From: Planctomicrobium piriforme
GTDB taxonomy: Bacteria > Planctomycetota > Planctomycetia > Planctomycetales > Planctomycetaceae
Length of the DNA: 64,000 nt
Assembly: GCA_945860955.1 (NCBI GenBank)
Contig: CAMATH010000024.1
Span: 1-64,000, forward strand
Direction: 5' to 3'
A model generated the notes under the pieces. That model ran no database searches. It saw only the letters and a program-made list of their open reading frames with translations, and was not told the DNA's origin. How positions within the stretch are numbered: the stretch's first letter is position 1; each line of letters begins with the position of its first letter. Made by a program: the position numbers and the translations under genes. This document shows positions 1 to 64,000 of the stretch, in pieces.

Positions 1-118
1 GTTCATGTAGGGGGGGGGCCATTTGATGATGGCACTGGTTGTCGTGTTGAAGAATGTGGGGGGCGGGCTGGGCGAAACTCTAGGACGCCGCCACAGCGGA
101 ATCTCCGACACTGAACCC

Positions 119-141
119 GAGCCGCGCCGGTCAGGAAGCGG
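119..141 (+). repeat. Half copy of a dispersed palindromic repeat
   Basis: These bases match one arm of the 24-bp-arm palindrome at 22773-22832 almost exactly (core GAGCCGCGCC, one variable base, then GTCAGGAAGCG). No matching second arm follows. A second half copy lies at 44717-44739. The stretch 1-185 holds no gene I can support; this repeat is the only recognisable element in it. Confidence 0.55.
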
Positions 142-185
142 TAACCGACTCTCGCTTACTAATGAACAGGATCGCGCGTGAACGC

Positions 186-284
186 TCAGTCTTGAGGATT
201 GCGGGCGATGAAGCGGAACACACGCAGGGCGTTGGCCTCGGTCCAGGCTTCAGTCCACGGACGGTTCGCTGCCGCCCTCCTCAC
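186..284 (-). CDS. Possible 32-aa protein overlapping the end of the stress-protein gene
   Basis: A GTG start overlaps the TGA stop of the universal stress protein gene in a GTGA arrangement, which is typical of translational coupling. The reading frame uses GC-rich codons (TTC, CGC, ATC, GCC) like the neighbouring genes and ends in a Trp/Arg/Phe-rich peptide (WTEAWTEANALRVFRF). No ribosome binding site other than the coupled stop is visible. I recognise no family. It could be a real small protein or just open sequence after the stop, so the call rests on the overlap and codon use only. Confidence 0.25.
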   Translation of the reverse strand: MRRAAANRPWTEAWTEANALRVFRFIARNPQD

Positions 285-721
285 TCTGCGTCCCGGCGAC
301 GCAAGACAAGAACCGCGCAGTGGGCGTGGCGGATCACTCGCTCGGCGACCGACCCCAGCAAAAAGCGTTTCACTCCGTGGTAGCCGTGCGATGGAATGAC
401 AATCAGGTCCGCCTGGATTTCGTTGGCATATTCGGTGATATCGAGACCTGGGTCACCCAGCTTGACCAACGCTTGGCAACTGGCGGCACCGTGCTCCGCG
501 AGAAACTCTCCCATCCGTTTTTCCGCATCGGTCGCCCGACTTGCCTCGTCGTAGGTGCCGATCATGGCACCCGGGGACAGGTAGTCGAGTGGCAGCAAGA
601 CGTGAATCACGTGCAGGTCTTCGGGACGGGCGACCATTTGAAGCGCGGTCAGAATCGCGTCGGCCGACGATTCAGAAAAATCGACCGGGACAACGACTTT
701 CTGTTTGGGAAAAAACGGCAT
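281..721 (-). CDS. Universal stress protein (UspA family)
   Basis: A 146-aa single-domain Usp protein, a cytoplasmic nucleotide-binding fold linked to stress survival. The N-terminal strand KVVVPVDFSESS and the C-terminal segment with IVIPSHGYHG followed by LLGSVAERVIRHA are the usual ATP-loop and dimer-strand signatures, and the length fits the family. Two consecutive ATG codons precede it; the second (721) is chosen because it sits 6 nt after AGGAG, whereas the first would be only 3 nt away. A longer start at 769 would add an unconserved leader. The gene is transcribed away from the SUF locus, with which it shares an upstream region. Confidence 0.9.
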   Translation of the reverse strand: MPFFPKQKVVVPVDFSESSADAILTALQMVARPEDLHVIHVLLPLDYLSPGAMIGTYDEASRATDAEKRMGEFLAEHGAASCQALVKLGDPGLDITEYANEIQADLIVIPSHGYHGVKRFLLGSVAERVIRHAHCAVLVLRRRDAE

Positions 722-854
722 CATCGTCTCCTGAAGCGGGGGGGGCGCACGAATTTCGCATGTCGACAACTACGCGAGATCCGAATTCTGCAAGCATTCC
801 ATTGAATCGAATTCCAGTGGCAGATACCAGTCGGGCGATTTTTTACATTTTTCG

Positions 855-883
855 TTGTCAAAAATAACTTTGGTGCGTATAAT
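855..883 (+). promoter_or_regulatory. Sigma70-type promoter of the SUF locus
   Basis: TTGTCA at 855-860 and a perfect TATAAT at 878-883 are separated by exactly 17 nt, in an AT-rich island just upstream of the regulator gene. Transcription would start near 890, leaving a leader of about 55 nt. A SufR-like repressor would be expected to act here, but I could not identify a convincing operator palindrome. Confidence 0.7.
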
Positions 884-945
884 CCATTCGTCCACCCGTT
901 CAGGGACACAGTTTGACGCAACGCTCCCTGCCTCGAAGTTTTCCC

Positions 946-1584
946 ATGCGTGCCACCCTCGAACCTGCCGACAGCGAGTTCCTCAGCCAATTGCAGCGGA
1001 TTGGTCCCGGCACGGTGCAGGAGATTTGCGATGCAGCGGGAGTGACGGCGACGGCGGTTCGGCAGCGTTTGACACGCCTTCAGGGGTGTGGCCTGGTCGC
1101 ACGCGAGCGAATTCGCCACGGTCGCGGTCGTCCCCACTATGTGTACAAAGTCACAGAAAAGGGATCGCGGCATCTCGGAGACAACTACGGCGATCTGGCG
1201 TTGATTCTCTGGCGGGAACTTCATGCCATCGACGACGTTGCGGTGCGCGATCAGGTTTCGAAAAAGGTTCGCGAAGCCTTGGTGAGTCGGCTGGGTCGAC
1301 ATGGCGAAGGGTTGATGCGCGATCGGCTCCAGCGTTTGTCGGAGGCGCTCTCCAGTCGCGGTTTCGATGTGGAACTCGATGAGTCGGGCCACTTGCCCAT
1401 TTTGCGGGAACACAATTGCCCTTATCAGGAACTCGCCGAGCAGGATCGGACGATTTGCAACCTGGAGCGCCAGGTGTTCGAGCAATCGCTCGGTGTGGAG
1501 GTGAGGTTGTCGCAGTGTTGCCTGGATGGTGACCGTTGCTGCGAATTTGAGATTGTTCCCGGCGAATTGGCGACCGCCAGTTAG
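946..1584 (+). CDS. sufR: SufR-like iron-sulfur-sensing transcriptional regulator
   Basis: A 212-aa DNA-binding protein with an N-terminal winged helix-turn-helix (about residues 15-60, VQEICDAAGVTATAVRQRL) and a cysteine-rich C-terminus (HNCPYQEL, then IC, then QCCLDGDRCCEFEI). That arrangement matches SufR-type repressors, in which C-terminal cysteines hold an Fe-S cluster. Known SufR proteins repress the suf operon when clusters are sufficient; its place at the head of this cluster agrees. I chose ATG 946; a TTG at 913 would add 11 residues. The exact cluster ligands and operator cannot be read from sequence alone. Confidence 0.8.
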   Translation: MRATLEPADSEFLSQLQRIGPGTVQEICDAAGVTATAVRQRLTRLQGCGLVARERIRHGRGRPHYVYKVTEKGSRHLGDNYGDLALILWRELHAIDDVAVRDQVSKKVREALVSRLGRHGEGLMRDRLQRLSEALSSRGFDVELDESGHLPILREHNCPYQELAEQDRTICNLERQVFEQSLGVEVRLSQCCLDGDRCCEFEIVPGELATAS

Positions 1585-1762
1585 GGGTTCCCAAACCTTG
1601 GAATTCACGCAGGCCTTATTCGAAAACCACTTTGGTGACAGATAGGATCGACCCTTGCGTGTGCCGCCGCACCCGCGGTCGTGCTGGTTGGCCTTCGAAC
1701 AGGTGGTTCCTTCCGGATGGTGTTCCGTCCGGTCGCGAGATCGGACAGAGAGACAGAGCAAC

Positions 1763-2314
1763 ATGAGTTGGATTGACGGACGCTTCGAAGAGAATCTGAT
1801 TGTCACCTCGCTGGAACAGGCGACCAACTGGGCGCGCCAGGCGAGCATTTGGCCGATGACGTTCGGACTGGCCTGCTGCGCGATTGAGATGATGGCGGCC
1901 GGTGCGAGTCGCTACGACCTCGATCGCTTCGGGGCCGGCGCGTTCCGGGCGACTCCCCGGCAGGCCGACCTGATGATCGTCGCGGGAACGGTCACCTTTA
2001 AAATGGCGAGCCGGGTTCGCCGCCTGTACGAGCAGATGCCCGATCCCAAGTACGTGATCGCCATGGGAGCGTGCACGGTGGGTGGTGGCCCCTACTTCAA
2101 GTGGGGCTATCACGTCGTGAAGGGGGTCGATCTGGTGGTGCCGGTCGATGTTTACGTTCCCGGCTGTCCCCCTCGCCCCGAAGCGCTGCTCGAAGGGCTG
2201 ATGCGAATTCAAGACAAAATCAAGTCGAAGCGGCTGGGCAAGGGAGTGACTTCGGAACTCCCCGTGCCGCACCACTCCGGCTACGCGACTCCCCCGGCGT
2301 TTGTGGGAGTCTAG
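1763..2314 (+). CDS. nuoB: NADH-quinone oxidoreductase subunit B (NuoB), isolated copy
   Basis: A 183-aa NuoB/20-kDa subunit, the protein that carries the terminal N2 [4Fe-4S] cluster of complex I. All four family cysteines are present: Cys38-Cys39 in LACCAIE, Cys104 in GACTVGGG and Cys135 in [11 protein letters not shown] 1763 gives a normal NuoB N-terminus; the upstream open frame from 1655 is unconserved. No other complex I gene lies in the window, and the gene sits between sufR and sufC in the same direction. It could supply a complex I encoded elsewhere, or have a local role in Fe-S handling; the position is the odd point. Confidence 0.9.
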
Positions 2315-2377
2315 TTTCCTCAAGCTGGCGCGATTGATTTCCGTCGGCGAGTCAAGAGTCTCAGTGAGCGAGTCTTC

Positions 2378-3211
2378 ATGTCGAGTCTGTTGAAGGTCGA
2401 AAATCTCTACGTCAGCATTGACGACAAGATGATCCTGAAAGGGGTCGATCTCGAAGTCCGTCAGGGTGAAATTCACGCCCTGATGGGCCCCAACGGCTCG
2501 GGGAAGAGTACGCTTGCCTACGCCCTGATGGGGCACCCCAAGTACGAAATCGTCGACGGGCAGATTTCGATCGACGGGGTTTCACTCAATGAGCTGGAGC
2601 CAGACTCCCGGGCTCGCATGGGGCTGTTCCTGGCGTTTCAGTACCCGGTCACTGTGCCCGGTGTGAAGGTCGCCGACTTCCTCCGGCACGCCGTCACCAA
2701 TGTCCGCAATCCCAACCGCAAGGAAGGGGAGGGCTTGATTCCGATGCGCGAATTCCGTGCGGAACTCAAGTCTCGCATGGACGAGCTGGGGATTGAAGCC
2801 GAATTCGCCCGCCGCTATTTGAACGACGGATTTTCCGGGGGCGAGAAGAAGCGGATGGAGATTCTGCAGTTGGCGATGCTGCGGCCAAAATTCGCGATTC
2901 TGGACGAAACCGACAGCGGTCTCGACAGCGACGCGGTTCGATTTGTGAGCGAAGCGATCTCGCGGCTGGCTGGCCCCGATATGGCGATTATCATCATCAC
3001 CCACCACGAGCGGTTGCTCGAATTCAACCGTCCGCAGCTTACGCATGTGATGCTGGCGGGTCGGGTGGTGGAACGGGGCGAGGCGGCTCTTGCTCATGAA
3101 CTGCATGATCAGGGTTATGCGGGTGTTCGGTTGCGTCATCCCGAAGCGGCGGCCGAAGAGCAGGAGGCGGCGGCGGCTTTGGCGGGGAAGCAGCCGGTGT
3201 TGGCCAAATGA
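2378..3211 (+). CDS. sufC: Fe-S cluster assembly ATPase SufC
   Basis: A 277-aa soluble ABC-type ATPase that drives the SufBCD scaffold. Walker A GPNGSGKST is at residues 37-45, the signature FSGGEKKR around 150, and Walker B AILDETDSGLD just after, with the SufC-typical DSGLD. It is slightly longer than usual SufC (about 250 aa) because of an Ala/Glu-rich tail ending AALAGKQPVLAK. The gene follows nuoB by 63 nt and precedes sufB by 81 nt, consistent with one transcript. Confidence 0.97.
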   Translation: MSSLLKVENLYVSIDDKMILKGVDLEVRQGEIHALMGPNGSGKSTLAYALMGHPKYEIVDGQISIDGVSLNELEPDSRARMGLFLAFQYPVTVPGVKVADFLRHAVTNVRNPNRKEGEGLIPMREFRAELKSRMDELGIEAEFARRYLNDGFSGGEKKRMEILQLAMLRPKFAILDETDSGLDSDAVRFVSEAISRLAGPDMAIIIITHHERLLEFNRPQLTHVMLAGRVVERGEAALAHELHDQGYAGVRLRHPEAAAEEQEAAAALAGKQPVLAK

Positions 3212-3292
3212 TGGCCGGCAGCGTGACGAATTCTCATTGACTCTGCGAAGACTCGAAACCAATCGGGGAGCTCGGCTCCCGGGAGTGGCGCG

Positions 3293-4714
3293 ATGGCGAC
3301 CGACTTGAAGACCGCGACAGAAGACGACATCGGCGTCGGGGAATACCAATACGGGTTCCACGACTCGACCGACAAGTACGTGTTCACAGCCCGTAAAGGG
3401 CTGGACCGCGATATCGTCGCGCAGATCTCGGAAATGAAGGATGAGCCGGCCTGGATGCGGGAATTCCGCCTCAGTTCGCTGGAAACCTTCTGGAAGAAAC
3501 CGCTCCCACTCTGGGGGGGTGAACTCCGGAACCTCGATTTCCAGGACATTCATTACTACGTGAAGGCGTCGCTGGGTCAGGAACGGAATTGGGACGATGT
3601 GCCAGACGAAATCCGCAAGACCTACGACCGGCTTGGAATCCCCGAGGCGGAGCGGAAGTACCTGGCGGGCGTGAAAGCGCAGTACGAATCCGAAGTCGTG
3701 TACGGGAGTCTTCACGAAGATCTCGCCAAGCAGGGGGTGATCTTCACCGACACCGACTCGGCGATGCGCGATCATCCCGATCTGTTTCGCGAGTACTTTG
3801 GCACCGTCATCCCTCCCGCCGACAACAAATTCGCCGCCCTCAACTCGGCGGTCTGGTCGGGCGGCTCGTTCATCTACGTCCCGAAAGGGGTCAAGATCGA
3901 GTTTCCGCTGCAGGCCTACTTCCGGATCAACTCCGAGAACATGGGGCAGTTTGAACGGACGCTGATCATCGTCGACGAAGGGGCTTCGGTTCACTATGTC
4001 GAAGGGTGTACCGCCCCGACTTACAGTTCCGAAAGTCTGCACTCGGCCGTGGTTGAGATCATCGTGAAACGGGGCGCCCGCTGCCGTTATACGACGATTC
4101 AAAACTGGTCGAGCAACGTCTACAACCTGGTCACCAAACGGGCGATGGCGTACGGCGATTCATTGATGGAGTGGGTCGACGGAAACCTGGGTTCGCGATT
4201 GACCATGAAGTACCCTGCCATCTATCTGATGGAGCCGGGCGCTCGTGGTGAAACGCTTTCGATCGCGTTCGCCGGTAAGGGACAACACCAGGACGCCGGC
4301 GCGAAGATGGTTCACTGTGCGCCGAACACCTACAGCCGGATCATTTCGAAGAGCATTTCGAAGTCGGGCGGCCGGGCGAGTTATCGCGGACTGGTGAAAG
4401 TCGCCAACGGAGCGACCGGCTGCAAGTCGAATGTGGTGTGCGACGCGTTGCTGCTCGACTCCGACAGTCGCAGCGATACGTATCCGTACATGGAGATCGA
4501 CGAAGACAACGTCGTGATCGAACACGAGGCGAGTGTTTCGAAGATCAGCGACGAGCAATTGTTTTATCTGATGAGCCGGGGAATGACCGAGGCGGAAGCC
4601 TCGTCGATGATTGTGACCGGGTTCATCGAGCCGCTGGTGAAGGAACTGCCGATGGAATACGCGGTGGAAATGAACCGGCTGATTGAGCTGCAGATGGAAG
4701 GGTCGATCGGCTGA
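3293..4714 (+). CDS. sufB: Fe-S cluster assembly scaffold SufB
   Basis: A 473-aa SufB, which with SufC and SufD forms the cytoplasmic complex on which Fe-S clusters are built. The C-terminal beta-helix core is intact. Cys383 in the NVVCDALL context aligns with the conserved cysteine of Escherichia coli SufB (Cys405), and the HEASVSKIS segment follows as in the family. The ATG has a GGGAG ribosome site about 7 nt upstream. It is followed after 2 nt by sufD, so translation of the two is probably coupled. Confidence 0.97.
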
Positions 4715-4716
4715 CC

Positions 4717-6051
4717 ATGACGACTGTCACTGCGACCAGCACGGCGCGCCCCGCCGTCGCGACAGGTTTTGATGAAGTTGCGCTGGCGGCGAACCCCACC
4801 CGAGGGATCGAGCCAGTGTGGCTGGGCGAACTGCGTCAAACCGCATTCGCCGCCTACCAGAAGCTGCTGAAAACGCCACTCGATCCCGAAGAGTGGAAAC
4901 GCGTTGACCTGCGCGCGTTTCAACCCTCGAAATTCAAGATCGCCGCCGCCTCGACGACTCCCGCTCAGTTCAAGACTCTGCTCGAATCTCGGGCGCAGTT
5001 TGCGGGGGTGGTTTCGCATGTCGATGGTCACCGAGTTGAATCCCGACTCGCTCCCGAGTTGGCGGCAAAAGGGGTACTGTTTGGCGGGATCGGTGAACTG
5101 GTCGCGCAGCACGGCGAATTGCTGAAGTCAAAATTGATGTCAGTCGTCAAGCCGGACGGAGACCGGATAGCGGCCTGGCACGCGGCGTTCATGACGGGGG
5201 GAACGGTCCTCTATGTTCCTCGTAACGTCGTGATCGAAGCCCCACTCTACAGCCTGATCGGTCTCGACCGGTCGGGAACGGCTGACTTCAGTCACACGCT
5301 GGTGATCTTGGACGAAGGGGCTCAGGCGACTCTGCTGGAAGAGACGGCGTCGACCACCGACAATGCTCCCGGTTTGCACGTCGGCGCTGTGGAACTTCTG
5401 GTAGGGCAGGGGGCTCGGCTGCGCTATGTTCAGTTGCAGAACTGGAACCAGCACACGTGGCACCTGGCGCATCAGGTTGGGCGCGTCGCCCGCGACGCGT
5501 CGCTGCAATGGACGGTCGGCGGAATCGGAGCCCGGCTCGCGCACATTCATCAGGATGTGTTGCTGGCTGGTCCGGGGGCGTCGGCTGAGGTGAATGGTTG
5601 TACCTTCGCGACCGATCGGCAGATGCTATCGTACTACACGCAGCAAACGCATCAGGCACCGCACACCCGCAGCGATCTGTTGTACAAAGATGTGTTGCGC
5701 GATCAGGCGCGGGTCGTGTGGCGCGGGATGATTCGCGTCGACCCTGGGGCCCAGCAGACCGATGGTTACCAGCGCAACGACAGCCTGCTGTTGAGCGCCG
5801 ATTGCCGGGTCGATTCGATTCCCGGACTGGAGATCGAAGCGGACGATGTGCGCTGCACACATGGTTCCACCGCCGGCCGTGTCGACGAAGATCAGGTGTT
5901 CTATCTGATGTGTCGCGGCATCTCGCGGTATGAGGCGATGCATATGATCGTCGAGGGATTCTTCCATCGCATCTACGATCGCATCGCGGTCGAAGCGGTT
6001 CGTGAAACACTCAGTCTCGCTGTCGAGCGCAAACTGGGAATCGGGGTTTGA
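4717..6051 (+). CDS. sufD: Fe-S cluster assembly protein SufD
   Basis: A 444-aa SufD, paralogue and partner of SufB in the SufBC2D scaffold. The C-terminal CTHGSTAGRVDEDQVFYLM block carries the histidine that in E. coli SufD (His360) takes part in cluster formation. The N-terminal third is more divergent, as is usual for SufD. It starts 2 nt after the sufB stop, and the next gene begins within a few bases of its own stop, indicating tight co-translation. The order C-B-D differs from the enterobacterial B-C-D. Confidence 0.95.
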   Translation: MTTVTATSTARPAVATGFDEVALAANPTRGIEPVWLGELRQTAFAAYQKLLKTPLDPEEWKRVDLRAFQPSKFKIAAASTTPAQFKTLLESRAQFAGVVSHVDGHRVESRLAPELAAKGVLFGGIGELVAQHGELLKSKLMSVVKPDGDRIAAWHAAFMTGGTVLYVPRNVVIEAPLYSLIGLDRSGTADFSHTLVILDEGAQATLLEETASTTDNAPGLHVGAVELLVGQGARLRYVQLQNWNQHTWHLAHQVGRVARDASLQWTVGGIGARLAHIHQDVLLAGPGASAEVNGCTFATDRQMLSYYTQQTHQAPHTRSDLLYKDVLRDQARVVWRGMIRVDPGAQQTDGYQRNDSLLLSADCRVDSIPGLEIEADDVRCTHGSTAGRVDEDQVFYLMCRGISRYEAMHMIVEGFFHRIYDRIAVEAVRETLSLAVERKLGIGV

Positions 6052-6057
6052 TTGAGC

Positions 6058-6768
6058 ATGAGTTCTTTTGAGCAAGTCGCGACACTGGCCGACTTTGGCA
6101 CAGGCGATCGCATCGCTGTCGTGTTCGATGACCGGGCGGTCGTCGTGTTCCGCATTGGCACCGATCTGTACGCGGTGGAAGATGTTTGTTCGCACGACGG
6201 TCAGCCACTGACGGATGGCCCGCTGTCGAACGGCTCGGTGGAGTGTCCTCGGCATGGAGCCCGGTTCGACCTGAAGACGGGACACCCGCTTTGCATGCCA
6301 GCCGTTGAGCCGATCAATGTGTACCGAGTCAAACTCGAGGGCGACAACGTCCTGCTGGGGGTGTCGATGTCTGATTCCATGTTGCCCTTGCCCGTCGCCA
6401 CCGATTCCTGCCCGGTTCCTCCATTGCCGGAAGTCGCCGCGACGCCAGCCGTGACCGACCCGGCGAAGCCCGTTGACGAAGGTCAGTTGCTCGACGCGTT
6501 GCGTCAGGTGATCGATCCTGAGTTGATGATCAACATTGTCGACCTGGGTTTGGTGTACGCTGTCGCCTTGGAAGATGCGACAGTCAAAGTGGAAATGACC
6601 CTCACCAGCCCGGCGTGCCCGGCTGGTCCGCAGATTGTCGGCCAGTCGAAGCAGGCTCTAGAGCGGATCGCCGGTGTGAAAGCGGCGGAGATCAAGCTCG
6701 TCTTGAGCCCTCCGTGGACTCCCGAGCGAATGACCGACGAAGCTCGCGACCAACTCGGGATTTTTTAG
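6058..6768 (+). CDS. Rieske ferredoxin fused to SufT/MIP18 (DUF59) domain
   Basis: A 236-aa two-domain protein. Residues about 1-105 form a small Rieske [2Fe-2S] ferredoxin with CSHDGQPL and CPRHGARFD (ligands C-x-H and C-x-x-H). After a Pro-rich linker, residues about 140-236 form a DUF59/MIP18 domain (RQVIDPELMINIVDLGLVY and TSPACPAGPQI), the family of SufT maturation factors. Both are Fe-S proteins or helpers often found separately near suf genes; here they are one polypeptide. ATG 6058 lies 6 nt after the sufD stop; an in-frame TTG at 6052 would add two residues. It could pass electrons or clusters to targets, which is inference. Confidence 0.9.
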   Translation: MSSFEQVATLADFGTGDRIAVVFDDRAVVVFRIGTDLYAVEDVCSHDGQPLTDGPLSNGSVECPRHGARFDLKTGHPLCMPAVEPINVYRVKLEGDNVLLGVSMSDSMLPLPVATDSCPVPPLPEVAATPAVTDPAKPVDEGQLLDALRQVIDPELMINIVDLGLVYAVALEDATVKVEMTLTSPACPAGPQIVGQSKQALERIAGVKAAEIKLVLSPPWTPERMTDEARDQLGIF

Positions 6769-6773
6769 GGTCT

Positions 6774-7247
6774 ATGACTCCCACCCACTCACAACTGCTG
6801 CGCCAGTTACTGAACGAGAATTCCGTGGCGGCATTGGGAACGCTCGAAGGGGGTTCGCCGTTCGTTTCGATGACCCCTTTTGGGGTGACGGATGATGGGC
6901 GGTCGCTGATCGTGCATGTTAGTCGTCTGGCCGCACACACGCGAAATATGCGGGCACATGCCGCAGTCAGCTTGATGGTGATGGAACCGGAGGGGCCGGG
7001 GAAGATGCCGCAGGGTCTGGCCCGGGTCACGATTCAAGGAGATGCCCGCGCGTTGGCGGAAGACGATCGCGAGTTCGCATCCGCCAAAGCGGCTTACCTC
7101 CAGCGGTTTCCCCAGGCGGTTGACCTGTTCAGCTTTCCCGATTTTTCGCTGTTTTTGATCGACATTCAGTCGGCACGCTTCGTGGGGGGATTCGCCCAGG
7201 CGATGTCCCTGACCCCAGAGTCGTTCGCAAAAGCGGTTCGCGGCTGA
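6774..7247 (+). CDS. Pyridoxamine 5'-phosphate oxidase-like (HugZ-type) protein
   Basis: A 157-aa split-barrel flavin- or haem-binding protein. The pattern NSVAALGTL, then TPFGVTDDGRSL and LAAHTRNMRAHAAVSLMV is typical of PNPOx-like and HugZ-like proteins. The C-terminal DUF2470 domain of full HugZ is absent, so this is the short form. It starts 5 nt after the Rieske-SufT stop, placing it last in the SUF transcript. A role in oxidative-stress or haem/iron handling would fit the context but is inference. Confidence 0.8.
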   Translation: MTPTHSQLLRQLLNENSVAALGTLEGGSPFVSMTPFGVTDDGRSLIVHVSRLAAHTRNMRAHAAVSLMVMEPEGPGKMPQGLARVTIQGDARALAEDDREFASAKAAYLQRFPQAVDLFSFPDFSLFLIDIQSARFVGGFAQAMSLTPESFAKAVRG

Positions 7248-7525
7248 TTTTTTTTCAACCACGATCAGAACGCGAAACTGCGGCGGAGATCAATACTCCG
7301 CACGGCGTCAAGTCAGACGATTTGCGTCCCCAGACCCGCAAGGGAACAGGGGTCTCGAGCCGGAGATGACTCAATTGGAGTCGCCAAGGGGTCAACTTCG
7401 AACCGGTCTGGACGGAAAACCGCTGATGCGGTATTCACTTCTTCACCTGACAGTCATTTCCGTTCGAGAGTCGACCCCTGACCCCTTCTCGTGACACGCG
7501 ACCAGCCTGGTGGCTTTGGCTCGGA

Positions 7526-8731
7526 TTGCTGGCCGTTCTCGGGGTGGGATTGGCGGGGAGAAAATCCGCCGCGGTCGACAAGCACTACATGCAGGCCGCC
7601 CTCCACTGGATGAGCGCCGAACCGCTTTATGACGGGGAAGGGTCCGGGTTCCTCTATCTGCCGCAAGCCGCGATTCTGCATGTCCCCTTCGCGCTGCTGG
7701 GACATCCCCTCGGGTCCATCGTGTGGCGCGGGGTGACGATTGGCGTATTCGCGTTCGGACTCAGTCGGCTCTGTCAGTTCAGTCGACATCGAAATCCTGC
7801 ACAGGTCTTTTTCCTGGCGACTCTGATCGCGCTTCCCAACTGCGTCTCGGCCGCCCGGAATGGACAGACCACGCTGTTGCTGACTGGGTTGATGATGTTG
7901 ACGGTTCACGGACTCGCCCACGCGCGGTGGAATTTTTGTGCGGTCTGCCTGTCGGCCGCTATCGCGTTCAAACCTTCGGTCGCCCCGTTTCTGCTGACGG
8001 TCGCCGCTCTGCACCGTCCATTGTGGGGCCGGCTGCTGCTTGGCGGAATGATCGTCGGGGCATTTCCCTACCTGACGCAACACCGTTCGTACGTGACCGA
8101 ACAATACCAGGCATTCGCCAACTCCTTCATCGTCACGATTGATCACCACAAATCGCATCCCTTCGCCCACATGTTCGGAATGTTCGAAGCGTTTGGCTGG
8201 AGTGTCGCCAGACCGATTCAATCGGTCGTCAGCGCGGTCATGGGGATGCTGACCCTGCTGGTGGTGTGGTCCTGTCAGCGCCGGTTGCCGGTCGCGCGGT
8301 ATGCTGTGTACGCGTTCACAATTTCCGTGGGATACCTGCTGCTGTTCAACCCGCGGACCGAGAACAACACCTACGCCATGCTCGCACCGGCGATGGGGCT
8401 GTTTTTCGCCGAGTCGGTCGTCGCGCGGCACCTCGCTCGACGGGCGATGATCCTGGGCGCAATCGCGGTCGGAATGCTGATGAGCTATGAAGCGGCCGTC
8501 CGGATCGCGCCGGGGGTCTACCCGATCTGGCTCTCGACTCTGATGGGGTGTTGCTTCATGGCGGTCCTGGGGAAGGTGCTACTCGACGAATTTCGCGTCC
8601 CTGAAAACGTCGCCCCGGAAGAACAGTTGGAATTCGTCGCACGGTCGCCGCAACGATCCCCACTGACCGCGCGCCGTCCGCACGAGCCATACAGCCTGGA
8701 AACGCCAGCCATCGTCCACACAAACCCCTGA
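7526..8731 (+). CDS. Polytopic membrane glycosyltransferase (GT87/DUF2029-like)
   Basis: A membrane protein of about 400 aa with roughly nine hydrophobic segments, a short loop with YDGEGSGFLYLPQ after the first segment, and alternating TM helices as in lipid-linked sugar transferases of the GT87/DUF2029 family. Such enzymes move a sugar from a polyprenyl carrier on the outer face of the membrane. The TTG at 7526 would cut into the first TM helix. In frame upstream the sequence stays open to 7451 and reads a sensible positively charged N-terminus, but offers only CTG (7478). The true start may therefore be CTG, or a base may be missing. The last 30 residues are cytoplasmic and charged. Confidence 0.7.
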   Translation: MLAVLGVGLAGRKSAAVDKHYMQAALHWMSAEPLYDGEGSGFLYLPQAAILHVPFALLGHPLGSIVWRGVTIGVFAFGLSRLCQFSRHRNPAQVFFLATLIALPNCVSAARNGQTTLLLTGLMMLTVHGLAHARWNFCAVCLSAAIAFKPSVAPFLLTVAALHRPLWGRLLLGGMIVGAFPYLTQHRSYVTEQYQAFANSFIVTIDHHKSHPFAHMFGMFEAFGWSVARPIQSVVSAVMGMLTLLVVWSCQRRLPVARYAVYAFTISVGYLLLFNPRTENNTYAMLAPAMGLFFAESVVARHLARRAMILGAIAVGMLMSYEAAVRIAPGVYPIWLSTLMGCCFMAVLGKVLLDEFRVPENVAPEEQLEFVARSPQRSPLTARRPHEPYSLETPAIVHTNP

Positions 8732-9104
8732 CGCGATTCGGGCGAAATGTCGTATTTTTCGCGGTGCCGGGTATGATTCACATCTCCCACTCTCCCCCGC
8801 ACAGCCGAGAATCCCCATTCCCGCCGTCACTCCCTCATCCACCGAAACTTCGGGTCACCGATCGACAGCGCAGGCGAAATCGCCTGGCGATCTCGCCTTC
8901 TGGGTCGCCTGGATCTGTGCCTCGCTGGCGTTCTTTGTCGGTGAAGCGCTCCCGGCTTGGCTGTCGAATCGACCCCTGCCAAACCCTTGGACCTGGCTGG
9001 CCGAGGCGCAGGTCGAATCCCTGGTCTGGCTGGCGATTCTGCTGACTGGGCCCGTCGCATGGAGCCTTCGTTCGCGGCGGCTGCCAGAGGCGGCACGCGC
9101 TGGG
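8732..9104 (+). other. Upstream coding extension of the next glycosyltransferase
   Basis: The frame of the following gene is open from at least 8766 and encodes a membrane segment (LAFWVAWICASLAFFVG near 8892-8942) and a second (LAILLTGPVAW near 9030-9062), so translation surely begins before GTG 9105. No ATG, GTG or TTG occurs in this frame; ATC 8811 and ATT 8817 are the nearest candidates, just after GCCGAGA. TATGAT at 8772-8777 could be a -10 box giving a short leader. I see no separate gene here. Confidence 0.5.
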
Positions 9105-10676
9105 GTGGCCGGCAACTCGCCCCCCGACCGGACTGGCGGGTTCGAACCCGTCACGCGGTGGGAGATCGCCCTTTCGCTGCTGCTGGGATGTGTCGCGACC
9201 GGCGTGAGCGCATTCGCCGGCCAGCAGTTCGGCGACCTGCCTCCCGCGATTCATGATGAATACAGCTACCTGTTTCAGGCCCGGACGTTTCTCGCGGGGC
9301 GGGTCGCGTTCGACAGCCCGCCGCTGCGCGATCTGTTCGATCAGATGCACGTGCTGAATGAAGGGAAGATGGCGAGCCGGTATTTCCCCGCGACCGGAGT
9401 GTGGTTGGCCCCCTTTGTCGCGGCGGGTCACCCGATCTGGGGCTGGTGGCTGGCGCAAGGGGTGTTCACCGTTCTGGTCTACTGGATTGGAAGAGAACTG
9501 GCGGGGCGTCGCGGCGCGTGGCTCGCCGCGCTGCTGACCACGGTCTGCCCGGGGCTGGTGCTGTTTTCAAACATGCTGCTGGCCCACCATCCGACACTGC
9601 TGGGATTGGGGTTGTTCCTGCTGGGATTCCTGCGAATGCGGCGATGGAATTGCCGGCGCTGGGCGTTTCTCGCCGGCTCGGGACTGGCCTTCGCCGCCCT
9701 TGCCCGACCGATGACCGCGGCGGCGGTCGGGTTCCCCTGGGGACTCTATTTGCTCTCTCAGGCGATCGGAAACCGCACCGAACTCCGGCGCTGGCCGGCA
9801 CTGGTAGCGCCGTTACTGATTGGCGCGGGGGCGATGCTGCTCTACGACGTCAAAATCACGGGCCACGCCACCGACACTCCGTACGGGATGTACACCCGGG
9901 TGTACACACCGCGCCACGGTTTTGGATTCAACAACGCCGTGCGTGGCGAACGGCAACTCGGTCCCCGCGTCATCGAAAACTACGACCGCTGGGCCGACAA
10001 TCTGACGGGTGATCTGGCACTGCGCAACGCGAAGTACCGCCTGCTCGCCAGCGCCATGATGACGGTCGGGATCCTGCCGCTGGTGTTTGGAGCCGTGTTA
10101 GGCCTGGTGTTTTGGAGACATCTCCCGGTCGGGGCGAAACTCTGCCTGGCTTCGATTGTTGCGCTGCACATCGCCCATATTCCCTACTGGTTCGACGGGA
10201 TTCTGCACTTCCATTATGTGTTCGAGTCGCTCCCATTGTGGCTGGTATTCCTCGCGACGGCGGGACGATGCGTGGTCGGGGCGTGGAACGACGCGGGGCG
10301 AGCCTGGATTCCGCGATGGTGCGCTGGGGCGCTACTCGTTTGCCTGGCGCTCAATTACACGACAGAACAGGGGTTGTGGTCGGCGCCGTATCGAGCGGGG
10401 GCGGGGCAGATGCTGTTCGCCCGTAAAAAGCAGGGCGAATTTCGCGACAATGTGGCTCGCGAGGTCACCGTACGGCCGGCACTGGTGCTGGTCGATCCCG
10501 ATCCGTCCGATCGCCATATCGATTTTGTCGTCAATGACCCGCCGTTGACGGGAGAGATTCTGATCGGTCGATATCGCCCGGGTCGCTATTCGCTGCCCGA
10601 GATTCAGTCTGCCTGGCCCGACCGCGCGATCTATGTCTATCACGTTCGATCGGGGGGAATCCGCCGCTGGGAGTGA
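9105..10676 (+). CDS. Integral membrane glycosyltransferase (GT39/ArnT-like, PMT superfamily)
   Basis: At least 523 aa with about ten TM helices. The first extracytoplasmic loop carries IHDEYSYLFQAR, the acidic DE motif found in the catalytic loop of GT-C enzymes such as ArnT and protein mannosyltransferases. A soluble C-terminal part of about 100 residues follows (VLVDPDPSDR). The listed GTG is only the first conventional start; conserved-looking TM sequence extends upstream (see the preceding entry). It follows the GT87-like gene in the same direction, so the two probably act in the same glycan or glycolipid pathway; substrates cannot be deduced. Confidence 0.8.
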   Translation: MAGNSPPDRTGGFEPVTRWEIALSLLLGCVATGVSAFAGQQFGDLPPAIHDEYSYLFQARTFLAGRVAFDSPPLRDLFDQMHVLNEGKMASRYFPATGVWLAPFVAAGHPIWGWWLAQGVFTVLVYWIGRELAGRRGAWLAALLTTVCPGLVLFSNMLLAHHPTLLGLGLFLLGFLRMRRWNCRRWAFLAGSGLAFAALARPMTAAAVGFPWGLYLLSQAIGNRTELRRWPALVAPLLIGAGAMLLYDVKITGHATDTPYGMYTRVYTPRHGFGFNNAVRGERQLGPRVIENYDRWADNLTGDLALRNAKYRLLASAMMTVGILPLVFGAVLGLVFWRHLPVGAKLCLASIVALHIAHIPYWFDGILHFHYVFESLPLWLVFLATAGRCVVGAWNDAGRAWIPRWCAGALLVCLALNYTTEQGLWSAPYRAGAGQMLFARKKQGEFRDNVAREVTVRPALVLVDPDPSDRHIDFVVNDPPLTGEILIGRYRPGRYSLPEIQSAWPDRAIYVYHVRSGGIRRWE

Positions 10677-10681
10677 CCGGT

Positions 10682-11812
10682 TCAGTCGTAATTCGGTGTC
10701 GCCAGCTCGGCCCCGCCGGCGCGTAACAGTCCCATGGTTTCCTCGGGCAGTTCAAGGGTCTCGGAACCGACCATTTGTTCCGCGGCGCGCACGGTCTCCT
10801 TGCGGTACACGGTCCCCTGATCGCGCTGCGTGAACCCCAGGCTGGCGAACAGTGCTTTGGCACCGGTGTTCAATCCCGGGATCACAACTTCCACGTCGGT
10901 GACACCGTCCTCACGCAATCGACGCAGCACTTCGCACAGCAGCACCTTCGCGTACCCGCGCCGGCGAACCGACTCGGCGACAAACAAATCGGTGATCCCC
11001 ACGGTCCGTTTCCCGCGACAGACCGAATGCAATTCCATTCCCCAGCAGGTGACCAGAGCGGCGATTCCTCCACCTGTGCTCGGGGCGAAGGTGAAGGTCA
11101 ACGATTCGAACCGCCCGTGGCGAACCAGCCACCACCAGGTCGCCCGGGGCGGGCGGTCGAGAACACCGAATTTCATTTGCTTTTTCATGGCGATCCCGCG
11201 GGGATCGAACGGCGTCTTGCCAGTCTGCAGTTCGCGGGCCAGAATCGAGTAGCTTTCGGTCGGGTTGTAGTTCAGCTTCGCGAAGAACGGAGCGGCGTGC
11301 GTATCACTTTCAAGAAAACCAGCACAGTCGGCTCCGCCATACAGCCCCAGATAGAACGGATTCCGCTCAAGGGACTCTCCCGCAACAATTGCCCCCGCCC
11401 CTTCACGTCGTAGGTATTCTTCCGCCAATTCCACAAGGCGTCGGCCGATTCCTTGCTGGCGATAGCCGGGATGAACTCCGATCGCGCACAGGATCCCGAC
11501 TTCTTTCGAAATCGCCGCCCCGTCGGTATTGGGGCCGAAACCCGCGTGACAGAATCCCACCAGTTTTTTTCCATCCCACGCTTCGATCAACCCCCGGCGA
11601 TCGAAGTACGGCTCGGCGAGGACGAGCATATCGTACGCGTCGCGCGAGAATTCCGACGCGGCACCCGTACCGAATTGGACTCGATTCCACAATTCGGTCA
11701 GCGCGGGAACGTCGGGGTTGCGGAAATGCCGATAGTCGATCAAGGAACGGGGGCCTTTGGCGGCAGGCGCAGAACGGGAATCGGGACGAAAACGAACTAC
11801 AACGGTCACCAA
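10682..11812 (-). CDS. Protein with two GNAT acetyltransferase domains
   Basis: A 376-aa cytoplasmic protein with two tandem GNAT folds. The N-terminal one (about residues 28-190) has the acetyl-CoA loop HPGYRQQGIGRRLVE. The C-terminal one (about 230-350) has VAESVRRRGYAKVLL. Both pyrophosphate-binding loops match Q/RxxGxG/A. The only plausible ATG (11812) lies inside the 3' end of the upstream small gene (7-nt overlap), so the pair is co-translated. The acetylated substrate is unknown. The converging membrane glycosyltransferase gene ends 5 nt away. Confidence 0.85.
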   Translation of the reverse strand: MVTVVVRFRPDSRSAPAAKGPRSLIDYRHFRNPDVPALTELWNRVQFGTGAASEFSRDAYDMLVLAEPYFDRRGLIEAWDGKKLVGFCHAGFGPNTDGAAISKEVGILCAIGVHPGYRQQGIGRRLVELAEEYLRREGAGAIVAGESLERNPFYLGLYGGADCAGFLESDTHAAPFFAKLNYNPTESYSILARELQTGKTPFDPRGIAMKKQMKFGVLDRPPRATWWWLVRHGRFESLTFTFAPSTGGGIAALVTCWGMELHSVCRGKRTVGITDLFVAESVRRRGYAKVLLCEVLRRLREDGVTDVEVVIPGLNTGAKALFASLGFTQRDQGTVYRKETVRAAEQMVGSETLELPEETMGLLRAGGAELATPNYD

Positions 11813-12129
11813 CCGCGCGACATATTGGTCTCGATCGCCCGCTGCGCTTCGTGGAGGTCGGAGCCGGTATCGAGCATGTACAGGCGAATCGCGTGCAGCT
11901 TGTCTCCCTTAGCGCGCGAGAGGCACTCGCGAGCGACGTCGCACGGCGGGGCGGTATCCTGCAGGCCGAGCAACCGCTTCGAAACGACCCACAAGTCGCG
12001 TGGGCGCTTGGTCACCCGCAGCACGTCTTCTTCGGGATAGTGCTGCTTCGCGAAGGCTTCGGCCTCCTCGTGACTCCCCGCCCAGCCGATCATGATGTGG
12101 GCGTTGGTCTCGATTTCATACAGGGGCAT
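11806..12129 (-). CDS. Conserved-looking small protein of unknown function
   Basis: A 107-aa soluble protein starting MPLYEIETNAHIMIGWAGS, with acidic and basic helices (SHEEAEAFAKQHYPEED) and a DLHEAQRAIE tail. I chose ATG 12129 because the protein-like sequence begins there; an in-frame ATG at 12174 would add 15 unconserved residues, and the open frame further up (to 12384) is low-complexity and non-coding in character. It is the first gene of a two-gene unit with the tandem GNAT protein, which it overlaps by 7 nt. I do not recognise the family. Confidence 0.6.
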   Translation of the reverse strand: MPLYEIETNAHIMIGWAGSHEEAEAFAKQHYPEEDVLRVTKRPRDLWVVSKRLLGLQDTAPPCDVARECLSRAKGDKLHAIRLYMLDTGSDLHEAQRAIETNMSRGW

Positions 12130-12483
12130 GTTCGGCGTCTCGCTGCTGAAGATCTGAGTGGTGTGCGCAGTCATCGTAAACAGTTTTTCCGACTGCGGAA
12201 AGTCCGCATTGTCGGCATTCTCGATTCCACCCGCCTTTCGGGGTGGCGGATCCCCGGGGGAAACCGTTAAGCTGCTCCGGTCCATGGATCGGGTCGCGGA
12301 ATGCAGGCCCCCTCCCCGCGCTGGGTAGGGATCTCTACAATCCTCCGCTCCCGGCGTCGCCAGACCCGTGGTGAAGCTCGCCACACGGCAATCGGTCAGC
12401 CGATGGATTCCACCGACCTGAAGTAGGTTCGAGCGTCTTTCGGGACGCCCGGATTGTCAAATTCCACCGTTCACAGACAATTT
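12130..12483. other. Intergenic region between divergent genes
   Basis: This 354-nt gap separates the small minus-strand gene from aceE and must hold both promoters. A hairpin CCACCC/GGGTGG lies at 12227-12246. TACAAT at 12336-12341 resembles a plus-strand -10 box for aceE, but no good -35 stands 16-18 nt upstream. I see no gene and no known riboswitch here. Confidence 0.4.
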
Positions 12484-15165
12484 ATGGCTGCCAACACCCT
12501 CACGAGCGTTTTGTCCGAAGGAGACGTCGCGGAAGTCGCGGAATGGATCGACTCACTGGTCGACGTTCTGCATCGGGAAGGGCCCGACCGCGTTCGCCAG
12601 CTTCTCGTGCTGCTGCAGGAAGAGGCGTATCGCCGCGGGGTGATGCTTCCCTTCACCGCGAACACGCCCTACATCAACACGATCTCACGTGACAAACAGC
12701 CGCGGTTTCCCGGAAATCGGGAAATCGAACGGCGGATCAAGAGCATCGTCCGCTGGAACGCGATGGCGATGGTAGTCCGCGCCAATCGCGAACATTCAGG
12801 ACTCGGTGGACATATCTCGACGTTCGCGTCGGCGGCGACGCTGTACGAAATCGGCTTTAACCATTTCTACCACGCCCCCTCGGCGGAGCGCCCGGGAGAC
12901 ATGGTGTACTTCCAGGGGCACGCGTCCCCTGGAATCTACGCCCGGGCCTTTGTCGAAGGGCGACTTACCGAACAGGATCTCGAGAATTTTCGCCAGGAAC
13001 TCGCCCCGACCGGCGGTCTTTCTTCCTATCCGCACCCTTGGCTGCTCCCGGGTTTCTGGCAGTTCCCGACCGTTTCGATGGGCCTGGGGCCGATCATGTC
13101 GATTTACCACGCCCGGTTCCTGCGCTATCTGCACAACCGGGGCATCGTCGACACCTCGGCGATCAAGGTCTGGTGTTACGTCGGTGACGGTGAAGTCGAT
13201 GAGCCGGAGACCCTGGGGGCCATCAACCTCGCCACGCGTGAGAAGCTCGACAACCTGATTTTCGTCATCAACTGCAACCTGCAACGGCTCGATGGGCCGG
13301 TGCGGGGCAATGGCAAGATTATCCAGGAACTCGAAGCGGGTTTCCGCGGGTCGGGCTGGAATGTCCTCAAGGTGATCTGGGGTTCCGACTGGGATCCGCT
13401 GCTCGCTTCCGACGCCAACGGCTTGCTGATGCACCGCATGGGCGAAGTGGTCGACGGCCAGTTCCAGAAGTACACGGTCGAAGATGGCGCGTACATTCGC
13501 CAGCATTTCTTCGGGAAGCATCCCGAACTGCTCGACTTGGTCGCACACCTGTCCGACGAGCAGATTCACAGGCTCAAACGCGGCGGGCACGATCCCGAAA
13601 AGGTTTACGCGGCGTACAAGGCGGCGACCGAACATGTGGGTGCCCCCAGTGTGATCCTGGCACATACCATCAAGGGGTATGGACTGGGTGAGGCGGGTGA
13701 AGGGAAGAACATCTCGCACCAGCAGAAGACGATTAACGAAGACGAATTGCGGGAATTCCGCTCGCGGTTCGGCATCCCGATTTCTGATGAAGAGGTCGCT
13801 CAGGCTCCGTTCTATCGCCCCGCCTCCGACAGTGCCGAGATGGAGTACCTGCTGGAACGCCGCAAGGCGCTCGGTGGCAGCCTGCCCCAGCGGAACACCC
13901 AGGCCCCCAAGCTCGATATTCCCCCGCTGGAATTTTTCAAGGAACTGCTGGGGGGAAGTGGCGATCGGGAGTTCTCGACCACCGGCGCGTTCGGCCGGGC
14001 GCTGATGGCGCTGCTTAAGAACAAGTCGATCGGCAAGAACATCGTTCCGATCATTCCCGACGAAGCCCGAACCTTCGGGATGGAAGGGTTCTTTTCGCAG
14101 TTTGGCATTTACGCCAGCACCGGACAACTCTACGAACCGGTCGACGCGGGCCAGTTGTCGTACTACCGCGAAGCGAAGGACGGCCAGATCCTCGAAGAGG
14201 GAATCAATGAGGCGGGCGCGATGTCGTCGTTCGTCGCCGCCGGCACGGCCCACGCCAACCTGGGCGTCAGCATGGTGCCGTTCTACATCTACTACTCGAT
14301 GTTCGGCTTCCAGCGGGTGGGTGACTTCATCTGGCTGGCCGCCGACTCGCGCTGCAAGGGGTTCCTGCTGGGGGCCACCGCGGGACGTACCACGCTCAAC
14401 GGCGAAGGCTTGCAGCACGAGGATGGTCACAGCCATCTGATGGCGGCGACTGTCCCGAATCTGGTCGCGTACGACCCCGCATTCGCGTATGAAGTCGCGG
14501 TGATCATTCAGGACGGCCTGCGACGGATGTATGTCGAGGACGAATCGGTCTTCTATTACATCACGCTCTACAATGAACCGTACCCGATGCCCGCGATGCC
14601 GGCGGGCGCGAATGCTGGCATTCTGAAGGGAATGTACCCATTGCAGTCGGTCGAGGCCCCCGGATCGAAGCTGCGGGTGCAGCTCCTGGGAAGTGGTCCG
14701 ATTTTGCGTCAGACGCTGCTGGCCCAGGAACGCCTGGCCCAGGAATTCCAGATCGCCAGCGATGTGTGGAGCGTCACCAGTTACAAGGAACTCCGTCGGG
14801 AAGCGATGGAGATCGAACGCTGGAACCTGCTGCATCCCACCGAAAAGCCGCGACAGTCGTACGTGGAACAGCAGTTCGCGGGACGCAAGGGGCCGTTCAT
14901 CGCCGCCAGCGATTACATGCACCTCATTCCCGAACAGATCGCGAAGTGGATTCCCGAACGCCTGGTGACGCTGGGAACCGATGGTTTCGGTCGCAGCGAC
15001 ACCCGCGAGGCGTTGCGTCGGCACTTTGAGGTCGACGCGGCGCATATCGCGTTCGCGGCGATCAGCGAACTGCACCGCCGGGGTGCCGTCGACGCACCGT
15101 TCGTTCAGAGGGCCATTCAGTCGCTCGGGATCGATCCCGAAAAGATCAACCCCGTGAGCGCCTGA
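12484..15165 (+). CDS. aceE: Pyruvate dehydrogenase E1 component, homodimeric type
   Basis: An 893-aa thiamine-diphosphate enzyme that decarboxylates pyruvate and acetylates the lipoyl arm of E2. Length and features match the homodimeric AceE type rather than the alpha/beta type: REHSGLGGHISTFASAATLYE near the N-terminus, the ThDP/Mg site around YVGDGEVDEPET followed by INCNLQRLDGPVRGN, and the Tkt-like second domain (GLQHEDGHSH). ATG 12484 is preferred over TTG 12454. It opens a three-gene set with aceF and lpd in the same direction, together giving the whole complex that feeds acetyl-CoA to the TCA cycle. Confidence 0.97.
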   Translation: MAANTLTSVLSEGDVAEVAEWIDSLVDVLHREGPDRVRQLLVLLQEEAYRRGVMLPFTANTPYINTISRDKQPRFPGNREIERRIKSIVRWNAMAMVVRANREHSGLGGHISTFASAATLYEIGFNHFYHAPSAERPGDMVYFQGHASPGIYARAFVEGRLTEQDLENFRQELAPTGGLSSYPHPWLLPGFWQFPTVSMGLGPIMSIYHARFLRYLHNRGIVDTSAIKVWCYVGDGEVDEPETLGAINLATREKLDNLIFVINCNLQRLDGPVRGNGKIIQELEAGFRGSGWNVLKVIWGSDWDPLLASDANGLLMHRMGEVVDGQFQKYTVEDGAYIRQHFFGKHPELLDLVAHLSDEQIHRLKRGGHDPEKVYAAYKAATEHVGAPSVILAHTIKGYGLGEAGEGKNISHQQKTINEDELREFRSRFGIPISDEEVAQAPFYRPASDSAEMEYLLERRKALGGSLPQRNTQAPKLDIPPLEFFKELLGGSGDREFSTTGAFGRALMALLKNKSIGKNIVPIIPDEARTFGMEGFFSQFGIYASTGQLYEPVDAGQLSYYREAKDGQILEEGINEAGAMSSFVAAGTAHANLGVSMVPFYIYYSMFGFQRVGDFIWLAADSRCKGFLLGATAGRTTLNGEGLQHEDGHSHLMAATVPNLVAYDPAFAYEVAVIIQDGLRRMYVEDESVFYYITLYNEPYPMPAMPAGANAGILKGMYPLQSVEAPGSKLRVQLLGSGPILRQTLLAQERLAQEFQIASDVWSVTSYKELRREAMEIERWNLLHPTEKPRQSYVEQQFAGRKGPFIAASDYMHLIPEQIAKWIPERLVTLGTDGFGRSDTREALRRHFEVDAAHIAFAAISELHRRGAVDAPFVQRAIQSLGIDPEKINPVSA

Positions 15166-15250
15166 CAGAAGCGAGGCGCGTCTCGAAAGCCGGCCCGTCG
15201 TCGTCCGTCACCAACAATGTGGCGGCGACGAACGGTCGGGACCAAGTCCA

Positions 15251-15305
15251 TCGTTTCGAAATTCGACGATTCGAGTTTCGAATTTCATTCGTCGTTCGAA
15301 TTTCG
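15251..15305. repeat. AT-rich imperfect inverted repeat upstream of aceF
   Basis: Within the 163-nt aceE-aceF gap, TTCGAA occurs three times and the stretch reads as an imperfect dyad (CGAAATTCGA at one end, TCGTTCGAATTTCG at the other). It is clearly richer in A/T than its surroundings. It could form an RNA hairpin that sets the relative amounts of E1 and E2, or be leftover repeat sequence; nothing more can be read from it. Confidence 0.35.
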
Positions 15306-15328
15306 TCCAGCGAGTTTCTCCACACGCC

Positions 15329-16666
15329 ATGTCATTTCAATTCAAACTCCCTTCGGTTGGTGAAAACGTCGAACAAGCCGACGTGGGCAATCTGCGCGTC
15401 GCCGTCGGAGACGTGATTGAAGCCCAGCAGGTCGTGATGGAGATTGAGACCGACAAAGCGGTCTTCGAACTCCCCTGTCCGCAGCCCGGACGGATCACGG
15501 AAATCCACGTGAAACCGGGGATGAATGTCGCGGTGGGCACGCCGTTGCTGACCCTCGAATCGGTCGGTGCCCCCGCCCCCGCGCCAACCAAAGCGCCTCC
15601 GGTCGCGCCTGTGGCGGCTCCTCCCGTCGCCGCGAAGCCTCCTGCGGCCACGGTCCCCGCACCGGCGGCCGACATCGTCCCCGCCCCGCTGGCACCAGCC
15701 GTCGCCCCCGCTCCGACTGCGGTCACCGGTGCGGAAGGATCGCAAACCCCCCCCGCGCCGGCCGCCCCCGCCACCCGCCGACTCGCGCGGGAGCTCGGTG
15801 TCGACCTGTTCAAGGTGAAAGGGTCTGGGCCGGGAGGTCGCATCAATCAGGACGATGTCCAGGCGTTTGTCCGGTCGATACTCAAGCAGACCCCGGCGGC
15901 TCCCCAGTCGGCGGGGAATCCGGTGGTCGCTCCCCCACTGCCGGATTTCTCGCAGTTCGGTCCCATCGAACGGCTGCCCCTCAACAAGATCATGCGGACG
16001 GCGGCCGCGAATCTGAATCTCGCCTGGTCGGTCATTCCCCACGTCACCCAGCACGAACTTGCGGATGTCACCGATCTCGAAGCGGCCCGCAAACGGTATT
16101 CGCAGTCGCATTCTGGTAAAGACGGCGGTCCCAAAATCACAATGACCGTCCTGGCGATGAAGGCGATCGTCACCGCGCTCAAGTCCTTTCCCCGCTTCAA
16201 TTCCAGCTATGATCCCTCCACCGGAGAGATCGTGCTGAAACGCTATTTCCACGTGGGCGTGGCGGTCGACACCGAGAACGGACTGATGGTCCCTGTCATC
16301 CGGAACGTCGATACAAAGAGCGTGTTGCAATTGGCGGCGGAGATCGGCGACCTTGCCCATCGCGCCCGCGAGCGCAAACTCACCCTCGCCGACATGCAGG
16401 GGGGGACATTCACCATCACCAATCTCGGTGGCATTGGTGGAACGTATTTCACCCCGATCGTGAACTACCCCGAAGTTGCCATTCTGGGGATGTCGCGAAC
16501 GAGCCAGCAGTCGGTGATCATTGAGGGCAAACCGGAAGTCCGGCTGATGCTGCCGCTGTCTCTCTCCTACGACCACCGCGTGATCAATGGGGCCGACGCC
16601 GCCCGGTTCATCGTCAAGCTCTCGGGGCTGCTGTCCGATCCCTTCCAGTTGCTGAGTGAAGTGTGA
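15329..16666 (+). CDS. aceF: Dihydrolipoyl acetyltransferase, E2 of pyruvate dehydrogenase
   Basis: A 445-aa E2 core protein with one lipoyl domain (residues about 1-78, lipoyl lysine in ETDKAVFELP), a long Ala/Pro-rich swinging linker (about 80-145), a peripheral subunit-binding domain (ATRRLARELGVD, GPGGRINQDDV) and the catalytic domain (about 210-445). The active-site motif is DHRVINGADAARF, with Asn where many E2 enzymes have Asp (HRVxDG); this substitution is known in functional pseudomonad-type E2p. A single lipoyl domain is fewer than the three of E. coli. It lies between aceE and lpd. Confidence 0.96.
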   Translation: MSFQFKLPSVGENVEQADVGNLRVAVGDVIEAQQVVMEIETDKAVFELPCPQPGRITEIHVKPGMNVAVGTPLLTLESVGAPAPAPTKAPPVAPVAAPPVAAKPPAATVPAPAADIVPAPLAPAVAPAPTAVTGAEGSQTPPAPAAPATRRLARELGVDLFKVKGSGPGGRINQDDVQAFVRSILKQTPAAPQSAGNPVVAPPLPDFSQFGPIERLPLNKIMRTAAANLNLAWSVIPHVTQHELADVTDLEAARKRYSQSHSGKDGGPKITMTVLAMKAIVTALKSFPRFNSSYDPSTGEIVLKRYFHVGVAVDTENGLMVPVIRNVDTKSVLQLAAEIGDLAHRARERKLTLADMQGGTFTITNLGGIGGTYFTPIVNYPEVAILGMSRTSQQSVIIEGKPEVRLMLPLSLSYDHRVINGADAARFIVKLSGLLSDPFQLLSEV

Positions 16667-16780
16667 TCCGGGATCCCGCAGGCGGCGGCTCGCGGTGCGA
16701 GATTCCAGTGTGATGCCGGAATTCAGCCGATAAATCGGCACCAAAAACTCGTTCTTCGTTCTTTCTCACGACTCCAACCC

Positions 16781-18199
16781 ATGTCCAACTTAGAAACCGA
16801 AGTCGTCGTTATTGGAGCCGGCCCGGGCGGGTATCCCGCCGCGTTCGCCTGTGCCGATCATGGCAAGCAGGTGACGCTGATCGACCAGAGCGCCCAGATG
16901 GGGGGCGTCTGTCTGCACCGGGGCTGCATTCCGTCGAAGGCGCTGCTGCACCTGTCGAAGCTGATTCAAGAGGCCAAAGACGCAGCGCACGCAGGCGTCA
17001 CGTTTGGCCCGCCACGGATTGATATCGACCAGGTCCGGAAGTTCAAGAACGACGTCATCGCCAAACTGGTCGGTGGCATCGGGCAATTGCAGCAGGGGCG
17101 CGGCGTCAAGTTTGTCCAGGCTCGCGCGCGGTTCAACGGGCCGACGTCGTTGACTCTCGATTATCCCGATGGCAGCACTGGGAGTCTGAAGTTCAAGCAC
17201 GCGATTCTGGCGACCGGCTCCAGTCCGGTCGTCCCCACCGCGTTCAACTTGGGCGACCCCCGCGTGATGGACTCCACGGGCGCGCTCGAACTTGTCGACA
17301 TTCCGGGCCGACTGCTCGTTGTCGGTGGCGGTTATATCGGACTGGAAATGGGTTCGGTTTATGCCGGCCTCGGTTCGAAAGTCGTCGTGGTCGAAATGCT
17401 GACCGGACTGCTGCCGGGCGCGGATCGCGATCTGGTCCGACCGCTGCAACGCCGGCTGGAAGGGTTGTTTGAATCCATTCGCCTCGAAACGAAGGTCGCG
17501 GGACTGGAAGCGACGCCTGCGGGAATCGTCGCCCGGCTGACCGGTCCCGATGGTACGACCGTCGCCGAGCCGTTTGATCGCGTCTTGATTTCGATCGGTC
17601 GACGGCCCAACAGCGCCAACCTGGGATTGGAAACGACCCGGGCGCAAGTCGACGCCAAGGGGTTCGTCGTGGTCGACGCCAAACGACGGACCGCCGAGCC
17701 AACGATTTACGCGATTGGCGACGTGGCGGGGGAACCGATGCTGGCGCATAAAGCGACCCGCGAGGCTAAAGTCGTCGCGGAAGTGTTGGCGGGAGAGCCG
17801 GCGGCGTTCGACGCGGTTGCCATCCCGGCGGTCGTCTTCACCGATCCCGAACTCGCGTGGTGCGGAATCACCGAAGCACAGGCGAAAGCCGAGAATCGCG
17901 AAGTGAAGGTCGTTCGCTTCCCGTGGGCCGCCTCGGGCAGGGCGCAGTCCCTGGGGCGAACTGAAGGGTTGACCAAATTGATCTGCGACGCGAAGACCGA
18001 CCGCATTCTGGGGGTTGGAATTGTCGGGGCGGGAGCGGGGGAGTTGATCTCGGAAGGGGTGATCGCGGTCGAAACCGCCGCCGTCGCGCGGGAACTCGCC
18101 GACAGCATCCACCCGCATCCGACCCTTTCCGAAACGCTGATGGAAGCCGCCGAGGCGATCATCGGACAGGCGACCCACATGTATCGCCCCAAACGCTGA
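16781..18199 (+). CDS. lpd: Dihydrolipoamide dehydrogenase (E3)
   Basis: A 472-aa FAD flavoprotein that reoxidises the dihydrolipoyl arm of E2 and passes electrons to NAD+. The FAD dinucleotide motif [13 protein letters not shown] is at the N-terminus, the redox disulfide is in [10 protein letters not shown], the NAD-binding motif is [12 protein letters not shown] near residue 175, and the C-terminal catalytic His-Pro is in [10 protein letters not shown]. It is third in the aceE-aceF-lpd set and so likely dedicated to pyruvate dehydrogenase, though E3 can be shared with other 2-oxoacid complexes. Confidence 0.97.
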
Positions 18200-18250
18200 G
18201 CCGACACGACTGCGGGCGATTCGATTTCCCCCTCTTGGTTTCCGAGGATC

Positions 18251-19390
18251 ATGTTGCGACTGTTGACGGCTGGTGAATCGCATGGCAAGGCGCTGCTGGC
18301 GCTGGTGGACGGGTTTCCCGCCGGGTTGACCGTCGACACGGCGGCGATCGATGTCGAGCTGCAACGCCGGCAGGGGGGGTATGGTCGTGGCGGCCGGCAG
18401 AAGCTGGAAGTTGACACAGTCGAAATTCTCTCGGGCATCTGGCAGGGAAAGACCATTGGCAGTCCACTCGCGCTGTCGGTCTCGAATCGCGACAGCAAAC
18501 TCGAACGGTTGAAGGAACTCGAGCGACCGCGCCCGGGGCACGGCGACTTGACCGGAGCAATCAAATACCTCGGTTCGATTCGCGGCATACTCGAACGGGC
18601 CAGCGCCCGTGAAACTGCGGTCCGGGTCGCGGCCGGCGCGCTAACGCAGCAGTTGCTGGGGCAATTCGGCATCACGGTGTTTGGCTATGTCGTCCAGTTG
18701 GAGCAGATTGCCGCCCCGCCCCAGCCGGGTGAAGTCACGGCGCTCAAGGCGCTGCGGGATGCCAGCCCCCTGTACACCTTGAACCCCGAGGTCGATCCCC
18801 GGCTGGTGACCCGTATCGACGAGGCGACTGCCGCCGGCGATACTCTCGGTGGGCTGGTCGAAGTCCGCGTCATCGGACTCCCTTTCGGACTGGGAAGCCA
18901 CGCCCAATGGGACCAGAAACTCGACGGCTTGCTCGCGCAGGCGGTGATGAGCGTGCAGGCGATCAAAGGGGTCGAGATTGGCCTGGGGTTTGAGGCGTCC
19001 CGCCGGCCCGGTTCGCAGGTCCACGACGAGATCGCGTTTGATCCCGCTCGTGTGAATGAGCCGACGCTGGGCTACGTCCGCAAGACGAACAACGCGGGGG
19101 GGCTGGAAGCCGGGATGACTAACGGGCAGCCTTTGGTTGTGCGGGCGGCGATGAAGCCGATCAGCACACTGCGCAAACCGTTGGCGTCGATCAACCTCGA
19201 CACCAAGGAATCTGAAACCGCCGCCTACGAGCGGAGCGATGTTTGCGCCCTCGCGGCGTGCAGTGTCATCGTCGAAAGCGTCGTGGCATTCACCGTGGCG
19301 CAGGCGTTTTGCGAGAAATTCGGACACGACAGTCTCACCGAGATGACCGCGCGATACGGCAAGTTCCTTGAGTTGGCGCGGGAACGATAG
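18251..19390 (+). CDS. aroC: Chorismate synthase
   Basis: A 379-aa FMN-dependent enzyme that makes chorismate from 5-enolpyruvylshikimate 3-phosphate, the last shared step of aromatic amino acid synthesis. The three family signatures are present: GESHGKALLALVDGFPAG near the N-terminus, GHGDLTGAIKY with ASARETAVRVAAGA, and RSDVCALAACSVIVES near the C-terminus. The gene follows lpd by 51 nt in the same direction and may be read from the same transcript. It has no other aromatic-pathway gene nearby. Confidence 0.97.
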   Translation: MLRLLTAGESHGKALLALVDGFPAGLTVDTAAIDVELQRRQGGYGRGGRQKLEVDTVEILSGIWQGKTIGSPLALSVSNRDSKLERLKELERPRPGHGDLTGAIKYLGSIRGILERASARETAVRVAAGALTQQLLGQFGITVFGYVVQLEQIAAPPQPGEVTALKALRDASPLYTLNPEVDPRLVTRIDEATAAGDTLGGLVEVRVIGLPFGLGSHAQWDQKLDGLLAQAVMSVQAIKGVEIGLGFEASRRPGSQVHDEIAFDPARVNEPTLGYVRKTNNAGGLEAGMTNGQPLVVRAAMKPISTLRKPLASINLDTKESETAAYERSDVCALAACSVIVESVVAFTVAQAFCEKFGHDSLTEMTARYGKFLELARER

Positions 19391-19412
19391 CCGCTCTCCC
19401 GGGTTCAAGTCC

Positions 19413-19679
19413 ATGGAACACAACACTCGGGACCTCTTCGGCCGTGTTCGTGAATTATTGCTCCAGGACTGGGATCCGATTGGAATACAGAGGATTCCCG
19501 AAGTTCAAGATGAATACGACTCCTACGTGCCCGGGATCTGTTTGCTGTTGCAACGTACGGATTCGGTGGAGACGGTGTTTGATCGTCTCTGGCAGCTTGA
19601 AACTGAGGTCATGGGATTGCCTGGCGATCGGGAACGCACTCGACGATTCGCAGAACACCTCGTTGAACTGGGGCATTGA
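19413..19679 (+). CDS. Small soluble protein of unknown function
   Basis: An 88-aa acidic protein starting at ATG 19413, 22 nt after the aroC stop. It has the pattern DLFGRVRELLLQDWDPIG and then DEYDSYVPGICLLL, followed by a C-terminal helix. The WDPIG...EYDSY arrangement recalls small proteins in toxin-immunity or DUF1871-type families, but I cannot assign it with confidence. Codon use fits a real gene. A different frame here (19444 onward) is a shadow. Confidence 0.6.
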   Translation: MEHNTRDLFGRVRELLLQDWDPIGIQRIPEVQDEYDSYVPGICLLLQRTDSVETVFDRLWQLETEVMGLPGDRERTRRFAEHLVELGH

Positions 19680-19841
19680 CACGAATTTTGCGACTGGTCG
19701 GACTCGTCACGCTCACTCGCTTGACTCCAGCGGTTCTGTGAAGTCTGACTCACTGTTCCCGCGCTTTCTGCAACGATTCCTGCAATGGCAGCGAATCGCT
19801 CGGTTCACGAAAAATCCAACATTGGAACGCAACGATCACTC

Positions 19842-20855
19842 ATGATCCTGGTAGCCGGTTTATCGCCCGCGTGGCAGCAGATTGTGCTGCTCGATTCCCT
19901 GCGCGTGGGGGAAGTGAACCGGGCTCGCGCCGCGCACTGGTGCGCGTCGGGAAAGGTGCTGAATGTGGGGGTGGCGCTGGCACATCTGGAACGTGCGTCG
20001 TTCGCATTGGCAAACCTGCCACGACTCCATCAAGGGGTGTCCGGGGCCGGCTCGCCGATCGAACACCATGTGGACCGGTTTGGATGCGCCGCGCAAACTC
20101 TGGCGCTGGTGGGTGGCACCGCAGGCGACGAGATTCGGCGGGAGTTCGAAACTTTGGGTGTCCCCGCGCATTGGATCGAGTCGGCGGCGGGGACGCGCGT
20201 CTGCACCACGCTGCTGGACGCCGCGACCAAGCATACGACCGAAATCGTGGAAAACGCCCGGGCGATCACGCCAATTGAACTCGATCGGTTCGAAAGCGCG
20301 TTTCGAGACGAAATCGTGAACGCCTCGGTGGTGGTTCTCGCGGGCTCTTTTCCCCCCGGCACGCCAACCGAACTCTACGCCCACTTAATGCGTGACACAC
20401 CGGCCCGCGTCATCATCGACGCCCAGGGTCCGCCCCTGCTGGCGGCGTTGTCCTCAAGACCGTTTGTCATCAAGCCGAACCGTGAGGAACTGGGACGAAC
20501 CTTGGGGAACCCGTTAACGACCGATGTCGCCCTCCGCGACGCGTTGCGGCAATGCCACACGCGGGGAGCCGTGTGGGTGGTTGTCACGCAGGGAGCGAAA
20601 CCGGTGTGGGTTTCGTCGGTGGATCAGCTCTTTTTGCTTCAGCCCCCACACGTCGAAGTCGTCAATCCGATTGGTTGCGGCGATTGCCTGGCAGCGGGAA
20701 TCGCCTGGGGTCTGTCGGCGGGTTGGGACGTGGTCGATGCCGTCCGTTTGGGAATGGCGGCGGCGGCTGACAACGCGAGTCAGTTGCTCCCCGCCCGACT
20801 CGTGGGATCACGCGTTGTTTCTCTGTTCCATGAAATTGAGATCCAATCAATCTGA
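19842..20855 (+). CDS. PfkB-family sugar kinase (1-phosphofructokinase/tagatose-6-P kinase type)
   Basis: A 337-aa ribokinase-superfamily enzyme that phosphorylates a sugar or sugar phosphate with ATP. The opening MILVAGLSPAWQQ and the ASGKVLNVGVALAHL segment are typical of 1-phosphofructokinase/tagatose-6-phosphate kinases. The C-terminal catalytic motif reads NPIGCGDCLAAG, keeping the catalytic Asp but with Cys where GAGD(A/S) is usual. ATG 19842 is chosen since the sequence before it is not family-like. No PTS or sugar operon genes surround it, so the substrate is open. Confidence 0.85.
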   Translation: MILVAGLSPAWQQIVLLDSLRVGEVNRARAAHWCASGKVLNVGVALAHLERASFALANLPRLHQGVSGAGSPIEHHVDRFGCAAQTLALVGGTAGDEIRREFETLGVPAHWIESAAGTRVCTTLLDAATKHTTEIVENARAITPIELDRFESAFRDEIVNASVVVLAGSFPPGTPTELYAHLMRDTPARVIIDAQGPPLLAALSSRPFVIKPNREELGRTLGNPLTTDVALRDALRQCHTRGAVWVVVTQGAKPVWVSSVDQLFLLQPPHVEVVNPIGCGDCLAAGIAWGLSAGWDVVDAVRLGMAAAADNASQLLPARLVGSRVVSLFHEIEIQSI

Positions 20856-21294
20856 TTCCGCGCTCGCCCGGACGGACGCCCACCGACGGGAGGTCGCACA
20901 CGATCGCTCGGACGGTCAGCGAGACCCGCAGTAAGCTCATCGCGCCCAGGGCGAATCGCTCGGGATGCAGTCCTCGTTTTTCCCGAATTCATCCTGTCAA
21001 TCCCTTTCATCCTCTTCATCCTGTCCAAAAATCATCCCCCGGGAAACCGAAAGTTTAAGGTCGCATGGCAATCTTGCCCGCCGCCCGATGGACTTCGGGA
21101 GAACGAAAATCGGGGATTCATCCCCGGCACTCCAGATAGGGAGCGCCTCCGAAGAAGCGGACACTTACTAACGAGAATCATCGCGCCCCTCTTGCCCTGG
21201 ACCCAATCCGCCGATAACTTGATATCGACATTGCCTGTTGCCTACCTCGGCCTGTGTCGCCGACCGACCGCGTCCCGAACGAGGATCATTCGAC
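20856..21294. other. Intergenic region with short direct repeats
   Basis: This 439-nt gap separates the PfkB gene from a DUF1501 gene. TTCATCCTGTC occurs twice (20988-20998 and 21015-21025) with a shortened copy between, a kind of low-complexity repeat scattered in many bacterial genomes. The rest shows no gene, no strong promoter and no clear terminator; GAGGA at 21281-21285 may serve the DUF1501 start at 21295. Confidence 0.45.
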
Positions 21295-22728
21295 ATGTTG
21301 CGGATTTTGGGATCGCCACCACGCGTGTGCGGCGGTGTGACTCGCCGTGACGTGTTGCAAGTCGCGGGGACCGGGTTGTTTGGCTTGTCCCTTCCCCGAC
21401 TCCTCTCCGCCGAGGAGGTATCGTCGGACCTGATCGCGCGGGCGAAGTCGGTATTGTTCGTCTTCCTGTTTGGCGGCCCCAGTCAGTTGGAGACGTTCGA
21501 TCTGAAACCGGCGGCGGCGACGGGAATTCGTGGGCCGTACCAGCCAATCGCGTCGCGCACGCCGGGCTTGTTGATCAGCGAAAAACTCTCCCGACTGGCG
21601 CAGATTTCCGACAAGTTCGCCGTCGTCCGAACGGTGAACCATAAACAGAACGACCACAACGCCTGCCATTACATTCAGACCGGCCGACCGATGCCAATCG
21701 TGCCCCGCGGGGCGGCCGGTGTCGACGCGACGGACAAAGACTGGCCTGCGATGGGTTCGGTCGTCGAATACCTCGACTCGAGAGCGCCGGGAGGTGATCG
21801 TCGCGACGTCCCCAGTTATGTTTATCTGCCGAACAACCTCGGGCACATCCAGGGCTACGATCGGCTGGGTCAATACGCGGGATGGCTGGGGAGGCAGTAC
21901 AACGCTCTGGCGACGGGAATCCGCAAACGGAACCCGAACGACAATCCGTATTTTCGCGACTGCACCGACGAGGACCTGCAGTTTCGATTGAAGGAACTCG
22001 ACGGAGTTCCTGAACTGACGCTCGATCGTCTCAATGATCGCCGGGGTCTATTGGACCAGCTCGACGACCAGCGACGGCTATTCGATCAAGGGGTCAAACT
22101 CACCTCGTTCGATCGCACCCGCGACCGCGCCTTCACGCTGGCCACCTCGGAAAAACTCCGCAACGCGCTCGATTTGCGTCGCGAACCCGACGCGATGCGC
22201 GATCGTTATGGCCGGCATCTGTTCGGGCAGTCGGCGGTCGTCGCGCGGCGGATGCTCGAAGCGGGAGCCCGGTTTGTCACTCTGCTGTGGGACGCCCCTG
22301 ACGGCTACAGTTGGGACAGCCATTTGACCAACGCCGATGCCGATAAGTACATGTTGCCCGGCCTCGACCAGACTCTGTCGACGCTTCTCGTCGATCTCGA
22401 AGAACGCGGACTGCTCGATGAGACACTGGTGGTCTGTCTCGGCGAAATGGGTCGTACGCCGCAAGGCAAGGCGAACTGGGGCCGCGATCACTGGAGTTAC
22501 TGTTTTCCGGCACTGTTGGCCGGGGCGGGGATCCGTGGTGGGGCGGTCTGGGGGCGGTCGGACAAAGACGCCGCCTATCCCGCCGACAATCCGGTTTCTC
22601 CTGAAGACATGGCTGCCACGGTCTTTTACGCGCTGGGGATCGACCCCGCGACCCGAATCCTCGACGCCCAGAATCGCCCGGTTCCGCTGCTTGAAACGGG
22701 AGAGCCGCTGGAACGACTGTTCGGCTGA
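21295..22728 (+). CDS. DUF1501 family protein with Tat signal
   Basis: A 477-aa exported protein of the planctomycete-typical DUF1501 (sulfatase-fold related) family. The N-terminus carries a twin-arginine motif TRRDVLQVAG followed by a hydrophobic stretch, so it should be exported folded. The core has FLFGGPSQLETFDLKP, a VRTVNHKQNDHN segment and, near the C-terminus, CLGEMGRTPQG and GRDHWSYCFPALLAGAG, as in other members. ATG 21295 is preferred to TTG 21238. DUF1501 genes usually sit next to DUF1549/DUF1553 genes; here the next gene is a ceramidase-like protein. The biochemical role of the family is not established. Confidence 0.92.
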   Translation: MLRILGSPPRVCGGVTRRDVLQVAGTGLFGLSLPRLLSAEEVSSDLIARAKSVLFVFLFGGPSQLETFDLKPAAATGIRGPYQPIASRTPGLLISEKLSRLAQISDKFAVVRTVNHKQNDHNACHYIQTGRPMPIVPRGAAGVDATDKDWPAMGSVVEYLDSRAPGGDRRDVPSYVYLPNNLGHIQGYDRLGQYAGWLGRQYNALATGIRKRNPNDNPYFRDCTDEDLQFRLKELDGVPELTLDRLNDRRGLLDQLDDQRRLFDQGVKLTSFDRTRDRAFTLATSEKLRNALDLRREPDAMRDRYGRHLFGQSAVVARRMLEAGARFVTLLWDAPDGYSWDSHLTNADADKYMLPGLDQTLSTLLVDLEERGLLDETLVVCLGEMGRTPQGKANWGRDHWSYCFPALLAGAGIRGGAVWGRSDKDAAYPADNPVSPEDMAATVFYALGIDPATRILDAQNRPVPLLETGEPLERLFG

Positions 22729-22772
22729 ATGGCGTCGAGTCGGAGAGACAACTCGCGCTGCGGAAACGACAA

Positions 22773-22832
22773 CAGAGCCGCGCCTGTCAGGAAGCGCACA
22801 GTGACCACCGCTTCCTGACGGGCGCGGCTCTG
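22773..22832. repeat. Near-perfect palindrome with 24-bp arms
   Basis: Left arm 22773-22796 and right arm 22809-22832 are complementary over 24 bp with a single mismatch, around a 12-nt loop (CACAGTGACCAC). It lies between a DUF1501 gene and the ceramidase-like gene and could act as a transcription terminator, though no T-run follows. One arm recurs at 119-141 and the other at 44717-44739, so it belongs to a dispersed family. Confidence 0.85.
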
Positions 22833-22911
22833 CGAAAAGAACGCGGCGCGATTCGCGTGTGCTGCCACTTGTGGCCCCCCATTCCTTCCTTCCTACGAAA
22901 AACTCACCACC

Positions 22912-24303
22912 ATGCCACTCGACCGTCGCGATTTTCTGACCGCAGCGCTGTCGGCGTCCCTTCCCGCGTTTGGATTTGTTCTGGGGGAAGCCCGTTCGGA
23001 ACAAACGTCGGCCGAGGGAATTTCCATCGCGCCGTTTCGCTTCGATGTGACACCGCCAGTGGGGCACTCGTGCTGTGGCGGTTGGATTCCGCATGTCGCG
23101 GTTGTCGATGACGAACTTGAGGCGCTCGGTTTTGTGATCCTCGGTGCGGGAAAGCCGATTGTCATCTGCGCGGTGGATTGGACCGGGCTGTTGAACGCCG
23201 CCCATCTGGAATGGCGAACCGCATTGGCCGATGGGGCGGGAACCACGCCGGACCGTGTCGCGGTGCATTGTGTCCATCAGCACAATGCTCCTATGGCTTG
23301 TGTGGAGGCCGAGCGGATGGTGGGGGCTCAGGGAGACCTGCCCCACATTCTCGATCTGGAGTTCTTCCGGAAATGCCTGGAACGAGGGCGAACCGCGACG
23401 GCAGAGGCGGTGAAGAAGGCGGAGCCTCTCACGCACATCGCCACAGGACAGGGGCAAGTCGAAAAAGTGGCGAGCAATCGCCGCGTTTCGCGCGATGACA
23501 AGGGAAACATCAAATCAATGCGCGGGAGCGCCTGCAAAGACGAGGCGCTGATCGCGCTACCCGAGGGGCTGATCGACCCCTGGCTCAAAACCGTGGCCTA
23601 CTACCAGGGAGGAAAAAAGGTCGTCGCCTGTCACTATTACGCGACGCATCCCATGAGCTACTACGCCGACGGACGGGTCAGCAGCGACTTTTGCGGCTTG
23701 GCGCGAAAGCGTCGCCAGGCGGAGGAACCCGACTGTCTGCACATCTATTTCACCGGCTGCTCGGGTAATGTCGCGGCGGGCAAGTACAACGATGGGTCAA
23801 AAGCGGCTCGCCCACTGCTCAGTGGTCGGGTCTACGACGGGATTGTCGCATCGGAGAAAGAGTTGAAACCAAAACCGCTGAGCAAGCTCACTTGGCGGAC
23901 CGTCGAGGTGCTGCCCGTTCCCCGCGCCACGTTTGACGCGGCGAAAATCGAACAGGAGATCGCGAACAAGCAGGGGGCGGTGGTCAGTCGCAATCGGCCG
24001 GCGTACACCCTGAGCTGGATCCGCCGGGTGCAGGCGAAGCAACCGATCATTTTGAGTTCCCTGACGCTCGGCGACGTGGCTCTGTTGCATCTTCCCGCCG
24101 AGTGTTTTGTCGAGTACCAACTGCGGGCGCAGAAATTCGCCCCCAACAAATTCGTCGCGACAGCCGCGTACGGTGACGGCGGCCCGTGGTACCTTCCGAT
24201 CAAGGAGGAGTATCCGTTCGGTGGCTACGAAGTCAGCGTGGCGTTTTGCGATCCGTCGGTCGATGATCAGTTGACCGACGCGATGCGGATACTGTTGGGG
24301 TGA
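22912..24303 (+). CDS. Secreted protein related to neutral/alkaline ceramidase N-terminal domain
   Basis: A 463-aa exported protein. A Tat-like start (DRRDFLTAALSASLPAFG) precedes a domain with FDVTPPVGHSCCGG, CVHQHNAP and HYYATHPMSYY, histidine-containing motifs placed as in the N-terminal domain of neutral ceramidases and in planctomycete ceramidase-like proteins. Metal binding by these histidines is inferred from the family. Whether it cleaves ceramide is unknown; planctomycete members are many and untested. It sits between two DUF1501 genes in the same direction. Confidence 0.75.
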   Translation: MPLDRRDFLTAALSASLPAFGFVLGEARSEQTSAEGISIAPFRFDVTPPVGHSCCGGWIPHVAVVDDELEALGFVILGAGKPIVICAVDWTGLLNAAHLEWRTALADGAGTTPDRVAVHCVHQHNAPMACVEAERMVGAQGDLPHILDLEFFRKCLERGRTATAEAVKKAEPLTHIATGQGQVEKVASNRRVSRDDKGNIKSMRGSACKDEALIALPEGLIDPWLKTVAYYQGGKKVVACHYYATHPMSYYADGRVSSDFCGLARKRRQAEEPDCLHIYFTGCSGNVAAGKYNDGSKAARPLLSGRVYDGIVASEKELKPKPLSKLTWRTVEVLPVPRATFDAAKIEQEIANKQGAVVSRNRPAYTLSWIRRVQAKQPIILSSLTLGDVALLHLPAECFVEYQLRAQKFAPNKFVATAAYGDGGPWYLPIKEEYPFGGYEVSVAFCDPSVDDQLTDAMRILLG

Positions 24304-24362
24304 CGTGTGTACAATACAGAGCGAAAGTGTCTTCAGATTTCTCCGTTTCAGATCGTCTTCCC

Positions 24363-25784
24363 ATGCCCGACCCGCAGTCCCGACCTGTCCCGTTCCGATT
24401 TCCCCGCCGCGAGGTGTTGCGTGCGGGTTTGACGGGGTTTAGCCTGTTGAGTCTGGCCGATGTCCTGCGCTGCCAGGCGCAGGCCGCCAATCCGAATCCC
24501 AAGGAACGGACCGCGGTCATTCTGGTCTGGCTGCGCGGCGGCCAGAGTCACCTCGAGACCTTTGACACCAAACCCGAGGCGCCGGCCGAGTTTCGCGGTC
24601 CGTTCGGTGTCATTGATACCAACGTCCCGGGTATCCGGGTTGGCGAATTGCTTCCCAAATTGTCGCAGTGTGCCGACAAGTACGCGTTGCTCCGATCGGT
24701 CGCGCACACTGGCGGCGGGCATCCGTCCGGTTCGTTGCAGATCCTGGGGGGAGACCCCGATGCTCAAGACAAGCTGCATCCGGTATTTCCCGACTGGATG
24801 ACCGTTGTCAGCCATTTGCGCCGCGATCCCACGCGGGCGATTCCCAATTATGTCGCGGTCAATCCGATTGACAATTACGACAATTTTCAGATCGCCGGCC
24901 CGGGATACCTGGGGTCGTCGTACGACCCGTTCAAAGTCTTTGGTGACCCCAGTTCTCCTCAGTTTCAGATTCCGAATATCGGCTTGAAGAGCGACGAAGA
25001 ACCGGGTTTGCGAAGACGGGTCGCGCTCCAGGCGGGACTGGATCGAATTCGCCGGGGGCTGGATCTGTCGGGAACGATGGACGCGGTCGACGGGTTTCAG
25101 CGGCAGGCGCTGGGATTGCTCACCAGTCCCGCGGCCCAGGCGGCATTCGATTTGTCACGAGAGGACGATCGCTTGCGGGATCGCTACGGCAGAAACGCCT
25201 GGGGCCAGCAGTGTCTTCTGGCCCGACGGCTGGTCGAGGCGGGAGTGGATGTTGTCGCCACGGAATTTGACGGTCCCCTGTGTGGCCGGGTGCAGAATTG
25301 GGACGACCATGCCGTCAATCAGCACATTTTCGAAGCGTACCAGTTCCGGATGCCGACGTTTGATCAGGCGGTGTCGGCGTTGATCGAAGACGTCTATGCC
25401 CGGGGACTCGATCGGCGGGTGCTGGTGGTGGTGACGGGAGAATTCGGAAGGACTCCCAGAATCTCGAACGTCGCGTCGAGCGGTGGTGGAGTGGCGAGTC
25501 GCGACGCGGGGGTTGTGCAGCCCGGGCGCGATCACTGGCCGCGCGCAAATACGATGCTGTTCGCGGGAGGCGGAATTCGAACAGGAAAGGTGATCGGCGC
25601 GACCGACGCGCGGGGAGAAGACCCGATCGAGCGTCGCGTGGGGCCGGGGGATTTTCTGGCGACGTTGTATCGCCACCTTCAGATCGACTATCGGAACACT
25701 TCGATTCCCAATTTCGCCGGCCGGCCAATTCCAATTGTCAGCCAGGGGGACGCGATCCCCGAACTGGCGAGCGGTTCCACGTAA
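24363..25784 (+). CDS. DUF1501 family protein with Tat-like signal
   Basis: A 473-aa DUF1501 protein. The N-terminus FPRREVLRAGLTGFSLLSLA is a twin-arginine export signal. Family blocks include VWLRGGQSHLETFDTKPEAP, LLRSVAHTGGGHPSG, VVTGEFGRTPRIS and GRDHWPRANTMLFAGGGI. Start ATG 24363 lies 60 nt after the ceramidase-like gene, and the upstream open frame is unconserved. It is more divergent from the 21.3-kb copy than a recent duplicate would be. No DUF1549/DUF1553 partner is adjacent. Confidence 0.92.
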   Translation: MPDPQSRPVPFRFPRREVLRAGLTGFSLLSLADVLRCQAQAANPNPKERTAVILVWLRGGQSHLETFDTKPEAPAEFRGPFGVIDTNVPGIRVGELLPKLSQCADKYALLRSVAHTGGGHPSGSLQILGGDPDAQDKLHPVFPDWMTVVSHLRRDPTRAIPNYVAVNPIDNYDNFQIAGPGYLGSSYDPFKVFGDPSSPQFQIPNIGLKSDEEPGLRRRVALQAGLDRIRRGLDLSGTMDAVDGFQRQALGLLTSPAAQAAFDLSREDDRLRDRYGRNAWGQQCLLARRLVEAGVDVVATEFDGPLCGRVQNWDDHAVNQHIFEAYQFRMPTFDQAVSALIEDVYARGLDRRVLVVVTGEFGRTPRISNVASSGGGVASRDAGVVQPGRDHWPRANTMLFAGGGIRTGKVIGATDARGEDPIERRVGPGDFLATLYRHLQIDYRNTSIPNFAGRPIPIVSQGDAIPELASGST

Positions 25785-25871
25785 TCCGCCCGGTTCGACC
25801 GCTCATTTCGAACCGGTGGTCGGCGCGGTCCGAGTTGGCCAAAACTCGAATTTTTGCGGAAAAGTCGCTGT

Positions 25872-25900
25872 TTACCTCGCGGACCGGTGTTGCTATTCTC
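25872..25900 (+). promoter_or_regulatory. Candidate sigma70 promoter of the response regulator gene
   Basis: TTTACC (25872-25877) and TATTCT (25895-25900) are 17 nt apart in the only AT-rich part of this gap. Each box matches the consensus at four of six positions. Transcription would begin near 25907, about 85 nt before the TTG start. Confidence 0.4.
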
Positions 25901-25991
25901 CCCGCCCCGCGAGACGACCGCCCGATTCCGGGCGAACTCCCGCGGGACCGGGCGCAGGACGCGCACCGCTACGAAACACGGAGGTTGCCGG

Positions 25992-27404
25992 TTGACTCAG
26001 GCTGCACTCAATAAGCTGCGGATTCTCTTCGTTGACGACGAAGCCCCAATCCGCGAAGTGATGAAGATCGAACTCCAGCGCATGGGGCACGACGCCATCA
26101 TTTGCGAGGATGGAAAGTCGGCCATCGCAGCCGCCGAAAAGCACTCGTTCGACGCCGCCATTGTCGACCTGCGGATGCCCGGTCTCACCGGCTGGGACGT
26201 CATCGAGCATCTGAAAGTTGTTTCCCCCGACACGGATGTGATCATCAGCACCGGGCACGGCAACATGGAAGACGCCATCCAGGCGCTCCGCCGCGGTGCC
26301 TATGACTTTTTGACCAAGCCGACCAAACTGGCGGTGATTTCCGGCGTCCTCAATCGGGTCGCCGAGAAACGGGCGTTGAAGAACAAAGCGATCGCACTCG
26401 AAAGCCGACTGAAGGCTGTCGAGGGGTCGAACATCGTCGGCTCCAGCGCCCCCATGCTGCGGGTGCAGCATCTGATCGAGAAGATCGCACCCACCGATTC
26501 CAACGTTTTGATCCTGGGCGAGACCGGTACCGGCAAGGAACTCGCCGCCCGGCGTGTGCATGAGTTGAGTCGACGGGCGCATATGCCGTTCGTCGCAGTC
26601 AACTGCGGCGCGCTTCCCGAAAACCTTGTTGAAAGCGAGTTGTTCGGACACCGCAAAGGGGCGTTCACCGGAGCCGACACGAATCGCAAGGGGCTGATTG
26701 AAGTCGCCAACGGAGGAACCCTGTTCCTGGACGAGCTGGGTGAGCTCGACCGTATGATGCAGGTGAAACTGCTCCGCGTGCTGGAATCGGGTGAGATGCG
26801 TCGGCTGGGCGAAAACGAGTCGTTCCATGTCGACGTGCGGGTGGTCTGCGCCACGAATCGCAACTTGCTCGAAATGGTCGAAAGCGGCGCGTTCCGCGAA
26901 GATCTGTTCTTCCGCGTGAACACGTTTGAGATTCCCCTTCCATCGCTCCGCGAACGGAAATCCGACATTCCCGATCTCGCTCGGGCGCTGGTCTCCCGTC
27001 ATCTCAAGCGGGCGACCGTTCCGGAAGGAATGCTATCGCCCGATCTGCTGATGGTGTTGGACCAGCACGACTGGAACGGCAACGTCCGCGAACTGGCCAA
27101 CGCGCTGGAACACGCGATCATCCTGTCGGACGGCAAGATCTTGCGGCGTGAAGATTTGCCCGTGAGCGTGTTGTCACGGGTGCGACGTCGCCCCATGGCA
27201 GCGGCCGCTGTGCTTCCCCTGGCCGAGGGGAAGCCGGTTTCCGACCGCCCCAAGTCACTGCGTGAAATCGAAATGGAGGCGATACTCGAATCGCTGGAAC
27301 GCAATGGCGGTGACAAACCCAAGACCGCGCAGGAACTGGGGATCGCGCTCAAAACGCTGTACAATAAGCTGAACCAGTCGGCGGCGCATGCGGAAGCGGG
27401 CTGA
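25992..27404 (+). CDS. Sigma54-dependent response regulator (NtrC family)
   Basis: A 470-aa transcription activator. Receiver domain (about 10-125) with phospho-acceptor Asp in AIVDLRMPG and Lys in FLTKP; AAA+ domain (about 145-385) with Walker A GETGTGKE, the sigma54-contact loop GAFTGA and Walker B TLFLDELGE; C-terminal Fis-type helix-turn-helix (TAQELGIALKTLYNKL). It should act at sigma54 promoters when phosphorylated. The start is TTG 25992, set by a strong GGAGG 7 nt upstream; no in-frame ATG gives a full receiver domain. No histidine kinase lies nearby, so its signal is unknown. Confidence 0.95.
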   Translation: MTQAALNKLRILFVDDEAPIREVMKIELQRMGHDAIICEDGKSAIAAAEKHSFDAAIVDLRMPGLTGWDVIEHLKVVSPDTDVIISTGHGNMEDAIQALRRGAYDFLTKPTKLAVISGVLNRVAEKRALKNKAIALESRLKAVEGSNIVGSSAPMLRVQHLIEKIAPTDSNVLILGETGTGKELAARRVHELSRRAHMPFVAVNCGALPENLVESELFGHRKGAFTGADTNRKGLIEVANGGTLFLDELGELDRMMQVKLLRVLESGEMRRLGENESFHVDVRVVCATNRNLLEMVESGAFREDLFFRVNTFEIPLPSLRERKSDIPDLARALVSRHLKRATVPEGMLSPDLLMVLDQHDWNGNVRELANALEHAIILSDGKILRREDLPVSVLSRVRRRPMAAAAVLPLAEGKPVSDRPKSLREIEMEAILESLERNGGDKPKTAQELGIALKTLYNKLNQSAAHAEAG

Positions 27405-27454
27405 CCTGGACTGAGGACCGGTAGAAGATCAAATCCGTCGTTTGTAGGGTCTAT

Positions 27455-27811
27455 CGCGGCGCAGTCGCCGTCGCATCCCGAATGGGATGCCAGAAAGTAG
27501 CCGGGGGTCGGAGCGAAGCGCAGACCCCGGGGAAGTGGCGTGGCAAGAACAGCATCCCGGAGGGATGCCAGAATCGCGTTCGGCCATTTCGGTCACGAAT
27601 CTCTATTTCCCGCTGTCAGTTAGGCGCGAGAGCAATTTTTTCGTATGCTGCGAAACGCGGAAATCCATGCGAGATTCTCACACGGCAACCACGCTTCTGT
27701 CATCCCTCCGGGATGCACACAATTCCTTAGGCTATCCGGGGGTCTCCGCTGCGCTGCGACCCCCGGCTACTTTATTGCATCCAACGGGATGCGACCGGCG
27801 GCTGCGCCGCA
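27455..27811. repeat. Long imperfect inverted repeat (MITE-like), non-coding
   Basis: The left arm (27455-27568) and the right arm (27700-27811) are reverse complements over about 115 nt with small indels, around a 131-nt centre without a gene. Each arm contains three smaller hairpins: GCATCCC/GGGATGC, a CCGGGGGTC...GACCCC(C)GG stem, and GCATCCCGGAGGGATGC. The gap 27405-27950 between the response regulator and glgX holds nothing else. It resembles a miniature inverted-repeat element or a pair of palindromic repeats inserted in opposite directions. Confidence 0.8.
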
Positions 27812-27950
27812 GTGGAGGTAATGCGGTCATTTGTTGATCTTCCTTGAGACGATACTCAACCCGACGGAATATGAAACGTCGGCGTCAAGCTGTTGGATTC
27901 ACGGCTCCGCGTGCGGATTGCAAACCACGAAATTGATTTTGGACAGGTTC

Positions 27951-30092
27951 TTAGCCAAATCGATTGGCGGGATCATCTCCGCCGATCCGCTTGCGGAACA
28001 GCGCGACGCTGCGTGCCCGCAGCAGGTAGGGATCCTTGGGATCGTACGGCGTGATCTCGCAGTTGCCGTCGTAGGTGTCGAACAGTCGTTCGATCCCGCG
28101 CACCTGCCGCATGGCGGCTGGCAGATGGAACGGGGCATCCTCCCAGTGCGCGTTGAACAGCACCAGCAAATGGTCTCCCAGAACGCACGCGCCGTATTCG
28201 TCGATCTGGCTGCAATGTCCCAGCAACAGCATCCCGATGATTTTCACGTAGCCGGCGTTCCAGTCGGCATCGCTCATCTCCTCGCCGGTGCAGTCAAGCC
28301 AGAAGACCTCGTTGTCTCCTCCGCGAATTGTGCCGCGCAAGAAATGCCGGCGAGACAGCGCGGGCTGCTGCTTGCGGATCTCAATCAGCCGTCGGACAAA
28401 ATTCAAAAAAAGCACCCGCTCGGAGTCCAGATCCCAATCGAGCCAACTCAAGAAGTTGTCCTGTGAGTAGCAGTTGTTATTCCCCTGCGCCGTGTGCGAC
28501 AGTTCGTCTCCTGCCAGCAACATCGGCACCCCCTGCGACACGAGCATTGTCGCCAGAAAATTCCGCATCTGACGCCGGCGGAGCGCCAGGATTTCGGGAT
28601 CATTGGTGATTCCCTCGTCGCCGCAATTCCAACTCGCGTTGTCGTCGGTGCCGTCCTGATTCGCTTCGCCGTTGGCTTCGTTGTGCTTTTCGTTGTAGCT
28701 CACGAGATCCCGCAACGTGAACCCATCGTGGCACGTGACAAAATTGACGCTGGCTGATGGGCGCCGGCCATCGTCCTGATACAGGTCGGAACTTCCCGCG
28801 AGCCGCGTGGCAAGTTCCGCCACCGTTCCCCCGTCCCCTTTCCAATATCGTCGCACGCAGTCGCGGTAGCGTCCATTCCATTCCGTCCAGATCACCGGGA
28901 ACCGGCCCACTTGATAGCCGCCGTACCCCACGTCCCACGGCTCGGCGATCAACTTCACCTGGGACAGAATCGGATCCTGGTGAATGACGTTAAAAAACCC
29001 ACTCATCTGGTCGACATCGCCGAATTGCCGCGCCAGCGTCGCTGCCAGATCGAAACGGAAGCCGTCGACGTGCATTTCCGTCACCCAGTACCGCAGGCTA
29101 TCCATAATCAACTGCAACACACGGGGATGCCGCATCCACGGGGTGTTGCCGCAACCGGTGAAGTCCATATACAGCCGTCGATCGGCCTGCAGATGGTAGT
29201 ACGACGTGTTGTCGAGTCCCCGCCAGCAGAGCGTGGGCCCGTTCTGGTTTCCCTCAGCGGTGTGATTGTAGACCACATCCAGAATCACTTCGATCCCCGC
29301 CGCGTGCAGCGTGCGGACCATCGACTTGAATTCCTGGACCATCAGTTCGGGATCATGCGTCGCGCAGTACCGTGGCTCGGGGGCGAAAAAACCGAGGGTG
29401 TTGTAGCCCCAGTAGTTCACCCGTCCCTGGCGTTCCAGGAATTCTTCATCGATGTGGAAATGAATGGGCAGCAACTCGACAGCGGTGATCCCCAGCGATT
29501 TCAAATGCTCGACAGAAGCTTCGCTCGCCAGTCCGGCATAAGTTCCGCGGAGCCGCTCGGGAATTCCCGACATCAGTTTGGTGAATCCCTTGACGTGCAA
29601 TTCGTAGATGATCGTCTGCTCCCACGGGATCCGCGGCGGGCGATCATCTCCCCAGGTGAACGCCGTATCGACGATCTGCGCCAGAGGCGCGTACGGGGCC
29701 GAGTCGCGAATGTCGAAGGACAAGTCCTTTTGGGGATGTCCCGAGGTGTATCCGAACAGCGAGTCGTCCCATTTCAGGTTGCGCCCGACCGCGCGGGCGT
29801 AGGGATCGAACAGCAGCTTATTGGGATTGAACCGTAGTCCCTTGGTCGGTTCGTAGGGGCCATGCACCCGGTAGCCATACAACGTTCCCGGTTTGACATC
29901 GGGAAAATAGCCGTGAAACACGTTGTAGGTCTTTTCGGGCAGATTAAACCGAAACGCTTCTCGGGTGGCGTGCTTGTCTTCGAACAGGCACAACTCCACA
30001 CGCTGGCCCACCTCGGAAAAGACGGCGAAATTGACCCCCGTTCCATCCCAGGTCGCCCCGAGTGGATAGGGTTGACCCGGCCAGATCCGCAT
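27951..30092 (-). CDS. glgX: Glycogen debranching enzyme GlgX
   Basis: A 713-aa GH13 isoamylase-type enzyme that cuts alpha-1,6 branches of glycogen. An N-terminal CBM48 domain (PLGATWDGTGVNFAVFSE) leads to the barrel with DVVYNHTAEGN, the nucleophile region VDGFRFDLA, the acid/base Glu in LIAEPWDVG and the third acid in VTCHDGFTL. ATG 30092 has AGGAG 7 nt upstream and gives a normal GlgX N-terminus; the frame stays open far beyond, but that part is antisense to nadB. No other glycogen gene is nearby. The 228-nt gap to nadB holds both divergent promoters. Confidence 0.95.
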   Translation of the reverse strand: MRIWPGQPYPLGATWDGTGVNFAVFSEVGQRVELCLFEDKHATREAFRFNLPEKTYNVFHGYFPDVKPGTLYGYRVHGPYEPTKGLRFNPNKLLFDPYARAVGRNLKWDDSLFGYTSGHPQKDLSFDIRDSAPYAPLAQIVDTAFTWGDDRPPRIPWEQTIIYELHVKGFTKLMSGIPERLRGTYAGLASEASVEHLKSLGITAVELLPIHFHIDEEFLERQGRVNYWGYNTLGFFAPEPRYCATHDPELMVQEFKSMVRTLHAAGIEVILDVVYNHTAEGNQNGPTLCWRGLDNTSYYHLQADRRLYMDFTGCGNTPWMRHPRVLQLIMDSLRYWVTEMHVDGFRFDLAATLARQFGDVDQMSGFFNVIHQDPILSQVKLIAEPWDVGYGGYQVGRFPVIWTEWNGRYRDCVRRYWKGDGGTVAELATRLAGSSDLYQDDGRRPSASVNFVTCHDGFTLRDLVSYNEKHNEANGEANQDGTDDNASWNCGDEGITNDPEILALRRRQMRNFLATMLVSQGVPMLLAGDELSHTAQGNNNCYSQDNFLSWLDWDLDSERVLFLNFVRRLIEIRKQQPALSRRHFLRGTIRGGDNEVFWLDCTGEEMSDADWNAGYVKIIGMLLLGHCSQIDEYGACVLGDHLLVLFNAHWEDAPFHLPAAMRQVRGIERLFDTYDGNCEITPYDPKDPYLLRARSVALFRKRIGGDDPANRFG

Positions 30093-30320
30093 GAAGAGTC
30101 TCCTGAGTTCGACGGCGATGGTTTCACGACACAAGAGCGCACCGGCATTGTAATGGCGTCGGGAGGGGAATACCGCCGAGTTCGTCCATTTTTCGAAAAT
30201 CGCCAACCTCCAGGATCGAAAACAACGGCCACGACGATGCGACGAACTGGTCATTCGACTATGATTGGGGGCGTCCGGTTGTCCCAAACCCCGGTGCCGA
30301 TTTCCCCGAAGAGAACCGCG

Positions 30321-31967
30321 TTGCCCGACCTCTCGCTGCCACCGATTCATCGATATCTGATCCGGTTCCACCCAAAGCGTATCGCCCATGCGTTCACCGA
30401 CGTGCTGATTATCGGCAGCGGGATCGCTGGCCTGCGCGCCGCGCTGGAGATCCCGGGGGACCTTGAGCAGATCGTGGTCAGCAAAGACCAGATGAACCAG
30501 TCGAACAGCGCCTACGCCCAAGGGGGGATCGCGGGGGTTCTCGACCCGGTCGACGAATTTCAGAACCACGTCGCCGACACCATGGCGGCGGGAAAAGGGC
30601 TGTGCAACGAGAGCATTGTCGAGATGGTGGTCCGGGAGGCTCCCGAGCGGATCCAGGAGTTGATTGACTGGGGGGCAGTCTTCGACATCGAAAATGGTGA
30701 GATCGCGCTGACGAAAGAGGGGGGGCACAGTCATCGCCGGGTCGCCCACGCCTTGCAGGACGCCACGGGAAAAGAGGTGATGCGGGCGCTCATCGCCCAG
30801 GCGCGGGGCTTGCCCAACGCGGCCATCTGGGAAAAGACCTTCATCATCGATCTGCTGACCCACGAAGGGCGGTGTCGCGGCGCGATTGTGTGGAATCGCG
30901 AACATGGCAAGACCCTGGTCTGGGCGAAACAGACGATTCTGGCTACGGGTGGTGCCGGCCAGATTTACCGGGAAACAACGAACCCGACCATCGCGACCGC
31001 CGATGGACACGCCGTCGCCTTCCGCGCGGGGGCCGAGATGCGCGACATGGAATTTATGCAGTTCCATCCCACGGTGCTGTATATCGCCGGCAGTTCCCGC
31101 CACCTGATTTCCGAAGCGGTGCGGGGTGAAGGGGCGTTTCTTCGCGACTGCACCGGGTACCGTTTCATGGGAGACTATTCGCCGCAGTTGGAACTCGCCC
31201 CGCGCGACGAAGTCAGTCACGCCATCGTGTTACAAATGGAGAAGACCCGCCACCCCTGCGTCTATCTCGATCTGTCGCACTTGCCCGTCGACCTGGTTCG
31301 CGAACGCTTCCCCCATATCGGCAAGGTCTGCAAAGAGTTCGGTCTCGACATCACGCGCGACCTCATCCCGGTGCGTCCCGGGGCGCACTACATGATTGGG
31401 GGCTGCACGACCGATGCCGACGCCCGCACTTCGCTCCCCGGACTGTGGGCCGCTGGTGAAGTCACGTCGAGCGGCCTGCACGGTGCCAATCGCCTCGCCT
31501 CCAACAGTCTGCTCGAAGGGCTGGTCTTCGGACGGCGGGCCGGTATGAACGCCGCGGCACACGCCAGCGCGACCCGCGACGAGTTTTCCGCAGTCCCCCT
31601 GGAAAGCGACTGGTCACACACCGGCCCCAAAGACGACGAACTCGATCTGACCGATTTGCGGAATTCGCTGGGGTCGGAAATGTGGCGCAATGTGGGAATT
31701 CAGCGCGACTTGGCCGGCATGGAGGCGGCCCAGAAACAGGTTGAGTTCTGGAGCAAGTATGTCGCCACGAAAGAATTCAGCGAGCCGCGCGGCTGGGAAT
31801 TGCAGAACATGTTGCTGGTCGCCCGCCTCATGATCGCCGGCGCGTTGGCCCGCAGGGAAAGTCGCGGAACCCATTTCCGCCGCGATTTTCCCAAAGCCAG
31901 CCCGGAGACCGCCCGACACTATTCCGTGACCGCCGCGTCGCCAGCGTCGGCCCAGTCACCTGGTTGA
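30321..31967 (+). CDS. nadB: L-aspartate oxidase
   Basis: A 548-aa FAD enzyme that oxidises L-aspartate to iminoaspartate, the first step of de novo NAD synthesis. The FAD motif is VLIIGSGIAGLRAALE; NSAYAQGGIAG, EGGHSHRRVAHA and HPTVLYIAG follow the succinate dehydrogenase/NadB pattern, with GLHGANRLASNSLLEGLVFG near residue 400. The start is uncertain: TTG 30321 is preceded by AGAGAA and gives the usual length; ATG 30261 would add 20 unconserved residues without a ribosome site. nadA and nadC are not in the window. Confidence 0.92.
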   Translation: MPDLSLPPIHRYLIRFHPKRIAHAFTDVLIIGSGIAGLRAALEIPGDLEQIVVSKDQMNQSNSAYAQGGIAGVLDPVDEFQNHVADTMAAGKGLCNESIVEMVVREAPERIQELIDWGAVFDIENGEIALTKEGGHSHRRVAHALQDATGKEVMRALIAQARGLPNAAIWEKTFIIDLLTHEGRCRGAIVWNREHGKTLVWAKQTILATGGAGQIYRETTNPTIATADGHAVAFRAGAEMRDMEFMQFHPTVLYIAGSSRHLISEAVRGEGAFLRDCTGYRFMGDYSPQLELAPRDEVSHAIVLQMEKTRHPCVYLDLSHLPVDLVRERFPHIGKVCKEFGLDITRDLIPVRPGAHYMIGGCTTDADARTSLPGLWAAGEVTSSGLHGANRLASNSLLEGLVFGRRAGMNAAAHASATRDEFSAVPLESDWSHTGPKDDELDLTDLRNSLGSEMWRNVGIQRDLAGMEAAQKQVEFWSKYVATKEFSEPRGWELQNMLLVARLMIAGALARRESRGTHFRRDFPKASPETARHYSVTAASPASAQSPG

Positions 31968-32000
31968 TTCCATTCCCGTCCCAACGATCTGTCGCACCTC

Positions 32001-32462
32001 ATGAGCCTTATCGAACAGAAACTGCGAGACCTTGGTCTTGAGCTTCCCGTCGCCCCTCCGCCGGTTGGGTTTTACGTTCCCGTCACGCGGACGGGGAACC
32101 TGGTGATCACCAGTGGCCAACTTCCCTTTGTGGGACGTGAAATCGCCTTCGCGGGAAAACTCGGGGCCGACCTGCACGAGGCCGAGGGGCGCGACGCCGC
32201 CCAAATCTGTATTCTCAACGCGCTTGCCCAGATCAAGACGATCGTTGGGAGTCTCGACAAGATCACCCGCGTCATCAGACTGGAAGGGTTCGTTCATTCC
32301 GCACCTGGTTTTCAAAATCAGCCGCAGGTTCTGAACGGAGCTTCGGAGCTGCTGGTGCAGTTGTTTGGCGAGCCGGGCAAGCATGTGCGAAACGCGATTG
32401 GTGTCGCGGAGATGCCGTTGAACGCGGCCACGCAGATCGCGTTGTGGGTTGAAGTGGCCTGA
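32001..32462 (+). CDS. RidA/YjgF family protein
   Basis: A 153-aa protein of the RidA superfamily (enamine/imine deaminase or ligand-binding trimer). [12 protein letters not shown] and the C-terminal [17 protein letters not shown] with the conserved arginine are present. It follows nadB by 33 nt; NadB produces the reactive iminoaspartate, and RidA proteins hydrolyse reactive imines, so a functional link is attractive but inferred. This subgroup (about 150 aa, YjgF-like with a Leu-rich insertion) is often annotated only as RidA family. Confidence 0.9.
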
Positions 32463-32510
32463 TTCGGTTTGGTTGGAGTTCCCCCGCAGGTTGTGTTGTC
32501 GGATGTCGGC

Positions 32511-34214
32511 ATGAGCCAATCTCGAATTCTGCATCGCTGGTCGCGCCAGATTCTGGGGGGATTGCGCCGACTCACCGCCGCCGAACTGGTCGTCTGGAGT
32601 TCCTGGATCGGGCTGCTGTCGTCGGTCGAATCGCTCGGACGGCGGTTCGATTCCGAATGGTTCGATCTGGGAGCGGGGCTGACGCTGCTCGCGTGGCTGA
32701 CGGCGACCGTCGTTGTTCACCATGCCCGCCCGCTGAGCGTCGTCGCGGCGGTCGTCGGTCTGTTTCCCGAGAAGAAATCGTGGCGTCGGTTGTTGTCGCT
32801 CGACTGGGGGGTCGACTTGCGGCGGGCTCCGCCGATTCGCCGCGCTCTGCCGGCGATCTGGAAGCGGATCGCGCTGGCCATCGCCGCCCTCACTGTGGCG
32901 ATTCCCGTCGCTGCCGTCGGAATCCCCGCAGGAACTCGGGCCTGGCTGGTCTCGCGATTCTACCTCGCCTATCTGCTTCCCTGGACACTGGTGCTGGGAA
33001 CGTCGTTGTTCCTTATGACCGTGCTGCTGTTTCTGGTTTGGGCCGAGATTCACGACCAGGCAGTCACATCATTCGACGGCCAGGGGAGGCGGCCCGTCCG
33101 TCGTGAGGTTCTGGCGATGGCGACCTGCAGTGCGGCACTGCTGGCGGCCGGGGCGCTGTTTCCCGCATGGATTCCCCTCACGGGAATGCTGTTGATTCTG
33201 GCGGTGGTTTCTGCGGGACTCTGGTTGACCAGTTCCGATCTGGTTCTGGTCTGGCGGCAGGAGCATCGGGGAAGACACGGCTGCTTCGACGGTCGGCTGT
33301 TCATCTGGTTCCAGGCCGCCGCCATCATTTGTCTTCTGTCTGATCTCGTGTTGCTGATGGGTGGGACACATGAATTGCCCGGGGTGGGTGACTGGCACTT
33401 CGTTCCCATGGTCTCCGATGGCAGGGTTTTGGAACCCGCCCGAATTCTCGCCCGGATACTCGCCTGGCTGTCCTTGGGGGGGACGGTTGCCGTTGGAATC
33501 GACGCGCTGCGCCTGGCGATGCAGGGAATTCGCTTCCACCCCGGCAGAATGTCAAAGGCCGAGGGACGGACGTTGAGTCCGGCGGCATCGTTCGAAGTCC
33601 GCCGACCGGTGGAGATTCGCTGCCGTCGCAAGCTGTTGCGCGGTTTCGAACGCCTGTTCAAACGAGTCGCCCGGCGTAAACTCCCGAGCAATTCCGGCCT
33701 GCTGATCGGTTTGCAGCACTGGTTTGTGCAGGGGTTGCGCAGCGACGCCGCCGAGGATTACCTCACCGACCGCGACGCGACCGTCTTCGACGGAATCATC
33801 GGCCGGCCCTTTCATCGGGTCTTTCCGCGGCTCGCCCGGTTCCATTACTGGCAGATGACAACCGCTTTGGAAATCGATTTGATCTATGTCGAGCGCTCGG
33901 TGTCGTTCCGCCGATTCGTCCGGGTGCTTCGGCAGATTTTTGAGATCTATGACATGCACGGGGGAACGGTGCGCGCGGAAGACCGGCACTTCTTGGGTCT
34001 TCCCGGCGTGAAAGTGATTATCCACGACGTCGATGCCGGTACAATTCAACCGAGCGAGGTGACTCCTCCCGACCAGGCGGGCTACCCGGAACCAGAGTTT
34101 CGGGAACTGGATCGGGCGCGGGTTCTGCATGTGTTCCGCGATCGACAGGAATCGGAAGTGGATGATCCGGTACCCACCGAATCGAATTGGGCACCGGATG
34201 TGTCGTTCATCTGA
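32511..34214 (+). CDS. Polytopic membrane protein of unknown function
   Basis: A 567-aa protein with about eight hydrophobic helices in residues 15-360 (for example [19 protein letters not shown] and [20 protein letters not shown]), then a soluble C-terminal domain of about 190 residues rich in Arg and Asp ([33 protein letters not shown]). ATG 32511 is chosen over 32469. I recognise no family or motif that gives a function. It lies between the RidA gene and the ECF sigma factor, all in the same direction. Confidence 0.75.
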
Positions 34215-34316
34215 CTTTTAGAAAATCATGACAATTCGACCGATTTCGTGAAGACGATTTGAGGCGAATCGCACTTATAAGGGTATCAGTCCTTCATTGA
34301 CCGGCGTGCACGCCAA

Positions 34317-34991
34317 ATGACCACCGCTTCTTCCGAATCACCAGCCGACCAGACAGACGAACAGTCCGCCGAACTCGCCGCCCTGGTCCAACAGGCCGCG
34401 TCGGGTGATCCGGCAGCCTGCGACGCATTGTTCTCGCGGTTTCGCGAGCGGTTAAAACGGATGGTCCATCTACGGATGAATCGCCAGCTTCAAGGCCGGG
34501 TCGACGATTCCGACGTGGTGCAGGAAGCGAGTCTCGACGCGGCCCGTCGACTTGCGGAATACGCCCAGGAACCACAGCTCTCGTTCTACCTGTGGTTGCG
34601 CAATCTGACCGGAGCCAAACTGCTGGAGATCCATCGTCGGCATCTGGGAACCCAAATGCGCGACGCCGGCCAGGAGATTTCGTTGTACCGGGGAGCGCTT
34701 CCCGAGGCGAATTCGATGTCGCTGGCGGCTCAGTTGTTGGGAACCGTCACCTCTCCATCAGAACAGGCGATTCGGGCCGAGACTCGCATCTTCGTTCAGG
34801 AGGCTCTCAATTCCATGGATCCACTGGACCGCGAGATTCTCGCGCTCAAGCACTTCGAACAATTGAGTCTCAACGAAATCGCGCAGGTTGTCGGGCTGTC
34901 GAAAGCGGGAGCGGGCAGCCGATATCTGCGGGCGATTAAACGGCTCAAGAACACGCTCTCGCAAATTCCCGGGTTTCAGGGGGGGTGGTAG
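34317..34991 (+). CDS. ECF-type RNA polymerase sigma factor (planctomycete type)
   Basis: A 224-aa sigma70-family protein with only regions 2 and 4. Region 2 runs from about 25 to 100 (CDALFSRFRERLKRMV, VDDSDVVQEASLDA, FYLWLRNL) and region 4 from about 155 to 215 (LDREILALKHFEQLSLNEIA followed by a helix-turn-helix). Its length and acidic N-terminus match the sigma factors that planctomycetes carry in high number near Ser/Thr kinases. No anti-sigma gene with a zinc-binding motif is adjacent. The following gene is such a kinase, 486 nt away. Confidence 0.92.
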   Translation: MTTASSESPADQTDEQSAELAALVQQAASGDPAACDALFSRFRERLKRMVHLRMNRQLQGRVDDSDVVQEASLDAARRLAEYAQEPQLSFYLWLRNLTGAKLLEIHRRHLGTQMRDAGQEISLYRGALPEANSMSLAAQLLGTVTSPSEQAIRAETRIFVQEALNSMDPLDREILALKHFEQLSLNEIAQVVGLSKAGAGSRYLRAIKRLKNTLSQIPGFQGGW

Positions 34992-35477
34992 AGACCGTGA
35001 ACCCGTCCAAATTCCATTTCGTGGTTTGTGAAATTCTTCGAACAAACCGAACCACCAGCGGTCAAGCAAAACTTGCGGTCATGTGCCATCGATTCCGTGA
35101 TGCGCGTCTACCCCGTAGGGGTAAATTGACAGCGACTTCGAGAGTACCGAATGCGACCACGGCCTCGCTCCGAATCTAACTGCTGACACAGAATTCACAG
35201 AAGCCGCAGGAGTGCTTGCGAAGCTGAGCATCGATCAGTTGTCAGAATCGGCGAATCGACTCCAGACCCAACTCCGCGAACGCCGCTGAGTCGTACATTG
35301 GCGAAGTCCTCGTCGATTACCGGACAATCTGAAACGACTTTTTGCACGCCGCCAGCACGCACGGCACTTCTACCGGCACGCCTGGAAAACATCGCTTCGC
35401 CTCCTCCAGCGTCATTTGCACACTGGCCCAAAACTCTTGATGAATCGTTCTTGGCTCGTTCCTGGATTTTAGCACAA
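34992..35477. other. Intergenic region upstream of the kinase gene
   Basis: This 486-nt gap has lower GC than the genes around it. Several frames are open over 100-180 nt on both strands (for example 35317-35496 minus and 35298-35477 plus), but none has a ribosome site, convincing codon use or a recognisable domain. It probably contains the promoter of the kinase gene; I could not single out a clear -35/-10 pair. Confidence 0.4.
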
Positions 35478-36827
35478 ATGTCCCACTCCGAATCATTCTC
35501 CGGCGAAGTCCTCGAACTGGCGGAAGAATTCCTTGCGCGGTACCGCAAGGGGGAACGCCCGTCGTTGGCGGAGTACGTCGACCGGCATCCGCATCTGGCC
35601 GAGCAGATCCGGGAGGTCTTCCCGGCGATGGCCCTCATGGAGAATATCGGCATCGAGGAATCGGCCCCGGCGGCGGGTCAACAGGACGATTCGCGGACGT
35701 CTGAGCCGATGCTGAAACAACTGGGCGATTACCGCATCATCCGTGAAGCGGGGCGCGGGGGGATGGGGATTGTGTACGAGGCCGAACAGGTTTCGCTCGG
35801 CCGGCATGTGGCGCTCAAGGTGTTGCCGAAGCAACTGCTGATCGACAGCAAACAAAAACGCCGGTTCGAGCGCGAGGCGAAGGCGGCGGCGAAACTGCAT
35901 CACACAAACATCGTCCCGGTGTTCGGCGTCGGGGAATACGACGGAATGCAGTACTACGTGATGCAGTTCATCCAGGGGCTGGGGCTGGATCAGGTGCTGA
36001 AGGAACTGCGGCAACTGCGCGAAGGGCCGGAGTCGCCGAACGAGGGGACGGCTGGTGGTGGCGCAGCGGCCGAGATGGCGCGGTCGTTGATGGAGGGGGC
36101 GTTCGAACGAACGGTAATCGGTGCAGACGATCCGGAGATCGGCGGAGGCATCTCCAACGCCGCCACGCAACTTCAGCCGGGCGTCCCCGGGGTCAAGAGT
36201 TCCGCTGATGAGAAGGCCCCCGCCTCGACCGATTCGTCGACGGGATCGTTGTCGGGATCCTTATCGGGATCGGTCGTCCTCCCGGGCCAGTTCGGTTCCT
36301 CCTCCTCGGCCAAGGTGAGGAAAGCGACCTACTGGCAGAGCGTTGCTCAGATCGGCGTGCAGGTCGCGAGCGCCCTTCAATACGCGCACGACCAGGGGAT
36401 TCTGCACCGCGATATCAAGCCGAGCAACCTGTTGCTCGACCTGCGGGGAACGGTCTGGATCACCGATTTCGGCCTGGCGAAAGCGAACGACCAGCAGGAG
36501 ATCACCCACACGGGAGACATTCTGGGCACCCTGCGGTACATGCCCCCGGAAGCGTTCGAGGGAAAAAGCGACCCGCGGGGCGACGTCTATTCGCTCGGAC
36601 TGTCGTTGTACGAACTGTTGGCCCTCAAGCCGGCGTTCCACGAAAACAAGGGTCATCGCCTGATTCACCGGGTGACGAACGCCGACATGGCCCGCTTGGA
36701 AACGCTCAATCCCGAGATCCCCCGCGATCTGGCGACGATCGTCCACAAAGCGATCGACCGCGATCCGGGGCATCGGTATCAGACTGCAAAGGCCCTGGCC
36801 GACGATCTGCAGCGATTTTACCGATGA
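35478..36827 (+). CDS. Serine/threonine protein kinase, 5' part of a frameshifted kinase-WD40 gene
   Basis: A 449-aa product. The N-terminal planctomycete leader (ERPSLAEYVDRHPHL) is followed by a kinase domain with GRGGMGIVYEA, VALKVLP, HRDIKPSN, ITDFGLAK and YMPPEAFEG, all catalytic residues being present. Between the N-lobe and HRD there is an insert of about 100 residues rich in Gly/Ser/Ala (STGSLSGSLSGS). The frame stops at 36825 in LQRFYR; the next frame reads DDEPIVARPPSYLERL, the usual continuation of these kinases, from 36823. One extra base at about 36817-36822 therefore splits a larger kinase-TM-WD40 gene. The kinase part alone may be active and soluble. Confidence 0.9.
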   Translation: MSHSESFSGEVLELAEEFLARYRKGERPSLAEYVDRHPHLAEQIREVFPAMALMENIGIEESAPAAGQQDDSRTSEPMLKQLGDYRIIREAGRGGMGIVYEAEQVSLGRHVALKVLPKQLLIDSKQKRRFEREAKAAAKLHHTNIVPVFGVGEYDGMQYYVMQFIQGLGLDQVLKELRQLREGPESPNEGTAGGGAAAEMARSLMEGAFERTVIGADDPEIGGGISNAATQLQPGVPGVKSSADEKAPASTDSSTGSLSGSLSGSVVLPGQFGSSSSAKVRKATYWQSVAQIGVQVASALQYAHDQGILHRDIKPSNLLLDLRGTVWITDFGLAKANDQQEITHTGDILGTLRYMPPEAFEGKSDPRGDVYSLGLSLYELLALKPAFHENKGHRLIHRVTNADMARLETLNPEIPRDLATIVHKAIDRDPGHRYQTAKALADDLQRFYR

Positions 36828-36891
36828 TGAGCCTATTGTCGCCCGGCCCCCTTCCTATCTCGAACGACTGACCCGATGGAGTCGGCGCAAT

Positions 36892-39105
36892 ATGGGGCTG
36901 GCGGCCTCGTTGGCGGCGGTTGGGGCTTTACTGGCAACGATCGCGATCGGCGCGGCGATCATGGCCGACCATTTCCGCACGTCGGCAGACGAGAATCGGA
37001 AACTGGCGCACGAGGCCGAACAGCGGAGTGACGAGCTGACGACGGCGAACCGCCAATTGCGGTGGAATGGATATGTCGCCGACATGGTTCTGGCGCGCCA
37101 GGCGTGGGACGACAACAATCTGTCGCGCGCCCGCGAACTATTGCAGCGGCACATTCCCCAGAATGCCGGCGACGATCTTCGGGGGTTTGAGTGGCACTAT
37201 TTAAAGCGTCAGATGGAGATGTCGAAGTGGCACGCATCGGCATGCGGGGGTTGGCTGACATCTCTGGCATTCTCAGACGATGGCGAACGATTGACCAGTG
37301 GCGGGTTGATCCGCGCGGGAACTCGCCAGAACGAGATTGACGTTCGCGGCATCGATCTGGACTGGAAGGTCTGGGACGCGGCAACAGGTCGAGAATTGCC
37401 GGCGGATTTTCCCGTGTTGGAATCGGGCGAAAAAATCGTGGCTCAGAGCGATGATCGAAGATTGTTGTTGATTGTTGCCGGCAATGGGACGCTGCAGATT
37501 TTGGGATCTGCGACGGGAATTCGCACGGTTCTGGAAGACGCCACTCAGCAACCGGGGGGCTGGTGGGAATTCAGTCGGGACAATCAATTTGTCGCTCGAC
37601 ACTTTCGACCCCCGGACGATTTGTCGAGAACGCCCTCGGGAATCGTCGATTTCTGGAATGCTCGCACCGGCAGGCGGGGTGCAACGATTCAGAATCTGAC
37701 ACCATTTTCAGCGGCCGAGAGGCATTTCAGTCCAGACGGAAAGCAGTTCGCCCTCAATCTATCCGATTCGCAATCCATCAAGATTTTTGAAACCGAATCC
37801 GCACGCGAGATTTCTGTGATTCGGCCGCCCCATGAAGTGGTTTGCTGTGGCTTTACGCCCGATGGCACATCGATTGCCGTGGCAGGCAGGGGACCAGGAG
37901 TCACCTATTGGGATCTTGCCACGCAACACCAGGGGAAAGTGCTGCCGACCTCAACTGTCAATAACTCTTTACTGGCGTTTAATGGCGACGGTTCGAAACT
38001 GGCTGTTGGCGGCTGGGATGGAGTGATTGAATTGGTCGATACCGTTACGGGCAAAACGAGCGCGATCCTGAAGGGGCATGTCGGGCCAGTCATCGCTTTG
38101 TCATTCAGCCGCGACGGCGCGATTCTGGCATCAGGCGGGGCCGATGGAGACGTTCGTTACTGGAACGTCCATGACGTCGCTGGCGAGCTGCAACTGGCAG
38201 CGGGAATTCACACTTGGGCAGACAACATCGTCAGTCCGGATGGAAAAGTTGCGGTCACGGGACTGGAGCCCTTCGTAATTCGCGGACCTGTGCAGTTCTG
38301 GGATTCAACAACCGGGGATCCGCGGACTCCACCCCTCGATGTGTCGGGTCCTTTCGATTGGCATGAATGGACGGACGACAGTCAACTGTTGTATCTCGGC
38401 GCAAAGGGGGGAGAAATCTCAGTACTCGCTGTTCCGTCAGGCGAAGTGCTTCATCGGTGGCGCTTTGATGTTGACAAGTCCGCGCGATTCGCCTTGAGTT
38501 CGCAGCAAAAGAAAATCGCCCACGCGACACCCGATGGGCCGATCCGAATTCGCTTTGCGAACACTGGAGAACCGATGCAGATAATCGATCGGGTTGGCGC
38601 ACCGGCTCACTTGATGGCATTTGACGCATCGGGTGCGCGCCTGGCTCTGGTGGACAAGGCGGGTAACTTTGGTGTTTGGGACGTGAAGCAGGGTTCTGAG
38701 GTCATGCAACGACCGCTCAACGGGCTGGACGTGAACTCCCTATGTGTCAGCCGCGACGGCCGCTGGCTCGCCTTGATGGGGAAGGATGAACGCACCCGGG
38801 TCGGAAGGACTGAAATCGTGCGACTTGCAGACGGTACGACATACAGGGACTTGTACGGCCACACATTAGCTGCGGTTTTTGGCGACTTCAGCCCCGACGG
38901 CGAACGATTCGTCAGCGGTGGAATGGACCATTCGGTCCGTCTTTTCGATCTCTCGACGGGTCAGGAAATGCTCGCCTTGAAAAAGCATCGCGCGGGTGTT
39001 AGCACCGTTCGCTTCATCGACGACGGCCGGCGCATTATCAGCGTCGACGACAACGCAAATATTCACTTCTGGGATGCGACGCCGAACCAGAAAGACTCGA
39101 AGTGA
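36892..39105 (+). CDS. TM/coiled-coil/WD40-repeat part of the frameshifted kinase gene
   Basis: A 737-aa frame beginning at ATG 36892, though the same frame is open and protein-like from 36823. It encodes a TM helix (LAASLAAVGALLATIAIGAA), a short coiled coil (NRKLAHEAEQRSDELTTANR) and about nine or ten WD40-type repeats (KVWDAATGR, YWDLATQ, RYWNVHD, RLFDLSTGQ, HFWDAT). In intact planctomycete homologues this follows directly after a kinase domain, placing the propeller outside the membrane. Without a frameshift the WD40 part would be made alone, if at all, from the internal ATG. Codon use is less GC-biased than in neighbouring genes. Confidence 0.85.
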   Translation: MGLAASLAAVGALLATIAIGAAIMADHFRTSADENRKLAHEAEQRSDELTTANRQLRWNGYVADMVLARQAWDDNNLSRARELLQRHIPQNAGDDLRGFEWHYLKRQMEMSKWHASACGGWLTSLAFSDDGERLTSGGLIRAGTRQNEIDVRGIDLDWKVWDAATGRELPADFPVLESGEKIVAQSDDRRLLLIVAGNGTLQILGSATGIRTVLEDATQQPGGWWEFSRDNQFVARHFRPPDDLSRTPSGIVDFWNARTGRRGATIQNLTPFSAAERHFSPDGKQFALNLSDSQSIKIFETESAREISVIRPPHEVVCCGFTPDGTSIAVAGRGPGVTYWDLATQHQGKVLPTSTVNNSLLAFNGDGSKLAVGGWDGVIELVDTVTGKTSAILKGHVGPVIALSFSRDGAILASGGADGDVRYWNVHDVAGELQLAAGIHTWADNIVSPDGKVAVTGLEPFVIRGPVQFWDSTTGDPRTPPLDVSGPFDWHEWTDDSQLLYLGAKGGEISVLAVPSGEVLHRWRFDVDKSARFALSSQQKKIAHATPDGPIRIRFANTGEPMQIIDRVGAPAHLMAFDASGARLALVDKAGNFGVWDVKQGSEVMQRPLNGLDVNSLCVSRDGRWLALMGKDERTRVGRTEIVRLADGTTYRDLYGHTLAAVFGDFSPDGERFVSGGMDHSVRLFDLSTGQEMLALKKHRAGVSTVRFIDDGRRIISVDDNANIHFWDATPNQKDSK

Positions 39106-39303
39106 CGTCAGACAAAAAATTCGTTTCACTTCCGGCAGGTGGCATGCAGAACAGCTCCGGCCGCGCTCACACCAGAACGAATCGGTGCCTCGCTCGATTT
39201 TGGGGCTCATTCGTGTCAAGCGTACCATTGAAGGCCAGTCAACCTCGATACCATGGATTTTCAAGGTGTTTACTCCGATGTTCCCTCCGAATACTCGTGA
39301 CGA

Positions 39304-39441
39304 ATGAACATCGGCATTGTGACCAGGAACGAGGAACGGCCGTCGTTGGCGGAATACGTCGAACGGCATCCGCACCTGGTCGACCTGATCCGCGAGGTCT
39401 TTCCGGCGATGGGCCACATGAAGATCGTCGGCACTCTCGCG
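39304..39441 (+). pseudogene. Remnant of a second kinase N-terminus
   Basis: Translation gives ERPSLAEYVERHPHL and IREVFPAMGHM, nearly the same as the leader of the kinase at 35.5 kb (ERPSLAEYVDRHPHL, IREVFPAMALM), and the DNA is similar too. The likeness stops after about 40 residues, and no kinase domain follows. This is best read as the leftover of a tandem duplicate or recombination product. Confidence 0.7.
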
Positions 39442-39795
39442 TTAACTGCTTTCGATCACCGGACTGCTCTCAAGTGCACCAAGTTCGAGAACACAACTGT
39501 CCCCATCGAAGGCTGCGACGAGATAATCGAGGGAACCAGACTCATTGTGTACGGTAAATTCATGACCGCCTATGCGGTGAGATCCTGTCAAGAACACACG
39601 ACGTGGGGGGGGCGGAATGGCGAGAGACGCGGCGAAGAGGCGAAGCCCCGACGGCGTCCAATTCATTTCGTGACGGACGGCTCGATAGGGAGATTGCGCC
39701 GGCCCCGAGTGCGTCGAGTGACGAAGTTCGCACAGCGGGCCGCGCATTTTGAAAATGCGGACTACATTTTCCAAAAAACTGGACTTCCGCCTTGT
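39442..39795. other. Region without a recognisable gene after the kinase remnant
   Basis: About 350 nt between the kinase remnant and the end of the converging YCF48-like gene. A plus frame continuing from the remnant remains open, but it is compositionally non-coding (Arg/Gly/Pro-rich, antisense to the next gene further on). I see no gene, terminator or repeat here. Confidence 0.35.
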
Positions 39796-42700
39796 TCACT
39801 CAAACCGCAACAGTCCAAAACATTCCGGCCGGGGCGTGGGGGTCGCCGGGTGGCACCAACTGGCGACCCCCACGGCGGGAATCGTCCGAACGCATCCCAG
39901 CGCCCACGCGGTGTCCGGACCGGGGAGCAGTGGCGTCAATTCACTCCAGGGAATCGCCGCCTCGAAGCGCCAATGGGTCTCGTCGGCGTCTATCGCCACG
40001 ATCCAGCGGGGATTCCAACCCGCGTCCTGCAGACAGCGATCGCTCGTTTCACCTCGCTGGTCAATCGTGAGTTGATAACTCGTGTGGTAATCGCGGTCGA
40101 CATCGAGCGACAGTGTCACGCGGTCGAACTCGTCCCCCGCGCCGTCGTGCTTGCGCCCTTTGCCCGTCGGGCGGTCGCTGCGAACACCGGGGTCACGCGG
40201 AACACTCCCCGCCCAGTACAGATACTCGTCGTCGTAGCAGACAAAGACCATCGTCTTGGCGGCGGCCTTGCCGGCCGCCCCGGACTGCGTGAGCGCGAGT
40301 TCCTCGGCCTGTTGCCAGCAGACATCCGACAAGAGTCCGTCCAGGGTTGGTGTCTCGTTGGCTCGCGTGCAAAGCGTGGCGGCGAAGTCAGGTGGGGCGC
40401 TCCGCGTGCTGAGCCAGACTTCCGATTGCGAAATTCGACGCCAGAGTGGCGACCGACTTCCCGCCGCCTGCCGGGCGAACAGGTCGTCCGCCCGCAGGTA
40501 AAGCCCCTGAGTACGAAAGACAACCGCCATCGGGAGCTGAACTGCGGGCTGCTCCGCCAGATCGGGGGCCCGCCGTTGCAATTCCCGCGCGACGCGTGCC
40601 GCCTGCGAATGCCAGAATTTCAGCTTACCGCGGTAATCGAGCAACACCGATTCTTCTACCGTCGAGGAGGCCGCCGAATTTCCCGCGAGTTCGACCCGTC
40701 CTGTCGTTTCCACCGGCGTCGGCGCGTTGTCGTCGCCCTCGTCAAACAGCGTGCGGCCCGTCGATCGCGACTGTTGTTCCAGTTTCGCCATCGCCTGCGC
40801 GATCGCTTGTTGAGCTGACTCGGAGGAACCCGCCAGTCTCCCTTGCCGGGTCGCCGTCGGCCGGAGCCTGCGCCAGGCGAGTTCCCCACTCGACCACCAC
40901 TGCACCAGTTGCTGCATCGCCGCCAGTCCCGCTGGCTCGTCGGGATAGCGCTGCGACAGTTCCACCAGCGTCAGCTCGGCCAGTTCCCATTTCCCCACAC
41001 TCGCGTATTGTTGCGCCAGGGCTCGCAACGATTCGGCCCCTTGTTCCGCAGGTATTCCCCGCAACGCCGAGGGAATCTCCGCCAGTAACTGGGCCGACAT
41101 CACCGGGTCGGCGATTGAACGCTGCGTAATCGCCGCGAAATTCCGTTGGCGACGGACCCGTTCTTCATTCACTGTCAGATTCGTGTCGTCGTCCAACGAC
41201 AGAGAGCGCCGCGCCGCTGATCCGGGCGAGATCCCCATCGCGCCGAAAAAACCACCCCGAATCGTCCCTCCCGAGTCGGCTGCGGGAGCCGGTCGAATCA
41301 CATTCCAGGCAGCTCGCTCGTCAGTCGACGGGGACTCTTCAAACAACACGCCTTCCGCCTTTCGGGTGGCGAGTGTGTTTGAAATCCCGAGGTGCGGCAG
41401 CAATCGGTGCCGTTCGATTTGCACCGCTCCTTTGCTTCCCGCGGGAAGTCGTTGAAACACCCGTTCCACGCGCCACGGTTCGAGTCCCGCCAACTCCTGA
41501 TGTTGCAGCCAGCGGGTCGGGTCGGCCGCCTGCTCGACCGCATCCGCCGACAGTTGCGCGACCAGTTTCGACAGGGCGTCGGTCTGGGGATCGAGGACCA
41601 GCACACTGGGACGCCACATTCGAATCTGACGCACCAGGTGCGAGGTCAGCACCTCTTCGAAGCGGTTTTCATTTCGGCGATTCCAGTCGGCCAGTAACTT
41701 GTCGAAGTCGCGCTCAAGTCCCGGAGCTGCCAGGGGAAACTGCCAGCAGGTCGACCCCACTGACCCACCGGCACGGGGAATTGCTTCGCGCAGTCGCATG
41801 GGAAAATCGCGAGACAGCCGTTCGGTCTGGCCCACATCCTCGCGCCCCACCACCTCCACCAGCGACCGAAATCCCTGATCGCCGGAATACTCGACCGGAA
41901 TCGCCAGCCGGACTTGTGATCCCCGGCCATGCAACTGCCACAACGCGAGTCGACGGTTTCCGCCCCGGGCCACCTTCCAGGTGACTCCGCCGTCACTGGT
42001 CCGCAGGATCAACCCGAGCGCCCCCACGGCACAACCGCATCGTTCGTCGCTGAAATGGATCGCTGTGATCGGAAGCGGTTGGCCCGTCAGATGCGCCCCC
42101 CATGACTGACCTCCGTCGGGCGAATGCCAGATCACGCCACCGGGTTCCCCAGCGACCCACACATCGGCCCCCCGGCACGCCACGGCGCGGAAGTCGAACA
42201 GCTTTCGGACATCGTCCGGCAGCGATTCCTCGGGTGCCTGCCAGACGAGGCCACCATTGGTGGTTTTCAGTACGAGGCCCCCATCTCCCACCAGCCAGCC
42301 GACCTGCGCCGATGTCAGGGCGACATCGTAGAGTCCGCGATTGCCGATGGACGGTCGGCGACTGCGGTCGACCTTGCGACCCACGACCCGGGCCGTCTCG
42401 CCCCGCAGCCCGACAACGACCCCCGTGTCGTAATTCGCGAAGTCGGCACCGAGCCATTCTTCTCCAATATCCCCCGCGAGCGACCGCCACGAAACGCCGC
42501 CATCATCCGTCCGAAAAACACCTCCGGGTGAGGTCGCGTCGGGAACCCCAGCGGCCAGTCCCAACTTTGGAGTGAAGAATCGAACCCGTCGCAAACGCGG
42601 CAGCCGCGTGACCAGTTCGGGGCCGGGGAGATCGTCGACTCCTTCCACGTCCTGCGCGAGGGGGGGAGTCCTGAATTGGAAGGAGCCTCCCGATTCGGTT

Positions 42701-43140
42701 TCCTCTGGTTCGGATTGGTTTGGGGCGACCGGACTCGATTTCGGCCAGATCAACTCCCAGTGGGCACCACCATCGGAAGTATGCAGCACGATGCCGCGCG
42801 TGCGGTGGGTGAATGGTTCGGTCTCACCACCGACAATCCAACCCTCGCGGCGATTGAGAAACCAGACCGAGTGGAGCGGTGCCGATACCCCGCTCGATTG
42901 CAGTGACCATGATTTGCCCCCATCGTTCGAGGCCCAAATGACGCCGTGATCACCCACTCCCCAGGCCAGATCTTTGCCGACCAGGTGGACATCATGCAGT
43001 TGGGCGTCATCCTGCAAGGGGGTCACGACCGCAGGCCCGGTGGGTGGCCCATTTTGTGCAAACGCGAACTGCGGCGCGGCACCCATCGCGCAGGCACACA
43101 ACACAGCACAGCGGAAGACGGAAAGCAGTGGCGAACACAT
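39796..43140 (-). CDS. Large exported protein with BNR/YCF48-like repeats and a C-terminal CBM9-like domain
   Basis: An 1114-aa protein with a signal peptide (CAVLCACAMGAAPQFAFA). Residues about 40-420 hold six Asp-box-type turns (DGGKSW, DGGAHW, DGGVSW, NGGLVW, DGGQSW, DGGVTW), as in YCF48/photosystem assembly-like and BNR propellers. A middle region (about 430-900) has no recognised domain and is rich in Arg/Gln/Ala helices. The last 170 residues (PTLDGLLSDVCWQQAEEL, YDDEYLYWA, FEAAIPWSEL) resemble a CBM9-type carbohydrate-binding domain. The role is unknown; binding to extracellular polysaccharide is a guess. It converges on the kinase locus. Confidence 0.75.
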   Translation of the reverse strand: MCSPLLSVFRCAVLCACAMGAAPQFAFAQNGPPTGPAVVTPLQDDAQLHDVHLVGKDLAWGVGDHGVIWASNDGGKSWSLQSSGVSAPLHSVWFLNRREGWIVGGETEPFTHRTRGIVLHTSDGGAHWELIWPKSSPVAPNQSEPEETESGGSFQFRTPPLAQDVEGVDDLPGPELVTRLPRLRRVRFFTPKLGLAAGVPDATSPGGVFRTDDGGVSWRSLAGDIGEEWLGADFANYDTGVVVGLRGETARVVGRKVDRSRRPSIGNRGLYDVALTSAQVGWLVGDGGLVLKTTNGGLVWQAPEESLPDDVRKLFDFRAVACRGADVWVAGEPGGVIWHSPDGGQSWGAHLTGQPLPITAIHFSDERCGCAVGALGLILRTSDGGVTWKVARGGNRRLALWQLHGRGSQVRLAIPVEYSGDQGFRSLVEVVGREDVGQTERLSRDFPMRLREAIPRAGGSVGSTCWQFPLAAPGLERDFDKLLADWNRRNENRFEEVLTSHLVRQIRMWRPSVLVLDPQTDALSKLVAQLSADAVEQAADPTRWLQHQELAGLEPWRVERVFQRLPAGSKGAVQIERHRLLPHLGISNTLATRKAEGVLFEESPSTDERAAWNVIRPAPAADSGGTIRGGFFGAMGISPGSAARRSLSLDDDTNLTVNEERVRRQRNFAAITQRSIADPVMSAQLLAEIPSALRGIPAEQGAESLRALAQQYASVGKWELAELTLVELSQRYPDEPAGLAAMQQLVQWWSSGELAWRRLRPTATRQGRLAGSSESAQQAIAQAMAKLEQQSRSTGRTLFDEGDDNAPTPVETTGRVELAGNSAASSTVEESVLLDYRGKLKFWHSQAARVARELQRRAPDLAEQPAVQLPMAVVFRTQGLYLRADDLFARQAAGSRSPLWRRISQSEVWLSTRSAPPDFAATLCTRANETPTLDGLLSDVCWQQAEELALTQSGAAGKAAAKTMVFVCYDDEYLYWAGSVPRDPGVRSDRPTGKGRKHDGAGDEFDRVTLSLDVDRDYHTSYQLTIDQRGETSDRCLQDAGWNPRWIVAIDADETHWRFEAAIPWSELTPLLPGPDTAWALGCVRTIPAVGVASWCHPATPTPRPECFGLLRFE

Positions 43141-43250
43141 CCGATCGAGACTCCATTCACGACCAACGCGACCAGCCGTCCACTGGCACCAACGACCGCC
43201 AGCGGGACACGAACCAGCCGGCCGGAGCGTACCAGATTATGAACAGGCGG

Positions 43251-44558
43251 TCAGCACGAGTTTTCGCACCAGACCCCCATCGACAACAGGTCGGCGTCCC
43301 CGTCCCGTTTTCCCACCAATTGCATTCCCAATGGCATCCCGGCGGAGTCAACGCCCATGGGCAGCGTGACCGTTGGCAACCCGGTGTAACTCCAGGGAGC
43401 GTTGAACGAAGGGTCTCCGGTCGTCTCGCGAGTCGGGGCACCGCCGCGCGTCGCAGGGCAGGCCAGCAGATCGAATTCGTCGAAACAGTCCCGCAGGGCG
43501 GCCTTCAGCGCGGCCTGATGCGACTTCGCCCGAACATAATCCACCCCACGTGCCCGGATCCCCTCTTCGATCAGGCTCCGCATGCCGGGGAGGTAGTCGT
43601 CGGGATGAGCGGCAAGCCGACTTTCGTGGTGTGAGGCGATTTCCGTGATCATCACGGCTCGATGCGTGGCGATCACCGTGTCGAACTGAGTCGGAAGTCG
43701 GCATTCGCGAACATCGGCTCCGGCCCCCCGCAGTTTCGCGAGCGTCCGTTCAAACACGTCCCAACAGTCGCCTTCCGCTTTCTCCTGAAACATGCCTCGC
43801 AAGACGCCGATCGTACGCGGGGGTTTGGATTGGGTCTGCAGTGGATCCCATTCGGGTGTCTGGCTGGAGAGCGACAGCACGCGATTGAGCAGTTGCAGGT
43901 CGGCGACCGTTCGCGCCATCGGTCCCGGATGATCGAGACTGCTCGCGACTGGGTACACCCCCTCAATCGGCAGTCGATCAAAGCTCGGCTTTAAGCCCGC
44001 GATCCCACAAAACGACGCGGGACGGGTGATCGAGCCTCCGGTTTGCGAACCCAGTGCCGCCAGGCACATTCCCGTCGCGACCGCCACGGCAGAACCACTG
44101 GATGACCCCCCGGGTGTGCGGTCGACGTTCCAGGGATTGCGCGTGCGCGGAGGATCAAAGCAGGCGAACTGCGTCGTCACCGTCTTTCCAAGGACCACAG
44201 CCCCAGCCGCTTGCAGTCGGGCCACCAGGGGCGCGCTCCGAGCCGCAGGGGGACCACTTTCAAGTAATCGTGATCCGCATCCCGTCGGCCATCCCGAGAG
44301 GTCGAACAAATCTTTGACCGCGACCGGCACACCAAACAGCGGTCCAATCGCTTCTCCCCGCGACTTGGCGGCATCGAGTCGGTCGGCCTGTTCGAGCGCC
44401 CCCGCTCGATCGAGGTGGACCCAGGCGTGAAGCTCCCCCTCCAGAGTGTCACATCGCGCCAGGGCTTCTTCGACCGCCTGCCGGGCCGACCAGCGACCAG
44501 CGGCGACTCGCGTGAGATGATCGAGAATCGTGTGATTTGTCGTTGGGATCGGGGGCAT
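43251..44558 (-). CDS. Amidase signature family hydrolase
   Basis: A 435-aa Ser-Ser-Lys amidase. The catalytic Lys is in VAVKDLFD, the Gly/Ser-rich loop is PGGSSSGSAVAVA, and the nucleophile loop is GSQTGGSITRPASFCGI. The family resemblance is to GatA and related amidases, but no gatB or gatC is nearby, so an amidase with small-molecule substrates is more likely than tRNA amidotransferase. ATG 44558 gives the normal start; the upstream frame is repeat DNA. The gene is 110 nt from the YCF48-like gene in the same direction. Confidence 0.9.
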   Translation of the reverse strand: MPPIPTTNHTILDHLTRVAAGRWSARQAVEEALARCDTLEGELHAWVHLDRAGALEQADRLDAAKSRGEAIGPLFGVPVAVKDLFDLSGWPTGCGSRLLESGPPAARSAPLVARLQAAGAVVLGKTVTTQFACFDPPRTRNPWNVDRTPGGSSSGSAVAVATGMCLAALGSQTGGSITRPASFCGIAGLKPSFDRLPIEGVYPVASSLDHPGPMARTVADLQLLNRVLSLSSQTPEWDPLQTQSKPPRTIGVLRGMFQEKAEGDCWDVFERTLAKLRGAGADVRECRLPTQFDTVIATHRAVMITEIASHHESRLAAHPDDYLPGMRSLIEEGIRARGVDYVRAKSHQAALKAALRDCFDEFDLLACPATRGGAPTRETTGDPSFNAPWSYTGLPTVTLPMGVDSAGMPLGMQLVGKRDGDADLLSMGVWCENSC

Positions 44559-44595
44559 GCGGCGTATGAGTTCACCATGAGGAGATCGGAACCGC

Positions 44596-44613
44596 GTGGA
44601 GTATATACTCCAC
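44596..44613. repeat. Perfect 18-bp palindrome
   Basis: GTGGAGTATATACTCCAC is its own reverse complement. It lies 38 nt upstream of the amidase start, so it could be an operator for that gene. Related half-sites (GGAGTAT and ATACTCC) recur as a hairpin at 59746-59768 and as ATACTCC just before the dispersed repeat at 59239, which suggests a mobile-repeat origin instead. Confidence 0.6.
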
Positions 44614-44631
44614 ATGGCCGGATACGAGAGG

Positions 44632-44705
44632 TTATGCTCCACGCGGCCGATAACGCGACATTGAACGCGAGTGGGATGCAGGTGGATGGGGGCTTGGGCA
44701 AGCCG
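44632..44705 (+). repeat. Dispersed non-coding repeat, copy 1
   Basis: The stretch from TTATGCTCC through GCGGCCGATAACGCGACATT to GCTTGGGCAAGCC matches 59239-59302 closely at both ends, with a few small differences in the middle. Neither copy encodes a protein. This one sits in the 215-nt gap between the amidase start and a DUF1501 gene. Confidence 0.65.
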
Positions 44706-44716
44706 CCATCCAGATT

Positions 44717-44739
44717 CCGCTTCCTGATGGGCGCGGCTC
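44717..44739 (-). repeat. Half copy of the dispersed palindromic repeat
   Basis: CGCTTCCTGATGGGCGCGGC and flanking bases match the right arm of the palindrome at 22809-22832 with one difference. Its opposite arm is absent. It adjoins copy 1 of the other dispersed repeat, so two repeat families meet in this gap. Confidence 0.6.
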
Positions 44740-44773
44740 CGCGCGAACTCCCTGGATTTTCAGCCGTTCGGCC

Positions 44774-46216
44774 TTATATCAATCCCACAATCGGCTCGCC
44801 CCGATACACCTCGTACGGCCTACCGTCGAAATCAATCCACTGCGAGTCGCGTGGCACTCCCAGGGTGTTCAGCACGGTCGCCGCCATGTTTTCGATCGTA
44901 TGCCGGTCGGAAACCGGTTGCGCCGCGATTTTGTCGGTCGCGCCGATCACGGTGCCACCACGAACCCCGGCTCCCGCGAACAGACTCGTCATCACAGGAC
45001 CCCAGTGATCGCGACCGCCGTCGGGATTGATTTTTGGTGTTCGACCGAATTCCCCTGTCACCACGACCAGCGTGTCGTCGAGCAGCCCGCTCTCGGCCAG
45101 GTCGTCGAGCAATCCCGAGACCGCCCGGTCCATATAGGGCATCAGGTTGTCTTTGAGATTGGGAAAATTGCGGCGGTGCGTGTCCCACGAGGAATTCTTG
45201 CCGAGGTTCACCTGCACCATGTTGACCCCCGCCTCGACCAGTCGCCGGGCCATCAGTAAAGACAGCCCGAACTTGTTCTTGCCGTAGCGGTCGGTCGTCT
45301 TCTGATCGGCGTTCTCGACATCAAACGCGCCCTGGACGCGCGGGTCGGCGAGGACGGAAATCGCCTGTTGTCGGTTGCGATCGATCTTCGCCGACTCGGC
45401 TCCTTTTTCAAGTCGTCGCTGCTGGCCTTCGATCGAAGAGAGCAGTTCCACGCGATTTCCCAGTCGGCCGCGCCCTCCCTCGGGGAGGCTCAGCACAGGC
45501 ATGTCAAAAACCGTCGACGATTCGTGGGTGAAGGGGGTTCCCTCAAACCGGAAACAATTGGGGCACGCACCGTTTCCCAGGGCGCAGGCCGCCGCGACAT
45601 GCAAATGCCACGCTTCGTACTTCGCTCCCAACTTTCCCGCCCATTGTCCGGGTCGGAACGCATTCGCCTCGTTCACGCTCACCTGAGGCAGGACGGCGGC
45701 AGGGGGAAGCTGATTCCGCCCCTGAGTGAGGTACGTCACCTGCGAGGCCAGCGAAGGCCATTCATTCGGACTGGGGACACGTGCCAGACTGAAGCCGGCG
45801 GGAAAGTCGAGCCGACCGGTGAACAGCATGTGGCACGCCTCTTCGTGCCCGCTGCTGCCACTGGCCATCGAACGGACGAGGGCGAAGCGTTCGCTCTGTT
45901 GGGCCAGCAGTGGCAGGTGTTCACAAATCTCCAGGCCAGCCGTTCGGGTGGCGATTGGGCGGAATTCTCCCCGGACCTCTGCGGGAGCCTCCGGCTTCAT
46001 GTCGAAGCTGTCCTGATGGGAGATTCCCCCATTCAGAAAGACGAAAATCACCGACTTTTCGGGAGTGTTCTGAAAGTGCTGAGCCATGGCCCGGGCGGCC
46101 GAAACGTCGGCCATTCCCAGCCCCATCAGGCCGATGGAGCCGGCTTGCAGCATCGTTCTACGGGAAAGCTGGGCCTGTTGCCAGCGGACCGAATTGGATC
46201 GTCGAATCGGGTTCAC
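44774..46216 (-). CDS. DUF1501 family protein with Tat-like signal
   Basis: A 480-aa DUF1501 protein. The N-terminal LSRRTMLQAGSIGLMGLGMA is a twin-arginine export signal. Family blocks include VFLNGGISHQDSFDMKPEAP, LVRSMASGSSGHEEACHML, VVTGEFGRTPKINPDGGRDHW and SLFAGAGVRGG. It is the second gene of an overlapping pair: its ATG lies in the last four bases of the upstream DUF1501 gene, so the two products should be made in similar amounts. Confidence 0.93.
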   Translation of the reverse strand: MNPIRRSNSVRWQQAQLSRRTMLQAGSIGLMGLGMADVSAARAMAQHFQNTPEKSVIFVFLNGGISHQDSFDMKPEAPAEVRGEFRPIATRTAGLEICEHLPLLAQQSERFALVRSMASGSSGHEEACHMLFTGRLDFPAGFSLARVPSPNEWPSLASQVTYLTQGRNQLPPAAVLPQVSVNEANAFRPGQWAGKLGAKYEAWHLHVAAACALGNGACPNCFRFEGTPFTHESSTVFDMPVLSLPEGGRGRLGNRVELLSSIEGQQRRLEKGAESAKIDRNRQQAISVLADPRVQGAFDVENADQKTTDRYGKNKFGLSLLMARRLVEAGVNMVQVNLGKNSSWDTHRRNFPNLKDNLMPYMDRAVSGLLDDLAESGLLDDTLVVVTGEFGRTPKINPDGGRDHWGPVMTSLFAGAGVRGGTVIGATDKIAAQPVSDRHTIENMAATVLNTLGVPRDSQWIDFDGRPYEVYRGEPIVGLI

Positions 46217-47625
46217 GTCATGATCTCCCAGACAGGTTCGCCGCCGTGTGAAATGTGATTGGGCCGACCGGTCAGATCGGGGACCGTCGCATGTGGATCG
46301 ATTCCGAGCAACTGATAAATGGTGGCGGCGAGATCCCCGGCCGACACGCGCCGCTCAATCGGGTAGGCCCCTTCCGCGTCGGTCTTCCCCAAAACGAAAC
46401 CGCGTTTCGTTCCGCCCCCGGCCAACAGCACGAATCCGCATTGAGGCCAATGGTCGCGCCCCGCTTTGGCATTGATCCTCGGCGTGCGTCCCATCTCCCC
46501 CATCACAATTACCAGGGTCGAATCGAGCAGCCCCCGCTGTTCCAGGTCAAGAATCAAGGCCGAGACGATCTGGTCAACGATCGGTGCCATCACCCGGCAC
46601 ATGCCGAAATTGTTTTCGTGCAGATCCCAATGGTTGGCCGTCTGCCCCTCTTCCCAGTGGACACTGGTGAACATTGACCCCGCTTCCACCAGCCGCCGAC
46701 ACAACAACAGACTGTTGCCCCACAACGTTCGGCCATAGCGGTCGCGAACCGAATCGGCTTCCGCTGTGAGATCGAACGCCGACCTGGTCTTCGACGAAGT
46801 CAGCAGCGTGAAGACTTGTTGCTGGAAATGGTCCAAAACGTCGATCGATCTCGTCCGCTCGAGGCGGGCGACTTCGCGATCGAGTTGTTCCAGCAACGTG
46901 TGTCGTTGATCGAGTCGGTCGGCGGTCACGCTCGGCAACGAGTCGAGTGACGGAAGCTGCGGGGTGCCGTAGGCAACGACCGCTTTGTAGTCGGGCTGTT
47001 TTTCTTTTTGCGTTTGCGGCAGCAGTGTGAACAGCGGGTCGTGCTGGCTGCCAAGATACCCGCCATAGGGACCAGAGCGGCGCAAGGCCTGCGAATAGCC
47101 GGGAAACGCCGGTAGGATCACATAGGGAGGGACTTCGCTGACAACCGGTCGCAGCGTTTGACAAACCGAGGCGATTGAGGGATGGTCGACCCGTTTGGCG
47201 AAGTAGTTTTCCTGGTCGTTGCCGCCGTCGAAGCCGGTGTAGACGTTGTACGGATTGTGGCTGTTGTACTTATGCGAATAGGTGCGAATCAGCGTGCAGC
47301 GATCCTTTACCTGGGCGACCTGGGGGAGCAGTTCGCCGATTTGTGTTCCGGGAACCGCGGTGTCGATCGGTTGGAATTCCCCGCGGATTTGCGCGGGAGC
47401 GTGCGGCTTGAGGTCGAACAGATCCTGGTGCGGCGGGCCGCCAAACAGATTGAGGAGAATCACCGATTTCGCAGTCCCGGCCACGTTCGACGGGGATTGC
47501 TCACGGGCCTGCAGCACGCGCGGCAACGTCAATCCAGAGAACAGCGACAGTCCACCGACCCGCAGCGCCTCCCGGCGTGTGAAACCATCGCAGGCACGCG
47601 TCGGGTTTCCCAGAATGTGCAGCAT
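46213..47625 (-). CDS. DUF1501 family protein with Tat-like signal
   Basis: A 470-aa DUF1501 protein. FTRREALRVGGLSLFSGLTL is a twin-arginine signal, and LLNLFGGPPHQDLFDLKPHAP, LIRTYSHKYNSHNPYN, VMGEMGRTPRINAKAGRDHW and LLAGGGTKRG are family blocks. ATG 47625 is selected because it opens directly with MLHILGNPTRACDG, as in related proteins; the open frame up to 47925 is not conserved. It is transcribed just ahead of, and overlaps by 4 nt, another DUF1501 gene. Divergent from the glycosidase-like/HEAT gene. Confidence 0.93.
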   Translation of the reverse strand: MLHILGNPTRACDGFTRREALRVGGLSLFSGLTLPRVLQAREQSPSNVAGTAKSVILLNLFGGPPHQDLFDLKPHAPAQIRGEFQPIDTAVPGTQIGELLPQVAQVKDRCTLIRTYSHKYNSHNPYNVYTGFDGGNDQENYFAKRVDHPSIASVCQTLRPVVSEVPPYVILPAFPGYSQALRRSGPYGGYLGSQHDPLFTLLPQTQKEKQPDYKAVVAYGTPQLPSLDSLPSVTADRLDQRHTLLEQLDREVARLERTRSIDVLDHFQQQVFTLLTSSKTRSAFDLTAEADSVRDRYGRTLWGNSLLLCRRLVEAGSMFTSVHWEEGQTANHWDLHENNFGMCRVMAPIVDQIVSALILDLEQRGLLDSTLVIVMGEMGRTPRINAKAGRDHWPQCGFVLLAGGGTKRGFVLGKTDAEGAYPIERRVSAGDLAATIYQLLGIDPHATVPDLTGRPNHISHGGEPVWEIMT

Positions 47626-47846
47626 CTCGGGATCCACCAGGAGGAGTCGGGGGAATGGACGCCGCAGGTTAACATATCGGTGGTTGTGGATGCAATCCGC
47701 GTTGGGTAGAGACTCCGGTGGAAGTACGCTCTCTCGCCGCTTCCGCTGATCACCGAATTCTCCCGGTTCGTTGACGGGGCTGATCCGAATCGAGGAAATT
47801 GGCTCCCGTTCAACCTCGTACTCCAGACACCGACACGGCGGCCCCC

Positions 47847-50021
47847 ATGAGACCAATTTCATCAGGCGATTGCATTCGCACGAGGCATTCGACGCGAATG
47901 GCCTCGCTGGCTCTTGCGGCGGCAATCTTTGCCTGCGGTGTCATTCTCGCCGACGAAAATCCACGGACCGCTTATTTCACCGTGGGTGACACCCAGGATC
48001 TGCTCGACACACCGGTCCTCGATTCCCGGGTCAGCATCGCCGCCGCTTTTGAGAGCATTCAAAAAAAATACGGCGTCGAACGTGTCTGGTGGCGCGGTGG
48101 ACAAGACGAAATCTGGGGTGAGGAGTTTGTCATCCGTCCCGAAAACCGTGGGTTCGCCCGGGTCTGGGACTGGTGGCGCGACTTGCAGTATCGCACGGTG
48201 GGGACGAATCGCATCGCGGTGGAAGAGGCGCATCGCCGCAAGATGGGGATCTGGCTCACCTACGGTCTCTTCGACAACGGTTCCCAGGCGGATGCCGGCT
48301 ATTCGGGGTTCCCCTACGCCATCGAGGACAAGCTGCGCGTCGACCATCCGGAGTGGGCACCGGTTAACCGCTGGGGGACATGGCGGCAAGGGGGGCCGAT
48401 TGAATTCGCCTATCCCGAAGCCCGCCAGGCGATGGCGGACTATCTGACGAAATACACACTCGCGGGCGACTACGACGGCATCGCCTTTCTGACCTACGCC
48501 GAAAATTTCTCCCAGCGCTACGACGACGAATTCGGCTACAGCGACCCGATTGTGGACGAGTATCGGGCGAAACATGGGAAGGACATTCGCCATGAAGAAT
48601 TCGATCGCGAGGCTTGGCGGCGTCTGCGCGGCAACCATGTCACCGAATTTCTGAGGCTTCTGAAAAAGCAGCTCGCCCCGCATGGAAAGAAGGTCGCGGT
48701 GTGTGTGCATGGCGAATCCCCCGATCGCCCGATGAAATGGACGATTGACAAGGGAGTCTGGACCGCGGGAAATTTCTCGTGGAGTGTTGAAGAGTGGCTG
48801 CGCGGTGGCGTGGTCGATGAAATCTGTCTGTTCAGTCCGGCCTCAGACAGCGTTCGCCAAGGATTGGTCGCTCGCGCGAAGGAGGCGAAACAGGGAGTCA
48901 CCATTTCGGCCTTCCGCACCCGCGGCGACCTGGAGCCGGGAGTGCCCCGCGTGATGTTTCTGGGGCGGGAAATTGAAGGGGGATACCCGAATGAAGCCTG
49001 GGTCGACTGGCCCGACGAGCAGCTTGCCGACGAGCCGGTGGAAAGCCTGACAAGCCGCGATCACTTCGCCCGCCGTCGCGTCCTGATGCGGGCACTGAAG
49101 GGAAAAGCGTCCTTAACCGCAGAGCAACTGGCACGTGGCGTGGCCGATCCGGACATCTATGTCCGCCGCACGGCATTGAGAACGATTGCCAAACACAAGG
49201 TCGAGGGGGCGGCGAACGCGGTTCTCAAGTCGCTCCGCGATCCGGAAAATTCCGTGCGCTGTCAGGCGGCTTTGGCGCTCGGTGAACTTGAGCAAACACC
49301 CGCCGTGGAACCGCTGCTCGCGGCGGCGTTTGAGGCTGGAAGTACGTTTCAGTTCCATTCCCGCGCAGTGGTCGATGCACTCAAAAAGATGACAGCGGAC
49401 GGTCGGCTGACTGCCGACGACAAGCTCGCCTTGACGGCGAAGCTGAACGATTCCAGTTCCCGGACGCGCGAACTGGTGCTGTATTACTTCACCCTCATCG
49501 GAGCGCCAGCGACTCCCGAGGTCCACACCGCGTTGACCCGGATCGCTCTCACCGACGACAACCCCTACTCGCGCGAACTGGCCATCGTCAATCTCCGCAG
49601 CAGCTTCGGACCGACCGCCGAGGTGAAGGCGACCTTTCGACGAGTGATGGAGGCGGATCGCGACCACGCGGTACAGGTCCGCGGCGCGATCGCTTATGCC
49701 CAGATGCACGCCCGGCTCGACGTGGCCGACCCGGCACGTGCCGTGGTGCTGGATGTGGCAGTCGAGTACTTCCGGCAGTACGGCGATGGTTGCGAGCGGA
49801 CCGATCGGGAATGGGGCTGGCGGCCGCTGGGGAACGCGATTGTGGAGTTCGGCCCGGCGGGTGAAGATCGGCTCAAGGCGTTGATGAAAGACCCGACGGA
49901 CCGTGACCTGTCCGATCGCGCCTGGCGGATACTTTATTTGAAACAGGGGGACCAGTTTTTCCCCGTGACCGAAGAACAGGATGCCGCCGCCCATAAGCTG
50001 CATCCTTGGAGAAAGAATTGA
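47847..50021 (+). CDS. Exported glycoside hydrolase-like protein with HEAT repeats
   Basis: A 724-aa protein with a signal peptide (MASLALAAAIFACGVILA, after a basic leader). Residues about 50-400 look like a TIM-barrel glycosidase of the family-10-like type found in planctomycetes (VWWRGGQDEIWGEEF, GIWLTYGLFDNG, YDGIAFLTYAENF, VAVCVHGESP). Residues about 410-700 consist of HEAT-type helical repeats (IYVRRTALRTIAKH, SVRCQAALALGELEQ, PYSRELAIVNLRSSFG). ATG 47847 is chosen; 47898 would also leave a signal peptide. Its stop overlaps the start of the HIT gene. Enzyme activity is not proven by sequence. Confidence 0.7.
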   Translation: MRPISSGDCIRTRHSTRMASLALAAAIFACGVILADENPRTAYFTVGDTQDLLDTPVLDSRVSIAAAFESIQKKYGVERVWWRGGQDEIWGEEFVIRPENRGFARVWDWWRDLQYRTVGTNRIAVEEAHRRKMGIWLTYGLFDNGSQADAGYSGFPYAIEDKLRVDHPEWAPVNRWGTWRQGGPIEFAYPEARQAMADYLTKYTLAGDYDGIAFLTYAENFSQRYDDEFGYSDPIVDEYRAKHGKDIRHEEFDREAWRRLRGNHVTEFLRLLKKQLAPHGKKVAVCVHGESPDRPMKWTIDKGVWTAGNFSWSVEEWLRGGVVDEICLFSPASDSVRQGLVARAKEAKQGVTISAFRTRGDLEPGVPRVMFLGREIEGGYPNEAWVDWPDEQLADEPVESLTSRDHFARRRVLMRALKGKASLTAEQLARGVADPDIYVRRTALRTIAKHKVEGAANAVLKSLRDPENSVRCQAALALGELEQTPAVEPLLAAAFEAGSTFQFHSRAVVDALKKMTADGRLTADDKLALTAKLNDSSSRTRELVLYYFTLIGAPATPEVHTALTRIALTDDNPYSRELAIVNLRSSFGPTAEVKATFRRVMEADRDHAVQVRGAIAYAQMHARLDVADPARAVVLDVAVEYFRQYGDGCERTDREWGWRPLGNAIVEFGPAGEDRLKALMKDPTDRDLSDRAWRILYLKQGDQFFPVTEEQDAAAHKLHPWRKN

Positions 50022-50515
50022 TGTCGCACGAAACCCTGTGGGCTCCTTGGCGGCTCGCCTACGTGAAGTCTCCCGATCGACCTCCTCCCGACGACTGCTT
50101 CTTGTGTCGGTTCGCGCCGTCGCCAGCGGATGATGTCGAGAACCTGGTGCTGCATCGGGGCGAGCGGGCGTTCGTGGTCTTGAACCGGTATCCCTACAAC
50201 AACGGGCACCTGCTGGTCGCCCCCTACGCGCACAAAGCGTCGATTCTCGAACTGGACGATGCCGAGTTGCTGGAGTGTTCGCAACTGATCCGCGCGATGG
50301 TGGCCCGGCTGGGAAAGGCGATGTCGCCGGATGGATACAATGTGGGCTTGAACCTCGGACGGGTCGCGGGAGCGGGATTGCCCGGGCATCTGCACTGGCA
50401 CATCGTTCCCCGCTGGAACGGCGACACGAACTTCATGCCAATCTTCGCCGACGTCAACATTATTCCGCAATCCCTTGCCGCTTTGTATGAATTACTCGCG
50501 AATTCGGAGGTGTAG
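50021..50515 (+). CDS. HIT-family nucleotide hydrolase/phosphorylase
   Basis: A 164-aa HIT protein with the triad GHLHWHIVPRW (H-x-H-x-H) near residue 120 and a CFLCRF pair near the N-terminus, as in Ap4A phosphorylase-like members. These enzymes act on dinucleoside polyphosphates or AMP conjugates in the cytoplasm. Start ATG 50021 shares a base with the previous stop (TGATG) and has GGAGA 8 nt upstream, deciding it over the in-frame ATG 50006. The unrelated upstream gene is therefore probably in the same transcript. Confidence 0.92.
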   Translation: MSHETLWAPWRLAYVKSPDRPPPDDCFLCRFAPSPADDVENLVLHRGERAFVVLNRYPYNNGHLLVAPYAHKASILELDDAELLECSQLIRAMVARLGKAMSPDGYNVGLNLGRVAGAGLPGHLHWHIVPRWNGDTNFMPIFADVNIIPQSLAALYELLANSEV

Positions 50516-50595
50516 CGATTCGGCGGAGGGCGCGACCTTGATAACGGCGGTCGATTCTTGAACAATAGACGCTGGTTGACCGACGGGTGACGGCT

Positions 50596-50625
50596 GCGCC
50601 TGCCGCTCGGTCGTCGCGCAGGCGC
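50596..50625 (+). terminator. GC-rich hairpin after the HIT gene
   Basis: GCGCCTGC (50596-50603) pairs with GCAGGCGC (50618-50625) around a 14-nt loop in the gap between the HIT and PIN-TRAM genes. No T-run follows, so termination would not be of the classical intrinsic type. Confidence 0.35.
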
Positions 50626-50704
50626 GTGCAACCGGCGTCGGGCAGTTGTTCCGGCGGACAGGGGGCGTCGTCGCTGTCGCCGAGTTCAGGAATCGTGTGA
50701 TCAC

Positions 50705-51721
50705 ATGCTGCTGTTCCTCATCCGAGTCATCTACGCCATGGTTTGCGTTGGGACGATCGTCACGTTTGTGACGCTCGACGCCCTTCCCGAGCCATTCGGC
50801 AGCAACCGTGTCACCAGTTTCATCCTGCTGCTCCTGGCTTCGCAAATCGTTTCATTCCTCGACATTTTGATTCCGCAGAAGCGAATTGATGTGGTCTCGG
50901 CAATTTATTTTGGACTGCTCATCGGATTCATGCTGAGCTGGTTGACGAATCTGGCCCTCAGTCCGGTCGTGATGGGGAATTACCGGCCGATCACGCTGAT
51001 GCTCTCGAACCTGATTCTGCCGTACCTGTGCGTGACGCTGCTGTTGCAGACTCGCGACAAATTCCGATTCATCATTCCGTACATTGAATTCGCCAAAGAG
51101 GTGCGCGGCGGACGCCCCTACATCCTCGATACGAGTGCGCTGATTGACGGTCGGATCGCAGACGTTCTCGAAACGAAGATCATCGATGCCGAGATTGTGA
51201 TTCCGTCGTTCGTGTTGCAGGAATTGCAGGACATCGCTGACAGCAGCGAAAAACTGCGCCGCAATCGGGGACGGCGCGGGTTGGATGTCGTCTCCCGACT
51301 GCAATCGAACACCAATATCGAGGTGCGTCTGCACGAGACCCGTCCCGAAGAGGGAAAGGGGCAAAGTGTCGATCAGCGACTGGTCGATCTGGCGAAGGAA
51401 CTCGGCGGCGCGGTCGTGACCAACGACTTCAACCTCAACAAGGTTGCCAGTGTGCAGGGGGTCGACGTGATCAACCTGAACGATCTGGCAAATTGCCTGA
51501 AGCCAAAGCACCTGCCCGGTGAGCGAATCTCGCTCAAGATCGTCCGGCCTGGGGAGGCCTCGGGGCAGGGAGTGGGTTATCTCGACGACGGCACAATGGT
51601 TGTCTGCGAGGACGGCGGTGGAATGGTCGGCAAAGAGTCCGAAATCATCGTCAAGAGCGTGCTACAATCCAGCGCGGGCCGAATGGTCTTCGGTCGTTTG
51701 CCGCTCCCCGGAGATCGGTGA
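50705..51721 (+). CDS. Membrane-anchored PIN-TRAM domain protein (YacL-like)
   Basis: A 338-aa protein. Four TM helices occupy residues about 3-120, followed by a PIN ribonuclease-fold domain (about 138-260; acidic residues in LDTSALIDGR, LQELQDIAD, VTNDFNLNK) and a C-terminal TRAM domain (VGYLDDGTMVVCEDG). This order is that of Bacillus YacL-type proteins, whose members may cut or bind RNA at the membrane. The acidic PIN residues look complete. It follows the HIT gene by 189 nt. Confidence 0.92.
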   Translation: MLLFLIRVIYAMVCVGTIVTFVTLDALPEPFGSNRVTSFILLLLASQIVSFLDILIPQKRIDVVSAIYFGLLIGFMLSWLTNLALSPVVMGNYRPITLMLSNLILPYLCVTLLLQTRDKFRFIIPYIEFAKEVRGGRPYILDTSALIDGRIADVLETKIIDAEIVIPSFVLQELQDIADSSEKLRRNRGRRGLDVVSRLQSNTNIEVRLHETRPEEGKGQSVDQRLVDLAKELGGAVVTNDFNLNKVASVQGVDVINLNDLANCLKPKHLPGERISLKIVRPGEASGQGVGYLDDGTMVVCEDGGGMVGKESEIIVKSVLQSSAGRMVFGRLPLPGDR

Positions 51722-51757
51722 TCCGACGTCCGTCAGAATGCTGTTCGTGATCCGCCC

Positions 51758-53191
51758 CTACACCTCGGTGCGGGACCAGGTGCCTCGCGAGAAGTAATAC
51801 CGCGCAATGACCGATCGAATCAGCACATCAAGGCACATTCCCGACCACGCCCCGATCAGCCCGAACCCCAGGACGATTCCCATCAGGTAGCCGACGGGCA
51901 GTCGGATCAGAAAGACGCCGAGGGAATTGATGATCGCGACCGCGCGGGTCGCCCCCGCTCCGCGAATCGCGTGCAGGTAGACGATCACCACAGCCAGCGG
52001 CAACTGGTACAACGACAGAAATCGCAGTGCGGGGATTCCAATCCGCCGGACTTCGGCCTCCTGGGTCATGACCTGAAAGATCAGCTCGGCACCAAAGAAA
52101 TAGACGGTGGATCCCACCAGGGCGATGATGACCGCGTGTTTGGCCGCCTCGTTTGTCAGGCGACGGGCCTGATCGGGGTTACCCGCCCCAAGGTTTTGCC
52201 CGACCAGGGACGCTGCCGCATAACCCCAGGCGGTCGCGGGAAGGTACGTCAACGCCTCGGCGTCCATACCAATCATGTGAGCCGCTTTGTACGCGCTGCC
52301 ACTTTCAGGCGTCCCCAGACGCGAGATGATTTCGAGAAACAACCATTGCCCGACCCACATCGTCGCCCCTTCGAACGCGGCCGGAATGCCGATCCTTAGA
52401 ATCCGGACGACGTCGATTCGATCGGGAATCATCAGCGACGGAAGCAGTTTCAATCCACTGACTCCGCGCGCCAGCACGCCGAGCATCAGCGCTCCGCCCA
52501 GCAGTCGCGCGGTCAATGTCCCACTCACAATTCCGTCGACCCCCCACGATTCCCAGCCCAGTTTGCGGGAAAGGATCGCACCAGGAGCCGTTCCCAGAAC
52601 CAGTGTGGTCGATACGAGGATGTTCACCAGATTGACCCCTCCCAGGATGTACATGGGGGTTCGCATATCTCCCATGCCACGCAGTGCCGCCGACCCGATC
52701 AGACAGAATCCGAACAGCAACTGCCCGAACGCGTCACGACGCAGATAGCGGACGAGCACGTCGGCGGACTCCGCCTCCAGCCCGACCCGACCCGCGAGTA
52801 ACGGAGCCGCGAAATACAAAACCGCGACAACCATCATCGCCAGCGGGGCGACCAGAAACAGCGAACGGTTTGCAAGTCGGTTGGCGGTCGCGAGGTCGTT
52901 GTCCCCTTTGGCGCGGGCGACCAGGGCGGTCGTACCCATGCCGACCAGGGCGAACAGCAGCGACGCCAGCCAGCCGAGGTACGACGCGATGCCGACCGTA
53001 GTTGTATACAGCCCAACTTCGTGGTCAGCGGTGCTGATGTAACCCGCCAGCGTGGTGTCGTAGAGCGCGACGAAGAAGCTGAGCAACTGCTCAACGAGCG
53101 CGGGAATGGCCAGCGCCAGTACCTGCGCACGGAGAGTTGTTGGCCGGGAACTGTCGGCTGGAATTCGGGAGGCATCGGGAGTCGGAGACAT
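51758..53191 (-). CDS. MATE-family multidrug/toxin efflux transporter
   Basis: A 477-aa inner-membrane protein with about 12 TM helices in two related halves. [47 protein letters not shown] in the first half and [34 protein letters not shown] in the second are typical MATE (NorM/DinF) segments. It should export cationic compounds using Na+ or H+ gradients. It is convergent with the PIN-TRAM gene and divergent from the DUF1559 gene; no regulator is adjacent. Confidence 0.94.
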
Positions 53192-53347
53192 GGCGGAGAC
53201 AGTAGAACCGCAACCGGGGTGGGTTGTCCACCTCGGTCAATCTGCCAGGCAGCGACCTTTTCTCCAGTCCCCGTATTCGCATTGACTTCCTGCCGACAGC
53301 CTGTAGTTTCAGTGTCTTCAGACATTCACACGGGAGGCGTCCAAAAC

Positions 53348-54700
53348 ATGGGTCGAAGTTCATGCCGGTTGATGGGGGCCGCCTGGTGCCTGTCGTTGAT
53401 TTTGACGGGAATCGGGGTTGCGCAGGAACAGCAAGAGCGGCAGGGAAAAGTGGTGCGGCCAGCGGTTCCCTTGCAGCCAGCGGTCCGGGTCGCCGCTCGC
53501 AAGCCCGAGTCGCGATACGAACTCAATCCGCAGGTCTCCCCGTATTTCGCGAAAATCGGCAAGATCGCCGACTCGGGACAGGTTGAGGTCACCCCCCCCG
53601 AAGGGATGCCGCCGGTGCCGCCCCAGTTGCGCCCCCACTTGGTCGAGGGGTATTACTTGGGAGTCGTCCAGGAAACGGCGCAAAGTCCCCTCAAGGGGGC
53701 GCGGCTGGTCCGGGTACAGGTGATTGATGTTCAGGAAGAGGGACGGGCGGTTTTGCAAGTGGCTCCTGAGGCGGCCACAAAACTGAAACAGAACGAATTC
53801 GTGATGTTGTTCCGGCCGGTCTCGGTCACGACGGCGCAAATGAAAAAGCTCCCGGATCTGGCGTCGATCGAAGAGGGGGCGGCGGAAGAGGCGATGGGTG
53901 ACCAGGCGGTTTTGCGGAAGTCGTTCAACAACCTCAAGCAGATCGGACTGGCGCTCCACAACTTCCACGATGCCCATAACCGATTTCCTCCGGCCGTCAT
54001 CAACGGCCCGAATGGCAAACCTTGGCACAGTTGGCGGGTTCTGTTACTCCCCTACCTCGACGAAGTGGCGCTTTATAACTCGTACCATTTCGACGAACCG
54101 TGGGACGGTCCACACAACAAGAAACTGCTGGAGAAGATCCCGGCCGTTTTTTCCGATCCGATCCATGGCGAAAACAAAGACCACTACACGCATTATGTCG
54201 CGATCCGTGGTGAGAACATGGCGTTTGACAACGAGGGAACCGATTTTGACGGTGAAAATGTCCCCTTCGATGGTGGCCGCTGGATCGCCGACTTCACGGA
54301 CGGAACGTCAAACACATTGCTGGTCGGGCCGGCATCTCCCGAGCAGAAAATTCCCTGGATGAAACCCGAAGATGTGGAATTCGAAGACTCCGTTCCGGAC
54401 CTCGGGAAGAAAGGATCCTTCCCGACCCCATTCCGCATCGATGGCAAACAGGTCGGTCCGTTTCTCTGTTGCGATGGCCGGGTGATTGGCTTGCCGGAGG
54501 GATTTTCCGGTGAACGGCTCTTCCCCATGCTGACCCGCAATGGCGGGGAAATTCTGGTGTGGGATCAGATCCCGACGATCGGCACCGGAGGCGCGCAACA
54601 CGAAATGCCGGTCATCTACATTGAACAGACGGACAAGGGAGTTCGCGCCCGGGTGCGAATGGAATCCGTTCCGAATCCCCCCGGATTCGAACCCGGGTGA
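53348..54700 (+). CDS. DUF1559 domain protein without the pilin-like N-terminus
   Basis: A 450-aa exported protein with a signal peptide ([18 protein letters not shown]). The DUF1559 part starts near residue 195 ([20 protein letters not shown]) and runs through [14 protein letters not shown] and [12 protein letters not shown]. Classic planctomycete DUF1559 proteins begin with a prepilin peptide (GFTLIELLVVIAI); here an ordinary signal peptide and a unique domain of about 170 residues stand in its place. ATG 53348 is used; the frame before it is antisense to the MATE gene. The family function is unknown. Confidence 0.85.
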
Positions 54701-54810
54701 TCGCATTCGTTGTACGGCGAATGGAAGCTCCAGCCCCCGCTGGAAATCGTGTCCGACTTCGATATACTCCCCAAACGTCCACTTCGTTTCTCCAACCGGG
54801 AACTTCCACC

Positions 54811-55656
54811 GTGTCAGCACAAGTACTGTCGCTCAAGGGCAACATTCAGCATTCGGTCGTCCATTGGTGCTTCAACGTCTCGGAAGAACAATGGGATCTT
54901 GAAAAGACGTGTACTGTTTCAAAACGCCTGGGTTGCAAGTCGGTCGAAATCGTCGGCCCCGAGGCGTTTGACACACTCAAGAAACATGGTCTGGTCTGCG
55001 CCCTGGCGGCGAACGGCATGCCCGGCGCTCCCTTTATGAAAGGGCTCAACAACCTCGATTACCATCCCCAGGTCATCGAAGTCACCACGAAGACAATTGA
55101 CGCCTGCGCCGCGTACGGCTTTCCCGCCGTGATCGCGTTCACGGGCTACAAATGGCGTGACGCCGAAGACCCCAACAGTGGTGAAATCTCGCTCCAGGAA
55201 GGGGCCGACAACTGTGTCGTCGGCCTCAAGAAACTGGCCGTTCATGCCGAGAAAATGGGTGTCACCATTTGTCTCGAACACCTCAACACCCGCGATGGCT
55301 CGCACCCCATGAAAGGGCACCCCGGGTACCAGGGGGACGACATCGACTACGTCGCGAACATCGTCCGCCGGGTCGGTTCCCCCCGCGTGAAACTGCTGTT
55401 CGACATCTATCACGTGCAGGTGATGAACGGGGACGTGATCCGGCGGCTCGACGAATGCCAAGACGTCATCGGGCATATCCACACCGCGGGCAATCCCGGC
55501 CGGTGCGAACTCGATGAAAACCAGGAGATCAACTTTCCGCCGATCCTGCGGAAACTGGTGCAACTCGATTACAAGGGGTTCGTCGGGCATGAGTTCATCC
55601 CGACCCGCAATCCCGAAGCCGGCCTCCGGCAGGCCGTTGAAGTGTGCGACGTCTGA
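54811..55656 (+). CDS. TIM-barrel sugar isomerase (hydroxypyruvate isomerase-like)
   Basis: A 281-aa protein of the xylose-isomerase-like TIM-barrel superfamily. Glu and His metal ligands are expected in CLEHLNTRDG, LLFDIYHVQVMNGD, GHIHTAGNPGR and FVGHEFIPTR, a pattern close to hydroxypyruvate isomerases. GTG 54811 starts the conserved part; no ATG is available nearby, and upstream sequence to 54697 is part of the preceding gap. A GATATACTC stretch near 54760 may be a -10 region. The substrate is not certain. It converges with glpK 10 nt away. Confidence 0.85.
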   Translation: MSAQVLSLKGNIQHSVVHWCFNVSEEQWDLEKTCTVSKRLGCKSVEIVGPEAFDTLKKHGLVCALAANGMPGAPFMKGLNNLDYHPQVIEVTTKTIDACAAYGFPAVIAFTGYKWRDAEDPNSGEISLQEGADNCVVGLKKLAVHAEKMGVTICLEHLNTRDGSHPMKGHPGYQGDDIDYVANIVRRVGSPRVKLLFDIYHVQVMNGDVIRRLDECQDVIGHIHTAGNPGRCELDENQEINFPPILRKLVQLDYKGFVGHEFIPTRNPEAGLRQAVEVCDV

Positions 55657-55666
55657 ATGCCGCGCC

Positions 55667-57154
55667 TCACGCCCAGTCTGTTGACCGTTCGACCGCCTGT
55701 TTCCAGCGATGGTGCCGCGTTTCCCGTTCGTCTGACGGCATGGTCGAGGTGAATTCGCGGTCGAGCGCCCAGTTCACTTGGATGTCGGCCGGCCCGTTCC
55801 AGTAGCCGACCGCCAGCCCCGCAAGATACGCGGCACCGAGCGCCGTGGTTTCCGCCACGGTCGGTCGCCGCACGGGAACCTGCAACAGGTCAGCCTGAAA
55901 CTGCATCAACAGATCGTTTTTCGCCGCCCCGCCGTCGACCTTGAGCTGCCCCAGCGGAACCCCTGAGTCGCGCTGCATCGCCTGCAACACGTCGAGCGTT
56001 TGCCAGGCGATCGATTCCAGCGCGGCCCGGGCGATGTGTTCCCGCTGTGTCCCGCGGGTGATCCCCACGATCGTTCCGCGGGCGTTGGGGTTCCACCAGG
56101 GCGCGCCCAGTCCGACAAACGCGGGGACGAAGTACACGCCCCCCGTATCGGGAACGCGCAGCGCCAGTTGCTCCACCTCGGCTGAACTTCCAATCAGACC
56201 CAGCCCGTCGCGCAACCACTGGACGACCGCGCCGGCGATGAACACCGCGCCTTCCAGACAGTAGGTCGTCTTTCCGTTCACTGTCCACCCGACCGTCGTC
56301 AGCAGCCCATTCTGCGACGCGACTGGCGTTTCGCCCGTGTTCATCAGTAGAAAACACCCGGTTCCATAGGTGTTTTTCGCGCTCCCCGGCTCGAAGCAGG
56401 CTTGACCAAACGTCGCCGCCTGCTGGTCCCCCGCGACCCCGCACAAAGGAACTGCACGACCGAAAAGCGCCGGGTCGGTTTCTCCAAAGGATCCGCTCGA
56501 AGGACGCACTTCAGGCAGCATGGCGCGGGGAACTTTGAGAATCCGCAGCAACTCTTCATCCCACCCGAGAGTGTGAATGTTAAACAACAATGTGCGCGAG
56601 GCATTGCTGGGATCGGTGGCGTGAACACGTCCCCCTGAGAGTTTCCACAACAGCCACGTGTCGACCGTGCCGAACAGAATCTCTCCCTGCTCGGCGCGGG
56701 CTCGGCTCCCGGGAACCTGATCGAGCAGCCAGCCGATCTTCGTCCCCGAAAAATACGGATCAAGCACCAGCCCGGTCCGCTCCCGAAAGAGCGGCTCCAG
56801 TCCGTCCGCTTTCAACTTGCGACAAATGGGCTCTGTCACACGGCTCTGCCAGACGACCGCGTTGGCGATTGGCTGACCAGTCACGCGGTCCCACAGAATG
56901 GTTGTCTCCCGCTGATTGGCGATGCCGATCGCGGCGATTTGATCCGACCGGACACCAGCGGCCGCCAACGCCTCAACCGCGCATTGGAACTGGCTATTCC
57001 AGATCTCCTGCGGATCATGCTCGACATGACCGGGCTGAGGATAGATCTGAGGAAACTCCCGCTGGGCGACGCCGCGCGACCTACCGTCGCGACCAAATAC
57101 AATCGCCCGGCTCGAAGTGGTCCCTTGATCCAGCGCGAGAATGAATTGCGACAT
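55667..57154 (-). CDS. glpK: Glycerol kinase
   Basis: A 495-aa FGGY-family kinase that makes glycerol 3-phosphate from glycerol and [19 protein letters not shown] at the N-terminus, [33 protein letters not shown] and [20 protein letters not shown] are GlpK signatures. Length is typical. No glycerol facilitator or glycerol-3-phosphate dehydrogenase is nearby, so it appears to be a stand-alone gene. Confidence 0.96.
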
Positions 57155-57282
57155 GGTACTTTGAGTAAGGAAGGGAGAGGGTGACGGCTACGGTCGAGAG
57201 CGTTCGATGCTTGTGGACGCATTTGCGCAGAGTTCTTCGTCGATTGCAATTCTCGCAACCGACTTTCCGTCACGCCGCGGCC

Positions 57283-58971
57283 CTATTTCCGCAACAGGCC
57301 GGCAAGCCATACGCCATCTCGCTCCACCACGGCGACAAAATCGCTCGGCCGCAACCGACGGAATTCTTTCGGAAGGTATTCCGGTCGATTGAACAGCAGC
57401 AGGTACGTCGCGTCGCGCCCGCCCGCCCCTCCCAAACTGACAAGGTGAATGTTGCGGCGTTTTAGCGGAATCGCCTGACGTTCCAATTCCAGTGGCTGTA
57501 ATTCATACAGAGTCGGGGCGACCGCGATCGAACTCTCTTCTGGAACCAGTTCGGCGATTTGAGCGATGAGCGATCGTGTCACTCCATCCCCCCAGTAAGT
57601 CGCGGGCAGCCCCAGTTTGTCGGCCCCCGAGAGACCACCTACCGCGGAACTGTAGTACGAAAGCCAAGCCGGCTGGTCGCGCCACAATCCAATTGACTGG
57701 GCGGCAACAAATGCCATTAAAACCCCCAGCGCGAGCGGTTTTCCACACCAACGCCGCACCGCGAACCAGTCCACAATTCGCCCCGCCGCCCGACCAATCA
57801 ACAAGGCCCACAGGGGAAACACGATGGAGAAGAGACGTTCGCCATCATAGACAGCGATTCCTGGAACACTGAACGCGACAAGTGGGACCAGTATTCCAGC
57901 GGCCAGCAGCGACTCGCGCGGAGTCGTCCGCAAGGATTGCAACACGTCGACCGTTGAGGCCAGACCCAGCAGGTGCAATCCCAGCGGGACGGAGACACCA
58001 AACATCACCCAGGGATAATGCCATGGAACGTCTCGGTCGGCGAGCGCTTTGCCGAAGTACCAGGCTTGGATCGAGACCCGATTCGTCGTCTTGCCAAAAT
58101 ACTGAGCCGCGTGCTGAATCGGATCGTCCCACAACCAGGGCCAGCCGACAAAGAACACGGCGGCGGCCACAACCCCGACAACGAACAGCCATGCGGGAGC
58201 CCGCCACCGGAGCCACAGCAACGCCCAGGCTCCGAGGGCGGCTGGCAGAAAAATCGCCTGGACTTTGATGGAGAACGCCAAGCCCATCAAAACGCCCGCG
58301 CCGATTGCAGTCGTCCAATAGACCGACCGCGCCGGGGAACGACTGGAAGGTACCGTGGAACGCTGCTGCTCTTGCCCCACCGGGGGAATCGGGTCGGCTC
58401 CCAGCATCTCTGGGACGCGACGGCAGACGAACAACAGGCAGGCGGCGTACGCGAGGTTGATCGCGGTTTCCAGATTGGCGAGGTGCGCATGTCCAAAGGA
58501 TCGCGGCATCAGTACCAGCGCGACCGACGCGACGACTCCGGCCGTCGGTCCCCAGAAACGCGCAGCCGCGGTTCCGATCCACCAGATCGTCACTGCGAAC
58601 AGGATCGCCGACGAAACCCGCGCGCAGGTGAGCGAATACGGAACCACCTCGTCGATCGGCGGATTCACCAGAAATGCGATCTCGTGACAGATCCCGATCC
58701 AGACTCGACCGAGTGGGGGATAGTCGGTCAGCGCCGAGTCCACCTGTCGGAACCCTTTGAAATCGAAGTCGAGCAGTTTATCGACCAGCATGACTCCCTG
58801 CCCCACGTTGAGGGGTTCATCGACCGACATCCCCGGCCCATCCCATCCCGATCGATGATCGCCGGCAGGATCGAGCGCGGCGAGAATCACGCCGAAAACA
58901 ACCAGCGCAATCAAGGCCGGCCGGAATCCAGGTGATTTCCGGAAGGATTGGAAGAGGTGAAGAAACGGCAT
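57283..58971 (-). CDS. Integral membrane glycosyltransferase (GT39/PMT-like)
   Basis: A 562-aa polytopic protein with about ten TM helices. The first periplasmic loop has WDGPGMSVDEPLNVGQG, whose acidic DE pair is the usual catalytic site position of GT-C transferases, and the second has YPPLGRVWIG, as in ArnT/PMT-like enzymes. The C-terminal tail of about 90 residues is soluble (VAPTLYELQPLELERQ). ATG 58971 opens with a cytoplasmic basic stretch. It is 128 nt downstream of glpK in the same orientation. Acceptor and sugar donor are unknown. Confidence 0.85.
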   Translation of the reverse strand: MPFLHLFQSFRKSPGFRPALIALVVFGVILAALDPAGDHRSGWDGPGMSVDEPLNVGQGVMLVDKLLDFDFKGFRQVDSALTDYPPLGRVWIGICHEIAFLVNPPIDEVVPYSLTCARVSSAILFAVTIWWIGTAAARFWGPTAGVVASVALVLMPRSFGHAHLANLETAINLAYAACLLFVCRRVPEMLGADPIPPVGQEQQRSTVPSSRSPARSVYWTTAIGAGVLMGLAFSIKVQAIFLPAALGAWALLWLRWRAPAWLFVVGVVAAAVFFVGWPWLWDDPIQHAAQYFGKTTNRVSIQAWYFGKALADRDVPWHYPWVMFGVSVPLGLHLLGLASTVDVLQSLRTTPRESLLAAGILVPLVAFSVPGIAVYDGERLFSIVFPLWALLIGRAAGRIVDWFAVRRWCGKPLALGVLMAFVAAQSIGLWRDQPAWLSYYSSAVGGLSGADKLGLPATYWGDGVTRSLIAQIAELVPEESSIAVAPTLYELQPLELERQAIPLKRRNIHLVSLGGAGGRDATYLLLFNRPEYLPKEFRRLRPSDFVAVVERDGVWLAGLLRK

Positions 58972-59151
58972 GAAGGACGATTCTGCGGGGAGTCCGATTC
59001 ACTTTTCCACTGGGGAAGGCGGAGTATACCGCGTGGCTGGCGGGCGACGTAGCCGTCTTTCTCCGAAAGACGGGATGTAAAAGAGAGTCAATCAGAAAGG
59101 AATCACGTCATTCGTAGAGATGAGGTTCGATTAACCGTACAACCGGATGCA

Positions 59152-59175
59152 CGCGGATGTTCGGAGTCATCCGCG
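59152..59175. repeat. Perfect 8-bp hairpin
   Basis: CGCGGATG (59152-59159) and CATCCGCG (59168-59175) are perfect complements around an 8-nt loop. There is no T-run. It is the first of the hairpins in the repeat-rich gap. Confidence 0.5.
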
Positions 59176-59238
59176 CGAGGGGGCTTTGCCTTGAGTGTCA
59201 CGCGAACGCGTAGAAGGGTGGCCTGCTCGGGGCGTTCA

Positions 59239-59302
59239 CTTATACTCCCCGCGGCCGAAAACGCGACATTGCACCTGAGTCGGAAGGGGCCTTGGGCAAG
59301 CC
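59239..59302 (+). repeat. Dispersed non-coding repeat, copy 2
   Basis: TTATACTCC, GCGGCCGAAAACGCGACATT and CTTGGGCAAGCC occur in the same order and nearly the same spacing as at 44632-44705, about 14.6 kb away. The middle part is shorter here. No coding frame is shared between the copies. Confidence 0.65.
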
Positions 59303-59322
59303 TGATGGCGGCGGGTATTGGT

Positions 59323-59361
59323 GACGGCCCCATCCGCCTTGAGTGGATGGGGAGAAAGATC
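59323..59361 (-). repeat. Hairpin unit A of a four-copy family
   Basis: CCATCCGC pairs with GTGGATGG (one G-U pair) around a 5-nt loop. Read on the minus strand it begins GATCT and ends GGATGGGGCC, like the three related units at 59395-59431, 59605-59641 and 59677-59712. Confidence 0.6.
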
Positions 59362-59394
59362 GATGGCTAGCCCCAAACCACATTGCGCGGTCCA

Positions 59395-59641
59395 GACCCC
59401 ATCCACCTTGTGTGGATTGGTGAATCAGATCTTCGCTCTGTCTGCCACACACGACGTCAGTAGCCAAGTCAACGGGTGCCACCGGCGATGACGTGCTTTT
59501 TACAGGACATGATTGCGATTCGCGTTCCTTGCGACGAAGGGCGACCAATCGCTTTGTGATCCGAACGGGATTCGTATGACGTCGATCTTGTCTCACAGAG
59601 CGAGGATCTCATTCACCAATCCACACGAGGTGGATGGGGTC
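59395..59641. repeat. Inverted repeat with 66-nt arms (MITE-like)
   Basis: 59395-59460 and the reverse complement of 59576-59641 align without gaps over 66 nt; the outer 37 nt differ at only two positions (roughly 50 of 66 identical overall). The outer part of each arm is itself a hairpin with a 9-bp stem and a 5-nt loop (stems 59398-59406/59412-59420 and 59616-59624/59630-59638). The 115-nt centre has no gene. The arrangement resembles a small inverted-repeat element or two oppositely oriented repeat units. Confidence 0.75.
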
Positions 59642-59676
59642 TTGCTCGAGGTTGAGGGGGCATTTTTCTAGCTGCC

Positions 59677-59712
59677 GATCTCATTCACCATCCGGGCGAG
59701 CCGGATGGGGTC
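59677..59712 (+). repeat. Hairpin unit D of a four-copy family
   Basis: GATCTCATTCACCATCC then CGGATGGGGTC repeats the unit at 59605-59641 in the same orientation. Its stem CCATCCGG/CCGGATGG is perfect (8 bp) with the 5-nt loop GCGAG. The compensating stem changes between units D and C suggest that pairing is maintained. Confidence 0.65.
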
Positions 59713-59745
59713 TCGGGACGTGAATCGTCTGATTTCACGCCGTGC

Positions 59746-59768
59746 GGAGTATATTTTCTCGATACTCC
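59746..59768. repeat. 7-bp hairpin GGAGTAT/ATACTCC
   Basis: GGAGTAT (59746-59752) and ATACTCC (59762-59768) are complementary around a 9-nt loop. The same half-sites form the perfect palindrome at 44596-44613. It lies 67 nt past the end of the adenosine kinase-like gene and could cap its transcript. Confidence 0.45.
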
Positions 59769-59834
59769 GTTTGATCAACTGGAACACTGACCGAATTGAG
59801 ATCGCGGCGCGCGGCACCTGCTGAACCAGGACGG

Positions 59835-60818
59835 CTACTTCAGCAGCTCCGCCACTTCGGCAGGCGTGAACTTTCGCTTCAGCCGCGCGCCGAGTTGCGA
59901 GACAACCCGGGCCGCCGCGTGCGACGCCAGGTGTCCCGCCTGTTTCCAGCTCAGGCCGTTGGTGATCCCGTACAACAGGGCACCGGCATACATATCGCCG
60001 GCCCCGGTGGTGTCAATCGGTTCGGCCGCGGCCCCTTCGATCGGCAACACCTGCCCCTGGTGCATCAGAATGGACCCGTCGGCTCCCAATGTGAGGGCGA
60101 CGTTTTCCGCGTGCCGATGAATTTCGACGGCACATTCGACCGGGTCATGTTTTCCGGTCAACGCACGAGCCTCTTCCAGGTTGCAAAACAGCAGGTCGAC
60201 CGGGCCTTCGATCAGACTCCAGAATTCGTCCCGGAAATTCGCAATCAAAAACGGGTCAGACACGGTGAACGCGACCTTAACTCCGTTCTTTTTGGCCAAT
60301 TCCATCGTCCGCAAAGCGGCACTCCGGGTCGGTTCCCCCGCGAACAGATATCCCTCGACATAGACGTACTTCGCGTTGCGAATCTCCGCTTCGCGAATGT
60401 CGTCGGGAGAGAGCGTCGCGGAAACCCCCAGGTGAGTCAGCATGGTCCGCTGGGCATCGGGAGAGATCAAAATCACCGACGTTCCCGTCTCGCCAGCGAC
60501 CGGAGCCACTTCAATCGCGACCCCCAATTCCCGCATGTCGTTCAGAAAGAAGTGCCCCAATTCGTTGACTCCCACTTTGCCGGCGTACGCCGCTTTGCCT
60601 CCAAAGTCGGCCACCGCCATGATCGTGTTCGCCGCCGATCCGCCGGCACAGCGCGAAAACGGGACTCCCTCCAGCGCGGCCAGAACCCGGCGTTGCGTCG
60701 GTTCATCGACGAGGGTCATGATGCCGCGATGAAATCCCAGGTCGGCGATCACCTGATCGGGAACCTGAGCCTGGATATCGACGAGAGAATTGCCAACGCC
60801 GTAGACGTCGTAGGTCAT
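59835..60818 (-). CDS. PfkB-family kinase, adenosine kinase-like
   Basis: A 327-aa ribokinase-fold kinase. The N-terminal [14 protein letters not shown] and [18 protein letters not shown], the [15 protein letters not shown] region and the catalytic [16 protein letters not shown] (Asp base in GAGD) match bacterial adenosine kinase-type PfkB proteins. It would phosphorylate adenosine or a similar nucleoside or sugar. ATG 60818 is used because upstream frame sequence is antisense to thiC. It is divergent from thiC with a 172-nt shared control region. Confidence 0.88.
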
Positions 60819-60913
60819 GGAAGTGCGAGATTCTGTGGAGAACTTCAAGGGGTTGATCGATTGGCGGGGAGTGTAACGATTCGTCGCTGGAAACTCGATG
60901 CCACCCCGGCACG

Positions 60914-60941
60914 TTGACATCCCCGGACAGCGGACTACCAT
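60914..60941 (+). promoter_or_regulatory. Candidate thiC promoter
   Basis: A perfect TTGACA at 60914-60919 is followed after 16 nt by TACCAT at 60936-60941. Transcription would start near 60948, about 40 nt before thiC. The GGACTAC (60932-60938) and GTAGTCC (60951-60957) pair spans the -10 box and could be an operator. I did not find a TPP riboswitch. Confidence 0.5.
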
Positions 60942-60954
60942 ACGTAGGCAGTAG

Positions 60955-62322
<1,368 letters not shown>

Positions 62323-62800
62323 GGACTGGGTGCGGGCGCGGGATTTCCAGCGGGTTCAGCGGAGTATGTTGCGGGAATCGTCCGTCGTGCAGCGACCGAA
62401 ACAACGTAGGCGGCACTCTCTGAGTGCCTGCCCCGATGTGCGCTCGTTGCGAAAAAACGCGCCCCTGGGCCATGCGAAAGACCCGGGGCTCAGCCGCGTC
62501 GGCAACACGTTTATTCAATATACGGCCGGAAACGAGACAATTTCGGGGAGGTGCGCCTCCATCAAAATGTCTCAACGCGGACCGCGCGGAGTCTATCTCT
62601 CGAGTGCCGGCCTGGGGCGCAGACCCCTTGCGGGCTCGGGGCGTGTCGAGTGGGTGGAAATTGAAACAATGCCTCGATCCCGACGAATCGCATTGTGACG
62701 GCCCCGTCGCCTACCTATAATTCGGGGTCGATACGTTCACCTTTGTGAATGACTGTGGACTCTCCCTCCTCCCCGTCCCACCTCTTTGCTCCCGCCAGAT
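62323..62800. other. Intergenic region with hairpins
   Basis: A 478-nt gap after thiC. GGCACTC-TCT-GAGTGCC (62412-62428) is a perfect 7-bp stem with a 3-nt loop, about 90 nt past the stop. A second complementary GC stretch (CCCCTGGG... and CCCGGGGC, near 62462-62492) follows. TATACGGCCGGAAACGAGACA near 62518-62540 weakly resembles the dispersed repeat of 44.6 and 59.2 kb. No gene is seen; the promoter of the next gene lies at its right end. Confidence 0.45.
62693..62721 (+). promoter_or_regulatory. Sigma70-type promoter of the PSCyt1/DUF1549 gene
   Basis: TTGTGA (62693-62698) and a perfect TATAAT (62716-62721) are separated by exactly 17 nt. Transcription would start near 62728, giving a leader of about 70 nt before ATG 62801. 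Confidence 0.65.
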
Positions 62801-64000
62801 ATGACCTGGAAACGGCTGACGATCGCCCTGTTCTGTTCGGCCCCGCTTTTCGTGTGGAACCCCACCCGGGCGGCCGACGAAGAAGAAGTTCCGGAAAAAA
62901 TCGAGTTCTTCGAGGCGAAGATCCGCCCGGTGTTTGTGGAACATTGTTCCGAATGCCATGGCAACGGCAAAGCGAAGGGGGGCTTCAGCCTGGAAACGGC
63001 CGAGGCGGCCCGCCGGGGAGGTGACTCCGGAGCGGCGTTCACGCCGGGCAAGCCCGATGAAGGGCTGTTGATCGAAGTGCTGAAGCACACCGGGGACATT
63101 AAAATGCCCCCGTCTGCCAAGCTCGCGGACACGCAGATTGCCGACATTCAAAAGTGGCTGCAACTTGGTGCCCCCTGGCCCAAGGACAAATCGCCGGCCG
63201 AGACGACAGCCGCGACGGTTTTTCAAATCACTCCCGAACAGCGGGCGTTCTGGTCGTTTCTGCCCATTCCAGAAACGGTTGATGTTCCCACAGTGGCGAA
63301 CGAAGGCTGGGCGACGGGCGCAATTGACCGATTCATTCTCGCCGCTCAGGAATCTCGCGGTCTGAAACCGTCTCCGAAGGCCGACAAGATAACGCTGATT
63401 CGGCGGGCGACGTTCGACTTGACCGGACTTCCTCCGACCAAGGCCGAGATCGACGCGTTCCTCTCCGACACCAGTGCCGACGCGTTCGCGACTGTCGTCG
63501 ACCGCCTGCTGATGTCTCCCCATTATGGCGAGCGCTGGGGACGGCACTGGCTCGATGTCGCCCGATTTGGCGAAGACCAGGCACACACGTTCGCCGCCCG
63601 GGCCTACACAAACAGCTACCGCTATCGCGACTGGGTCGTCCGAGCGCTCAACGAAGATCTCCCCTACAACGAATTCGTCCGGTTGCAGATCGCGGGCGAT
63701 CTCGCAAAAGAGAGCCCCGCGTCCGAGTACGATCGTCAGTTGGCGCTCGGGTACTTCGCACTCGGACCGGTTTACTACTCCGACGCGGGATGCGCTTTCA
63801 AAGCGTCCCTTGATGAACTCGACGACCGAGTCGACACGCTGGCCCGGGGCTTTCTGGGGCTGACCATCGCCTGCGCCCGTTGCCACGATCACAAATTCGA
63901 TCCCATTTCGCAGCAGGACTACTACGCCCTCGCTGGCATCTTTAAGAGTTCCAACTACACCGAACCACCGCTCGTCCCCGCGGACATCGTTCAGCAGTAC
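62801..64000 (+). CDS. PSCyt1/DUF1549 planctomycete cytochrome-like protein (partial, runs off the window)
   Basis: The first 400 codons of a gene that continues beyond the window. A signal peptide (about 1-24, IALFCSAPLFVWNPTRA) precedes a PSCyt1 domain with a haem-type CSECH motif (Cys49, Cys52, His53), followed by a DUF1549 domain (about 160-370; IRRATFDLTGLPP, SPHYGERWGRHWLDVAR) with a second CARCHDH at 358-364. In full members a DUF1553 domain follows, and a DUF1501 gene is often adjacent. It should be an exported c-type-cytochrome-like protein; its role is not established. It has its own promoter. Confidence 0.92.
   Translation, partial: MTWKRLTIALFCSAPLFVWNPTRAADEEEVPEKIEFFEAKIRPVFVEHCSECHGNGKAKGGFSLETAEAARRGGDSGAAFTPGKPDEGLLIEVLKHTGDIKMPPSAKLADTQIADIQKWLQLGAPWPKDKSPAETTAATVFQITPEQRAFWSFLPIPETVDVPTVANEGWATGAIDRFILAAQESRGLKPSPKADKITLIRRATFDLTGLPPTKAEIDAFLSDTSADAFATVVDRLLMSPHYGERWGRHWLDVARFGEDQAHTFAARAYTNSYRYRDWVVRALNEDLPYNEFVRLQIAGDLAKESPASEYDRQLALGYFALGPVYYSDAGCAFKASLDELDDRVDTLARGFLGLTIACARCHDHKFDPISQQDYYALAGIFKSSNYTEPPLVPADIVQQY

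Follow-up and report, generated by a model that had tools for sequence, protein, structure and literature searches.

Mirrored hairpin units in Planctomicrobium piriforme as likely REP elements with a tandem-Y1 transposase as their probable partner

Four hairpins lie in mirrored order within an intergenic region of Planctomicrobium piriforme, near the end of the stretch of 64,000 nucleotides analysed here (hereafter the window; positions 1 to 64,000 of contig CAMATH010000024.1). It is highly probable that these units, A to D, are REP elements of the REPtron type, that the window copy is a non-autonomous quartet carried in a MITE-like element and that a tandem-Y1 transposase gene found elsewhere in the genome is their partner. 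This interpretation draws on the repeat family itself, the covariation of its stems, the layout and spacing of its units, their linkage to the tandem-Y1 gene and the domain make-up of the encoded protein. Repeats of this kind are already known, whereas the likely enzyme appears to be new.

Units A (59324-59369) and B (59395-59437) are on the minus strand, and units C (59599-59643) and D (59669-59714) are on the plus strand. Unit A, whose coordinates were derived from the sequence and of which a copy is also found at the transposase locus, has its hairpin at 59328-59352 and a TAGC box at 59366-59369. The core matches of units B, C and D are at 59395-59425, 59611-59641 and 59683-59712, respectively, and the TAGC box of unit D is at 59669-59672. 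Common to all four is a frame that consists of a TAGC-like box, TTCACC (or TTCTCC), six variable stem pairs, a 5-nt loop and GGGG. The pattern ATTCACC-N17/18-GGGGTC has three matches in the window (i.e., B, C and D) and none in 100 shuffles; unit A is a variant that carries TTCTCC, and one of its stem pairs is A-C on the minus strand and G-T on the plus strand. The mirrored group of four hairpins reported in an earlier sequence-only reading is thus real, and the paired stem changes quoted there are correct. The interval given there (59323-59712) corresponds to the core found at the transposase locus (L032/L033), where it lacks the TIRs. The 431-nt region folds strongly (z of -10.7 against shuffles), in part because arm A-B is an inverted copy of arm C-D, with complementarity of 85% over 66 nt and 72% over 43 nt. 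These inverted arms also make two folds possible, either four local hairpins or a single long hairpin.

The pairing of the stems is kept while their sequences change. Among 165 sites that were chosen by the flanking frame with the stem ignored, the six-pair stem is complete in 144 and lacks a single pair in 16. Across 40 aligned units taken from 10 genomes, which were preselected at no more than one mismatch and include related, non-independent copies, 98.4% of the stem cells pair and 78 cells are changed on both sides relative to the commonest pair, compared to a shuffled mean of 26.6. The number of double-changed cells falls to 3 or 4 when the partner is slid by one column. Two of the five covariation measures (i.e., pairs with a double change and further pair types) are not clearly above the shuffles. 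The alignment bears out the sequence-only reading's suggestion that pairing is maintained between units, and two of the things for which that reading proposed to look, other units in the genome and covariation in relatives, are present, the former at about 40 places. The pairing is likely maintained in single-stranded DNA on which a Y1 transposase acts, not in RNA. In such a mechanism, the units would serve as short DNA hairpins with a 5' TAG-type box that a Y1 (HUH) transposase recognises in single-stranded form.

The order of the units follows a strict rule. All 123 pairs of neighbouring units found no more than 260 nt apart in eight genomes are minus-minus, minus-plus or plus-plus, and none is plus-then-minus (i.e., inward-facing), a count whose independence is overstated given that copies within a genome share descent. 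The mirrored arrangement of A-B and C-D, previously described as unusual, therefore exists as described but is the norm for this repeat. Neighbours of the same direction are mostly spaced by 67-72 nt, with extremes of 55 and 129 nt, and the central distance between the mirrored arms ranges from 70 to 222 nt. Outside P. piriforme, complete minus-minus-plus-plus quartets are found in G280 (five loci) and G271 (one locus). Such a quartet would act as one non-autonomous unit, resembling the two ends of a REPtron from which the gene is missing. The outer ends of three G280 quartets (L143, L146 and L147) differ (GATCGATCAATAAG ... GTTATTTACCGGACGC) and resemble a second, imperfect inverted repeat.

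Among 40 genomes, its own included, four had matches to the window's element. In G003 and in G011, the latter of another genus, only the hairpins match and their stems are different. A scan for the unit pattern across 297 genomes of the class gave 120 sites in the window's own genome, 30 in G280 of another family, 15 in G227, 12 in G252 and eight in G003. The remaining genomes with a match mostly have one or two sites, many of them stemless, and these stemless matches were set aside. True units are also present in G264, G138 and G271, which represent three more families, and units with different, compensated stems occur outside the carrier in eight further genomes. A TIR-like end, with two mismatches allowed, accompanies 27 of 40 unit loci in the own genome compared to two of 32 in eight other genomes, a count that leaves out G002, where two of five loci have such an end. 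Since units in other genomes mostly lack the carrier ends, the unit is more widely distributed than the carrier. Neither the protein profile nor one exact unit found anything in viral contigs.

A search of ten genomes with the Y1 profile PF01797 found matches in nine of them and none in G280. In the own genome, the match at C60:31596-31901 stands between two TIR-less quartets (L032 and L033), and the tandem-Y1 gene (G000:C60:31116-31916) encodes a protein of 267 aa, P0001, whose relatives were found in 18 of 297 genomes at E 1e-8. At 14 of the 20 distinct loci of this tandem-Y1 clade, the gene is flanked by hairpins, which at 13 loci have a TA-type box. Such hairpins are absent from all 29 other Y1 loci, which are of similar length, and from 20 Markov shuffles. 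The criterion (at least eight Watson-Crick pairs and an NCRRG loop) was drawn up after the first loci had been inspected. The other six clade loci have no such hairpin at the 8-bp criterion. The hairpins all point away from the gene at nine of the 14 loci and are of mixed direction at L211, L216, L222, L224 and L225. Extending the search later to 392 genomes of the phylum added three clade loci, of which L244 has four hairpins and two have none. The unit frame varies among the clade relatives (TTCACC...GGGGTC, GGCTC...GGGGCC and others), as is expected if hairpin and enzyme change together. At L217 and L220 (G194 and G278), TAGCTGNCCAGTCG-type units whose loops are RCGGG flank the transposase relatives and are likewise 72 nt apart. 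Given the gene between two quartets and the contrast between 14 of 20 and none of 29 loci, the units are best read as the REPs of a REPtron. In the own genome, the partner would be the tandem-Y1 protein encoded between the TIR-less quartets, and this enzyme is predicted to bind and cut the units.

The tandem-Y1 protein could instead be a decayed relative, with the REPs served in trans by another Y1 protein. G280 has 30 units yet no PF01797 match, and units are present in G003, G138 and G271 without any match to the tandem-Y1 clade; thus, units persist without the gene. Copies of the clade gene in G258, G143 and G216 also contain in-frame stops, which would fit with decay. Nearly all clade members, however, retain the Tyr/Gln and HUH residues, and none of the other Y1 loci has such hairpins, so that we regard service by another Y1 enzyme as unlikely and a tandem-Y1 partner as the better explanation.

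The window quartet resides in an element of about 510 bp (59241-59753) that is bounded by TIRs and flanked by TA. The left TIR, TACTCCCCGCGGCCGAAAAC, is at 59243-59262 on the plus strand and is preceded by TA (59241-59242); the right TIR, which reads CACGCCGTGCGGAGTA on the plus strand, is at 59736-59751 in minus orientation and is followed by TA (59752-59753). Searching the window's genome (8.4 Mb in 282 contigs) with the element gave 113 match rows, and 40 carrier-related places, many of them internally deleted, were fetched for comparison. Intact copies span from TATACTCC to GGAGTATA, and the DNA outside them is unrelated between copies. TA adjoins the TIR in 16 of 23 copies on the left side and in 14 of 20 on the right, and the 25-nt TIR end is found at 71 places in the genome versus none for a reversed control pattern. 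The same end also bounds other, unrelated interiors. Shared ends, TA flanks, many copies and varied interiors together indicate that the window quartet sits in a MITE-like carrier, 59241-59753 having the TIRs, TA flanks and multiple copies by which MITEs are defined. Judging from the TA flanks, TA may be the target duplication of the carrier. No empty site was seen at the window locus, the flanks of which match different contigs of G002. A DDE_3 search of the genome for an autonomous TIR partner found a single DDE_3 gene with no such TIR nearby, and the 531-nt element had no match in plasmid or phage collections. A separate TIR-bounded, TA-flanked carrier would have spread the window copy, probably by means of its TIRs and a transposase other than the tandem-Y1 enzyme.

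Further ends of the carrier TIR family (TATACTCCACGCGG and relatives) are found in the window at 44592-44660, where two are adjacent (44592-44617), and at 7292-7309. In the own genome, six loci (L050, L052, L053, L060, L062 and L064) have the carrier TIRs around a different interior of about 190 bp with GGACGGGTCTCTGACCCGTCC hairpins, four (L065, L066, L075 and L076) have them around a third interior of about 135 bp with a GCCGCGCCCGTCAGGAAGCGG-type hairpin, and five (L051, L059, L067, L069 and L073) contain a repeated GGATGAAGAGGATGAAAGGGATGAACAGGATGGA-like tract within or beside TIR elements. The copies at L029, L030, L032, L033, L046 and L047 end no more than 2 nt apart, just outside unit D. 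We do not claim this position as a cleavage site, because further copies ending close by are members of a longer subfamily.

That most copies in the own genome lie in this TIR-bounded, TA-flanked element, whose TIRs enclose unrelated interiors as well, would also be expected if the quartet were simply the interior of an ordinary TIR MITE, its hairpins inert and the Y1 gene a chance neighbour. TIR-less units with compensated stems and the same spacing are found, however, in other genera and families, and the flanking of the tandem-Y1 gene by units in several genomes already weakens such an explanation, which we consider slightly less likely still than service by another Y1 enzyme. Maintenance of the units as structured RNA (a regulator, terminator or small RNA) for the fold of a transcript, to which the strong covariation and the intergenic position could point, is very improbable given that the window has no Rfam match at the gathering score, that at E up to 10 the region matches only at E 0.18 and 0.54 (best score of 20.2 bits versus 70), that the copies are many and scattered with both orientations side by side and that the units are linked to a Y1 transposase.

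If the units are REPs of a REPtron, the protein of the tandem-Y1 clade is the more unusual component. The clade alignment, two rows of which duplicate others, shows two tandem Y1-like halves. The motif Y-x-x-x-Q is present in all 17 rows that hold the N-domain, which has other residues at the HUH position. In the C-domain, D/N-H-x-H is present in 21 of 22 rows, and this domain stops at or before the Tyr position; the L228 row is cut by a frame break. The Pfam Y1_Tnp profile matched the N-domain alone in all six cases given, four of them over the cut-off, and always to the last profile position. The N-profile matches ISDra2 TnpA (2xm3) with Tyr and Gln aligned, and the C-profile matches 2f4f with HUH aligned; when the profiles of the two halves are compared directly by hhalign, the match is weak (probability of 7, E 0.0047). 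On the tandem-Y1 protein, Pfam Y1_Tnp scores 58.8 bits and NF033573 (IS200/IS605) scores 55.8 bits against a cut-off of 55, with HUH and Tyr on different domains in both cases, while the NCBIfam REP transposase model NF047646 stays below its cut-off (20.8 versus 80). A Tyr in a GEY motif close to the C-domain's end may be an alternative nucleophile; it is F in L219, L221 and L230 (G218 and G265). These few loci lack a boxed flanking hairpin when at least 8 bp are required.

In IS608, the catalytic site is assembled in trans: one monomer contributes Tyr and Q131, the other HUH (PMC5934647). By analogy, the complementary residues suggest that the tandem-Y1 protein retains the parts for one composite active site within a single chain, mimicking the trans site of IS608, in which domain 1 would supply Tyr and Gln and domain 2 would supply HUH. 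With about even confidence, we propose that the partner enzyme represents a new type of HUH transposase in which fused Y1 domains with complementary losses form a composite site, and that its substrates are pairs of REPs about 70 nt apart at mirrored ends, the quartet being the minimal non-autonomous substrate. No paper describing tandem or fused Y1 enzymes was found in the literature searched, whose coverage mostly excluded subscription journals. A classification of RAYTs is reported from Bertels and co-workers (2017).

REPs, BIMEs and REPtrons are already known, Planctomycetes included (PMC3733652; PMC6006769). The present units resemble the REP/REPtron with its RAYT (TnpA_REP), the BIME and the REPIN in being short palindromes with many scattered copies and inverted groups (PMC6006769; PMC8266576; PMC3733652). 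As in a REPtron, they flank a Y1 HUH transposase gene and have stems that differ between species. A scattered palindrome with its pairing kept and a flanked Y1 gene, the marks of REPs, are therefore both found here. In contrast to the REPtrons described there, the box is TAG-like and lies 12-16 nt upstream of the hairpin, instead of being GTAG/GGAG at its 5' foot; a GTAG box does occur in some relatives (e.g., L216, L220, L222 and L244), where it is likewise upstream of the hairpin. Instead of the pairs of REPs described there, four mirrored units are present with a spacing of 67-72 nt.

The class 2 transposase of REPtrons has one HUH-Y core with Y---NP, whereas the tandem-Y1 protein carries Y---Q in its first domain and HUH in its second. 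The Y1 fold and the Tyr with a Gln four residues on are shared with the TnpA of IS200/IS605 (IS608 and ISDra2; PMC5934647), from which the present system differs by the fusion of two domains, each without a part that the other keeps, and by the mirrored groups of flanking hairpins. Class 3 TnpA_Y1, found mainly in Planctomycetes, Acidobacteria and Proteobacteria, has atypical flanking hairpins and high copy numbers according to PMC6006769, where it is characterised by NHVH, Y----Q, a CnGA foot and 178 aa, as opposed to DHxH, Y---Q, a TAG box and about 267 aa here. The GTAG-15 REP dimers of A. variabilis, which lie within TATAGGA palindromes (PMC3733652), are similar in that REPs are found inside a longer palindrome that starts with TATA; the sequences differ, however, and the TIRs found here also bound unrelated interiors. 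The classes described in PMC3733652 and PMC6006769 do not accommodate the distance of the box, the quartet or the two-domain enzyme.

The surprising part of the system is thus the partner enzyme, which is encoded outside the window. A fusion in which each half lacks what the other keeps would provide a ready-made test of trans assembly, and the mirrored 70-nt layout provides a concrete candidate substrate. The tandem-Y1 fusion may stand midway from IS transposases to domesticated RAYTs, and it bears on how REPs spread and on the relation of single-site RAYTs to the two-site dimers of IS200/IS605.
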